From positions 1-41,634 of the IMG/VR virus record IMGVR_UViG_3300005436_000281: a stretch of DNA of 41,634 nt. One strand, 5' to 3'. Shown one piece after another: positions 1 through 41,634 of the stretch. Within the stretch, counting starts at the first letter, position 1, and every line of letters starts with the position of its first letter. The DNA comes from a virus. The position numbers and the translations under genes are program-made. The notes under the pieces are model-generated. The model searched no databases. It worked only from the letters and a program-made list of their open reading frames with translations, and had not been told where the DNA came from.

Positions 1-205
1 CGTGGGCAACTCAGGCGTGAAGCGGTGGTACTGGGTGCGCGCGGTGAAACAGACGGCCCTGCACGCGGTGACGCGAACGATCGAAGTGGGGCCGATCGCG
101 GGCACGACCCTTGCCTCAAATGCCGGGGTTGCGCCGCCGGCGCCGCCAGCACCTGGCGTGAACCAGGCCATCAATCGCAGGACGGGAGGACGCGAGCCGC
201 TATGA
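1..205 (+). CDS. fn3-like tail protein, C-terminal part (continues from 41297)
   Basis: This is the end of a gene that enters at the left edge. Frame 2..205 is open with no convincing start of its own. Placed after the last base of the window it continues the gene that starts at 41297, giving about 180 residues. The joined sequence contains GNSGVKRWYWVRAVKQT, the final strand pair typical of a fibronectin-III-like fold, then an Ala/Pro-rich tail ending GGREPL. It probably belongs to the tail or tail-fibre apparatus, because it follows the gp10-like tail gene in the circular map. The stop overlaps the next start (ATGA), so the two genes are translationally coupled. The family is recognised only by its look. 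Confidence 0.75.
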   Translation, partial: VGNSGVKRWYWVRAVKQTALHAVTRTIEVGPIAGTTLASNAGVAPPAPPAPGVNQAINRRTGGREPL

Positions 206-792
206 CGAACATCTCGAAAGCCTTGCTGGACGGCACTTTTAACCCGGACTATTTCCGCTGGTGTTTTCATCACGGCAAAAGCGGCCAGCAGAAAGTGGCC
301 GAAGGGCAGACCACGACCGACCTCACGCAATCGAACGCGGACACCGGCGCGGCGCAGGGAACGTTCAGCCAGTTCGAAGGCCCGGTCCAGAATTCTCCGT
401 TCTACAAAGCGCTGCTGACCAGCGGGATCGAGAACACCTCGCGCGCCTACGACACCGCGCGCTCGAACATGAGGTCCAGAGCGAACCAGGCGGGCTTCGG
501 CTACAACCAGCCCGTCGCGCAAGGTGCGGACGACCAGGTCTCAGCACAGGAAGCCTCGGCGCTGGCCGATGTTCCGAACAAGGCGATGGTTGAGGCCGCT
601 CCGCTCTCGATGAAGGCAGGCGAAGACTCCGCGCAGCTGGGTGAAAACCTGGGCGAGCAGGCGGGCCAGTGGAACACCTCGGCCTGGAACATGAACAAGA
701 AACGCGCCGGGTTGTGGGACCAGTTGTTCCAGTCCGGACAGAACGGCGCGCAGGGCGCGGGACAGGCGGCAATGCTGGCCGCGATGGCGTAA
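202..792 (+). CDS. putative internal virion/ejection protein, small
   Basis: The product has 196 residues. I chose the ATG at 202 because it overlaps the upstream stop by 4 bases and has a GGGAGG purine run about 13 bases upstream; the same frame is open further upstream but reads as Arg/Cys-rich shadow. The protein is hydrophilic, Gln/Asn/Ala-rich and largely helical, ends in an Ala/Gly/Met-rich segment and has no signal peptide or membrane span. Its position after the tail genes and before two more Gln-rich soluble proteins matches the place where podoviruses encode DNA-ejection proteins. The role is inferred from position and composition; no family is recognised with certainty. Confidence 0.7.
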   Translation: MTNISKALLDGTFNPDYFRWCFHHGKSGQQKVAEGQTTTDLTQSNADTGAAQGTFSQFEGPVQNSPFYKALLTSGIENTSRAYDTARSNMRSRANQAGFGYNQPVAQGADDQVSAQEASALADVPNKAMVEAAPLSMKAGEDSAQLGENLGEQAGQWNTSAWNMNKKRAGLWDQLFQSGQNGAQGAGQAAMLAAMA

Positions 793-795
793 ACC

Positions 796-2181
796 ATGGG
801 TGGATACGACACTTCCGGAGTACTGAACGGTCTGCCGCCACAGAAGCGGAGCCTGCTCGCGATGCTCGCGCCCACGATGGATCCCGACGCGGGCGTCATC
901 GAAGACAACTGGGGAGGCGAGGACAGTGGAGAACGTCCGACCTCGTCGCGACCGGCATCGACGAAACCGCTGCTGAATCACATCGAAGACGACGCGGCCA
1001 CGCGGCACAACCCTGAGATCGCGAATGCGACAGACGAAGAATTCGCCGACCAGACCGCGAAGACCATCCGTACGCCCCGGCCCTCCCTCGTCGATCAACT
1101 GAACCAGCAATACAACCAGGTCGATCAGCAGCTCAACGCGCCGCGGAAAAAGATGAGCTTGCTGAAAGCGATGGCTCTCGGCGCACTGGCCGGACCAAAG
1201 GCCGGAGAGACGATGCGGGCCGGAGAACAAGCGCAGGAATTTAAGCAGAACCAGCTCCGCGAACGAGAAGGCTCGCTGATGCAGCAAATCGAGAACGAAC
1301 GGCGGATGCAGGGCGAGCAGGACCGGCTCGACCAGTCGGAAAGATTTCAGGAACACATGGGAGAGCGCGCTCACGAGTGGTCGCTCGACGATCCCTCGAA
1401 GGTGCAGACGGTTCAGACAGAGCAAGGAACATTTCAGCGCGATCCGCGAACCGGAGCGTGGACGCCCGTCACGGCATCCGGTCAACCGATCGGTGGAAAA
1501 GCCTCCCAGAAGCCGGATTCGCTCGAAGCGCAGTACGACGAAGCAATCAAGAGCGGCGATCAGAACCGCGCCAACCAGTTGCTCACCGAAATGCAGAGAG
1601 TGGGATCGGCGAAGCAGCCGCCACAGCGCGAACCGCGGCAGCTCGCGATCGATCCCAGTGGAAAGGTGATCGAACTTCGCCCGGGCGCGACCGTTCCGCA
1701 AGGAACGCGCACCGTCGCCGGAGATCTCGCCGCACCGAAGGCCACCCCCGACGAGCAGCGCCGCGCGGATCTCGCCGAGAACCTGAACGAAAACCTCGCC
1801 ACGCTCGAAGAGATCGTAAGCCGCAGGCCCGATCTGTTCGGCCCGATCGCGGGACGATTGACGGGATACAAGGGCGCGCTGGGCACGAACGATGCCGACA
1901 TCGGGACACTCGAAACGATCAAGCACCAGATCGGCATGGCGCAGATTTCCGCGCACGGCATGCGATCCGCGCAAGGCGTCGGAGCGGCGGCGGAGTCGAT
2001 CCTGAATTCTTTCAAGAACGGCCCGGACGCAGTGAAGGCCTCGATCAACGCCGCGCGCAACAGCGTGAAGACGTTCACCGACGACGCCAACAAGGGCAAT
2101 CAGCGCGGGCCAGTCTCGCCAGCGAAGACGAAGCAACCATCGCTGAAAAAACAGGTCACTGATCCTCTCGGCATTCTCTGA
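796..2181 (+). CDS. putative internal virion/ejection protein, coiled-coil
   Basis: The product has 461 residues. The N-terminal ~100 residues are acidic. A Lys/Ala segment at about 115-140 (MSLLKAMALGALAGPKAG) is weakly amphipathic. Residues 140-215 are Glu/Gln/Arg-rich and predicted coiled coil. A C-terminal helical region (about 320-440) carries RRPDLFGPIAGRLTGYKG. This layout, with a long heptad-rich middle and small amphipathic patches, is seen in podoviral ejection proteins that cross the envelope during infection. The gene starts 3 bases after the previous stop, and its own stop overlaps the next start by one base. No enzyme motif (lysozyme or protease) is visible. Confidence 0.75.
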   Translation: MGGYDTSGVLNGLPPQKRSLLAMLAPTMDPDAGVIEDNWGGEDSGERPTSSRPASTKPLLNHIEDDAATRHNPEIANATDEEFADQTAKTIRTPRPSLVDQLNQQYNQVDQQLNAPRKKMSLLKAMALGALAGPKAGETMRAGEQAQEFKQNQLREREGSLMQQIENERRMQGEQDRLDQSERFQEHMGERAHEWSLDDPSKVQTVQTEQGTFQRDPRTGAWTPVTASGQPIGGKASQKPDSLEAQYDEAIKSGDQNRANQLLTEMQRVGSAKQPPQREPRQLAIDPSGKVIELRPGATVPQGTRTVAGDLAAPKATPDEQRRADLAENLNENLATLEEIVSRRPDLFGPIAGRLTGYKGALGTNDADIGTLETIKHQIGMAQISAHGMRSAQGVGAAAESILNSFKNGPDAVKASINAARNSVKTFTDDANKGNQRGPVSPAKTKQPSLKKQVTDPLGIL

Positions 2182-3329
2182 TGACGCCCGCAGTCACACC
2201 GCAAGCTGACACCGGACTGCTTTCTCCGCAGGAGTTCGCGGGACGCATCCGCGCCAAATATCCCGGAGCCTACGACAGCCTCTCCGATGACGAGCTCACG
2301 CAGCGCACGCTCAAAAAATATCCGCAGTACGGCGGTCAGGTGAATCTCGCGTCTTCGTCGCCAGGAAATCTCAAACCGCCAACGATGCACCGCTCCTTCC
2401 TCGTCGGCGATCCCGACAAAGACCCGGACAGCCGAGCCGTGCAAATGGAACCGCTCACCAATTTGGTGAAGGGGTTCGCGAGCGCGAGCGCTCCCGTCAT
2501 TGCACACCGCGTGCTTCAGAAGACCGCGCCGAGCCTGGTTCCACGCGGCGACATGTACGAAGGGGAAACCTCGCTCAAGGATTTGCCGGAGGCGATGGGA
2601 AAAACTTTTGCGGGCGCGATGGTCGGGCCACTCGCCGGAGAACCGCTGGCCGGGGAAGTTTCACCGGAACAAGATGCAGCGCCGCCACCCCGTTTAGTCG
2701 ATCAGGTCAAAGCGCAATCGCAGCCGGGGATGGCGATGCGCGTCGGCAAGGTGTTGGCCAATCGAGTTCCCGGCGTGAAGCTCGGAGGCGATTTACTGGA
2801 CGCGGTTCGCGGGCCGGATGTGCCGGAACCGGAGCCGCCTCCCCCGCCCGCAAATTGGGGACAAGGAAAATTTGGAACACCGGTCGATCAATGGGGCAGC
2901 CGCATCCCAGAAGTCGCTCGCCCCGCGCGTCCCGCGCCCGCATGGCAAGCGAATCCGCAACCCGCCACCGAAGTTCCCTCGATTCTCAACAGGCAGCCCT
3001 ACGCGCAGGCCGCGCGGCCGCGGCTCCTCGACCAGGTCTCGGAAGCGAGCGCTCCGCCCGAAGAAGTTCCGCCCAGCGTCAACGATGTCCCTCAACAAGA
3101 GTGGGACGAAGGCACTTCGATCGACACGCGCGTCGAGAACACGCCGCGAGAAGACGCGGGCTACGACGTCAACGATGTCCCTGCCGACGAGTGGAACCTG
3201 GGCTCCTACATGGAAAGCGGAGTCGAAGGCACGCCCCGCGCGGAGATGATGCCCGGTCTGCTCGAAAGCCTGCGCATCATCGAAGCCGCCAAAGCCAAAG
3301 GAGTCAGACCGCAATGGACGCCCGAATGA
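2181..3329 (+). CDS. putative virion protein with FAxRIRAKYPGAY motif and C-terminal repeats
   Basis: The product has 382 residues. Near the N-terminus it carries LSPQEFAGRIRAKYPGAY followed by DELTQRTLKKYPQY. This short helical module recurs at the start of internal or ejection proteins of many phages. The middle is Pro-rich and disordered-looking. The C-terminus has two 30-residue repeats beginning VNDVP (DNA copies at 3078..3092 and 3168..3182 share 15 identical bases), each with a conserved EW and a VE-TPR ending. Start and stop overlap both neighbours, so it belongs to the same translational chain. I infer an internal virion role from context. Confidence 0.75.
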   Translation: MTPAVTPQADTGLLSPQEFAGRIRAKYPGAYDSLSDDELTQRTLKKYPQYGGQVNLASSSPGNLKPPTMHRSFLVGDPDKDPDSRAVQMEPLTNLVKGFASASAPVIAHRVLQKTAPSLVPRGDMYEGETSLKDLPEAMGKTFAGAMVGPLAGEPLAGEVSPEQDAAPPPRLVDQVKAQSQPGMAMRVGKVLANRVPGVKLGGDLLDAVRGPDVPEPEPPPPPANWGQGKFGTPVDQWGSRIPEVARPARPAPAWQANPQPATEVPSILNRQPYAQAARPRLLDQVSEASAPPEEVPPSVNDVPQQEWDEGTSIDTRVENTPREDAGYDVNDVPADEWNLGSYMESGVEGTPRAEMMPGLLESLRIIEAAKAKGVRPQWTPE

Positions 3330-4411
3330 GCCGCTATATTTTTGCTGCGATGTTGTTGCTGTGCGCTCTGTTCGCGCGCGCCTCGACCACGCTGACCGGC
3401 ACCATCACCGACTCGCAGGGCAACCCGCTGAACGGTACGCTGACGATGCGCCTGCCGCTCCCGGCGCAGGATTCGTGCCTGAATACGGCCGTCTCTCCGG
3501 CGACGGTGACCTTCACCCTGGTGAACGGCGCGATCACCGGCGGCGCGCCGCTGAAGGACGTCGCGACGTGCCTGCAGCCCGCGGGCCTCTACTACATCGC
3601 GCGCGCCTACGACACCGCGGGAGCGCTGCAGTTCTATGGCAACTACGTCGTGACCGGGGCGAGCTTCAACCTGGGCGCAGCGACACCGACATCGGTGACC
3701 ACGTCGAATGTGAGTTACGTGCTGCCGATTTTTCCGAATCAGACCAACACCTTCACGGCCGCGCAGATTTTTACGACCATCAACTCGACCAGCGCACCTA
3801 ACGCTGCGACCGGATTTATTCGCATGGGTGCCACCGATCAGAACTGCTGGCGCAACACGGGCAACACGGCCGATCTTTGCGTGGGCAACGCGCAGAACAT
3901 TTCGAGCGTGGACTATCTCTCCTTCAATGGCCTGCTGGTGAGTCCGAACCTGATCAGCGCCACCGGCAACAACACCCTGACACTGCAGACCGTGGGCGCT
4001 GTTTTGAATGGCTCGAACATCACCATCAATCCCGCGGATGGCATCGGCGGAGGGAATGGCGGCACCGTCATTCTGCGTCCGGGCGCCAAGGGCCTCGGGG
4101 GAGCGAACGGCGTCGTCAACATCGTCCACGGAGTCACGGGCAGCGGCCTGCAGCACAAGCGCACCGCCTCGTGCACGACCGGCGCTGGTGCGGGATCGAC
4201 CTGCAACACCACCGTGAGCTGGAACGTGAGCTTCGACGACACCAGCTACACCGCTTCCTGCAACGTCTCGGGTGGAACCGGGGCGGTTACCGGAACGCCC
4301 TACGTGCTGAACACGTCTTCGAAAACCATTTCGCAGATCGTTGTCACCATCGTCAACCTCACTGCCGTCGCCTCCTCGGGAACCATCGACTGCATCGCCG
4401 CCCATGACTAA
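3326..4411 (+). CDS. signal-peptide-bearing fibre-like protein
   Basis: The product has 361 residues. The ATG at 3326 overlaps the upstream stop (ATGA) and opens a clear Sec signal peptide (MSRYIFAAMLLLCALFARA, cleavage likely after residue 19). The mature N-terminus TLTGTITDSQGNPLNG resembles a carboxypeptidase-regulatory or transthyretin-like domain. The rest is Ser/Thr/Asn/Gly-rich beta structure with several Cys pairs, including CWRN and a Gly-rich loop near residues 235-255. The position after the ejection genes suggests a tail-fibre or receptor-binding role. A signal peptide on such a protein is unusual. The alternative is an exported host-surface protein expressed late. Confidence 0.75.
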   Translation: MSRYIFAAMLLLCALFARASTTLTGTITDSQGNPLNGTLTMRLPLPAQDSCLNTAVSPATVTFTLVNGAITGGAPLKDVATCLQPAGLYYIARAYDTAGALQFYGNYVVTGASFNLGAATPTSVTTSNVSYVLPIFPNQTNTFTAAQIFTTINSTSAPNAATGFIRMGATDQNCWRNTGNTADLCVGNAQNISSVDYLSFNGLLVSPNLISATGNNTLTLQTVGAVLNGSNITINPADGIGGGNGGTVILRPGAKGLGGANGVVNIVHGVTGSGLQHKRTASCTTGAGAGSTCNTTVSWNVSFDDTSYTASCNVSGGTGAVTGTPYVLNTSSKTISQIVVTIVNLTAVASSGTIDCIAAHD

Positions 4412-6941
4412 AACGAAAATCTTTTTCTGGCTCTACGTCGCCTTCGATGTGTTGTTCGCGGGCGCGGCGGGCGGACTCCTGCCGCTCGAGACTTCCGCTG
4501 CGGCCCAGACCACGGTCACCGCCACCGTTGTCGATCCCAACGGCAACCCCTACTTTCCCGGCACGGTGGTGGCGGCCAACGTTCCGAACTCCGGCCAGCC
4601 CCAAACTTCCACCAGTCCCTCGGCTACCACGACCGGCGGAGCTTTTTCCCTGTCGCTTGCGCCCGACACCTACACGTTCACGCTGTGCGCTTCGCCCGCA
4701 CAACTCGGCCCGACCGTGAACCTCACTCCGAAGCAGGTCTGCTTTACCTCCCCGCCCATCGCCGTCTCCGGGGTGTCGCAGGATGTGAGCTCGCAACTGC
4801 TGCCGGTCGCGGCCGTGCTCGGCCCGAAACTCGGCGGCGGCAACATCAACTCGGTAACCGGCGGAGGATTCGGCGGCGTGAAATTCTCGACGCTCGCCGG
4901 CGTCGTCACCGGCAGCCTCGACAACTTCGGCTGCCCCAATCCCGGAATCTGGGAGTGGCAGGGCGCGTCCTTCAGTTGCGTCAGCCCTCCGAGCGGCTTT
5001 CTGACTTCGCTCAGCTGTGTTAACGGCGTCACCTGCCCCAACTCCGGCGCAATCACCATTCAGCTGCGCACCGACTGCTCGGCGAACCAGGTGCTGCAAT
5101 TCGTGGGCGGGGTCTGGTCGTGCGCTTCGGTCGGCGTCTCTCCCGGAGTGCCTGCGCTTTCGGTGCAAACCAACTGCACGGGAACCTTCTGCGGCTTCTC
5201 TGGTTTTACTTTCAATCCGAGCGCCGCGGGCGCGCTCCCTGCGAACACGATGACCGTGCCCAACGCCAACATCACCGGCCAGTTGTTCATGCCGCAACCG
5301 TGGCTGATTCAATCGCTCGGCCCGAGCGGCGTGCCCACTCCGACGGGAGGCTTTCAAAATTTACAGAGCGCGTTCGCCATCAACCAGGATCTGCACTGGG
5401 GGAACGCTTTCAACGGGGCCTCGACCTACAACGACTTTCTCGAAATCGGCGGAAGCGGCGCCTACAGCGCGCTTTCGCCGAACGCGGTGCTCTGCACCGA
5501 CAACACTTCGGTCGTCAACGGTGGCCCGCGCGCGGTCACCACCGGCTGCCCGCAGTCGGGTGGAACGTTTGCGAACACGGGCGTCTTCACCAACACGCAG
5601 ATGAACGAGTACGTGCAATCGCTCGTCAACTCTGCGGTTCCGCTCACTGAGTACCGCCGCATTTTTGCTAGCGGCTTTGCGACTGACGGACTGACGAGTG
5701 CGATTGCTGTGCCGGTCGGAGCAACTGTGGCAACCGCCAGCGCCGTCGCCGGATATGCGAACACCTCCGGCGGATCGGCCACCGCGACCAACGGCGGCTA
5801 TTTCCAGTCCACCTGCATCACTGCTAATTCGCAATGCTACGGCGGCCAGTTCTGGGGCCTCGACGTGGGAGGCATCGCAGGGAACCTGATGGGCGGAATT
5901 AAAGTCTTTCTCCAGCCCCAGAACACTCCGGCCTCGTACGGTGCGCCCTTGTCCGGTGTCACGAGCAGCCTGAACTCGATTTCCTCCGGAACTTTCACCA
6001 GCTCCAACGCTTTCAACGCAGTCGTCGGCGGATCGGGGATCTGGGACTACGGTTTCAACAGTGGAGTTGGGCAGGCGGTTCATTTCGGCTACGCGGGGCC
6101 GACGTGCAGCTCGGGCAGTTGCTCGTCGCAGACCATGATCTTCCAGAGCATGAGCGGCGGCATTCTGGGCAACCGCATCGCCTTCAGCACCGACACGGCT
6201 TCGAACCTCGTCATCGGCTTCGCGACGAATTTCACCACGAGCGCCAGCAACATCACAGCCCTTGTTCCGGTTATGGTTCCGGCGGGTTCGCCTGCGTTGG
6301 CATCAATCGTCTCCTCTGGCGCCACCACGAATACCGGCCTGTATTTTCCGGGGACCTCCACTTTCGCGCAGACGAGTGCAGGCAATCAAATCTGGCAGTT
6401 GGGTTCCGCGGGCCTGAACGTCACCAACAGTGCTGCAATTAAATTCAGCTCCACGTCGGCCTCGTCCGGCACCGCGGACACCACCATCTCCCGCGCCGCC
6501 CCCGGCGTCGTGCAGTTCAACGCAGGAAACGTCCCAGGATCGAGCGGCGTCACCCTGCAGCAGGCCAACGCCATCCCCTTCACCGCGACCGGGACCATCA
6601 CTGCGGGCAGCCCGGTGAAGATGGATACCGGAAACGCCAACCAGGTCGTCCCTACCGTTACCACCGACACGGGCGCCGGAATTGTGGTCGGCGTGGCGCA
6701 GAACTCCGTCACCGCGGGGCAGACGGTTTTCGTCATCACCACCGGCATCGCCTCGATGACCTTCGACACCAACGGCACCGGCAACTGCTCGATCGGCAAC
6801 TGGGTCATCGTCGGCACCCTGACCAACGCGGACGTGCAGTGTGCCGCCGCCTATCCCGCCGCGGGAAAAATCATCGGCATCGCCATGCAAGCCCAGACCA
6901 CGACGCACACCGCCTTCAACGTCGCCGTCGGACTGCGCTAG
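4404..6941 (+). CDS. large exported fibre-like protein with DUF2190-like C-terminus
   Basis: The product has 845 residues. The ATG at 4404 overlaps the preceding stop by 8 bases. The N-terminus is hydrophobic and looks like a signal peptide, with a likely cut after SAAA (residue 34). It is followed by a TVTATVVDPNGNPYFPG carboxypeptidase-regulatory-like beta domain. The long centre is a Gly/Ser/Thr/Asn-rich beta region, as in tail fibres. The last ~130 residues (about 715-845) contain ITAGSPVKM, GAGIVVGVA and a Cys pair, and resemble the DUF2190-type beta domain found as small decoration proteins in other phages. A receptor-binding or surface role is inferred. Confidence 0.75.
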   Translation: MTKTKIFFWLYVAFDVLFAGAAGGLLPLETSAAAQTTVTATVVDPNGNPYFPGTVVAANVPNSGQPQTSTSPSATTTGGAFSLSLAPDTYTFTLCASPAQLGPTVNLTPKQVCFTSPPIAVSGVSQDVSSQLLPVAAVLGPKLGGGNINSVTGGGFGGVKFSTLAGVVTGSLDNFGCPNPGIWEWQGASFSCVSPPSGFLTSLSCVNGVTCPNSGAITIQLRTDCSANQVLQFVGGVWSCASVGVSPGVPALSVQTNCTGTFCGFSGFTFNPSAAGALPANTMTVPNANITGQLFMPQPWLIQSLGPSGVPTPTGGFQNLQSAFAINQDLHWGNAFNGASTYNDFLEIGGSGAYSALSPNAVLCTDNTSVVNGGPRAVTTGCPQSGGTFANTGVFTNTQMNEYVQSLVNSAVPLTEYRRIFASGFATDGLTSAIAVPVGATVATASAVAGYANTSGGSATATNGGYFQSTCITANSQCYGGQFWGLDVGGIAGNLMGGIKVFLQPQNTPASYGAPLSGVTSSLNSISSGTFTSSNAFNAVVGGSGIWDYGFNSGVGQAVHFGYAGPTCSSGSCSSQTMIFQSMSGGILGNRIAFSTDTASNLVIGFATNFTTSASNITALVPVMVPAGSPALASIVSSGATTNTGLYFPGTSTFAQTSAGNQIWQLGSAGLNVTNSAAIKFSSTSASSGTADTTISRAAPGVVQFNAGNVPGSSGVTLQQANAIPFTATGTITAGSPVKMDTGNANQVVPTVTTDTGAGIVVGVAQNSVTAGQTVFVITTGIASMTFDTNGTGNCSIGNWVIVGTLTNADVQCAAAYPAAGKIIGIAMQAQTTTHTAFNVAVGLR

Positions 6942-6962
6942 AAATTTTGCGCTAGAAATTTT
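6935..6962 (+). repeat. 14-bp tandem duplication across a stop codon
   Basis: GCGCTAGAAATTTT occurs twice without a gap at 6935..6948 and 6949..6962. The first copy contains the TAG stop of the upstream fibre gene. The second copy repeats the same TAG and runs into extra T residues just before the next ATG at 6973. It reads as a recent slippage or duplication product and leaves the coding frames intact. Confidence 0.9.
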
Positions 6963-6972
6963 TCCCCTGCCC

Positions 6973-9900
6973 ATGCGTCTCCCGCCAACCTTCAACCTGC
7001 CCCTCCGCTTTTTCTCCCTCGTTCTCGCCCTGTCCGTTGCGTTTCCGGTCCTCGCGCAGGGACCGGGGCCGCTCTACCCTGCCCCGCAGCTGACCCCGGT
7101 CCGGCAGAACAATCTTTTCAACGTTCCACTGAATTCCACCTCGGCCTACTTCCCGCCGCAGTGGACCGACCTGAACGCGATGCTGCAGAACGATCTGGTG
7201 ACCGGCATCGCCGTGATCGTGCCGGCGGGCTGCAACAAGACGGGCGCTCAATGCACAAGCGGGCTGGTGTTTCTCGACGACAACACGGGGACCGATGGAA
7301 GCGGCTATTGCCCGCACTACTCGCTGAACAATCCGAACGCGACCAACGGGCTGCAGAACCTGGTGAACCTGGTCGCCGGCTACGGAAAATTTATAAACCT
7401 CATCGTCTCGCCCGCCTCCTACAACAACAACACGGTCTCGCCGGGAGCGAACACAACCGACTCGCTCGGAATTTTCGGGCAGCACTGGGCCGACTTCCTC
7501 GACACCGACTGCTCGGGAGTGCGTGGCTCGAACGGTGGCATCTACTCGTTGACCCGCGCTTCCTCGCACCGCTACATGCAGGGCGACTACGTCTATGACG
7601 CCGGCACGACGGCGTACTGGCAGATGCAGAACACCTGCGGGACGTTCAACTATTCCCCGTCAGGATCGACGACCTTCGCGTACTCACAAGGCTCGAGCGG
7701 CACCATCCTCACGGTGCCGAGCACAACCGGCCTTTCGATCGGCTCGGTCATTCACGTCTCGACCAATCTCAAAAAGCTGAACGGAACTTTCATCACCGTC
7801 ACCGGAGTCACGCCCACAACGATCTCGTACTCTTCGATCACCGGGCCGACGACTTCCGGAAATGCGGCGGGAGATATCACGCAGGATGCGGCCTGCGTCT
7901 CCTCAAGCGGCGCCAACCCGATCTCGGGCGCAGGCCCGGTCACCGATGGCACTGTGGTGTGGACCAAACTCGGAGCGCACGCACCGTTTCTCGACTCCTG
8001 GGTCGGTTCAGCCTACAACGGTCTCGCGAACAAAGCCTACGCGCTCGCTCTGAGCCTCGCCGCCAACGCGCAGGGGCCGTGCAACGGCACAACCTGCACG
8101 GTTACGCTGAACAATCCCTACGTCGGCCAGAATGGCGACATCGTTCTCATCTCGAATGGACTGGGAGACCTTTCCTGCAACACCGGTTCCTGCACCATTA
8201 CGGGCATCGCGGGCAACCAGGTCACCTATCACGACACCGCGCATTCGACCTGCATCGTCAGTTGCACCGTCGCTGGGGGAAGTCTTTCAGCGCAGCGCCC
8301 GCTGAACATGGGCATGACCAACGCCACGATACAGGTCGTGCAGTCCGGCCTTCCGAATCCGCTCGAAGCGCAGGAAAAAGTGTTTCAGGAAGGCGCGTGC
8401 AAATTCATCCTCGATCAGCTCGCCAACAATCCGAATGTCGGGTACGTGCGCTGTGGCTGGGTTTCGGGCGAGTGGACGACGACCGGGTTGACCTTCTCCG
8501 GGAACCAGGGATGGAAGTGGGGATCGGAGCCGAACGCGATCGCCGCGGTGAACTGGTATGCGAACAATCTAGGCACCTGGGCCTTCGCCGACAACATCGC
8601 CGGCGTCGGCAACATGAACTCGTTCGACATGCCCGAAGCGCAGCTGTCGATCCTGAACAACATCGGCATCGGCACCAACGGCTACCAGGTCAACGACGTG
8701 TTGCAGATCCTCGCGGGGAACGCGCTGGTCGTGAACTCCATCCAGGGCGACTGGCCTTTGAACTTCTCGCTCTACTGCAACTCTCCGATGCCGAACGGCT
8801 ACTATCCCATCTGCGAGCTGCAGAACGGCTCGACCCTCAACGGCGGGCAAGGCACTTCGACGCCCGGACTGGACAACGCCGGCAACACCGGCAGCGAAGC
8901 GCCCGATCCGCCCTTTGCCGGCAACTCGGCGTGCGTAAGCTGCCCGTTCCCGGGACTGGTGCCGATCGCGAAACTCGAAGGCGCCAACGATTTCGAGCAC
9001 TACGACCTGGTCGACTTTCTTCTGGTGTTCGGAACCTCCCCCACTTCGGACTATCCCGCGGGCGGTTCGATTGCCGCGGGCTTCTGCGATGTGGACAACA
9101 CGGGCCTCCTAGTCACCCCTCACGGCTTGACGATTTCGTTCGCCTCCGCCGCGGGCAACATGCTGATGAAAATCAACGGGGTCGCCGGCTACGGAATTTC
9201 TGTGGTGACCGACTCCTCGCATCTCACCTTGAAGTCCCCCGGTACCGGCGGCTTGCTCGCGAACGTTTCCTGCTCCTACTACGCCGATCCCGCTCTTTAC
9301 TCGCTGGCCTATGGCGCCGCGTACGCCAGCTTCATCAACCTGGGTGCGACTCTCGGGAACACGCTCTCGGGAGGTTTTTCGACGGGGACACGCTCGACCG
9401 CCGGCGCCGGCGTCGGCTACACCGCGCCCACTTCGCTTGCGACCATCACCTATCCCTCGACGCCGCCCAGCGTGGGGCGCAGCATCGGCGCGGGCACACT
9501 GTTCACCGATCCAACGTGGGGAGCGACGGGCGTCCGGCTCACCGACGCGACTTTCGATCCATCGCTGGCGGGAACGGCGAACAACTCCTATGTCGTATCG
9601 AACGGCGGCAGCGACGATGACATTTTGTTTTCGACCGGCGACTTTCTGACTTTCGTAAAGAGCACGGCGGGAGTCTCGTACCTGGAAGGATTCAACCCGA
9701 GCACGTTCGCTTTGTCCCGGCCTTACTCTGGCGTGACCACTGGGAACTGCCCGTTGCATTCCGGCAATTGCTCCACCACTGGGGGATGGGCAACCGGAGA
9801 CAGCGTAGCGTTTTCTCTGACCGACCCGTGCAAGGCGTACACCTTGGCAAATTCCGGGTCTCCCGCGATCAACGCCTACACCTTCGGGTCTGACGTAGTG

Positions 9901-11190
9901 CCGTGGACGAATCCTTGTTCGTCCAGCATCTCCGGGCCTCCTGCTCCGGTTCCAGTGGTGAGCTTCGTTGAAAATTCCCCGCCCGGTTGCACCGGGGCAA
10001 CCTGCAACTGCCTCCCTGCGGACTTCGGCGCTCCGACGTGGGCCGGGAATGGTGAGACCACCACGGGAGATTCCATTTACAGCGCAGGCTTCTCCAGTTC
10101 CGCCTATCACTTCGGTTCGAGCACAGGGCAAAACTCGGGCTTCTATGCGGTGATCTACTCTCCGGTCAAAGGCTGCATGTCGTACAACACGCAGACCGGG
10201 GCGATTCAGGCGGACGTGGGATGGGCGGGCGGTTCGGGGCTTTCCTGCACGGCAACACAGTGTAGCGGCACTGCGACTCTCACCTCTCGATTCACGCTCC
10301 ATGCGGTGCGAATGAACAAAACCGGCACCCGCTTCGCGGTCGGGTCCGCAACCTGCATCAGCGGAGTCTGCCCGAGCAGCAATCCGTTTATCTGGGTGGT
10401 GGGCACGACGACAGTGTACGATCCGGGCGCCACGACTAGCGCTGGTGGGCACTGGGCGCTCGGATCGCAAGCCTACATCGACCGGCCGGGAACGCCTTTG
10501 TATCAGTACTATCAGCGAACGCTGCCTTCGAATGGCCCGCCGTCCACCAAGACCCCCATCAACGGCCTGCCCTCCCCGCCCTGCGCGACCCAAGTCGACC
10601 AGCACGAAGGCTACGTGATGGCCGACGCGAATGATACGGTGCCGTTCGCCTTCGCCGAAACGACTGCTAGCATTTTGACTGGCGGCCTGCTCCCCTTCGA
10701 CGCTCTCCCGTGCGCGTGGATCGCGGAAATCGACATGGCAGACATGAACGGAGACGGCCTCGTTCACCGCGAAGCGCTCACGTACAACACAGGCTGGTCG
10801 TGGCAATTCGACGCAGCCAACAGCATCATTGCCTGCTCGCCTTCGGGAAAATTCTGCTCGGGCGGATCGGACTGGCTCAACACGCTCGGCAACGTGGCGG
10901 GGAACAGCCTGTCGTGCATTCCGGTCGGCCCGCGCTGGCAGGCCAGCAAACCCTACCCGAGCCAGTACTACATCACCCCGGTGAGCGCGAACAACCCCGG
11001 AGGATTTTCGTACTCGGTCGCGAGCAGTTGCCTCGCTGGAACGGTTCAGCCTTCCACGTGGAATCAAACCGTGGGCGGAACCCAGACGGACGGCTCGGGG
11101 CTGACGATGTGCACGTGGACGAATCTAGGCAAGGCTACGGGAAGCGTGAACGCCTGCCACACGGATGCGTTCCTGTGGAAGCTCTACTGA
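6973..11190 (+). CDS. giant exported protein, putative glycosidase-like/fibre protein
   Basis: The product has 1405 residues, the largest in the genome. I chose the ATG at 6973 because it opens a signal peptide (hydrophobic 10-26, cleavage near VLA-QG at 28). The N-terminal third has features of a TIM-barrel-like glycoside hydrolase: GIAVIVPAGC, KFINLIVSP, WKWGSEPNAIAAVNW and NNLGTWAFADN, in that order. I cannot assign catalytic residues. The middle is Cys-rich beta sandwich. The C-terminal ~550 residues look propeller-like with repeated short beta strands, including DMADMNGDG, a possible Ca-binding loop. It probably binds or trims host surface polysaccharide. Whether it sits in the virion or is secreted cannot be told. 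Confidence 0.75.
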   Translation: MRLPPTFNLPLRFFSLVLALSVAFPVLAQGPGPLYPAPQLTPVRQNNLFNVPLNSTSAYFPPQWTDLNAMLQNDLVTGIAVIVPAGCNKTGAQCTSGLVFLDDNTGTDGSGYCPHYSLNNPNATNGLQNLVNLVAGYGKFINLIVSPASYNNNTVSPGANTTDSLGIFGQHWADFLDTDCSGVRGSNGGIYSLTRASSHRYMQGDYVYDAGTTAYWQMQNTCGTFNYSPSGSTTFAYSQGSSGTILTVPSTTGLSIGSVIHVSTNLKKLNGTFITVTGVTPTTISYSSITGPTTSGNAAGDITQDAACVSSSGANPISGAGPVTDGTVVWTKLGAHAPFLDSWVGSAYNGLANKAYALALSLAANAQGPCNGTTCTVTLNNPYVGQNGDIVLISNGLGDLSCNTGSCTITGIAGNQVTYHDTAHSTCIVSCTVAGGSLSAQRPLNMGMTNATIQVVQSGLPNPLEAQEKVFQEGACKFILDQLANNPNVGYVRCGWVSGEWTTTGLTFSGNQGWKWGSEPNAIAAVNWYANNLGTWAFADNIAGVGNMNSFDMPEAQLSILNNIGIGTNGYQVNDVLQILAGNALVVNSIQGDWPLNFSLYCNSPMPNGYYPICELQNGSTLNGGQGTSTPGLDNAGNTGSEAPDPPFAGNSACVSCPFPGLVPIAKLEGANDFEHYDLVDFLLVFGTSPTSDYPAGGSIAAGFCDVDNTGLLVTPHGLTISFASAAGNMLMKINGVAGYGISVVTDSSHLTLKSPGTGGLLANVSCSYYADPALYSLAYGAAYASFINLGATLGNTLSGGFSTGTRSTAGAGVGYTAPTSLATITYPSTPPSVGRSIGAGTLFTDPTWGATGVRLTDATFDPSLAGTANNSYVVSNGGSDDDILFSTGDFLTFVKSTAGVSYLEGFNPSTFALSRPYSGVTTGNCPLHSGNCSTTGGWATGDSVAFSLTDPCKAYTLANSGSPAINAYTFGSDVVPWTNPCSSSISGPPAPVPVVSFVENSPPGCTGATCNCLPADFGAPTWAGNGETTTGDSIYSAGFSSSAYHFGSSTGQNSGFYAVIYSPVKGCMSYNTQTGAIQADVGWAGGSGLSCTATQCSGTATLTSRFTLHAVRMNKTGTRFAVGSATCISGVCPSSNPFIWVVGTTTVYDPGATTSAGGHWALGSQAYIDRPGTPLYQYYQRTLPSNGPPSTKTPINGLPSPPCATQVDQHEGYVMADANDTVPFAFAETTASILTGGLLPFDALPCAWIAEIDMADMNGDGLVHREALTYNTGWSWQFDAANSIIACSPSGKFCSGGSDWLNTLGNVAGNSLSCIPVGPRWQASKPYPSQYYITPVSANNPGGFSYSVASSCLAGTVQPSTWNQTVGGTQTDGSGLTMCTWTNLGKATGSVNACHTDAFLWKLY

Positions 11191-11191
11191 G

Positions 11192-11614
11192 ATGAAGATC
11201 GACGTCTATCGCTTCACTGAAACCGACCGCTCGATCATCGGGCGCGTCACGATCGACGGCCAGCAGTTCTGCTTCGCCCTGGAGCCCTCGCGCTTTCACC
11301 CGGTGCACGAAGGGCATCCCTGCATTCCAGCGGGGATGATCTACCAGGTCAAACTCACGCGGAGCCCGCACTTCAGCTACGTCACGCCGGAGCTCGTCGA
11401 TGTGCCAGGACGAACCGCGATCCGGATCCACAAGGGAAACGAGCCGAAAGATTCGCTGGGCTGCACTTTGGTTGGCATGCAGCACGGGCCGCAGCCGGAC
11501 TGGATTTCCGACAGTCACGACGCCTTCGATCGCCTGATGGCCCTTTGCTGGGCCGCAGACGCCCGTGGCGAAGCGATCACCGCCGAGTACCACGATCTCC
11601 CCCAGAAACCGTAA
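11192..11614 (+). CDS. DUF5675 family protein
   Basis: The product has 140 residues; the ATG follows the previous stop by one base. It shows the order typical of DUF5675: an early STIGxVxIDG-like strand (here RSIIGRVTIDGQQFCFALE), then CIPAGMIYQVKLTRSP, then VPGRTAIRIHKGN, and SLGCTLVGM with the conserved Cys after Gly-Asn. Members are common beside phage holins and have an L,D-transpeptidase-like arrangement of His and Cys, so a cell-wall role in lysis is plausible but unproven. It opens a three-gene lysis-like group with the holin-like gene and the lipoprotein gene. Confidence 0.8.
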   Translation: MKIDVYRFTETDRSIIGRVTIDGQQFCFALEPSRFHPVHEGHPCIPAGMIYQVKLTRSPHFSYVTPELVDVPGRTAIRIHKGNEPKDSLGCTLVGMQHGPQPDWISDSHDAFDRLMALCWAADARGEAITAEYHDLPQKP

Positions 11615-11661
11615 TGCGTGACCTCAACCTCGTCGAACGTTTGATTCTAAGGAGAGAAGCT

Positions 11662-12339
11662 ATGCAGTTCCTCAAGAAGTACTGGCCCACCATCACCGCG
11701 GCGCTCGGCGGCGTGTTGCCGTTCCTGTTGCCGTCGATTCTCGTGTACGTACAAGCGCATCCGCACACCGCTCTCGGCGTTTTGCTGGCCGCCGTCGTCG
11801 CCGCCTATCACGCCAGCGCGCCCAAAGACCAGCAGACGCTGAAAGCGGTTCTGTTGCTCGTGTTGCTGATGGGGCTCGCGGTTCCGAGTCATGCCCAGGC
11901 GCGTCCCGCACCGACCTCAGCTCCGCTCACCAACATCTACGCCGGCGGGATCTCGTTCAATAATTCCGCTTCTCCCGCGATCGCCGGGACCGGGCTCTAC
12001 GCGCGGCTTCTGAACGATGGCAGCGGGACGTACGCCTTCACCGCGGTGGATGGGATACCGAACACGCTGAAACCTTTGACCGTCACAACGAATTTTTCGG
12101 CGGGCGTGGCGCAGAAGGTTTTCACGATCGGGAAGATCCCAATCTTCGTTCCGACCGCCGCGGGCGTCAGCTTCAACGGCACGAACACCGGCTGGGCGTG
12201 GAGCACAGGAGCTCTCGCTTCGGTGAAGCTGAAGGGAAACTGGCGGCTGTTCCCGACGGTGCGGATCGCGAAGAGCTCCGTCTCGAACGGGACCGGCTAC
12301 CAGCCGATTGTGGGAATTTTGTTCGGCTGGGGACAGTGA
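11662..12339 (+). CDS. holin-like membrane protein fused to an exported domain
   Basis: The product has 225 residues. I prefer the ATG at 11662, which has a strong AAGGAG 7 bases upstream. The frame also offers an ATG at 11614 that overlaps the upstream stop and would add 16 residues. Residues 9-31 and 36-50 are two hydrophobic helices with a short polar turn, as in small class II holins. After a charged linker (SAPKDQQTLK), residues 60-75 are again hydrophobic and end in SHAQA, which looks like an internal signal peptide. The remaining ~145 residues are Thr/Ser/Gly-rich and beta-strand-like, ending in an aromatic Trp (FGWGQ) as outer-membrane barrel strands often do. The function is inferred. 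Confidence 0.7.
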   Translation: MQFLKKYWPTITAALGGVLPFLLPSILVYVQAHPHTALGVLLAAVVAAYHASAPKDQQTLKAVLLLVLLMGLAVPSHAQARPAPTSAPLTNIYAGGISFNNSASPAIAGTGLYARLLNDGSGTYAFTAVDGIPNTLKPLTVTTNFSAGVAQKVFTIGKIPIFVPTAAGVSFNGTNTGWAWSTGALASVKLKGNWRLFPTVRIAKSSVSNGTGYQPIVGILFGWGQ

Positions 12340-12382
12340 TAAGTTTTTCGAGAGTCCTAGCCGAGGCAATAGCGGCACGGCC

Positions 12383-12628
12383 GTGAGAATCGGTCGCGGT
12401 GATGAGAGCAGCCGAAAGGTCGCGGTGTTCGTTGCGATCTGCTCTTGCCTTCTGCTCGCGGGCTGCGCGCGCCGTCCGGTGCGTCCCAGCTTCGACTTGC
12501 CGGTCGCGTGTGTGCGGAAAGTCCTGCTCGTACGCTGCGAGCCGCAGTCGAAGCCGCTGCAGTGCGAGAAAATCGCGGTGAGTTACGCGCCCGGATGTGA
12601 GCAGCTCCGGGCTAGCTCGCTTCCTTGA
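12383..12628 (+). CDS. small lipoprotein, outer spanin candidate
   Basis: A GTG at 12383 gives 81 residues with a basic N-terminus, a hydrophobic stretch and the lipobox LLAGC (Cys at residue 28). A second GTG at 12425 has a better ribosome site (AAAGG, 5 bases away) but gives almost no positively charged n-region. The mature part is short and Cys/Pro/Arg-rich (RRPVRPSFDLP), as in Rz1-type spanin lipoproteins. It comes straight after the holin-like gene. No matching inner-membrane spanin lies beside it; the membrane-anchored helical protein at 19166 is a distant candidate. The 3' end overlaps the convergent gene by 17 bases. Confidence 0.6.
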   Translation: MRIGRGDESSRKVAVFVAICSCLLLAGCARRPVRPSFDLPVACVRKVLLVRCEPQSKPLQCEKIAVSYAPGCEQLRASSLP

Positions 12629-12995
12629 GCCGTTTCGCAGGCGGCAGGATCTCCCCCTCGGGAAGCTGGGGCTGCTCGTAGAGAAGTGATTTACGCCGGC
12701 GCTGCAGTTGCTCCCATCCGGCCTGCGCGACGTCAGGATCCGCCCCGACCAGGTCGAGCAGCACTTTGAAGATCGCCAGGTCGAACGGAGCGGTTTTTGA
12801 CGGCTCCTTCTCGACGCCCGCGACGCGGTAGGCGCACTGCGGGCAGAGGAAGAGCCGTTCGGATTTCGAGGTGCGGCGCTTGCCCATGCCGAGTGTCTGC
12901 GCGAAGCAGGTGAGGGCGACGGCTTTCTCGTTGGGCTGGATCTCGCGCAAGCAGCGCGAAGAGCAGCAGATTTGAAGCTGTCGGGGACGACCCAT
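12612..12995 (-). CDS. Cys-rich putative regulator with autoregulatory promoter
   Basis: The product has 127 residues, read leftward. The ATG at 12995 has GGAGG 6 bases upstream. The N-terminus is MGRPRQLQICCSSRC, followed by ALTCF and LFLCPQCAYRVA, so four or more Cys could bind one zinc ion in a ribbon. The C-terminal half is helical and charged and ends PPAKRLKEAS. No classical helix-turn-helix is evident. It is the only leftward gene here and its promoter is covered by two palindromic operators, so it is the leading candidate for a self-controlled repressor or switch protein. DNA binding by this product is inferred. Confidence 0.75.
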   Translation of the reverse strand: MGRPRQLQICCSSRCLREIQPNEKAVALTCFAQTLGMGKRRTSKSERLFLCPQCAYRVAGVEKEPSKTAPFDLAIFKVLLDLVGADPDVAQAGWEQLQRRRKSLLYEQPQLPEGEILPPAKRLKEAS

Positions 12996-13009
12996 AGTGC
13001 CTCCGGAGT

Positions 13010-13047
13010 GGTTTGTTAACAAACCTCAAAAGGTTTGTTATCAAACT
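13010..13047. promoter_or_regulatory. paired palindromic operators
   Basis: GGTTTGTTAACAAACC (13010..13025) is a perfect 16-bp palindrome. GTTTGTTATCAAAC (13033..13046) is the same site with one asymmetric position. Their centres are 22 bp apart, about two helical turns, which would put two bound dimers on the same DNA face. This is the classic layout of a phage repressor operator between divergent genes. Confidence 0.8.
13016..13044 (-). promoter_or_regulatory. leftward sigma70-type promoter
   Basis: Read leftward, TTGATA (13039..13044) and TGTTAA (13016..13021) are separated by 17 bases. Transcription would start near 13008 and give a very short leader containing the GGAGG of the gene at 12995. 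The -35 box lies inside the right palindrome and the -10 box inside the left palindrome, so occupancy of either site would block this promoter. Confidence 0.65.
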
Positions 13048-13125
13048 CTCTCCCCCGCATCCTAGCACCGCCGTGTGACCTCGGTAATCTAGTCAGTCAA
13101 CAGCGCACGAAAGTACAGTGGCCGC

Positions 13126-13410
13126 ATGGACACCGGAAATAATTTCATCACGCGACTCCAGGAGATCCGCAACACGCTCATGGATGCCACACAATCAAAT
13201 CGAACCCTCGCCGCGAAGTTGGTCGGGCCGCGCCCTTCCGACTCCCCGAAGCAGATCGGGAAAGCTCCGGACTCCGTCGATATGTTGCTCGTCGAGATCA
13301 GTTCGCTCTCGATCGAACTCGTGAAGCTCGCGAATATTCATCACGAGACACTGGGCTCTTTCGCGCCGGGAAATCCCGCCATCGCGGGCTGTGACCGCGC
13401 CTACGCCTGA
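13126..13410 (+). CDS. small helical protein, first rightward gene
   Basis: The product has 94 residues. It is helical at both ends (ITRLQEIRNTLMDA and DMLLVEISSLSIELVKLANIHHE) with a Pro-rich link, and the second stretch has coiled-coil spacing. No Cys pairs, membrane span or known motif are visible. The 80 bases upstream hold no convincing promoter or strong ribosome site. The start is the first ATG after the operator region and its stop overlaps the next gene. As the divergent partner of the putative regulator it may be an early or lysogeny-switch gene; this is positional inference only. Confidence 0.6.
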   Translation: MDTGNNFITRLQEIRNTLMDATQSNRTLAAKLVGPRPSDSPKQIGKAPDSVDMLLVEISSLSIELVKLANIHHETLGSFAPGNPAIAGCDRAYA

Positions 13411-13673
13411 TGCCCAAGAAGCCCCGCACCGTCGCCGAGCTCTTCGCCGCGCATGAGGCCCTCGCGGAACAGGCGAAGGCCCTCTACGACCAGAAAGACG
13501 AAACCCTGAAAAAACTGGTCCGGGCCTGGAAGAAAAACAAAACGGCGAAAGTGACCGACACCCAGGTGCTCGAAGTCGAAGACACCTGGCGCGGCAAGAT
13601 GAAGGCCTTCGCCCCCGCATTCTCCCACCGCTACAAACTGAACCTCCGCACCGCGCCTGAGTCTCGGGGCTGA
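13410..13673 (+). CDS. small basic helical protein, unknown
   Basis: The product has 87 residues, Lys/Ala-rich, and the ATG overlaps the upstream stop by one base. It carries a continuous predicted helix (VAELFAAHEALAEQAKALYD) and a basic stretch (KKLVRAWKKNKTAK). It then has VLEVEDTWRGKMKAF. The charge pattern suggests nucleic-acid contact or a coiled coil, but no family is recognised. It is the last gene before the ~390-base non-coding stretch that holds the iterons. Confidence 0.6.
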   Translation: MPKKPRTVAELFAAHEALAEQAKALYDQKDETLKKLVRAWKKNKTAKVTDTQVLEVEDTWRGKMKAFAPAFSHRYKLNLRTAPESRG

Positions 13674-13882
13674 TTTTTCCCGCCCGCTTTTCCGCTCGAT
13701 CCCCTTTCCGCCGTGGAACCTGGCGTGCTTCGCCGCATTCACAGGCGAGGTGTTGGGGTTGCTCGTCCAAAAAATGCCTTTCAGGATCGCGCGCGGGGTG
13801 TGCGCGCCTCCGCAAAACTGTCGTGAGGGGGGTAAGGGGGGAGGTTCTTAAATACTCTATCCAGAAGAACAACACCTTTTGA
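13674..13882. other. non-coding stretch with GC hairpin, G-tract and AT patch
   Basis: No gene is supported here. It holds a 6-bp GCGCGC hairpin (13789..13794 with 13802..13807), two runs of six G followed by GG (13827..13832, 13836..13841, 13843..13844) and then an AT-rich patch TTCTTAAATACTCTAT (about 13845..13860) just before the iteron array. A G-tract, an unwinding-prone patch and iterons in this order are what a replication origin would show. Confidence 0.55.
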
Positions 13883-13964
13883 GTGACAACATGTCGCGGC
13901 GACAACACGTCGCAGGTGGCAACTCGTCACCGGCGACAATGTGGCACCGGTGACAGTGGTCATA
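13883..13964 (+). repeat. array of five ~17-bp iterons, candidate replication origin
   Basis: Five related 15-mers begin at 13883, 13899, 13916, 13933 and 13950, a spacing of 16, 17, 17 and 17 bp. They are GTGACAACATGTCGC, GCGACAACACGTCGC, GTGGCAACTCGTCAC, GCGACAATGTGGCAC and GTGACAGTGGTCATA. The consensus is about GYGACAACNYGTCRC, and the second copy is a perfect GCGAC/GTCGC dyad. Regular one-and-a-half-turn spacing is typical of initiator-binding iterons. A repressor-binding array is the alternative. The neighbouring gene at 14488 is the likely initiator. Confidence 0.75.
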
Positions 13965-13994
13965 CCGCTCGACGGCGAACCTCGTCCGCCACCG

Positions 13995-14003
13995 TTTTCC
14001 ACA
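13995..14003 (+). promoter_or_regulatory. DnaA-box-like site within a small hairpin
   Basis: TTTTCCACA matches the bacterial DnaA box TTATCCACA at 8 of 9 positions. It lies in the loop and arm of a 7-bp hairpin (CACCGTT 13990..13996 with AACGGTG 14003..14009), 30 bases after the last iteron. It would let host DnaA help open a phage origin. A single short match can occur by chance; the iteron context is what makes it worth noting. Confidence 0.45.
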
Positions 14004-14021
14004 ACGGTGCACAGATTTTCC

Positions 14022-14050
14022 TTGCTTGTGCCTAAGCATTCTGATAAAAG
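14022..14050 (+). promoter_or_regulatory. possible rightward promoter, near-leaderless
   Basis: TTGCTT (14022..14027) and TAAAAG (14045..14050) are 17 bases apart. Transcription would begin within a few bases of the ATG at 14060, giving a leaderless or nearly leaderless mRNA. This fits the absence of a good ribosome site there. The match to consensus is only moderate. Confidence 0.4.
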
Positions 14051-14059
14051 ACGTGGGTC

Positions 14060-14380
14060 ATGGCGGACGAAACGGCGAAACTTCTCACCTGCGAAGAGAC
14101 TGGGCGCATGGGTGGTCTGACGCGCGCTCGGAAACTTTCACCGGAACAACGGCGCGAAATCGCTCGACGCGCAGCCCAAGCGCGTTGGGGAAAGAGAGCT
14201 CCGGGAGCTCCAGATCCGAGCGGCCCAGGGGGGCCTCATCGCGATCACCAACATGCTGAAGCAGGTATTATGTTAAGCGCTCGGCGATCGCCGAAGTCCT
14301 GCCGGAAGCCGGCATCCCCTAGCCGCAAGGCCATCGCTTCACTGAGTTTGTTCGAGGTGGAGGGTTTGCGTGCGGCCTAG
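14060..14380 (+). CDS. KGG-type small basic protein, probably frame-disrupted
   Basis: The open frame gives 106 residues. The first ~44 (GRMGGLTRARKLSPEQRREI, then ARRAAQARW) match the GG-x-ARA-x-LSPEQR-x-EIARRAA module found in small phage and bacterial stress proteins and shared with the gene at 22027. After a run of four G at 14187..14190 this frame becomes Pro/Gly/Ser-rich and unstructured. The +1 frame instead continues as WERELRELQIRAAQGG and ends at 14276 with LIAITNMLKQVLC, which reads like real protein. A one-base insertion, assembly error or programmed +1 shift is likely. The true product is probably ~70 residues. Confidence 0.6.
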   Translation: MADETAKLLTCEETGRMGGLTRARKLSPEQRREIARRAAQARWGKRAPGAPDPSGPGGPHRDHQHAEAGIMLSARRSPKSCRKPASPSRKAIASLSLFEVEGLRAA

Positions 14381-14487
14381 CTCCCCAGCTACAATTTGCG
14401 CGCTGCTCGGTTCGCCGCTCGCATCTCTGCCCGAAACAGACCAGCATCTCTTTGCAGTCGCAGGCGCTTCCCCCCGAAGGGCCTTGA

Positions 14488-15822
14488 ATGCCATCCAGCC
14501 TGTCGGCGCGCGTGACCGCGCGTCTTGTACAAGCGGAGCACTGCGAACCGAACCCGCACTACCAGGACGATCTGAGGATCGCCCGCTTGATCGTGGCGTA
14601 TGCCTCGAGCGGCGAAGCCGTTCTCTGTACACCGCACGAGCTGGCCAGCTACATGGTTCTGGGGCTGCACCCCGACAAAGTGTGGCCTGCGATTCAGGCA
14701 CGGAGACGCGCGATCGGTCTCATCAACGAAGAATTTTCGGGCGGGAAACTTCCGCCCAAAAAGCCGCCCCGACCGGCGGTGGCAGTTTCGCAGCAAAAGC
14801 TCTGGTTTGAAAAAACGAGCGGCGCGAGAGCCGTTAACTCCCGCGCCGATGACACGTTGCTTCGCGACAACACGATCAGTGTGCCTATGGCAGCACCGTC
14901 GATAGCCGCATTATTCCCCAATCCGCAGCAGCCGTCCAGCGCAAAAACGCGCGAGTTCTCGCTCCTCGAAATCAAGCGAATCGTGGGCTATTCAGGCGCT
15001 CCGCACTCGATCTGCGCCCTGACAATTTCCGCCCTGCGCGCTCGCGGAGAATGGCCAAACGAGGACGGGCCGGCAACGACCGTGCTCTCGGTTGCCATCC
15101 TCGGCATGATGCACGAGGGCGTTTGCTCCCGCAGAACGGTACAGCGGCGGATCCGGCGTGCCGTGCATCTCGGCTACTGGCGGCGGTTGCGCGATGCGAA
15201 CTCCTGGACGAACTGTCCGAAGTGTGGCACGAAGCGCGCCACGGCAAAGTGCGAGCAGTGCAAATACCGCGGTCGCAGCAAGGACGCGAACGGCAAGTGG
15301 ACCGGAGAATTCATGCGCGTGCCGGTCTACGAATTCGACCTGCAGAAGTTCCGCTCGGCTGATCGCTGCCGCGAGATCCGCCACTTCGACGCGCGGACCT
15401 ACGCCGAGTACAAAGCGGCGGCGAAACGAGGCGAGCATCCGAACGTCACCGAGATGCCGTCGCGCAAGCCGGCTCAGCCTGAGCCACACGCGCCAGCTCC
15501 TGCGCCTGCTGCGCCTGCGAAACAGCCGGCGGCCGAACACGCGCACCGCAACACCGCGCGTCCCGAGCCGAAGCCGCAACCGAAGCTCACCAAGCGGGAG
15601 TGCGCAAAGTTCGTCGCCGATGTGGCGCAGTTGATGCGAGGCACGACAACCTGGCGCGACACGCATGGAGGGCTGAGCGGAGATCTCGATCCCAGCGATC
15701 CGCGCTACCGGCCGAAGATGAATTTCCGCGAGGCGCTCAGAGAAGTGGCGCAAATCTGGAAGCGTGAGCAGGACGTCGTGCTCGAGGCGCTGAAGTTCTG
15801 GGGCTACCAGGTTCAGGAATAA
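14488..15822 (+). CDS. putative replication initiator with winged-helix and zinc ribbon
   Basis: The product has 444 residues; the ATG at 14488 has GAAGG 7 bases upstream. Residues ~155-235 look like a winged-helix DNA-binding domain (EFSLLEIKRIVGYSG, SRRTVQRRIRRAVHLGYW). Directly after comes a four-Cys ribbon (C243, C246, C255, C258: NCPKC and KCEQC). Then follow a Pro/Ala/Lys linker (325-365) and a C-terminal helical domain ending VLEALKFWGYQVQE. The order of DNA-binding domain, ribbon, linker and C-terminal helices, together with its place just after the iterons, suggests an origin-binding or helicase-loading protein. No polymerase or primase motif is seen. Confidence 0.7.
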   Translation: MPSSLSARVTARLVQAEHCEPNPHYQDDLRIARLIVAYASSGEAVLCTPHELASYMVLGLHPDKVWPAIQARRRAIGLINEEFSGGKLPPKKPPRPAVAVSQQKLWFEKTSGARAVNSRADDTLLRDNTISVPMAAPSIAALFPNPQQPSSAKTREFSLLEIKRIVGYSGAPHSICALTISALRARGEWPNEDGPATTVLSVAILGMMHEGVCSRRTVQRRIRRAVHLGYWRRLRDANSWTNCPKCGTKRATAKCEQCKYRGRSKDANGKWTGEFMRVPVYEFDLQKFRSADRCREIRHFDARTYAEYKAAAKRGEHPNVTEMPSRKPAQPEPHAPAPAPAAPAKQPAAEHAHRNTARPEPKPQPKLTKRECAKFVADVAQLMRGTTTWRDTHGGLSGDLDPSDPRYRPKMNFREALREVAQIWKREQDVVLEALKFWGYQVQE

Positions 15823-15828
15823 AAGTTC

Positions 15829-15858
15829 GGGGCTGCCGTTTCCCGAAAACGCAGCCCC
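15829..15858 (+). other. strong RNA hairpin between genes
   Basis: GGGGCTGC (15829..15836) pairs perfectly with GCAGCCCC (15851..15858). GTTT and AAAC extend it inside past one bulged C, leaving a 5-base loop. It starts 6 bases after the initiator stop, and the GGAGG of the next gene begins 3 bases after it. There is no T-run, so it is not a classic intrinsic terminator. It may stabilise the upstream mRNA or tune translation of the array that follows. Confidence 0.65.
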
Positions 15859-15874
15859 ACGGAGGAAATGAAAA

Positions 15875-16087
15875 GTGGCTTCACGTCCCCAAGGCAGTCT
15901 AGCGCATTCCGTCCCTCGTTTCGACGCTCAATTCCTCGAACGTCGCATGCGCGAGCATCGAGAGTGGCAACAAGGAAGAGCCGCTCAACATGCGAGCGAG
16001 ATCATCTGCGAAGTTGCCGCGGCTCTTGAACTCGCCGAGCAAACGCGCGCGGGCAAAGGGCCGCACAAGATCGCGAGGCTCCGATGA
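15875..16087 (+). CDS. small helical protein, unknown
   Basis: The product has 70 residues from GTG at 15875, placed 9 bases after GGAGG (15861..15865). An ATG at 15868 lies too close to that site and opens another frame. The sequence is basic at both ends with a long helix (REHREWQQGRAAQHASEIIC, then EVAAALELAEQTR). No recognised family. It is the first member of a chain of tiny genes that overlap by 4 bases (ATGA here), so the whole set is probably one early operon. Confidence 0.65.
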   Translation: MASRPQGSLAHSVPRFDAQFLERRMREHREWQQGRAAQHASEIICEVAAALELAEQTRAGKGPHKIARLR

Positions 16088-16371
16088 AACTTCTTCCCAT
16101 GCCATTGCCAGCCGGGCGCTTCCCCACCAAGCCACAGACGGCTGGCGTCGAGGGCGGCGTGTGCGGAGCCTCTGGGGGAGGTTCCGCCGCCCTCGATCTC
16201 GATCTCCCTGATCCCTTTCGCTATCAGGAGCGCCGCTGGTGCGCCAACTGCGGCGGAGAGCAGACGTTTGTCCCGGTGGATCGCTTTCCCTTCGGATGGC
16301 GCGGCTACTGCATGGGATGCGAGGACGTGGTGTATGCGATGGACACGAGGACGGCGGAGGCCTGCGCATGA
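16084..16371 (+). CDS. zinc-ribbon protein, unknown
   Basis: The product has 95 residues. The ATG overlaps the previous stop by 4 bases. The first 45 residues are Pro/Gly-rich and poorly ordered. The C-terminal part carries RRWCANCGGEQTF and GYCMGCEDVVY, a CxxC-x19-CxxC four-Cys ribbon. Such mini-proteins bind zinc and often contact nucleic acids or host transcription proteins; no target can be assigned from sequence. Confidence 0.7.
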   Translation: MKLLPMPLPAGRFPTKPQTAGVEGGVCGASGGGSAALDLDLPDPFRYQERRWCANCGGEQTFVPVDRFPFGWRGYCMGCEDVVYAMDTRTAEACA

Positions 16372-16601
16372 CCTCCGAACTCTCGAACCTCTTGCTCTTC
16401 TTCACGGCGATCGCGAAGTTCCTGCTCATCACCGGAGTCGGTCTGGGAGGAGCGGTCGTCGTCTTGGCCGAGTGCTGCGGCTTTCGAGTCGTGGCACTCG
16501 GCATCGAAAAAGTTTCGGAGCGGGCAGTTAGCCACTGTACCAGCGTCGTTCTAAGCGACGGCAACAAGCCCGCTCCGGAAGTGATGGTGAGGGCCGCATG
16601 A
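16368..16601 (+). CDS. small membrane protein, unknown
   Basis: The product has 77 residues. It has a hydrophobic N-terminal half (LLLFFTAIAKFLLITGVGLG, continuing GAVVVLAECC), enough for one long or two short membrane helices. A polar C-terminal tail ending PEVMVRAA follows. There is no cleavable signal. Start and stop both overlap their neighbours by 4 bases. An inner-membrane role such as superinfection exclusion or a holin-type function is possible; nothing decides between them. Confidence 0.65.
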   Translation: MTSELSNLLLFFTAIAKFLLITGVGLGGAVVVLAECCGFRVVALGIEKVSERAVSHCTSVVLSDGNKPAPEVMVRAA

Positions 16602-16804
16602 GCGACGATTTGACGGCTTTGATCGAACGCACGAAGCAAGGCGAGAAATTCACGCTAGCTGAGATTCGTGACTACGTGTCGCCGCAGATTTCAGGGCCGC
16701 GCGCCATGGAGTTAACCATTCGCGTTCACAACAGCGTGCAGGACCTCAGCGAAACGGAGCGGATTTGTGCTCTCGTCTGCGCGCTGATGATGGAGCTCAT
16801 CTGA
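16598..16804 (+). CDS. small acidic helical protein, unknown
   Basis: The product has 68 residues and starts MSDDLTALIERTKQGEKFTL. It has helices in the N-terminal and C-terminal thirds (DLSETERICALVCALMMELI) and a central AEIRDYVSPQISG. Two lone Cys near the C-terminus are not arranged as a ribbon. The ATG overlaps the upstream stop by 4 bases and the stop shares one base with the next ATG. No family is recognised. Confidence 0.6.
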   Translation: MSDDLTALIERTKQGEKFTLAEIRDYVSPQISGPRAMELTIRVHNSVQDLSETERICALVCALMMELI

Positions 16805-17001
16805 TGACCGAGCACTTCACGCGCAACACCGTCTCGGCCGAATTCTGGTGCGGCAAATGCTCGAAGCGCACCCAGCACCGCATCGATGATCGGCGAAAAG
16901 GCCCGTGCCTCGAATGCATCGCCAAGCTCGAAGCCCAGCACACCGAACACGCTGACTCGCCGAAACCCCCGGCGGACGAGCAGCAACTTCTCTTCGTCTG
17001 A
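16804..17001 (+). CDS. zinc-ribbon protein, unknown
   Basis: The product has 65 residues. WCGKCSKRTQHRI and GPCLECIAKLEAQ form a CxxC-x15-CxxC ribbon in the first 40 residues. A His/Pro/Glu tail ends in QQLLFV. The start overlaps the previous stop by one base. The ribbon resembles that of the gene at 16084 in spacing and basic flanks, so the two may be distant duplicates. Confidence 0.7.
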   Translation: MTEHFTRNTVSAEFWCGKCSKRTQHRIDDRRKGPCLECIAKLEAQHTEHADSPKPPADEQQLLFV

Positions 17002-17013
17002 AAGGAACGTTTC

Positions 17014-18240
17014 ATGCGTCACTTCGTCTCGCTCGTCCTTCTGCTCTGCGCCTCTGCCTTCGCGCAGCTCCCACAAAACTTCTTCACGCTCTCGACCGCG
17101 AACACCGCCGACATGCCGAAAGTCCCCTATGGCACACTCGGCCATCCCGGATCGCTCGTGTGGACGGCCGTCGAAACCAGCCGCGGCTTCTACAACTGGA
17201 AGCAGATCGACGGCTTCGTCAAAAAAGCTCCGCACGATTCGAACGGCGTCGCCCAGATCGACCTCACGCTCGGCTACACGCCGGGATGGGCCGTCGCGAA
17301 TCAATCGTCGTGCCGCAAGCTTGCAAACGGATTGCTGGCCTGCACCGCTCCGCCCGACAACCTGCAGGACTGGACCGATTTTGTCTCCGCGCTGATCTCG
17401 CACTACAACGGCATCTCCGCGCCGCACGTGGCCTTCTATGAAATCTGGAATGAGGCGAACATGCTGCAGTTCTGGAGCGGCACCGTCTCGCAGCTGGCAA
17501 CGATGGGCGCGGCCGCGTACCCGATTCTGAAGTCCGATCCCTACTCGCAGGTGTTGACCCCGAGCGTGGTGTGGCAGGCAGGGAATGGACTCGCATTCAC
17601 GCAAAGCTATTTGTCGGCAGCGCCGGCGGATGCAGTTTCCTTCCACGCCTACACCTGCAAGACGAACCTGAAATCTTCCGGCGGCTGCGCGATGCCCGAA
17701 AGCGCCGGCTCTTCGAACGCTCCGCTGCAGACGATGATTCAAAGCTTCGCCCAGATCGCGAACAGCTTGCCGTTGTTCATCTCCGAAGGCGGCTGGGGCG
17801 TGCACGGGGTCACCGATCCGGACCTGCAGGCGGCGTGGGCGGCGCACTACCTCGTTCTCGGAGCATCGTTCGCGCAGTCAGCAAACCTGACGCATCTCGC
17901 ATGGTTTGAGTGGGGCGTGCCCACGATGGCGCTCTCCGGAAACATCGAAGCATCGAGTGGGCAACCGAACGCGGCCGGCATCGCCTACGGTGTCGTTCAG
18001 TCGTGGCTCAACTCAAATGCGATCAGCTCGTGCTCGGTCTCGGGGACGATCTGGAGCTGCGCGGCCGGGGCGAACCTGATCGTGTGGGACGCTTCGCAGT
18101 CGTGCTCAAACGGTGTATGTACAACGTCGCCTTACCTGGTGACGGGATTCAGCTCCTACCAGGACATCGCGGGAGAGAACCTGGTTGTCGAGAACGGAAG
18201 CGTTGATCTAGGGATCAAGCCGCTGCTGCTGGAGCCGTGA
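17014..18240 (+). CDS. secreted glycoside hydrolase, GH-A clan (GH39/GH5-like)
   Basis: The product has 408 residues; the ATG has AAAGGA upstream. A clean signal peptide ends ASAFA-QL (cut after 17). The fold is a (beta/alpha)8 barrel by motif order: GSLVWTAVETSRGFYNW (strand with the start-of-barrel Trp), IDLTLGYTPGW, then YEIWNEAN with the acid/base Glu147. VSFHAYTC (His211) and LFISEGGWG with the nucleophile Glu258 follow. The C-terminal ~100 residues are a Cys-containing beta appendage. It should cleave a host or environmental polysaccharide outside the cytoplasm. It sits alone among tiny early genes, which makes it a cargo gene rather than an obvious tail enzyme. The substrate is unknown. 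Confidence 0.85.
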   Translation: MRHFVSLVLLLCASAFAQLPQNFFTLSTANTADMPKVPYGTLGHPGSLVWTAVETSRGFYNWKQIDGFVKKAPHDSNGVAQIDLTLGYTPGWAVANQSSCRKLANGLLACTAPPDNLQDWTDFVSALISHYNGISAPHVAFYEIWNEANMLQFWSGTVSQLATMGAAAYPILKSDPYSQVLTPSVVWQAGNGLAFTQSYLSAAPADAVSFHAYTCKTNLKSSGGCAMPESAGSSNAPLQTMIQSFAQIANSLPLFISEGGWGVHGVTDPDLQAAWAAHYLVLGASFAQSANLTHLAWFEWGVPTMALSGNIEASSGQPNAAGIAYGVVQSWLNSNAISSCSVSGTIWSCAAGANLIVWDASQSCSNGVCTTSPYLVTGFSSYQDIAGENLVVENGSVDLGIKPLLLEP

Positions 18241-18253
18241 AGGGAGCTGTTTA

Positions 18254-18430
18254 GTGACCTGCCGTTACTGCGGTTTCGACATGAACCAAGGAGAGCTGGG
18301 GCCGCTCTACTGCGTCTCGCATCCGGAGTCCCGCGTGTGCCCGAACTGCTTTGGTTGCCAGCAGCAGGAGCCGATTTTGCCCGCTGTCCCGTTTAGCCGT
18401 CTGCAATTCCTTGTGGAGGACTTCACATGA
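18254..18430 (+). CDS. 58-residue multi-Cys zinc-finger protein
   Basis: It starts at GTG 18254, with AAGGGA about 10 bases upstream, and ends at a TGA that overlaps the next ATG. The sequence opens MTCRYCGFDMNQGELGPLYC, then continues with VCPNCFGCQQQEP. That makes seven Cys in 58 residues, enough for two zinc sites or one binuclear site. The tail (PVPFSRLQFLVEDFT) is hydrophobic. The tight coupling on the downstream side supports it being real. Function unknown. Confidence 0.6.
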   Translation: MTCRYCGFDMNQGELGPLYCVSHPESRVCPNCFGCQQQEPILPAVPFSRLQFLVEDFT

Positions 18431-18834
18431 AAATTAAGGTTTGCGATATCAGTGGCATGGGTGGTCGCGAGAATGGCGGCTACGAATGGGGCTGTCAAGT
18501 GATCTGCGCTCGCGCCCTGCGTTTCCTTCAGCAAGCGAAGGAGTCGGGAGAGTTCCCCGAATTCCACAGCTACGAGAACATCATCGGCGTCCTTTCGCCC
18601 GACAATGCGGCGGCCAAAAGGCTCGATGAGTACATCCTGCAGCACGAAAAATTGCGCGAGTTTGGCATGACCGGAGCGATGCACCAGTACGGCATCATCC
18701 ACGCGCTGAAAATTTTCGAACTGGGGCGCGAGGGTTACTTCAAGGCGCTCACAGAAGGCGAAGGCGGTCGAGGCCCGGAAGATTTTTACGAGTTCGAAGA
18801 GGACGATGCGTTCCCGGAAAGCGTCACCGCATGA
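18427..18834 (+). CDS. conserved-looking early protein, unknown
   Basis: The product has 135 residues. It starts MKIKVCDISGMGGRENGGYE, with a compact alpha/beta look (beta start, then helix ICARALRFLQQAKES). Middle: SYENIIGVLSPDNAAAKRLD. A strongly acidic C-terminus (FYEFEEDDAFPE) follows. It has no Cys ribbon or membrane span. Coupled by ATGA at both ends. The glycine/Tyr-rich start and acidic tail do not match a family I can name. Confidence 0.7.
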   Translation: MKIKVCDISGMGGRENGGYEWGCQVICARALRFLQQAKESGEFPEFHSYENIIGVLSPDNAAAKRLDEYILQHEKLREFGMTGAMHQYGIIHALKIFELGREGYFKALTEGEGGRGPEDFYEFEEDDAFPESVTA

Positions 18835-19169
18835 CCGCACGCGAACTGCTCGACGAGATCCTCTCCCAGGGGCCGCGTTCCGACGCATTGCCGCTCGAAT
18901 GCCGCCTGATCTTCCGCCAGTTGGCCGACAACCTGCACCAGGTCCGGCTGCGCAACGGCACGCTGCTGCGCGATCTCTCCGACGTCCGGGAACTGTTCAA
19001 GGAACTGGTCGAGGAGCTCGCGCCGGCGCCGAGGAACGGCAGCGTTGCCAGCCGATTCAATCTCGACTTCTGCCCCGACTGCGGCCACGTGCATGTCGAG
19101 GACAGCGAGTGCAGCTTTCCGATCGGCGGCGGAAGAGTGTGTCGCTGTGAGAGGCAGGTGCCGGCGTGA
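18831..19169 (+). CDS. helical protein with C-terminal zinc ribbon
   Basis: The product has 112 residues. The first ~65 are helical (MTARELLDEILSQG, FRQLADNLHQVRLRNGTLL, DVRELFKELVEELA). The last ~35 carry DFCPDCGHVHVEDSECSF and VCRCERQVPA, giving five Cys and two His in a compact ribbon. Coupled by 4-base overlaps on both sides. Helix plus ribbon suggests dimerisation plus zinc or nucleic-acid binding; this is inference. Confidence 0.7.
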   Translation: MTARELLDEILSQGPRSDALPLECRLIFRQLADNLHQVRLRNGTLLRDLSDVRELFKELVEELAPAPRNGSVASRFNLDFCPDCGHVHVEDSECSFPIGGGRVCRCERQVPA

Positions 19170-19363
19170 GCGCCTTCTGGTGGCTTCTGATTGTCGGCGT
19201 GTGGGGCATCCTCTGCTCTCTCTATGGAGACCGCGAAGGGAAGAAGCGCGGCTACGAGTTGGGCTGGAAGGCCTGCGAGGAGTGGATCGTGAAGGCGGAG
19301 TCGGACGTCGACCAGGAGCGACAGAAAATCTGGAAGGGAGAAGGGGAGCAGCGATGGCCGTGA
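19166..19363 (+). CDS. single-span membrane protein with coiled tail
   Basis: The product has 65 residues from GTG at 19166, overlapping the previous stop. Residues 3-20 (AFWWLLIVGVWGILCSLY) are a membrane helix. The rest is charged and helical (KRGYELGWKACEEWIVKAES, DVDQERQKIWKG), in the layout of a small inner-membrane spanin (short N-terminus, one span, periplasmic helix). It is far from the lysis group, so a spanin role is only a suggestion. The next gene starts inside its last codons. Confidence 0.65.
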   Translation: MSAFWWLLIVGVWGILCSLYGDREGKKRGYELGWKACEEWIVKAESDVDQERQKIWKGEGEQRWP

Positions 19364-19617
19364 ATTCTTGCACGTGTCCCTGTCACCACGCAAATGAGCG
19401 CTGCGAGCAGTGCTGCGACGGACGAGCCACAAAGCCAGGTTACCGCGAGGAGAACGACCAGGTGATCCTCACCATGAGCCGGGAAGATTATCAGCTGATG
19501 TTGATGTTGCTCGGCGCCGGAGCGGCCGGGGCACGGATTGTCTCCGGGAAAAAGGCTCTCGAATTTCTCAACCGCCTCAACCAGGGGAACCCGCACTACA
19601 CGCCATACCAGGTGTAA
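19354..19617 (+). CDS. Cys-cluster protein, unknown
   Basis: The product has 87 residues; ATG at 19354 has AAGGGGAGCA upstream. The N-terminus holds SCTCPCHHANERCEQCCDG, six Cys and two His within 20 residues, a dense metal-binding cluster. The C-terminal half is helical (SREDYQLMLMLLGAGAAGA, then IVSGKKALEFLNRLNQGN). It overlaps the preceding gene by 10 bases. The cluster could hold two zinc ions. No known family. Confidence 0.65.
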   Translation: MAVNSCTCPCHHANERCEQCCDGRATKPGYREENDQVILTMSREDYQLMLMLLGAGAAGARIVSGKKALEFLNRLNQGNPHYTPYQV

Positions 19618-19619
19618 TC

Positions 19620-19793
19620 GTGAGCCTCGGCAGCATCTGGGACGTTCCTATGGTCTGTGACACCTGCGGCAGCACGTTCCGGCTCGGCGACTGCGAAGCG
19701 AAAGACGACTACGAGCACGACGGTCCTTACGATGGAGAGATCGGTTGTCCCGTTCCTGACTGCGGCGGAACGATGCGTGAATTCGGCCGCTAG
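19620..19793 (+). CDS. 57-residue zinc-ribbon protein
   Basis: It starts at GTG 19620, three bases after the previous stop. MVCDTCGSTFRLGDC and CPVPDCGGTMREF form a ribbon-like CxxC plus Cx4C pair, joined by an acidic loop (KDDYEHDGPYDGE). This is the last gene of the rightward array; it ends 10 bases from the end of the convergent recombination operon. No terminator hairpin is visible in the gap. Confidence 0.6.
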   Translation: MSLGSIWDVPMVCDTCGSTFRLGDCEAKDDYEHDGPYDGEIGCPVPDCGGTMREFGR

Positions 19794-19803
19794 CCGCGGG
19801 GGA

Positions 19804-20514
19804 TCAGAACTCCACCTCGTCGGCATTCGGCCACTCGAGCACGTCGGCAACCCGCGACGGCTTTTTCGGCAGCCGCCGGATCTCTTCATCCACTTCATCG
19901 TTGAAGTGCAGCACCTCGGTGTTGACGGCGGTGATCAGATCGTCGTGGCGCTCGAATCGGCGCACGAACAGCTGCAGGTGCTCGGGCAGCCGCGGATCGA
20001 AGGAGACGAAGTCGCACCAGTCACGATCCGGGTTGCAGCTCAGCTCGGCGATCATCTGCGGATAGTGCTCCATCGGCACCACGCCGTCGAGCAGCCAGTT
20101 CAGGTGTGTGTTGGTGTTGGGGCATTTGATCTGCAACAGGCCTCGCTCTCCGACGAAGCCATCGGGAGAGCAGCCGAAGCGCGGAATCTGTGGATGCAAG
20201 ACGAAGCCCACGCGCTCGACCAGGACGTCGCGCTGCATCTCATAGGCGGCCCGGGCGAAGGGTTCCTGATCGAGTCCCCACTGCATCTCTTTCGAGACGT
20301 ACTGCGGGTAGGGCTGCCCGGTCAGGATTTCGCACATGATCTCCATGCGGTACTGGGCGCGGGCGGCGTTCTCGACTGTCTGTCCCTTTACTTTTTTGGT
20401 TCCGGCGACGTCCGAGAGGCGCGAGGCGGTGACGATGCCGCAACGGGCCGCAAACCACTCAGGGCTGCCCTGCTCGACGTTGAGGATGATGCCGGAGGTC
20501 AGGTGGGCGCTCAT
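19804..20514 (-). CDS. YqaJ/lambda-exonuclease-type recombination nuclease
   Basis: The product has 236 residues. The ATG at 20514 has AAAGGAGG 8 bases upstream and overlaps the upstream stop (ATGA). The fold motifs follow in order: SPEWFAARCGIVTASRL (substrate-entry Trp and Arg), MQWGLDQEPFARAAYE with Glu84, then GCSPDGF with Asp118, then LLQIKCPNTNTH with Lys130. In the family the residue two before that Lys is normally Glu; here it is Gln128. It should digest one strand of dsDNA ends to feed a single-strand annealing protein, presumably the gene at 20765. It lies at the end of the leftward operon. Confidence 0.85.
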   Translation of the reverse strand: MSAHLTSGIILNVEQGSPEWFAARCGIVTASRLSDVAGTKKVKGQTVENAARAQYRMEIMCEILTGQPYPQYVSKEMQWGLDQEPFARAAYEMQRDVLVERVGFVLHPQIPRFGCSPDGFVGERGLLQIKCPNTNTHLNWLLDGVVPMEHYPQMIAELSCNPDRDWCDFVSFDPRLPEHLQLFVRRFERHDDLITAVNTEVLHFNDEVDEEIRRLPKKPSRVADVLEWPNADEVEF

Positions 20515-20768
20515 TGCAGTGCCTCCTTTGCCCACACTGCGGCGAACTCTCTGGCGAATTCTTTCTGATCATCTTCGAGGGAGCGTAGCTCTTCGCAAAC
20601 TGAGCAAGTCACCCAGTTTTCGGCGAGCGCATCGTGGTCGATGGCGTCATCAAATTCGCCGACCTCGCGGATTCGCTGGCAGAGTTCGAGGTATCGCTCA
20701 GCGGCTTCGCGCCACTGGTCTGCGTTGAAATTGAAGTGCGAGAAACGTACGTAGATTTCTTCCGTCAT
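20511..20768 (-). CDS. small acidic protein between recombination genes
   Basis: The product has 85 residues, Glu/Asp-rich and helical (ADQWREAAERYLELCQRIRE; DQKEFAREFAAVWAKEAL). A central VTCSVCEEL CxxC is followed by no second pair. It overlaps the genes on both sides by 4 bases, so it is made together with the nuclease and the putative annealing protein. It could bridge or inhibit one of them. No family is recognised. Confidence 0.7.
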   Translation of the reverse strand: MTEEIYVRFSHFNFNADQWREAAERYLELCQRIREVGEFDDAIDHDALAENWVTCSVCEELRSLEDDQKEFAREFAAVWAKEALQ

Positions 20769-21502
20769 TGCAGTTCTCGCTTTCTCGCGTCCTTCGCCGA
20801 CATGAAGGCGTCGAGCGCGGCGCGGTCGTTGTTTTTCTTCGCCTCGTTGCCCGCGATGATGTAGCGGGATTTCAGTTCATCGAGGTCTTTTGCGTTGGCG
20901 ATCCCGAAGCAGAGATTCCTCACCCGGTCGGGATGCATGGGAGTGTAGGCCATGCGCGGCGCAATCGAGTTCGACGTGGCTTTGCCGTCCATCTCTTCGG
21001 CGGGCGTGGGCGCGTACCCGGCCATCACGACAACCCACGCGAGGACGTTGCGCAGAGCCTTCGCCTGTGCCCGCGTCTGCGCCATCGAGCGCAACTGGAA
21101 CAGCGGCTTGTCACTCCACTTCGATTCGTCGTCCATGCACATCGCTTGCGCGGCGCTGATGACCTGCCCATCAGCGCGAAGGGCTTCGGCGTGGCACTCG
21201 TAGCCCCGGACTCTTCCCTGCTCGACGTAGGATGTTGCTCTGGCCGCCACGGTGATGCCGTAGAAGCGGCCCAAGGTTTGCCAGTCTTCGAATTGCAAAA
21301 ACGTCTTGCCGTTGATGACGCATTTCAGGGGCTTGCGCTCGATCACGTCACGTAGAGCCTGTGCGGCCTTCGCGGCTTCCTGCAGCACGATCTCCGGCGC
21401 GCGCGGCATGGCGAGCTGGGCAGACTCGGGCGGACGAAGCGCCAGATGGTGGATATCTTCCGGCTGAATCTCGGGATTAAGCGGCTGCTGCACGGTTGCC
21501 AT
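20765..21502 (-). CDS. putative single-strand annealing/recombination partner
   Basis: The product has 245 residues. The ATG at 21502 has GGAAAGGA upstream; the frame is open further but reads as shadow. A helical N-terminus leads to GKTFLQFEDWQTLGRFYGIT, EQGRVRGYECHAEALR, and AQAMCMDDE, then LFQLRSMAQTRAQAKALRNV, and LAWVVVMAGYAPTPAEEM. The last block recurs in uncharacterised recombination-associated phage proteins. A Lys/Arg-rich C-terminus ends ARKRELQ. Its position in front of an exonuclease is where RecT, Bet or ERF proteins lie, so I infer an annealing role, but I do not recognise any of those families. Confidence 0.7.
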   Translation of the reverse strand: MATVQQPLNPEIQPEDIHHLALRPPESAQLAMPRAPEIVLQEAAKAAQALRDVIERKPLKCVINGKTFLQFEDWQTLGRFYGITVAARATSYVEQGRVRGYECHAEALRADGQVISAAQAMCMDDESKWSDKPLFQLRSMAQTRAQAKALRNVLAWVVVMAGYAPTPAEEMDGKATSNSIAPRMAYTPMHPDRVRNLCFGIANAKDLDELKSRYIIAGNEAKKNNDRAALDAFMSAKDARKRELQ

Positions 21503-21647
21503 AGAGGTTTTCCTTTCCAGTGAAGTTGGAATCGGAGAGCGCGACCAGCAAAACTTCGAGGGCCTTCTCCGGTTCGTTGAAGTTGAGGTGGACGATGGCG
21601 CGGACGATGGCATGGTGTTCGGCGGTGTAGCGCGGAGTCTCAGCCAC
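21477..21647 (-). CDS. 56-residue early protein, unknown
   Basis: It runs from GTG at 21647 to the TAA at 21477. The start lies inside the end of the upstream gene (8-base overlap) and the end lies 26 bases inside the next gene. The sequence VAETPRYTAEHHAIVRAIVH, then LNFNEPEKALEVLLVALSDS, reads like a compact helical protein. The overlap on both sides fits translational coupling. There is no known family, and the gene could still be a chance open frame. Confidence 0.5.
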   Translation of the reverse strand: MAETPRYTAEHHAIVRAIVHLNFNEPEKALEVLLVALSDSNFTGKENLYGNRAAAA

Positions 21648-21852
21648 GGAGCGCCTCGACTTTCCGGAAGTGGCGCAGGCAGAATTCCTGCTCCGACTTC
21701 AGATCGTGCACCGTGGCGCGTTCGTGGCAGTCGCAGTGCTCGTCCGACCAGAAGCAGGTGGTGAGGACGCGAGTGACGAGCTGGTCAATTGCCGCCGGGA
21801 ATACCTGTGGAAATTCCGGATGGGCGAGGACTGATAGAGTGGGTGCAGCCAT
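21640..21852 (-). CDS. first gene of the leftward operon, Cys/His-rich
   Basis: The product has 70 residues; the ATG at 21852 has GGAGG 8 bases upstream. The middle carries CFWSDEHCDCHERATVH and the end FCLRHFRK, giving four Cys and four His, a likely zinc site. It begins about 75 bases after the start expected from the strong leftward promoter at 21935..21963, so it should be the most highly made product of this operon. Function unknown. Confidence 0.7.
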   Translation of the reverse strand: MAAPTLSVLAHPEFPQVFPAAIDQLVTRVLTTCFWSDEHCDCHERATVHDLKSEQEFCLRHFRKVEALRG

Positions 21853-21934
21853 GATCGAGCCTCCAGTAAGGTTCGGTTGCGGTTAGCTCTGGGTGCTGTG
21901 TTGCAAGCACGCACCCGGAGCGACTACGAGAACA

Positions 21935-21963
21935 ATTATCTACCGTGGCTGCTACGGTGTCAA
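21935..21963 (-). promoter_or_regulatory. near-consensus leftward early promoter
   Basis: Read leftward, a perfect TTGACA (-35, 21958..21963) and GATAAT (-10, 21935..21940) are 17 bases apart. This is the best sigma70 promoter in the window and reads into the recombination operon. Its spacer contains an ACCGT-N7-ACGGT dyad (plus strand 21942..21958), so a dimer bound there would cover the promoter exactly as lambda-type repressors do. Confidence 0.8.
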
Positions 21964-22014
21964 GTACAAAATACGCCCGAAAAATAATACTTGCAATCCT
22001 AGCTGCTACGGTGT
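21948..22014. promoter_or_regulatory. repeated operator motif between divergent promoters
   Basis: GCTGCTACGGTGT occurs at 21948..21960 and again at 22002..22014, 54 bp apart, in direct orientation. The first copy forms the right half of the ACCGT/ACGGT dyad inside the leftward promoter. The second overlaps the spacer of the weaker rightward promoter candidate. One regulator could thus shut both directions and might loop the DNA between the sites. Confidence 0.7.
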
Positions 22015-22019
22015 AAGAC
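21991..22019 (+). promoter_or_regulatory. possible rightward early promoter
   Basis: TTGCAA (21991..21996) and TAAGAC (22014..22019) are 17 bases apart, ending 8 bases before the ATG at 22027. The -10 match is poor. The support is mainly positional: divergence from the strong leftward promoter, and the operator copy lying in its spacer. Confidence 0.4.
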
Positions 22020-22026
22020 TCTCCTC

Positions 22027-22215
22027 ATGGACCTAATGACCCAAGCCATTGAGGAGGCGCTGCGGCGAGAGATGCAGTCGCGTGGCAAACGCGGTGGCCT
22101 TGCCCGCGCACAAAATCTCACACCCGAGCAGCGCCGAAGAAGCGCCCTGAAGGCCTCCCGCGCAGCAGCCGCCGCCAGAACCAAACGCGCCAAGCAAAAG
22201 GCGAAGGCGAAGTGA
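22027..22215 (+). CDS. KGG-type small basic protein
   Basis: The product has 62 residues. An N-terminal helix (DLMTQAIEEALRREMQ) is followed by GKRGGLARAQNLTPEQRRRS and a Lys/Ala/Arg tail (AAARTKRAKQKAKAK). The GG-x-ARA-x-LTPEQR core is the same module as in the gene at 14060. The tail is histone-like and should bind nucleic acid. It is the first gene downstream of the operator region, so it could act as a regulator or DNA-compacting protein. Coupled to the next gene by a GTGA overlap. Confidence 0.7.
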   Translation: MDLMTQAIEEALRREMQSRGKRGGLARAQNLTPEQRRRSALKASRAAAAARTKRAKQKAKAK

Positions 22216-22433
22216 GCCCCGAAGACAAGTTCTGGGCGATCCGGTGCAAGGTGTGCTCGAAGCTGCACCGGGCGACGCCGACTATTCCCCCTGGTGTATA
22301 TCAGCCGCCGATTCCGGCGCAGGGCGTAGTTGAGTGTCCGGAGAATCCGGGGAAGACGGCGGAGTATTTCGGGTCGGAGTGGTTGATGGTTCCCACTGGC
22401 GAGTTGCCGGATTCCACGTCTCGGGATTCTTGA
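22212..22433 (+). CDS. zinc-ribbon-like protein, unknown
   Basis: The product has 73 residues from GTG at 22212, overlapping the previous stop. FWAIRCKVCSKLHRATP gives one CxxC; a third Cys sits in VVECPENPGKTAEY. The pattern W-x-x-R-C-x-x-C followed by a Pro-rich loop and a single C-P resembles small phage ribbon proteins. The last 150 bases overlap an opposite-strand open frame (22282..22488). Confidence 0.65.
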   Translation: MSPEDKFWAIRCKVCSKLHRATPTIPPGVYQPPIPAQGVVECPENPGKTAEYFGSEWLMVPTGELPDSTSRDS

Positions 22434-22488
22434 AGCGCCACACGTTGTTCTGATCGAGCCACATCCACTCGTTTTCGGCAATCTTCAT
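22282..22488 (-). CDS. possible Trp-rich small protein, antisense overlap
   Basis: The frame gives 68 residues. The start MKIAENEWMWLDQNNVWRF, then KNPETWNPATRQWEP, looks protein-like, with five Trp in 32 residues. The C-terminal half is Pro/Ser/Thr-rich and lies antisense to the gene at 22212. No good ribosome site precedes the ATG. It starts 24 bases after another leftward frame (22513..22713), with which it could form a two-gene unit. Confidence 0.4.
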   Translation of the reverse strand: MKIAENEWMWLDQNNVWRFKNPETWNPATRQWEPSTTPTRNTPPSSPDSPDTQLRPAPESAADIHQGE

Positions 22489-22512
22489 GGCGCGATTCTA
22501 CACCCCGGCTAG

Positions 22513-22713
22513 TCAGTCTCCCGCTGCCGCTCCGAGCACCTCTTCCTGGGGAACCCTCTTGGGATGCTTCTTCATCGCCCGATCGACCAGGCGGTTGAGT
22601 GCCTCGATTTCTCGGTCGAGAAAGTCTCGCAGAGCAGGCGGGTTGGAGAGAAGTTTCTGCACGTTCTGTTCGATGAGAAGCGCATAGCCTACGCTTCCGG
22701 CATACCAGCCCAA
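22513..22713 (-). CDS. small helical protein, leftward
   Basis: The frame gives 66 residues from a TTG at 22713, the only start available after an in-frame stop. The sequence is convincing: IEQNVQKLLSNPPALRDFLD, REIEALNRLVDRAMKKHPKR, then VPQEEVLGAAAGD, two amphipathic helices with a basic turn. It is oriented against its rightward neighbours, with no strong promoter found for it. No family is recognised. Confidence 0.5.
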   Translation of the reverse strand: MGWYAGSVGYALLIEQNVQKLLSNPPALRDFLDREIEALNRLVDRAMKKHPKRVPQEEVLGAAAGD

Positions 22714-22949
22714 AGGTCACGAGCGCCAGTCTCCCCGGTACATGTCCTTTCGCGCAGGCGTCTATAGCACTTTGGTAACTCGCGAAAATCGCGCGTAACT
22801 TGCGCCCGTTCCCCGCGCTTGCAGTAAGCTGGCTCAGACTGAGACCCACACAGCGGGGCCGCCGATTTCCAGCCTGGATGTCGCGGTCCCGCCCTCGAGT
22901 TCCACCGCCGCGCGCCGGAAATAAAGCGCTGCCGATCAGACCCAACCCC
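22714..22949. other. non-coding stretch with dyad and direct repeats
   Basis: No gene is supported in this divergent gap. CGCGA-AAA-TCGCG (22781..22793) is a perfect 13-bp dyad, flanked by GTAACTCGCG at 22775 and GTAACTTGCG at 22795, two ten-base repeats 20 bp apart. This looks like a protein-binding site controlling the leftward frame at 22713 and the rightward gene at 22950. Promoter matches are too weak to call. Confidence 0.5.
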
Positions 22950-23312
22950 ATGAGAGTACCCGTGTATCCGCGCGGCTCCGATCCGCGCACTGCCCGCCGC
23001 ATCCTTTCGAAGTCACTGAGTTACGCGCAGGAAGAGGTGCGCAACTACCGCGCCGACTGGGTCGATCCCGCCGATCCGAGCCGGGGCATCGTGCCCCGCG
23101 AGTTCCTGGCCTCGGGCAAACTCTTGGCCGCGACTCTCGACCAGATCGAACACCTGGCGGTGGAAGGCATGAACGGCCCGCCGCCCGACGTTGGGTTGAA
23201 GTTCATCCCGCCGCCGATGGAGAAGAATCCCACCCTCCCCCGCATCAACGTCGAGAGCCTGGTCGTCGCCGCCCCGAGCTGGGACTGGCAGATGGAGCCT
23301 GCGCGCGCCTGA
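22950..23312 (+). CDS. unknown protein, early/middle
   Basis: The product has 120 residues from the ATG at 22950; the frame is open upstream but Arg/Pro-rich and unconvincing. It has RRILSKSLSYAQEEVRNYRA, then SRGIVPREFLASGKLLAATLD, and a Pro-rich C-terminus (GLKFIPPPMEKNPTLPRIN). No Cys, membrane span or motif. Its stop overlaps the next ATG by one base, so it is coupled to the Fis-like gene. Confidence 0.6.
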   Translation: MRVPVYPRGSDPRTARRILSKSLSYAQEEVRNYRADWVDPADPSRGIVPREFLASGKLLAATLDQIEHLAVEGMNGPPPDVGLKFIPPPMEKNPTLPRINVESLVVAAPSWDWQMEPARA

Positions 23313-23518
23313 TGGCCCGCTCTTCCCTATTTCGCCTGGCGGTGCAAGAATTCGAGCGCCGCTACCTTTTGATCGAGCTCGAGCGCAATGGCTGGAACCG
23401 TTCTCAGACCGCACGCGAGCTCGGCCTCTCCTACCGGACCCTTCTCTACAAAATCGACCAGCTCCAACTTTCCCCGTCCGCTGAAAGAGTCGGCGATCCC
23501 GTACCCGTTTCTGCCTAA
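23312..23518 (+). CDS. stand-alone Fis-type HTH regulator
   Basis: The product has 68 residues. Residues ~14-53 (FERRYLLIELERNGWNRSQT, ARELGLSYRTLLYKIDQL) match the Fis/NtrC C-terminal helix-turn-helix: a leading helix, N-x-S-Q-T-A-R-E-L-G-L as helix C, and SYRTLLYKI as the recognition helix. Fis-type domains bind DNA as dimers and bend it. No sigma54-activator domain is attached. It lies upstream of the recombinase and the late block, so it is a good candidate for late activation or for assisting site-specific recombination, as Fis does for invertases. Confidence 0.8.
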   Translation: MARSSLFRLAVQEFERRYLLIELERNGWNRSQTARELGLSYRTLLYKIDQLQLSPSAERVGDPVPVSA

Positions 23519-23543
23519 AGCATGGAAACCCGAGAGCGCATCA

Positions 23544-23693
23544 ATGTTGGAACTGCGCAAGGCTGTCGGACGCTGGCCCTGGCGCATCGCCGATATCGAG
23601 GCTACTTCTGGAAAGCCGATCTCGGAGGAGATGAAGCTGATTTTGGCTTTGGTGATCTTCGACGGCTACGAGCTGTTCCCTCGGCATGACTGA
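23544..23693 (+). CDS. 49-residue protein, unknown
   Basis: It runs from the ATG at 23544. The sequence MLELRKAVGRWPWRIADIEA, TSGKPISEEMKLILALVIFD, then GYELFPRHD has the mixed helix and aromatic content of a real small protein. Its stop lies inside the next gene (8-base overlap). A competing frame, 23522..23689, has poorer composition. Function unknown. Confidence 0.5.
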   Translation: MLELRKAVGRWPWRIADIEATSGKPISEEMKLILALVIFDGYELFPRHD

Positions 23694-23955
23694 TCCCGCC
23701 ATCAACTACCTGAGCACGGCGCACGAGATCGCGCGCGCCAAACGTTTGGGCACCTACGGGCAGACCGATCGCTCGAAGCAGTACGAGGGCCGCTACTCGC
23801 CCGAGGCGCTGCTCAAGAGCGATAATCACCTCTGGAAAAAACTGCGCGAGATGGAGCAGCGGAAGTTCCGCCGGCAAATCTTGATCGTGTTGTTGACCGC
23901 CGCGCTGGCACGCGCACCGGAGATCTGGCACTGGGTTTCGTGGTTCATGCGATGA
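23686..23955 (+). CDS. small tail-anchored membrane protein
   Basis: The product has 89 residues. A soluble, basic N-terminal ~60 residues (TAHEIARAKRLGTYGQT, EALLKSDNHLWKKLREMEQR) is followed by a C-terminal hydrophobic segment (ILIVLLTAALARAPEIWHWV) that could anchor it in the inner membrane. It starts inside the end of the preceding gene and its stop overlaps the recombinase start (ATGA). No family is recognised. Confidence 0.6.
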   Translation: MTDPAINYLSTAHEIARAKRLGTYGQTDRSKQYEGRYSPEALLKSDNHLWKKLREMEQRKFRRQILIVLLTAALARAPEIWHWVSWFMR

Positions 23956-24479
23956 GGCTCGCACTCTACGCCCGCGTCTCGAAGCTTCACGGTCACCAGG
24001 ATCCGGAGGTGCAACTGCGCGAGCTGCGCGAGTGGGCCGCGAAGAACGGGCACCAGGTTGTCTTCGAATACGTGGACCACGGCGTCTCCGGCGCGAAGAA
24101 GTCACGCCCCCAGCTCGACAAGCTGATGCGCGATGCGACGAAGGGGCTGCGGGACATTGACGCAGTTCTCGTGTGGCGCCTCGATCGCTTCGGCCGATCG
24201 CTGCAGCACCTGCAGAATGCGATCGCGGAGCTGAAGGCAGCGAACGTTTCCTTCATCAGCATGAAGGAAGGCTTTGACCTGACGACGCCGATGGGGAAAG
24301 CGTTCTTCGGGATGCTGGGCGTCTTCGCCGAGTTTGAACGCGACGTGATCGCCGAGCGGATCCGCGCCGGCCTCAAAAATGCCAAGGCGAAGGGCCACCT
24401 GCCCGGCCGCAAGATCGACCCGAAGCGCGGGGCGAGCCGGACGACGGTCTGGCGCGAGAAGCAGCGGAAATCGGCCTAA
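23952..24479 (+). CDS. small serine recombinase (resolvase/invertase family), truncated HTH
   Basis: The product has 175 residues from the ATG at 23952. The catalytic domain is intact: LYARVS with nucleophile Ser10 and Arg8, GVSGAKKSRPQLDKLM, VWRLDRFGRS with Arg76, Asp78, Arg79 and Arg82, and EFERDVIAERIRAGL on the long E helix. After PGRKID (~156) only 19 residues remain, against about 40 in a usual resolvase. ASRTTVWRE still looks like a recognition helix, but the preceding HTH helices are missing. It cuts and rejoins DNA through Ser10. Roles could be resolving genome dimers, inversion or integration. A dyad directly downstream is a candidate target. Confidence 0.85.
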   Translation: MRLALYARVSKLHGHQDPEVQLRELREWAAKNGHQVVFEYVDHGVSGAKKSRPQLDKLMRDATKGLRDIDAVLVWRLDRFGRSLQHLQNAIAELKAANVSFISMKEGFDLTTPMGKAFFGMLGVFAEFERDVIAERIRAGLKNAKAKGHLPGRKIDPKRGASRTTVWREKQRKSA

Positions 24480-24485
24480 CCGGTT

Positions 24486-24511
24486 TGTTTCATATCACCT
24501 GAGATGAAACA
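24486..24511. repeat. 26-bp dyad, recombinase crossover-site candidate
   Basis: TGTTTCAT (24486..24493) and ATGAAACA (24504..24511) form a perfect 8-bp inverted repeat with TC/GA pairing further in, 7 bases after the recombinase stop. The length, the TGT/ACA ends and the position resemble a serine-resolvase subsite. It could also act as a hairpin at the mRNA end, but no T-run follows. Confidence 0.5.
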
Positions 24512-24751
24512 TCAACGACTTACGAGCGATTTTGGGCTGCAGAGGCCCTCGTAGTACCCCGAAAAACCTTCGGAAAATCTACCGAAACCAATCATCCCAT
24601 TGAAAAACCTAGCCTTTATCCGGGAAGCGGGAAGCGCTCGAATTCTGCGCAACTCATTGATTTCGTTAGAGACGGCTGCGCCGGCGCCGAAGGTTTCGCC
24701 TGAAGACAGGTCGGAAAGCTAGGTTTCGAAAGGTTTTCTGAGCCAAAACCT
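24512..24751. other. repeat-rich non-coding stretch, candidate packaging site
   Basis: No gene is supported. AAACC/GGTTT elements recur in both orientations. AAACCTTCGG (24564..24573) pairs with CCGAAGGTTT (24687..24696), and AAACCTAGC (24605..24613) pairs with GCTAGGTTT (24718..24726). AGGTTTT (24731..24737) and AAAACCT (24745..24751) form a hairpin that ends at the base before the terminase ATG. Repeats just upstream of a small-terminase gene are where pac or cos recognition sites lie. No sigma70 promoter was found here for the late block. Confidence 0.5.
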
Positions 24752-25216
24752 ATGGCACCAAAAAAAGGCGGCGACACCCGAGCTCAGGCGGCGGCAAACG
24801 GGAAGGCGGTCGGGCGCCCGAAGAAGCAGACGATCGTAGTCCCCGCCGGCACGACCGCAACCGTCGCCACGGAGATCCTCGCGATGAACGGAGCGCCGAA
24901 TCACAAGCGCCGTTGCGAGTGCGAGATCTGTGCCGGCCGGCTGAAAGAAAAGTGTGAGTGCAAAACGCTCGACGACGGGGATGGCGGCAAGGTCCAAGTC
25001 GAGTGCGTGTTCTGTCACACGCGCAAGGATCACAAGATTTGCCGCTGCCAGGTCTGCGCCTGGTGGGAGCTGCTCCGAGCCACCGATCGACGAATCGTTC
25101 TCGACTCGAGGAAGTACCTCACCGACAAGAGCGAAGGCAAAGCTGTGCAACCGGTGATCACGTCGCAGGACAAGCCGGCCGAAATCAATGTCACCATCCG
25201 TCGCGTCGGCGCTTGA
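24752..25216 (+). CDS. putative small terminase subunit, Cys-rich
   Basis: The product has 154 residues. The basic N-terminus has an AT-hook-like VGRPKKQT (20-27). Residues 55-102 contain ten Cys (CECEIC, KCEC, CVFC, ICRCQVC), enough for two zinc sites. The C-terminal part ends EINVTIRRVGA, a strand typical of terminase small subunits. It overlaps the large terminase by 29 bases, which supports this assignment; it would recognise packaging DNA and regulate the motor. No ribosome site precedes the ATG; a hairpin does. A zinc-cluster small terminase is unusual, so the role is inferred from position. Confidence 0.65.
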   Translation: MAPKKGGDTRAQAAANGKAVGRPKKQTIVVPAGTTATVATEILAMNGAPNHKRRCECEICAGRLKEKCECKTLDDGDGGKVQVECVFCHTRKDHKICRCQVCAWWELLRATDRRIVLDSRKYLTDKSEGKAVQPVITSQDKPAEINVTIRRVGA

Positions 25217-26729
25217 GATCGACGTTGCACTGCAACCGAAGCAGGACGATCTCTATGAGCTCATCGAGAAATCGAAGCACACGATCTTCGGCACCGGCGG
25301 CCGCCGCGGCGGGGGAAAGTCCGGAGGCCTGCGGCGCATTTTCTTCCTGCGCCGGCTGAAGTACCCGAACACCGATGGCATCCTGCTTCGACGCACGCGA
25401 CAAGAGCTCATCGACAACCACCTCACGCCAATGTTTCGCGAGTGGCCTTTCGTTCGCGACTGGTGGGTGGCGCAGGACAAGACTCTAGTTTTCCCCAACG
25501 GCTCGCGGCTTCTGTTCCGCTACGCCGAACACGAAAAACACGTGGACAAACTCTTCGGTGTGGAATACGCGGACGTCGGCCCGGAAGAAGCGGGGCTGTT
25601 TGCGCAGCGCGAGCTTGAGAAGATGAAGGGCTCGAACCGCTGGCCGGGCTCCTCGCCCATCAAGCCGATCATGGTGATGTCGTTCATGCCGGGCGGCCGC
25701 TCGCACGCCTACCTGAAGCGCATCTTCATCGACAAGCTGTACGAGGGCGAAGAGAACCCCGACGATCACTGCTTCGTCGAGACCTGGGGCTGGGACAACG
25801 TCGAGCACGTTCGCAAGATGCTGGTCGAACGCGGCTGCACCGAGCGCGATTTCTACTCCTGGCCGGAAGCGGAGCGCAAGAAGTGGTTCCTCGCATCCGA
25901 GTACGGCCGCAAGCTCTCCTCGATCACCGACACCGCGCTGCGCGCCGCCTGGCTCGACGGATCGTGGAACGTCTTCGAGGGCATCGTCTTCCCCGAGCTG
26001 AAGGACACGCTGCACAACCTCGACAACTGGACGGGCGAGCTAACGCTGAAGGGCAAGAAACTCTACGGCGCGATCGACTGGGCCGACACCGGCGCCACCG
26101 GTGCAGAGCAGTGCGCGCTCGACGATGACGAGAACTTCTTTTTCTTCGACGAATACGGCGACAAGAACCGCACCGTGACCGAGCACTGCGAGAGCATCAT
26201 CCCCATGTTCAACGAGATCGGCCACGTCGAGTACATCCTGATGGATCTGCCGACGACCAACATCAACCAGGAAGATCTGTTCTCGATCCAGAACGCCTTC
26301 CGCCTGGCCGGGCTCTACACCACGCAGGCCTACCGCGCCAACATCAAGATCGGACTCGACCGGCTGAAAGATTTGCTGAAGGTCGATCCCAATCACGTGC
26401 ATCCGTTCACCGGGGAAATCGGCGCGCCCCATCTCTACATCTCGCGGCGCAAGTGCCCGAAGCTGTGGAAGCAGATGTCGGAGCTGCAGCGCGAGATCGA
26501 CACCGAGACGGGCAAGGTGAAATACATCGGCGACGACGACAACCTGGATCCGGCGCGCTATATCGCCATGAGTCGCCCGAAAGCCCCGGACAAAAAGGCG
26601 AAGGTGGATCCGAACCTACTCAACGCGCAGCGCTACACCTCGGTCGATGCCAAAGCGCAGCGCACGCTTTCGAAGTTCGACAAAACGTTCGGGAAAGACC
26701 CGAACGGGAACGAGTGGTTTCCCCAGTGA
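25188..26729 (+). CDS. terL: large terminase subunit (packaging ATPase-nuclease)
   Basis: The product has 513 residues. The ATPase domain has Walker A GGRRGGGKS (37-45, Lys44), a Walker B-like FGVEYADVGPEEA (about 123-135) that departs from the usual hydrophobic run ending Asp-Glu, and IMVMSFMPGG (161-170) as the coupling segment. The nuclease domain begins with GAIDWADTG (Asp297, Asp300) and continues with YILMDLPTT (Asp353), an RNase H-like order. It pumps DNA into the prohead through the portal and cuts concatemers. It starts within the small-subunit gene and its stop overlaps the next start (GTGA). The identification is firm. Confidence 0.95.
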   Translation: MSPSVASALEIDVALQPKQDDLYELIEKSKHTIFGTGGRRGGGKSGGLRRIFFLRRLKYPNTDGILLRRTRQELIDNHLTPMFREWPFVRDWWVAQDKTLVFPNGSRLLFRYAEHEKHVDKLFGVEYADVGPEEAGLFAQRELEKMKGSNRWPGSSPIKPIMVMSFMPGGRSHAYLKRIFIDKLYEGEENPDDHCFVETWGWDNVEHVRKMLVERGCTERDFYSWPEAERKKWFLASEYGRKLSSITDTALRAAWLDGSWNVFEGIVFPELKDTLHNLDNWTGELTLKGKKLYGAIDWADTGATGAEQCALDDDENFFFFDEYGDKNRTVTEHCESIIPMFNEIGHVEYILMDLPTTNINQEDLFSIQNAFRLAGLYTTQAYRANIKIGLDRLKDLLKVDPNHVHPFTGEIGAPHLYISRRKCPKLWKQMSELQREIDTETGKVKYIGDDDNLDPARYIAMSRPKAPDKKAKVDPNLLNAQRYTSVDAKAQRTLSKFDKTFGKDPNGNEWFPQ

Positions 26730-26914
26730 CAGTCTTTGTGGTGATGGAAGGCGACTGGGGATATGACCTGGTCCGGGGGGTTTTCAGTACACGCGCTGCT
26801 GCCGAGAAATGCGCGGCGCAGTGCCAGCTCGCCGCACTCACCGCGGGACTGACGATTCAGGAATGGACCGTGGACGAGGCGATGGCGCAGGAGCAGGTCT
26901 TTGCCCGCCACTAG
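26726..26914 (+). CDS. small alpha/beta phage protein
   Basis: The product has 62 residues from GTG at 26726, which overlaps the terminase stop; an ATG at 26744 is possible. VFVVMEGDWGYDLVRGVFST, RAAAEKCAAQC, then LTIQEWTVDEA shows strand, turn, helix and strand, in the style of small DUF7336-like accessory proteins. No catalytic motif. It overlaps the next gene by 14 bases. Confidence 0.6.
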   Translation: MTVFVVMEGDWGYDLVRGVFSTRAAAEKCAAQCQLAALTAGLTIQEWTVDEAMAQEQVFARH

Positions 26915-27098
26915 CGGAGACCAGCAGCGCTTCATGCGAGCGGCGTTTCAGCGCAGAGCCGCGGGACACCCGAGAGCCACCGATCCGCAAATGAGTTTAG
27001 AGAAGCTGCACGATTTCACCCGCAAAGTTCCCGGCGCCCCCGAGCGCAAGAATCCGCCCGCGCACTACGGCTCGCGTCCGGTCACCGAGGAGATCTAA
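26901..27098 (+). CDS. DUF3008-like small protein
   Basis: The product has 65 residues. I chose TTG at 26901 because the sequence then opens MPATSGDQQRFMRAAFQRR, which matches the PAxSxxQQRFM start of DUF3008-type phage proteins. An ATG at 26934 would lose that motif. A helical middle (LEKLHDFTRKVPGAPERKN) follows. Members commonly lie near portal and terminase genes; their function is unknown. Confidence 0.65.
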   Translation: MPATSGDQQRFMRAAFQRRAAGHPRATDPQMSLEKLHDFTRKVPGAPERKNPPAHYGSRPVTEEI

Positions 27099-27099
27099 C

Positions 27100-27624
27100 A
27101 TGCCGCCACGCTACGCAGTCACCAAGCTTCCCGGACAAATCGACGTTCCTGGCAACGACTCGCGCCACAACCTCCCCGACCCGAACCAGGGCGGAGGCCC
27201 GCAAGGCGGCAAGGGCTTTCGCGGCAACGTGAAGCCATCGAACCGCGGCGGCTTCGGCCATCAGGGACGCGATCGCGTGCACGGCGGATCGCCGATGACC
27301 CGCGGACGCAGTGGATCCGGCAACCCGGCAACGCGCGGCGGAAGTCCTGTTGCGTTTAAGCCGGATGCGCGCATTCCTGGTCACGGCGGATCGCCGCAAC
27401 ACCGCGGCGGAGCTGGATCGGGCGCCGACTTCGGCAGGCCTGGTCAGACCGGAGTTCCCGGCGGTAACCCCACGCAGCCGCGGCCCGGAGCTGGCAACAC
27501 CGCAGGACGCAGCGCAAAGCTGATTGCGGGACGATTCCAGCGCAAGCCGATGGGAGCAAGCCCTTCGCAGGGCGATTCGATGGGCGGACGCTTTGGCGGC
27601 CCGCCGGTGAGCACGAACACGTAG
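27100..27624 (+). CDS. Gly/Arg/Pro-rich low-complexity protein
   Basis: The product has 174 residues; the ATG has GGAG 8 bases upstream. It is dominated by Gly, Arg, Pro and Ser with recurring GGSP-x-x-RG and GHGGSP units and a short FRGNVKPSNRGGFGHQG. It is predicted disordered and positively charged, so nucleic-acid or capsid contact is possible. It shares composition and the phrase GADFG with the gene at 28254, and the two bracket a two-gene insertion, suggesting an old duplication. No family. Confidence 0.6.
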   Translation: MPPRYAVTKLPGQIDVPGNDSRHNLPDPNQGGGPQGGKGFRGNVKPSNRGGFGHQGRDRVHGGSPMTRGRSGSGNPATRGGSPVAFKPDARIPGHGGSPQHRGGAGSGADFGRPGQTGVPGGNPTQPRPGAGNTAGRSAKLIAGRFQRKPMGASPSQGDSMGGRFGGPPVSTNT

Positions 27625-28005
27625 ATGCTGGCGAGACCTTATGACCCCAGAGACGCACGCGGCTGCGACCTCATCCTCGGACGAGCGCACGCCGGAGCCG
27701 GCATCACCGACCCCACGCGAGATCAAATCTTTGTGGTTGGAAACGTGGGATCACCAGACGGAGTACTCGTACTTCGAGAGTGTGCCTACGTTCACGAGCT
27801 CGAGTGTGGAGATGCCGCTGTTCGACGAGCTCGAGCAGATGCGCTTGCGAATTACGCTGTGGCCGCGTCCCGAGCCAAGGGGCTGAAGTCAGCAGTGTTT
27901 CTGATCCGCAACGAGAACGAACGCATGATGCGCTGGGCAGAAGCGCTGGGCGCAGTCAAGCAAACGGAACCGGGAGACGCGCTGTACCTGCTGACACCGC
28001 CATGA
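27625..28005 (+). CDS. GNAT-like small protein
   Basis: The product has 126 residues and starts directly after the previous stop. RPYDPRDARGCDLILGRAH, DQIFVVGNVGSPDGVLVLRE, then the helix ALANYAVAASRAKGLKSAVF, and LIRNENERMMRWAEALGAV follow the strand-helix order of a GCN5-like acetyltransferase. The final NENERMMRWAEALGA is the usual C-terminal GNAT element. The acetyl-CoA loop is not clearly conserved, so it may be a structural relative. Such proteins are common between terminase and portal genes. Confidence 0.65.
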   Translation: MLARPYDPRDARGCDLILGRAHAGAGITDPTRDQIFVVGNVGSPDGVLVLRECAYVHELECGDAAVRRARADALANYAVAASRAKGLKSAVFLIRNENERMMRWAEALGAVKQTEPGDALYLLTPP

Positions 28006-28244
28006 GCAAGCAGTCGAGCTTCGACAAGATCAAGAAACTGCGGTTGCGGCGCGGCGACTGTCTCGTGGTGCGGGAGTTTGAACTCGCGCAGCAGATCAGC
28101 AAGATGAAGTTCCCGTTTCTCAATTTTCAGGTGCCAATCATCTGCGCGCCGCTCGGAGTCGAAGTGATTCCGGCCGACGAGCTGGTGAAGGTGGCCGAGC
28201 GGGCTCGCGCGACGAGCCAGCTGATCATCCCGGGGAAAATCTAA
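28002..28244 (+). CDS. small phage protein, unknown
   Basis: The product has 80 residues; ATG overlaps the upstream stop by 4 bases. FDKIKKLRLRRGDCLVVREF leads to helix ELAQQISKMKF. Then FPFLNFQVPIICAPLGVEVI, ending LIIPGKI, follows. A compact strand-rich protein with a basic start. No family is recognised. It lies in the head-gene block and may be a minor virion or assembly protein. Confidence 0.65.
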   Translation: MSKQSSFDKIKKLRLRRGDCLVVREFELAQQISKMKFPFLNFQVPIICAPLGVEVIPADELVKVAERARATSQLIIPGKI

Positions 28245-28253
28245 GGAGCACTT

Positions 28254-28607
28254 ATGCGAATTGCTGACGACATGGGCGGACGCGCAGGTTCGCCTGGTGA
28301 TTTCGGTTCATCCGCTTCGGCGGCACAGCGGGGCGGCAACGGCGCGGAGCAGGATTCCGGCGTTCTGTCCTCCTCGATCCCCGGCAACGTTCACTCCTCG
28401 CGCGGCTTCCGCAAAGCGCTGATGAAGTCGGGATCTAAGGGCAACGCGCTGAAGGACCAACTGCCTGACAAGACGAGCTTCGGCGGCAAGGGCTTCCGCA
28501 AGCCGAACTATTTCGCGCAGGGCGGGCAGCGCCACGGCATGCACATGGGCGCCGGCGCTCCCTTCACCGGGCACTCTACCGACACCGGTGCCGATTTCGG
28601 CGGCTAG
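28254..28607 (+). CDS. Gly/Ser-rich low-complexity protein
   Basis: The product has 117 residues; the ATG has AAGGAG 6 bases upstream. MRIADDMGGRAGSPGDFGSS opens a Gly/Ser/Ala segment. SSRGFRKALMKSGSKGNAL and GGKGFRKPNYFAQGG give two GFRK motifs with basic residues. The end HMGAGAPFTGHSTDTGADFG echoes the gene at 27100. Probably disordered and cationic. The strong ribosome site implies a high yield, as for a structural protein. Role unknown. Confidence 0.65.
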   Translation: MRIADDMGGRAGSPGDFGSSASAAQRGGNGAEQDSGVLSSSIPGNVHSSRGFRKALMKSGSKGNALKDQLPDKTSFGGKGFRKPNYFAQGGQRHGMHMGAGAPFTGHSTDTGADFGG

Positions 28608-28874
28608 ATGTTTTGGAGCAACAAGCCATCGCGCGTCGAGCTCGCGCAGGCCGCAGAGATCGAGTTTCTGCGGCGCAAGCTCGAGCAGGAGCAGGAGCGC
28701 TGCAACCAGCTCATCAAGGCGCTCGGCGAAGTGGCCAACGTGAAGATCATCATGCCGCAGGCCACCCGCGAAGAGCGCGCTCTGTCGATCGCACATTTCG
28801 CTCGCGAACAGTCTTCTGGTTATTTCGACACCGTCCGACCCGTACCACCTAAAACTTCTGGAGGAACCACGTGA
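28608..28874 (+). CDS. small coiled-coil protein
   Basis: The product has 88 residues and starts directly after the previous stop. SRVELAQAAEIEFLRRKLEQ, EQERCNQLIKALGEVANVKI form a long charged helix with heptad spacing. A Pro/Thr/Ser-rich tail follows. The TGA stop overlaps the GTG of the next gene. A capsid-assembly helper is plausible; no family. Confidence 0.65.
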   Translation: MFWSNKPSRVELAQAAEIEFLRRKLEQEQERCNQLIKALGEVANVKIIMPQATREERALSIAHFAREQSSGYFDTVRPVPPKTSGGTT

Positions 28875-29938
28875 AACGCACACTCAATCAAATGATTACG
28901 CTCGCCGCCGTCGTTGGCTTGCTGTTGCTGGGCTCAGTCTTCGGGCAGATCTCCGGCGTCGCCACCCAACCGGGCCAGTTTTTCCCTTCGCAGCTTAACC
29001 CTGCGACCACCACCACGTCGCAGGCTGGCCTGGTCACCAACCCCAGCTCGAACTTCATCATCAACGTCACCGGCGGCCCGGTGGTCTGCTACGGCTCGGA
29101 GACGTTCTACATGCAGCCGTCGCAGATCACGCTGCAGGCGAACTCGACGAACCTGCTGGTCTTTTCCTGCATCGCTCCCTCGGCGGTTTACACCAAGCAG
29201 GCAGTGACCGGACCTGGCTCGAGCGGAACCACGGTGGGCGTGCCCACTTCCCTGCTCTATGCCGATCCGCAGAAGGGCGAGATCGCGATGGCGACCATCG
29301 TGTGCGGCTCGACCAACTGCGGCAACACCGCGAACGGCACGATCACCGACAACCGCTCGGCCTCGAACTTCCCGATCGTCACCGACGGCTACTACATCGT
29401 GCCGCCGGGCGCATGCGCGTGGAACCAGTCAGGCGGCACGCTGGTCACGAACGGCCTGGCGAACGTGGGCGCGTCGTTTTTGCCGGTCAACCAGATTTCG
29501 ACCACGACCACGACGCTGACCGCGGTTCTGAGCTGTGTCATTGCCGTACCCTCGAAGCTCACAGCGGGCAAGGGCGTCATCATCGCGGACGTCACGCTGC
29601 TCTACGGCCCATCGACGGGCACCTTGCAGTCGTGCGCCGCTCCCTCGATCTCGACGATCGCGCTTCCCACCGCAGGGACGAGCGAAACCCCTTCAACGGT
29701 TACCCCTGTCGCGATTTCCGGAGCGCTGACGGTCACGCCGGTCGTTGGCTCCTGCAACGTCACCGCTTTGACCGCAGGCGCGATGTACACCGAGAAGGTC
29801 GCCCTCGCGACGCCCTTCAACATGTCCACTGATCTGCAGTTCCTTGAATTCTCGCAGTCGTTCGTGGGAGCCAACGCCGCCTCGGAAATTCTCTACACCG
29901 GCGGGCTGATCGTTCACTACAGCTATCTGCCTCTCTAA
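28871..29938 (+). CDS. exported beta-rich protein in the head-gene block
   Basis: The product has 355 residues from GTG at 28871 with GGAG upstream, coupled to the previous stop (GTGA). A textbook signal peptide (KRTLNQM, then a 16-residue hydrophobic core, cut near SVFG-QI) is followed by Ser/Thr/Gly/Val-rich beta structure with Cys at spaced positions (VVCYG, VFSCIAP, IVCGSTNCG, LSCVIAV). No enzyme motif. Its place between terminase and portal would normally hold structural or decoration genes. The exported form suggests either a host-surface role (for example exclusion) or a virion protein loaded outside the cytoplasm. Confidence 0.75.
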   Translation: MKRTLNQMITLAAVVGLLLLGSVFGQISGVATQPGQFFPSQLNPATTTTSQAGLVTNPSSNFIINVTGGPVVCYGSETFYMQPSQITLQANSTNLLVFSCIAPSAVYTKQAVTGPGSSGTTVGVPTSLLYADPQKGEIAMATIVCGSTNCGNTANGTITDNRSASNFPIVTDGYYIVPPGACAWNQSGGTLVTNGLANVGASFLPVNQISTTTTTLTAVLSCVIAVPSKLTAGKGVIIADVTLLYGPSTGTLQSCAAPSISTIALPTAGTSETPSTVTPVAISGALTVTPVVGSCNVTALTAGAMYTEKVALATPFNMSTDLQFLEFSQSFVGANAASEILYTGGLIVHYSYLPL

Positions 29939-29941
29939 CCT

Positions 29942-32161
29942 GTGGGCTCGCTTCTTCAGGCAGTGCGCGGCCTCTTAGGGGGCGGCGCGTCGAAGAGTGA
30001 TACACCGCAGGGCGGAGGAAACTCCGGCGGCTCCGGTACCGGGAGCGGCGTGGACGAAGACAAGACTCTTCAGTTCACCCGCGACAAGTGGAGCGACCGG
30101 AAGAACGCCTTCGTGGTGTACCACCAGTCGATCTGGCAGGCGCTGCTGTTCTACGCCAACCAGAGCTGGATCGACTGGGACGACGCGCGCAAGGTGTGGC
30201 AGCCGCAGCAACCCACTGACGAGTGGGTGCCGCGGCCGCGCATCAACCGCTTTGCGCCGGCGATGGATTCGGTGGCCTCGAACTTTTTCCAGCTGCCGCC
30301 GATCGAGGCCGCGCCGAAAGCCGAGAAGCAATCCGATCCGCAGTCGCACGCGATCGCAGACATCTGTTCGGACCTGGTCGCCTATGTCATTCAGAAAGAT
30401 GGCCTGGAACATCAGCAGGGCGAGGAAGAAGATAAAGTTGGCCTGGCTGCTCAGCTGTACGTTCTTGAAGGCACGATTTTCTCGCATCTGCGCGTCCGCA
30501 AGAAATCGCTGGGCACGCAGCCGGCGCAAGCCATGCAGCCCGCCTGGGGCGCTCAGTGCGAGAGCTGCGATAATTACACGAGCGTTCCCGCCACTGGGGA
30601 GAAGCCGCAATTCTGCACCCAGTGTGGAGCTCCTCTCACCATCACCGACACCGAAAGCCTCCAGCCCCAGCTCGGAGACGACGGACAGCCGCAGCAGAAC
30701 GAGATCCTCGAGTACGAAGTCGAGTGCGAGATCGGCAATGCCCTCTACGCCTTCCCGCGCCCCGGTTCCACCTCGCTCGCCGATTCTCAGGACCTGCTCT
30801 GGGCGCAGCGGCGCACCCTCGACGAGATCTGGTTCCGCTGGAACTTCGAAGCCGAGCCCGATTCCGAGTGGCCCGACGGATACTCCGTCACCTACGAACA
30901 CGCGCTGAACTTCTGGTACACCGGCTACTCGTCGACGACGCTCCAGGTCAAAGACTCCTGCATGGTTCTCGAAGAGTACGTCGCGCCAGGCAAGGTGAAG
31001 GATTTCCCGGAAGGCTTTCACAACGTGGTGATCAACCAGAGGCAGGCCTTCGTCGAGAAGTGGGACTTCCCCGAGCATCCGCTGACGATGGGAAAGTACC
31101 TCACCTTCCCCACTTTGTTTTTCGGCCGAGCGATCTCGTTCGACTGCGTCGAGATCCAGCGCGAAGACAACGCCTACGAGTCACTGAAAAAGCTGCATGG
31201 CATGGTCTCGGCCGTCGATCCCTGGGTGGTCGACGCGGATTCGCTCGTCACCGACATCACCGGGCGCGCCGACAAGATCATCAAGTACAAGCGGACCTCG
31301 CCGGACGTCGAGCCGCCGCACCGCGCCGGGCACGGATCTCTCGATGAAGGAATTTACAAGCAAGGCGAGATCCTGCGCAGCGAGTACCAGTCGATCTCGG
31401 GCGCGACCAAAGCCTTCAAGGGCGAAGCCGAATATGCAGGAGAGCCCGCCGCGGCCGCGAAACTTCGAAGAGACCAGGCCGAGCTGCAATTCGGAAAGCC
31501 GGCGGCGAACTGGCGTAACTTCTGGCGCGAGACCCTGCGCAAATACGTGAAGTTTTTGCAGAAGTACTACTCGGTCGAGCAACTGGCGAAGATCCTCGGC
31601 TCCGATCGCATAGAGGACATCCGCTCGTTCAAGGGCGCGGACCTCGACAACACCATCGACTTCCTGGCCGCGAACACTGGCCTGCCCCGCACCAAGACCG
31701 AAATCAAAGAGGAGTTGACCGAGCTCGAGCAGATGGGCGCGCTCGACGTCAACGATCCCTCGGTGCGGCAGCGGATCTACGAAGTCTCGGGTGAAACCGG
31801 CATGCTCGAATCGTTCAACGAAGACGCGACCAACGCGCGCCTCGAGAACGAAGCATTCAAGACCGGCAAGGGTGATCCCTCGCTGCCAGGCCAGTACGTT
31901 CCGCCGCAGATCAAGCCCATGCCTGGCATCGAGGACCTGGCGGTGCATCTCTACTTCCACAAGAAGCAGGCGAAGACGCGGGATTTCAAACGCTGGAACC
32001 CTGCGGCGCAGCAAGCCTTGTTCGCGCACATCATGGAAACGATCCAGGCACTCGCCGTCATTCAGGGACCGCCTCCGGCCGATCCCGCAGCACCCAAACC
32101 ACCCGCGATGCCACCGCAGCCTGGCGCGGCGCCAGGAGCAATGCCGGCACCCGCCGCGTAA
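29942..32161 (+). CDS. portal protein, P22-size, with zinc-ribbon insertion
   Basis: The product has 739 residues from GTG at 29942. The start region is Gly-rich. The body has WVPRPRINRFAPAMDSVASN, a conserved early portal block, and FWYTGYSSTTLQVKDSCMV. Further on come HPLTMGKYLTFPTLFFGRAI and a C-terminal barrel-like helical region with AAAAKLRRDQAELQFGK. Length and order match the P22-type portal (about 725). Unusual is a four-Cys ribbon at 206-228 (CESC ... CTQC, spacing 15). The dodecameric ring would be the DNA channel and connect to the tail adaptor at 38211. The C-terminus is Pro/Ala-rich. Confidence 0.9.
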   Translation: MGSLLQAVRGLLGGGASKSDTPQGGGNSGGSGTGSGVDEDKTLQFTRDKWSDRKNAFVVYHQSIWQALLFYANQSWIDWDDARKVWQPQQPTDEWVPRPRINRFAPAMDSVASNFFQLPPIEAAPKAEKQSDPQSHAIADICSDLVAYVIQKDGLEHQQGEEEDKVGLAAQLYVLEGTIFSHLRVRKKSLGTQPAQAMQPAWGAQCESCDNYTSVPATGEKPQFCTQCGAPLTITDTESLQPQLGDDGQPQQNEILEYEVECEIGNALYAFPRPGSTSLADSQDLLWAQRRTLDEIWFRWNFEAEPDSEWPDGYSVTYEHALNFWYTGYSSTTLQVKDSCMVLEEYVAPGKVKDFPEGFHNVVINQRQAFVEKWDFPEHPLTMGKYLTFPTLFFGRAISFDCVEIQREDNAYESLKKLHGMVSAVDPWVVDADSLVTDITGRADKIIKYKRTSPDVEPPHRAGHGSLDEGIYKQGEILRSEYQSISGATKAFKGEAEYAGEPAAAAKLRRDQAELQFGKPAANWRNFWRETLRKYVKFLQKYYSVEQLAKILGSDRIEDIRSFKGADLDNTIDFLAANTGLPRTKTEIKEELTELEQMGALDVNDPSVRQRIYEVSGETGMLESFNEDATNARLENEAFKTGKGDPSLPGQYVPPQIKPMPGIEDLAVHLYFHKKQAKTRDFKRWNPAAQQALFAHIMETIQALAVIQGPPPADPAAPKPPAMPPQPGAAPGAMPAPAA

Positions 32162-32170
32162 AGGAGAACT

Positions 32171-33067
32171 ATGAAACAACTCTTACTCGTTCGAAGCTTC
32201 GTTGCGATCGCACTTCTCGCGTCGTCAGCCTTCATCCAGCCGGCCTTCGCCCAGTCGATCATGCAGGACCAGAACACGAACACCTGGGGCTCGGGCGGCG
32301 CCGCCTCGGGCACTGCGCAAAGCTTTCCCGACATCAAGGGCACGATCACTGAACAATTCGAAGTGGTGATCTCCGGCACCGCTCCCTCGACCACGACCAT
32401 CACCGTCGTCGGCGCGATGCGCGGTGGAACCACGTCGGGCACGCTCTCGAGCTTCAGCTCGACCACCTCTGGACAAATGCCGTCGTTCGCTGCCGGCGTC
32501 TTCGACAACTACAAGGTCACGACCAGCTGGACGGGCGGCGATGCGACGACGAAGTTCATCATCAACCGCACGGGCACAGTCGCTCGCACGACGGTCTGCC
32601 CTGGCGGCGCGGCTGACATCAACGTCGGCACGGGCGCAAACGTCGGCGCCGGCTCGAACGGGGCGACGAAGGTCTGGGGATTTTTCCTGCCCTGCTCCGT
32701 CACCACATCGACGCTGCAGTATGCGATCACCACCGCCGACAACACCGCCAACATTTACGATCTTGGCGTCTACGACAACTTCGGCAACCTGGTGCTGCAC
32801 ACCGGCCCGCTCGCCGGCACTGCTCTTTTCCCGAGCAACGCGCAGCCGAAGTCGGTCGCCTGGGTCTCATCGGCAACGCTCTCTCCCGGCCGCTACTACT
32901 TCGCCGAAACCTGCAACACCTGCGTGGCCACGCTCTCGGGCACCGCCATCGGTTCCTTCAACGTCGGTGGCACCGGTCCAGCGCCTAGCGCGAACACGCT
33001 GGTTTCTGGAACGTTGCCAGCGGACTCGTGGACGATCAGCGTGATTCCGACCTTCGCGCTGCGCTAA
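32171..33067 (+). CDS. second exported protein in the head-gene block
   Basis: The product has 298 residues; the ATG has AAGGAG 6 bases upstream. The signal peptide is clear (hydrophobic 9-22, cut after AFA-QS at 27). The mature part is Thr/Ser/Gly/Ala-rich beta structure, with Cys in TTVCPGGA, FFLPCSV and CNTCVATL, and a likely jelly-roll or Ig-like layout (IYDLGVYDNFGNLVLHTGPL). The C-terminal third carries GRYYFAETCNTCVATLSG, as in bacterial surface beta sandwiches. It sits between portal and scaffold genes, an odd place for an exported protein. Role unknown. Confidence 0.75.
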   Translation: MKQLLLVRSFVAIALLASSAFIQPAFAQSIMQDQNTNTWGSGGAASGTAQSFPDIKGTITEQFEVVISGTAPSTTTITVVGAMRGGTTSGTLSSFSSTTSGQMPSFAAGVFDNYKVTTSWTGGDATTKFIINRTGTVARTTVCPGGAADINVGTGANVGAGSNGATKVWGFFLPCSVTTSTLQYAITTADNTANIYDLGVYDNFGNLVLHTGPLAGTALFPSNAQPKSVAWVSSATLSPGRYYFAETCNTCVATLSGTAIGSFNVGGTGPAPSANTLVSGTLPADSWTISVIPTFALR

Positions 33068-33757
33068 ATGGGACGCGACGAACTCAAAGACCGGGCCGAG
33101 CCAGGCGGCTTCGTGGAATACGGGGAAGACCAGCTCCCCAAGATCGATTCCATGCGCCGCGACAAATCGCAGCCTGATTTTTTCGGCATCCCGATCCTCG
33201 CGGACTCAAACGTCGGCTTCGTGCGGGCTTCAGAGATCGGCGACAAGCCCGCCAGCTGCGCCACATGCCAGAACAAGCAAGCGAACGACACCTGCGCGCT
33301 CCTCGGACCCGAGGTGAAAGTCGCAACGGTTATCGGCCACCGCGAATCGGGCGATCCGATCGAGTACTGGCCGTGCTGCAGCAGCCATCAGTTCGGCAGC
33401 CCAGCCACGGGCGAAGCGCAATATTCACCGACCGTGAGCTCGCCCGATTCGCTGGGGCTGATCTGGATCAACGCGCCCGAGCCCGGGCAGAAATTCGGCG
33501 GCGCGAACTGCGGGGGAGTGAACGGCGGGGATGATTGCGATCACTACCTGGTGCGCGACGGTGAGAAATGGGACAACCCGCAAGGCTATTGCCGAGTGCT
33601 CGCGCACATCGTGGATGCAGGCGATGTTTGCGCGGCCTGGCGCGACGATGACGAGCTTCCGTGGAAGGAAGCCCAACAACTTTTAGCCGGTGACTCGGTC
33701 GAGACCGTGGGCAAGAAAAGACTGGCGAAACAGATCATGGGGAGAGACGATGACTAA
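33068..33757 (+). CDS. Cys-rich protein, HiPIP-like metal-binding candidate
   Basis: The product has 229 residues; the start directly follows the previous stop. About a dozen Cys are grouped: SCATCQNKQANDTCALLG, WPCCSSHQFG, GGANCGG and GDDCDHYL, then GYCRVLAHIVDAGDVCAAW. The last block resembles the end of high-potential iron-sulfur proteins (C...C.AW), so an Fe-S or zinc role is possible. The first 60 residues are polar with FGIPILADSNVGF. The frame overlaps the scaffold start by 8 bases. A head-assembly or maturation role is inferred from position only. Confidence 0.65.
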   Translation: MGRDELKDRAEPGGFVEYGEDQLPKIDSMRRDKSQPDFFGIPILADSNVGFVRASEIGDKPASCATCQNKQANDTCALLGPEVKVATVIGHRESGDPIEYWPCCSSHQFGSPATGEAQYSPTVSSPDSLGLIWINAPEPGQKFGGANCGGVNGGDDCDHYLVRDGEKWDNPQGYCRVLAHIVDAGDVCAAWRDDDELPWKEAQQLLAGDSVETVGKKRLAKQIMGRDDD

Positions 33758-34724
33758 GCTACTTTTGAAGCTGGTTTTCTTTGGGACGACATTCTTCGCG
33801 TCGGGTGCGCCAACACTCGGAGGCGGCAGTGGTGACAGCGGCGGAACTCAACCAGGTGGTGGAGCAGGTCTACCGGGCGGCGGCCAAGGAGCACCCGGAG
33901 CTGGCGCTCCTGGTGGCGGCTCTGGATCGCAGCCGGGCTCGCAGGGCGGCCAAGGAACGCCGGGCGGCCAGCCAGGCGGCGAAGGACTCCCGCAGCTCCG
34001 CCAAGCCTACGAAACCCTGAAGGCGCAGCACGATCCCTACTCGAAGCTGAACCTCAAGCCCGAACAGATCACGCAGCAGACGGCCATCTACGGCCGCTTC
34101 TTCTCCGAAGTTTCAAACCTCGGCAAAGAACTGGGCTTCACCGAGCAGGACATCGTCGAAGCCTTCACCGCAAAGCCGCTCGAGACGCTCGATTTCCTCC
34201 GCTCGAAGATGGCGGAATTCGAACAGCAAAACGGCGGCGATCCGAACGCGGATCCGCGGCAACTGGTCGAGCAACTCGTCGAGCAGCGCATCGGGCCGAT
34301 CCAGCAGCGCGAGAACGTGCGCATGACCAACGAGGCGAATTCCCTGTTCGAGCGCACGGTGTACCAGGAGACCGTGAACTGGGCGAAGACGCAGGGCCTC
34401 GAGATCGCCAACGTTCCAAAAGAAGAGCTGCAGGCCATCATGGACGTCGCTTCCGAAGCGATGAAGTACGACGCCGATGCGCTGAAAGCCCTGAAGATGG
34501 AAGGCAAGACCGCGGGCGTGCAGAAAGCCTTCCAGGAAGCGGTGAAATTTCTTGACGCCTACTACCTGGCGCGCTCGGGCCGTGACCGTGCCCGCGTGAC
34601 CCCGCCGAACCGCGGCGGAGCGCCCGGCCAGCAAGGCGGAAATCAGCCAGGCAAAAAGCCCACGCTCGACGAGATCATCAACGGCGAAGCTTCCGCGGTC
34701 GCCGCGATGCCCTCGATGCGCTGA
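33750..34724 (+). CDS. putative scaffold protein with hydrophobic N-terminus
   Basis: The product has 324 residues; the ATG has GGGGAG upstream. Residues 1-20 (TKLLLKLVFFGTTFFASGA) look like a signal peptide, followed by a long Gly/Pro/Gln linker. From ~85 on the protein is helical and acidic: LRQAYETLKAQHDPYSKLNL, QQTAIYGRFFSEVSNLGKEL, QLVEQLVEQRIGPIQQRENV, and a C-terminal Gly/Gln/Arg segment. The helical, Glu/Gln-rich body directly before the capsid gene is the usual scaffold layout. It would direct procapsid assembly. The hydrophobic start is unexpected for a scaffold. Confidence 0.75.
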   Translation: MTKLLLKLVFFGTTFFASGAPTLGGGSGDSGGTQPGGGAGLPGGGQGAPGAGAPGGGSGSQPGSQGGQGTPGGQPGGEGLPQLRQAYETLKAQHDPYSKLNLKPEQITQQTAIYGRFFSEVSNLGKELGFTEQDIVEAFTAKPLETLDFLRSKMAEFEQQNGGDPNADPRQLVEQLVEQRIGPIQQRENVRMTNEANSLFERTVYQETVNWAKTQGLEIANVPKEELQAIMDVASEAMKYDADALKALKMEGKTAGVQKAFQEAVKFLDAYYLARSGRDRARVTPPNRGGAPGQQGGNQPGKKPTLDEIINGEASAVAAMPSMR

Positions 34725-34859
34725 GAAAACACTTTCGACGTACCGCGCCTCGTCAGCGCACGACGTATCGGGACTCGTCACCCCATCGGGCCGTATGACG
34801 GACTCGCCCACCGTTGAGAGCCGGAAAACACTGGCGAATTCACTCAACGGAGAATCACT
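34725..34859. other. leader of the capsid gene
   Basis: No gene is present in this 135-base stretch. It holds two CGACGTA copies and several CTCGTCA-like elements, but no convincing promoter or terminator. CGGAGA (34848..34853) is a good ribosome site 6 bases from the capsid GTG. GAAAACACT occurs at both ends of the leader. The stretch may carry an mRNA structure that raises capsid yield. Confidence 0.5.
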
Positions 34860-36209
34860 GTGCTTCGCTTTTTCCAGTACTTCCTCACGCAAATGTTCTG
34901 GATGATCAACCCTCGCGCGGTTGACACCACGACATACCTCCCGGACGCGAAGATCGTCTATGGCGCCATCCAGGAGCAGGTGAGCACGTTGCCGGCGGTG
35001 ATGAACCTGTTCGGCGATGGCTCGAAATTCGGGAAACCGATCAACAACGTCGGCATCCGCGGCTATGTCTTCCTGGCGCGCGTGCAGCCCAACTGGAACA
35101 TGGGCTACCGTGCGGAAGGAACGACCGGCGTCGGCGCGGCCGGCAACCAGGGCCTGACCAATGCGACCGTCACGCTGCGCTACTTCTACGTGCCGATCGT
35201 CATCACCGGCCAGGCGGAAAACCTCACCAAGGGCGAATCGCGCGCTTTCATGCAGGCCAAGGCTCTCGAAGCCAAGTTCGACATGAAGGATGCCGTCTCG
35301 CACGTGAACGTCGTGGTGATCGGCGCGGAACCGGGCGGGCAGCTGGCCCAGGCCGCGGCTCCGATCGTTGCCAACACCTCGTTCACCGCAGACAACGCCG
35401 GCTTGCTGCCGGGCGCAATCTACCTGCGTGTGGGGCAGCCGATCGACGACATTCCTGTCGGCGGCGGCGCACCGGGCTTCCTCAACCAGAAGATCACGGC
35501 CATCAACTACACCACGCGCGTCGTCTCGGTTCCGGCGACGGCTGTGGCCGGCCACGCTATCGCGCTCGCGGGTGAATATCCGCAGGTTGCGATCGCGAAC
35601 GACGGCTGGTTCACCGCCAACGGCTTCCAGAACCTGGTCAACTCGTCCGGCGTCGTTGAAGGCATCGATCCTGGCGTCTACCCGGCCTGGCAGTCGTACG
35701 TGTTCGACAACGGCGGCGGCGCTCTCAGCTCGCAGTTGCTGCAGCAGCTCCGTCAGTTCGTGAAGAACCGCGGCGGTGTGGATGGAAACATCTTCATCGT
35801 GCCCTCGGCGCAGATCAACCAGTACGTCGGCATCGCGACAACCACGCTTCGTTTCGACATCACCAACGAAGGTCCGGCCGCCAAGGTCGGAAAGAAAGCG
35901 CTCGATCTCGGCTTCAACGTGTTCGACTACGCGGGTCTCCCGATGGTCGAGGACAAAGACTGCCGCACCGATCGCATCTTCCACGGTGACACCGAAATGA
36001 TGAAGAAGTTCGAAGCGATTCCGCTCTCGCTGGCGGAAGACGAGGCAGGAACCTGGACGCGCGTCATCGGTGCCAACGGCATCGCCGACGCAGTCGCGGG
36101 CCTGCTCCGCTGGTATCACAACATCGGCATCGTGCAGAGGAGCGCATGGGGCCGGTTGCAGAACCTGCAAGTCCCGGCGAACTTCGCCACCGCGGCGCCT
36201 ACGCTCTAA
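34860..36209 (+). CDS. major capsid protein (HK97-fold type)
   Basis: The product has 449 residues from GTG at 34860. The sequence has TTTYLPDAKIVYGAIQEQVS, RGYVFLARVQPNWNMGYRAE, then RYFYVPIVITGQAENLTKGE, and AKALEAKFDMKDAVSHVNVV, the strand-helix order of HK97-fold capsid proteins (E-loop-like stretch, spine helix, P-domain). The later region DRIFHGDTEMMKKFEAIPL, and the end LQNLQVPANFATAAPTL fit. It follows the scaffold and has the best ribosome site of the head block, then a strong terminator, matching very high expression. There is no sign of an N-terminal protease-cleaved delta domain. Identification by context and look is good. Confidence 0.88.
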   Translation: MLRFFQYFLTQMFWMINPRAVDTTTYLPDAKIVYGAIQEQVSTLPAVMNLFGDGSKFGKPINNVGIRGYVFLARVQPNWNMGYRAEGTTGVGAAGNQGLTNATVTLRYFYVPIVITGQAENLTKGESRAFMQAKALEAKFDMKDAVSHVNVVVIGAEPGGQLAQAAAPIVANTSFTADNAGLLPGAIYLRVGQPIDDIPVGGGAPGFLNQKITAINYTTRVVSVPATAVAGHAIALAGEYPQVAIANDGWFTANGFQNLVNSSGVVEGIDPGVYPAWQSYVFDNGGGALSSQLLQQLRQFVKNRGGVDGNIFIVPSAQINQYVGIATTTLRFDITNEGPAAKVGKKALDLGFNVFDYAGLPMVEDKDCRTDRIFHGDTEMMKKFEAIPLSLAEDEAGTWTRVIGANGIADAVAGLLRWYHNIGIVQRSAWGRLQNLQVPANFATAAPTL

Positions 36210-36221
36210 GGCCCGCGCCAA

Positions 36222-36272
36222 CTCGGGAGCTGATGTTTCCGCACGCATCGGCTCCCGAGGTTTTCATTTTTG
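36222..36272 (+). terminator. intrinsic terminator after the capsid gene
   Basis: CTCGGGAGCTGATG (36222..36235) pairs with CATCGGCTCCCGAG (36246..36259): 14 base pairs with one G-T wobble and a 10-base loop. GTTTTCATTTTT follows. This is the clearest intrinsic terminator in the window. It lies inside the late block, so partial read-through would give high capsid and lower downstream expression. Confidence 0.9.
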
Positions 36273-36290
36273 ATTTCCGGATTCTCTCTT

Positions 36291-37013
36291 ATGACCGGAC
36301 CCGCCACGCAAGAAGTTGAAGTCGTACTGATGCAGCGATTCCTCGACTCCGGACTCTGCCTCGAGCTGAACGATCGCAGGCAGCTTTCGCAGGCGATCGA
36401 GCTGCGCAAGGCGGAGCTGGTCGCAGGCCTCGCCCACCCCGTCGCCAGGAAATGGACGAAGAAGCTGCAGAAGGAAGTCGAACCGCTGCTGCGCATGCGC
36501 CTCGATGCGCGGCTCGGCTTCGTCATCGACCGCTGGGTCGAACTCGACTCCTGGTGGCACAAGATTCCCGGCGTGATCGGCTTTCAGGAGCCGCGGCCCG
36601 GGCTCTGCGAACGCATGCGCACGCAGTACGACATGCAGAAAAAGGCGACGCCCAAAGACAACGAAGATGCGATCGCCGGTCGCGCACGGCACCCGATCAT
36701 GCAGGAAAAAGACAAGGCCTCGGCGCAGGTGATCAAGGCCAACGAAGACGCGAACACCGAGAAGGTGCTCGCGGCCGTCGATTCCCTCTCCACCAAACGT
36801 ATGGAGAATTTTCTGGCGGTCGAGCGCGCGCGCCACACCGGGGAAAAACTGATTCACCACGGGCCGGACTTGAAATTCGTCGAGCACGTCGAGCAGCTCG
36901 AGAAATCGGGCAAGGTGCAGGTCTCGGAGGACGGCGCGAAAGACTGCATCGCTCCTGGCCTTGCGCCCAAGGTGCACAAGCGCCGCTCGGGAGGGAAACA
37001 CATCCGTGAATAG
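36291..37013 (+). CDS. head-block protein, unknown
   Basis: The product has 240 residues from the ATG at 36291. Basic helices follow (LVAGLAHPVARKWTKKLQKE), then LGFVIDRWVELDSWWHKIPG, and an acidic Lys/Glu segment with EKDKASAQVIKANEDANTEK, ending in a basic SGGKHIRE. It is the first gene after the terminator and is coupled to the next gene by an 8-base overlap. A minor head or connector protein is possible; no known family. Confidence 0.7.
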   Translation: MTGPATQEVEVVLMQRFLDSGLCLELNDRRQLSQAIELRKAELVAGLAHPVARKWTKKLQKEVEPLLRMRLDARLGFVIDRWVELDSWWHKIPGVIGFQEPRPGLCERMRTQYDMQKKATPKDNEDAIAGRARHPIMQEKDKASAQVIKANEDANTEKVLAAVDSLSTKRMENFLAVERARHTGEKLIHHGPDLKFVEHVEQLEKSGKVQVSEDGAKDCIAPGLAPKVHKRRSGGKHIRE

Positions 37014-37218
37014 CACAGAGTTGATTGGCAGACAGGCCGACGTGATTTCAGGACCGCACGAAGGCCGCGGCGGCGAAATCAAGCAGGTCCGCTCGATCAC
37101 GATCGGCAACGCCGATCCCGAACCTTACGTTGTCATCGAGTACACAGAAAAAAATTGCTTCGATGAGCTGCAGACGGACCAGATTTCAGTTCCGGCCCGC
37201 CGCGTCGTTCTTCGTTAG
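37006..37218 (+). CDS. small beta-rich protein, unknown
   Basis: The product has 70 residues from GTG at 37006, with GGAGGG about 11 bases upstream. STELIGRQADVISGPHEGRG, GEIKQVRSITIG, YVVIEYTEKNCFDELQTD, then QISVPARRVVLR has the alternating pattern of an SH3-like or KOW-like barrel (V-x-S-G-P-H-E-G-R is KOW-like). A small head-completion or RNA-binding protein is possible. The stop lies 21 bases before the next gene. Confidence 0.65.
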   Translation: MNSTELIGRQADVISGPHEGRGGEIKQVRSITIGNADPEPYVVIEYTEKNCFDELQTDQISVPARRVVLR

Positions 37219-37239
37219 CCCTCACAAGGAGAAATTTCT

Positions 37240-37860
37240 ATGGGTGCATTGGTGCTACCAGGGCAGGCCGTCATCCCCAAAAACTACGGCGAATCGATCG
37301 TGCTGTTTTCGACCGAAGGCTTTGAGTGCGTGATCGACGGCGCGCCCGTCGGCCAGCATGGCCGTCTCTACAAGATTCCCGCCGGCAAAGCGATCAAGGT
37401 GCCTTTTGAAGTGGGGCGATACCTGCTCGATACGCAGAGCTTCCCCTTCATCGACGTCGTCCGGGTGCACGAAGAAGAGCAGGAATCGGGCATCGTCTAC
37501 GACATCGACGGCGCGAAAGCAGATTCCCTCGCGCGGCTCGTGCAGGCCGACGATCTTGCCTTCAAGCAATACGTGCAGGGGGCGGTCGAAGACTTCGTGA
37601 AGCGAAACAAGCCCGTCCCCCAGCCGCCCGACAAGATCATCCGCATCATGGAACGCCGCGGCTTCAAGCTGGAGCAGTACGGCATCGTGCCGATCGGCTG
37701 GAAAACGGCCGAGAACAAGCAGCTGACCGCAGTGTCCGATGAAAACGCGACGCTCAAGCAGCAGCTCGCCAGCCAGCAGGACCAGATGGCGGAGATGCAG
37801 AAAAAGCTCGACGCCCTGCTCGTCGCCAACGTCTCCGGCGACAGCAAAAAGAAAGGCTAA
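37240..37860 (+). CDS. head-block protein with C-terminal coiled coil
   Basis: The product has 206 residues; the ATG has AAGGAG ~10 bases upstream. The N-terminal ~90 residues are beta-rich (GRLYKIPAGKAIKVPFEVGR). The C-terminal ~50 residues form a coiled coil (ENATLKQQLASQQDQMAEMQ, KKLDALLVAN). The middle has VVRVHEEEQESGIVYDI and IRIMERRGFKLEQYG. It precedes the adaptor and tail genes and may be a capsid decoration or connector-associated protein; no family. Confidence 0.7.
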   Translation: MGALVLPGQAVIPKNYGESIVLFSTEGFECVIDGAPVGQHGRLYKIPAGKAIKVPFEVGRYLLDTQSFPFIDVVRVHEEEQESGIVYDIDGAKADSLARLVQADDLAFKQYVQGAVEDFVKRNKPVPQPPDKIIRIMERRGFKLEQYGIVPIGWKTAENKQLTAVSDENATLKQQLASQQDQMAEMQKKLDALLVANVSGDSKKKG

Positions 37861-37867
37861 CCACGCC

Positions 37868-38038
37868 ATGCACTACCACAAATGCAAAGAGCCGCACGCC
37901 AACAGTCAGGTGTGCGGCCAGGTGGTCGAAGTCGTCGATGGCCTGAAGTGTGACCACTGCGATGACGAGCACCGCTGCTCGGCGCATCATCCCGATCCGC
38001 AGTTCCGGGTTGAACCGACGCCGCCGCTGAAGCGATGA
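37868..38038 (+). CDS. 56-residue Cys/His-rich protein
   Basis: It runs from the ATG at 37868, 7 bases after the previous stop. MHYHKCKEPHANSQVCGQVV and LKCDHCDDEHRCSAHHPDP give five Cys and several His, a likely zinc site. It is another small metal-binding protein, this time inside the head-tail block. The TGA overlaps the next ATG by 4 bases. Confidence 0.6.
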   Translation: MHYHKCKEPHANSQVCGQVVEVVDGLKCDHCDDEHRCSAHHPDPQFRVEPTPPLKR

Positions 38039-38214
38039 AGCGGGCCAAGGTCCGTATCGATTCGGCTCACTCTCGCAAACTGATCGAGGGCAAGCCGATC
38101 GCGATCAAAGTCCCCAAGGGCGCAGACGTGATCGAATTGCGCTTGCTTCTCGTTGATCGCGACGATTCGTTCGCAAAGCTTGTTGACGTGTTTTTCAACG
38201 GCAGACCAGCATGA
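38035..38214 (+). CDS. 59-residue basic protein
   Basis: The ATG at 38035 overlaps the upstream stop (ATGA), and the stop at 38212 overlaps the next start, so the frame is locked between two real genes. The sequence has KRAKVRIDSAHSRKLIEGKP, IAIKVPKGADVIELRLLLVD, then RDDSFAKLVDVFFNGRPA, a strand-rich small protein. No family is recognised. The tight coupling is the main support. Confidence 0.65.
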   Translation: MKRAKVRIDSAHSRKLIEGKPIAIKVPKGADVIELRLLLVDRDDSFAKLVDVFFNGRPA

Positions 38215-39284
38215 GTGACACACTCGGCTCCATCCGGGCGGAGATCCTGCTTTGGTTGCGCGGGGATCTCGCGCGCGACGACGATAAGCCGCTCGTGAAC
38301 TCCGCCATCAACGACGCCCTCGAGTCGGTGTGGATGGCGATGATGCAGGTGCAGCTCGCGCGCTTCCTGGGGGTCGATTCCCCGGTTTCGTTCACGCTTC
38401 CGGCCGGAGCCGAGCGAGTGCAGCTGGTTTCGATTCCCGATCCCACGGTCGCGCCCACGATCAACCTAATCGCTGGCGGAACTCTGCAGGGTCGGACCAT
38501 CTATGTCGCCTACACGTTAGTTACGGAATCGGGATCGGAAACCAATTTGAGCCCGTTTGTGCAGCTCAACGTGGGCGCAAATCAGCTGGTGCAGGTGCAA
38601 TGCCCCTTGCCGATTCCAGGGCAGACGGTGTTTGGCTGGAATGTCTACTCCGCTAACGAGCAGGCTTTCGCCTCGCTGGTGTTGCAGAACCAGCAACCCC
38701 TCCCGTTTGGCAACAATACGGCCAATGTCGCTCTTTCCATCCCATTCGTGGAGCCGGCTGGCGGCATGGCCACTTATGGCGACGTCAGCGGGGCCAATCA
38801 ACGCCCCCCAACATCGAACTCCACGGCCGACAACATCAGCTGGATTAAACACCTCGAGGTGCGAACCTCGGACACGCTGCTGCGCTCCTGGAACGAGTAC
38901 GACCTCGATTCCGAGATCATGCGGCGCTACGCGAGGACGCTTTCGACCGCCTCGGAATTCCAGACCTACGTGTGGGATCTCGTGAACGGCAACCGCCTCG
39001 AGGTCCGGCCGGCCGCGGGCATGACCTTCACCCCGCGCTATTTCTACGTGGCCAAGCCGCGCCGTTTGCGCTACGACCAGGCCGACATTCCGTACCAGCA
39101 CATTCCCGGCGTGCACAAGTTCCTGCGGTGTCAGGCCATTGCCGACCTGAAACTCGGCGTCGATGAGTATCTCGCGCAGCAGGCATACAAGCAGGAAGCC
39201 GCAAACGAGAAAGCGGAGATCGTGAAAGCGCTCCGCATGGAAGACTGGAACAAGAACACCCGCGTGCAGCCTCACCTCTTCTAA
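38211..39284 (+). CDS. head-tail adaptor with inserted fn3-like domain
   Basis: The product has 357 residues. The N-terminal helix block (ILLWLRGDLARDDDKPLVNS, AINDALESVWMAMMQ) and the C-terminal block (YFYVAKPRRLRYDQADIPYQ, HIPGVHKFLRCQAIADLKLG, and a final helical tail) are typical of gp4-like podoviral or siphoviral adaptors. Between them lies a ~110-residue fn3-like insertion (TIYVAYTLVTESGSETNLSP, TVFGWNVYSANEQAF) of the type seen on virion surfaces. It should bind the portal underside and link the tail. The start overlaps the previous stop and the stop is shared with the next ATG. Confidence 0.85.
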   Translation: MSDTLGSIRAEILLWLRGDLARDDDKPLVNSAINDALESVWMAMMQVQLARFLGVDSPVSFTLPAGAERVQLVSIPDPTVAPTINLIAGGTLQGRTIYVAYTLVTESGSETNLSPFVQLNVGANQLVQVQCPLPIPGQTVFGWNVYSANEQAFASLVLQNQQPLPFGNNTANVALSIPFVEPAGGMATYGDVSGANQRPPTSNSTADNISWIKHLEVRTSDTLLRSWNEYDLDSEIMRRYARTLSTASEFQTYVWDLVNGNRLEVRPAAGMTFTPRYFYVAKPRRLRYDQADIPYQHIPGVHKFLRCQAIADLKLGVDEYLAQQAYKQEAANEKAEIVKALRMEDWNKNTRVQPHLF

Positions 39285-41290
39285 TGGGCGCCCCGCAACA
39301 AGGCATTTACTCGACGCCGCTGTTTGAGCTCTTCCGGCGCGGCTTGCAGCCGACCGCGATCCAGCGCTTTCGCGGCCTCAACGCGTATTCGCTGGCTTCG
39401 CGCATGTCTCCGGACTGGGCGCTCGACTGCATGAACGTCATCGTCTCCGGATCCGGAGGCCTTTCGAAGTTTCGCCTGCCCGTCGCGATGAGCGCGGCGA
39501 TCCCCGGCTATGCCACCGGGCCGAATTCCTTCTGGGATTTCCAGCAGGCGAACGGGACGCGGCAGATCCTCGCTAACCTCAACAACGCGCTCTACTACTT
39601 TTCATGGGCGGCGAACGGATTCAGCCTCGTCAACCCGGTCAAGATCGAAACCGACGCGCTCGATGTGGGGCAGTGGTCCTTCGTCACCGCCAACAACATC
39701 CTGTTCGGCACCAACGCGCAGCGGTTGATGAAGTGGACGGGCGCGAACTGGTGGAACTGGGGGCACGTCGCGCCGACCCAGGCTCCCACTGTGACCTCGG
39801 TTGCGGGCACGCTCACCACTACGAATGGCGGCTACCTCTACGGCTGGGCGTGGAAGAACTCGGTCACCGGGCACTGCGGAAATATTTCTCCGCTCTCGCC
39901 GGCAACGGGCAACCTCGCGAACAAGACATTTCAGGCGCTTGCCACCGCTCCTCCCGATCCGCAGTTCGACACCATCGTCTGGTTCCGCTCGCTCGACGGC
40001 GGCGGCGATCCCTACCGCCTCACGGAAATCAACCTGGTGAGCGGTGCGGTCACCGCGCTCAACTCAGGAACGGCCGTCACCGTCGTCGCCGGCACCAACA
40101 ACCTCGAGATCGCGGACCAGACGCCGGACAATGCACTCGACCAGGCCACGCGTGGGCCGCTCATCAACAACCCGCCGCTGCTCGGCCGTTATGTCGCGCT
40201 GGGACAGAACCGGGTTTTCATCTTCAACCTGATCGGCTCGCCGCAGGATGCGATCTATTCCGGTTACGAGCAGATCCTTTTCGGCCGTCCCGAAGAGAGC
40301 TTCCCTCCGAACAACCGCCTGCGTCTCTCGATCGGCGCGGAGTCGCTCGCCGGCGGCGGCGTGCTGCAGGCGGGCATCGTGGCCTTCTCGCAGACCGGAA
40401 AAATGTTCATGCTGCGCGGCCAGGTCGAAGACATCACGCTCGACGTTCCGGTGAACTTCACGCAGTACCTCGAGGAGCTGCCCTGGACACTCGGCTGCAT
40501 GTCGCACTTCTCGATTCAGGCCACGCCCTACGGTCTGATCTGGCTCGCCGGCGACAAGACGGTGCAAATGTTCGACGGCCGCTCGGAGCCGATCGATATC
40601 TCTTCCCCGATCTATCCCCTGTTGCGGCAGATCACGCCGGGCACGGAAACGCAGGTCGCCTCCGGCTACTTCAACTGGCTCGAGCGCGACTGGTATGTGC
40701 TCTTGTGCGCGGTCAACGGCTCGCTCGCGCTGAATCGCCTGTTTTTCTTCGCAGCCAACAAAGCGCCGGACTCGAACCAGCTCGATTCGGTCGAGATCTT
40801 CGTCTCCGATGTGCCTGCCACTCTGGGCGGGGCGACGTGGGTGGGACTGCTCACTTCCCCGAAGCTGCAGCGCTTCCTCGCGATCGGCGCGCAGGGGCTG
40901 ATTCAGGAGCTGCCCAGCTCGCCCGACACGCGCAACGGACTCATCGACGACGAGACCATCAATCCCCCGACCGGGGGCAGGCTGAATGCGTACTGGCGCA
41001 GCGGGTATTTCGGCAATGATGCGCCTTACCGGATGAAGACGTTCCGCTGGGCACGGCTCGTCACCGACCAGAGCGACAGGGCGTTCCAGGCCACGGTGCG
41101 CTATGTCGATGACGAAGAGCGCACGCTGGTTGCGCCGGAGATCTTCGGCCCCGATCCGCTTTATCTCGGAAAAGTTTCCATGAACCGCAAGGCGAAGCGC
41201 GCCTCGATCGAGATCAATTTTCCTTCCGAGGATGCGCCCGCGAATGTGCTCGAGCTGCAGGTGATGTCGATTCCCACTTCCGACCGCTAA
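39284..41290 (+). CDS. tail protein, P22 gp10-like
   Basis: The product has 668 residues. It opens with RFRGLNAYSLASRMSPDWAL, a strand-turn pattern, then DCMNVIVSGSGGLSKFRL, YYFSWAANGFSLVN, NNILFGTNAQRLMKWTGANW, and later FNLIGSPQDAIYSGYEQILF, VLQAGIVAFSQTGKMFMLRG, and MFDGRSEPIDISSPIYPLLR. Repeated Trp/Phe strands and length suggest a beta-propeller-like tail hub of the gp10 (packaged-DNA stabilisation) kind. It would close the portal-adaptor channel. No tape measure or tail-tube gene follows, as expected for a short tail. Confidence 0.78.
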   Translation: MGAPQQGIYSTPLFELFRRGLQPTAIQRFRGLNAYSLASRMSPDWALDCMNVIVSGSGGLSKFRLPVAMSAAIPGYATGPNSFWDFQQANGTRQILANLNNALYYFSWAANGFSLVNPVKIETDALDVGQWSFVTANNILFGTNAQRLMKWTGANWWNWGHVAPTQAPTVTSVAGTLTTTNGGYLYGWAWKNSVTGHCGNISPLSPATGNLANKTFQALATAPPDPQFDTIVWFRSLDGGGDPYRLTEINLVSGAVTALNSGTAVTVVAGTNNLEIADQTPDNALDQATRGPLINNPPLLGRYVALGQNRVFIFNLIGSPQDAIYSGYEQILFGRPEESFPPNNRLRLSIGAESLAGGGVLQAGIVAFSQTGKMFMLRGQVEDITLDVPVNFTQYLEELPWTLGCMSHFSIQATPYGLIWLAGDKTVQMFDGRSEPIDISSPIYPLLRQITPGTETQVASGYFNWLERDWYVLLCAVNGSLALNRLFFFAANKAPDSNQLDSVEIFVSDVPATLGGATWVGLLTSPKLQRFLAIGAQGLIQELPSSPDTRNGLIDDETINPPTGGRLNAYWRSGYFGNDAPYRMKTFRWARLVTDQSDRAFQATVRYVDDEERTLVAPEIFGPDPLYLGKVSMNRKAKRASIEINFPSEDAPANVLELQVMSIPTSDR

Positions 41291-41296
41291 CCGCCG

Positions 41297-41634
41297 ATGC
41301 CGCCACTACTGCAAAAACTTCCGGAAGTGCCGCTGCTCTCCTCGCGCACCATCGTCGATCAGGCTGGGCGATCGCACAAGGTGATGATGGACACGCCGGA
41401 GCTGCGGCAGTTCCTCGTCGAAGTTCGCAAATCCGTCGAGCAGCTGCGCGGCCAGACCGCGTCGCCCGGCTTGCCCTCGAATCTGCAGGTGACCCCGCAG
41501 GCCTTCTCGAACACGATCCAGTGGTCGCGCGGCACGGGAGCGGATTTTCACGAAGTGCTGTGGAACACCGTCCCGACCACGCTGAACGCGAACGTGGTGC
41601 CGGTGCAGAACGCGGCGCAGTGGACCGACAACGT
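41297..41634 (+). CDS. fn3-like tail protein, N-terminal part (continues at 1)
   Basis: The frame runs off the right edge after 112 full codons plus two bases (GT). The N-terminus (MPPLLQKLPEVPLLSS, then a helix with ELRQFLVEVRKSVEQLRGQT) is followed by an fn3 strand set (NLQVTPQAFSNTIQWSRGTG, ADFHEVLWNTVPT). The GT joins the C at base 1 and the frame stays open to 205. Three bases (CGT) occur at both edges, so one copy may be an overlap; dropping it gives TDNVGNSG, which reads smoothly. The short length fits a tail-needle-neck or fibre-adaptor role. Confidence 0.75.
   Translation, partial: MPPLLQKLPEVPLLSSRTIVDQAGRSHKVMMDTPELRQFLVEVRKSVEQLRGQTASPGLPSNLQVTPQAFSNTIQWSRGTGADFHEVLWNTVPTTLNANVVPVQNAAQWTDN

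Follow-up and report, generated by a model that had tools for sequence, protein, structure and literature searches.

A C-terminal QxxLF peptide conserved on a phage-borne zinc ribbon suggests docking on the host beta sliding clamp

We propose that gene 16804 of a 41,634-nucleotide virus record (the window, i.e., the whole stretch of DNA that was analyzed) encodes a zinc adaptor that docks on the host beta sliding clamp and acts on the host replisome, a reading to which we give a probability of about 60%. A soil phage would thus probably dock an adaptor of its own onto the replication machine of its host. The case is built from sequence: the ribbon, the linker, the conserved motif and its specificity, the match of that motif to the class found in the host, the synteny of the locus and the absence of the replicase genes that were sought. 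The window (41.6 kb, ~62% GC) contains genes for a terminase (25188), a P22-like portal (29942) and a putative capsid protein (34860), and a near-identity search found no match for it among isolated phages. Genes are designated here by their first coordinate, and gene 16804 has the following features.

16804 to 17001, plus strand: 65-residue predicted zinc ribbon with a C-terminal motif of the clamp-binding type; core gene.
16849 to 16917, plus strand: zinc knuckles, C16-x2-C19 ... C35-x2-C38, in which none of the four Cys varies across the 22-row alignment.
16981 to 16995, plus strand: QQLLF, putative beta-clamp-binding motif, residues 60 to 64.

The protein is laid out as a C4 zinc ribbon with CxxC-x15-CxxC knuckle spacing, a variable linker and the C-terminal QxxLF. 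Its invariant core also comprises H25, R26, D28, R31 and the sequence GPCL; two distant members of the set of 38 distinct homologues lack the first Cys pair and keep the tail. AlphaFold2, run on the 22-row alignment, predicted a three-strand ribbon (strands 9-16, 21-28 and 31-35) plus a helix, with a pLDDT of about 90 for residues 11 to 45 and low to moderate confidence for the N terminus and for the linker and tail. With two CxxC knuckles and a modeled three-strand sheet, the protein has the features of a zinc ribbon, and metal binding is predicted. Searches of Pfam, PHROGs, NCBIfam and PADLOC gave nothing beyond weak scores; there was no DksA/TraR or YacG match in Pfam, and the NCBIfam hits of the family were weak and scattered. 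Solved-structure searches with the ribbon returned only weak matches to ribosomal zinc proteins of the eL42/L33 type, which were set aside.

Scans of IMG/VR with gene 16804 identified 23 and then 40 loci, and the gene was also found on two contigs of species-representative genomes, both Acidobacteriota MAGs. Two of 396 Acidobacteriota genomes scanned gave a match: a weak hit, and one of the MAGs already found. Gene 16804 is thus in essence carried by phages, and these most likely infect Acidobacteriota. Streptomyces phages were discarded as relatives (E = 1 in tblastn with 16804; the one match inspected was antisense to its gene).

The C-terminal sequence Q-x-x-L-[FW] is present in 37 of the 38 homologues, versus 0.9% per shuffled tail. 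The lone exception reads QMKLIP; in two sequence types, W takes the place of F at position 5. Wherever the motif occurs it is located 0 to 10 residues from the C terminus, and the 16804 tail lies outside the confident fold of the AlphaFold2 model, suggesting that the peptide is carried by a flexible segment. Linker length and sequence vary in the 22-row alignment, and the Q and L of the motif are invariant. The codons of the motif vary synonymously (CAG or CAA for Gln, all six codons for Leu, TTC or TTT for Phe) while its two middle residues vary freely, which argues for selection on the protein. Given the variation of the Leu and Phe codons and of the middle positions, we rejected overlap with a Shine-Dalgarno sequence as the cause of tail conservation.

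The bacterial clamp-binding motif is defined as Q-aliphatic-x-[LM]-[FL] or a hexamer form (PMC11139829), with QxxL(x)F as a looser version (PMC5371812). QQLLF agrees with the looser version; its Gln at position 2 departs from the strict consensus, which is found in few homologues (QLGLF, QIDLF, QISLF, QMGLF and QANLF). We therefore compared the tail with the motifs of the presumed hosts. DnaE has QHGLF ~242 residues from the C terminus in most of the acidobacterial genomes read and QPGLF in one, a few fragments or misframed loci having given nothing usable. This placement of QHGLF corresponds to that of the internal motif of Escherichia coli DnaE. Because host DnaE has His at position 2, the objection raised by a nonaliphatic residue there is weakened, and the 16804 tail is of the same motif class as QHGLF. 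In acidobacterial DinB the motif is mostly QINLL, QISLL or QIDLL, and in MutS it is QLTIF or QLTLF.

A scan limited to DnaN, Pol A, Pol III alpha and DnaB found no match in 21 related phage records including the window, whereas the control genomes gave matches; the phage records are 38 to 45 kb long and may be fragments.

The tail is specific to few proteins. We scanned all ORFs of the related loci for it, without preselecting families, and just two of the 74 ORF families were tailed, the ribbon (35/36) and a second one, F2 (19/30, in a mixed cluster); the remaining families reached 17% at most and were nearly all at zero. F2 proteins have ~95 residues and are rich in Cys and His, with a core (CDWK ... 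GTCDxPIC ... KHLCPxHQ) unrelated to the ribbon, and their gene is just downstream of the ribbon gene in over half of the relatives. Their tails read QRSLF, QQSLF, QLALF and similar, but also QLSLL, QMSLL and the hexamer QMRLGI, and match the published pentamer and hexamer forms (PMC11139829; QxxL(x)F in PMC5371812). A wider scan found the tail on close F2 homologues and not on 43 distinct others, most of them more distant.

F2 was sought in the window and not found. A glycosidase gene occupies its expected place: 17014-18240, between the ribbon gene and 18254, encodes a secreted protein resembling glycosyl hydrolase family 39. A search for viral relatives of this gene found none, and homologues up to 44% identical are present in 38 of 101 Acidobacteriota genomes. 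It is probably host-derived cargo placed where relatives have F2.

Similar ends were noticed on a few other ORFs. A third Cys protein (CLSCYQQLPRALKVSLW...), present in two relatives (L011:6879-7121 and L018:5379-5777), ends in QQQLF, possibly another clamp-docking tail. A 377-residue ORF with the look of a tyrosine integrase has QGSLFS at its end (L048:12310-13443, minus strand), and a 116-residue ORF downstream of the ribbon and F2 has both QRELF and QKELF near its end (L024:1599-1949).

The genes around 16804 are as follows.

14488 to 15822, plus strand: multidomain protein with a zinc-ribbon insert, heading the rightward gene run; related sequence in 17 loci.
19804 to 20535, minus strand: YqaJ/RecE-like exonuclease, transcribed toward the gene run (PF09588, 1e-22; phrog_149, 4e-37).
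20765 to 21502, minus strand: match to phrog_19042, a family of unknown function; conserved alongside the exonuclease, judged by its position in relatives.

A 14488-like gene is conserved upstream of the ribbon gene in relatives, and the converging exonuclease is likewise a conserved neighbor. Their adjacency points to a role of the ribbon in replication or recombination. The 14488 model was helix-rich and of low confidence, with nonsignificant winged-helix matches; it was too poor to name the protein, which at most weakly resembles a replication initiator or organizer. The product of 20765 would be annealase-like only by position. A serine recombinase/resolvase gene (23940-24479; PF00239), also conserved in relatives, separates the terminase gene from the recombination genes.

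The ribbon had been predicted as one of six tiny CxxC genes, at 16084, 16804, 18254, 18831, 19354 and 19620, chained by 4-base overlaps. All six ORFs are present, and in each the reading frame scores best of the six possible frames by codon usage. The claimed enrichment in Cys held as well: the small proteins of the window contain 17 CxxC pairs versus 3.8 (maximum, 11) in 2,000 within-protein shuffles, i.e., ~4.5-fold, and 10 of the 17 fall in the six named genes. The chaining proved partial. The overlap is 4 bases at 16084 and 18831, 1 base at 16804 and 10 bases at 19354; a short gap precedes each of 18254 and 19620, and the 1.2-kb glycosidase gene splits the set. The other five genes, and two Cys-rich genes elsewhere in the window, are listed below.

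12612 to 12995, minus strand: four-Cys small protein, with the four Cys in 11/11 homologues and a conserved C-terminal tail, EILPPxKRLxxAS.
16084 to 16371, plus strand: small protein of a separate family, CxxC...CxxC, with the four Cys in 11/11 homologues.
18254 to 18430, plus strand: six-Cys ORF with a coding-like frame and no detectable relatives.
18831 to 19169, plus strand: small protein of a separate family, CxxCxHxH...C...CxC, with Cys and His kept in relatives.
19354 to 19617, plus strand: conserved core (from YREE) with a nonconserved, Cys-rich N-terminal extension.
19620 to 19793, plus strand: five-Cys small protein, with the five Cys in 5/5 homologues.
21640 to 21852, minus strand: Cys/His small protein, with C33, C42, C58 and H61 in 12/12 homologues.

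The Cys residues are thus conserved for 16084, 16804, 18831 (C81, C84, H86, C94, C104 and C106 in 22/22 homologues, H88 in 21/22) and 19620, and also for the outlying 12612 (C10, C15, C51 and C54 in 11/11) and 21640. No such conservation was seen for 19354, and a search for relatives of 18254 found none. Since the relatives of 19354 begin at MSYREE, its Cys cluster belongs to an N-terminal extension specific to the window, and we rejected it as a zinc protein. The idea of a single family of zinc modules was not borne out: clustering by sequence keeps the ribbon, 16084, 18831 and F2 apart, as several families. As to action on host proteins, the original prediction now has one candidate, 16804, whose putative target is the host beta clamp. 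The suggested anti-defense role found no support: PADLOC, whose library holds defense and not anti-defense models, assigned no family to 10 proteins of the window.

Other Cys-rich or tailed features were observed in the window. In the 12612 family, EILPPxKRLxxAS comes after a variable stretch and is possibly another docking peptide. The portal (29942-32161) has an insert with two CxxC pairs (CESCDNYTSVPATGEKPQFCTQCGAPL), and a ten-Cys protein with relatives in five loci (24752-25216) is encoded directly upstream of the large terminase, the usual position of the small terminase.

In the mechanism that we favor, the 16804 ribbon would present a conserved surface, next to which a flexible linker would allow the QxxLF peptide to plug into the hydrophobic pocket of host DnaN; F2, where relatives have it, would dock on the clamp likewise. 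Through the adaptors, a phage or host replication or recombination partner, bound by the ribbon, would be tethered to clamp-loaded DNA. Clamp binding, the identity of the ribbon's partner and recruitment rather than blockade are the parts of this scheme that we infer.

The conservation of the motif in 37 of 38 homologues would fit equally well with a host-shutoff factor whose tail fills the DnaN pocket, displaces host polymerases and stops host replication. There are precedents for such an effect in the toxins SocB and RipA, which act at the hydrophobic pocket of the clamp (PMC12795458), and in phage Twort gp168, which inhibits clamp loading (PMC11139829). However, the phages themselves seem to rely on the host clamp, the ribbon is conserved to the same degree as the tail although a pure plug could do without it, and most members do not have the high-affinity form QL[SD]LF; shutoff is the main rival, but unlikely in our view. 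Recruitment seems somewhat likelier than blockade in view of the conservation of the ribbon, the mostly nonconsensus position 2 and the dependence on the host replisome.

In a third scheme, replication-coupled transcription, the ribbon would contact RNA polymerase and the tail would tie that enzyme to the clamp, as for T4 gp33/gp55. A small protein with a tethered C-terminal clamp peptide does resemble gp33 (PMC2988020), and small phage zinc proteins acting on RNA polymerase are known, as for TraR/Orf73 (PMC9239242), but 16804 shows no similarity to DksA/TraR or other RNA polymerase binders beyond weak scattered hits, and we regard this scheme as highly improbable. Another reading seems only slightly less improbable: two unrelated zinc adaptors, with genes near each other, would have convergently gained host-clamp docking peptides by which transcription or recombination of the phage is tied to the sliding clamp, as a host-clamp counterpart of the T4 gp33/gp55 scheme. 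Finally, the deviation at position 2 might mean that the target of the tail is not DnaN, or that the tail belongs structurally to the ribbon. These phages alone have the same tail, with its QLSLL, QMSLL and hexamer forms, on an unrelated core, and it matches the motif class of host DnaE; we hold this last explanation to be very doubtful.

If clamp docking by 16804 is correct, it provides a functional hypothesis for a phage gene family without Pfam, PHROG or NCBIfam assignment, with two unrelated phage proteins converging on one host hub. A vague cluster of small Cys-rich ORFs would become a simple question of peptide binding, and phage clamp binders could be found by C-terminal QxxLF sequences matched to the DnaE motif of the host. 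The clamp-binding motif itself is familiar; in the literature that could be searched, no description of a phage zinc ribbon with such a motif was found, and a search there for acidobacterial phage zinc ribbons gave nothing relevant.

Several known systems share parts of this arrangement. YabA, a controller of replication initiation in Bacillus subtilis, is also a small zinc protein that bridges DnaN to a replication protein (PMC4705661). It differs by its N-terminal coiled-coil tetramer, its HCCC zinc site and its lack of a canonical DnaN pentapeptide, whereas 16804 has a C4 ribbon first and a peptide of canonical type at the C terminus. Neither the leucine zipper/coiled coil nor the HxC-x11-CxxC site of YabA is present in 16804, whose ribbon begins within 15 residues with no N-terminal helix in the model. 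Twort gp168 is likewise a phage protein that acts on the host clamp, but it works in the DNA channel and blocks loading, without a pocket peptide and ribbon. SocB and RipA share the pocket as site of action and differ as members of chromosomal toxin-antitoxin systems. The T4 proteins gp33 and gp55 are phage adaptors with tethered C-terminal clamp-binding peptides, but the clamp on which they dock is encoded by the phage itself, and their partner is RNA polymerase. Lastly, the bacterial clamp-binding proteins DnaE (internal motif), DinB, MutS, Pol II and Hda similarly expose Q-x-x-[LM]-[FL] on a flexible terminus or loop; the 16804 family differs from them in being phage-encoded and 60 to 75 residues long, with a zinc ribbon in place of the enzyme domain.
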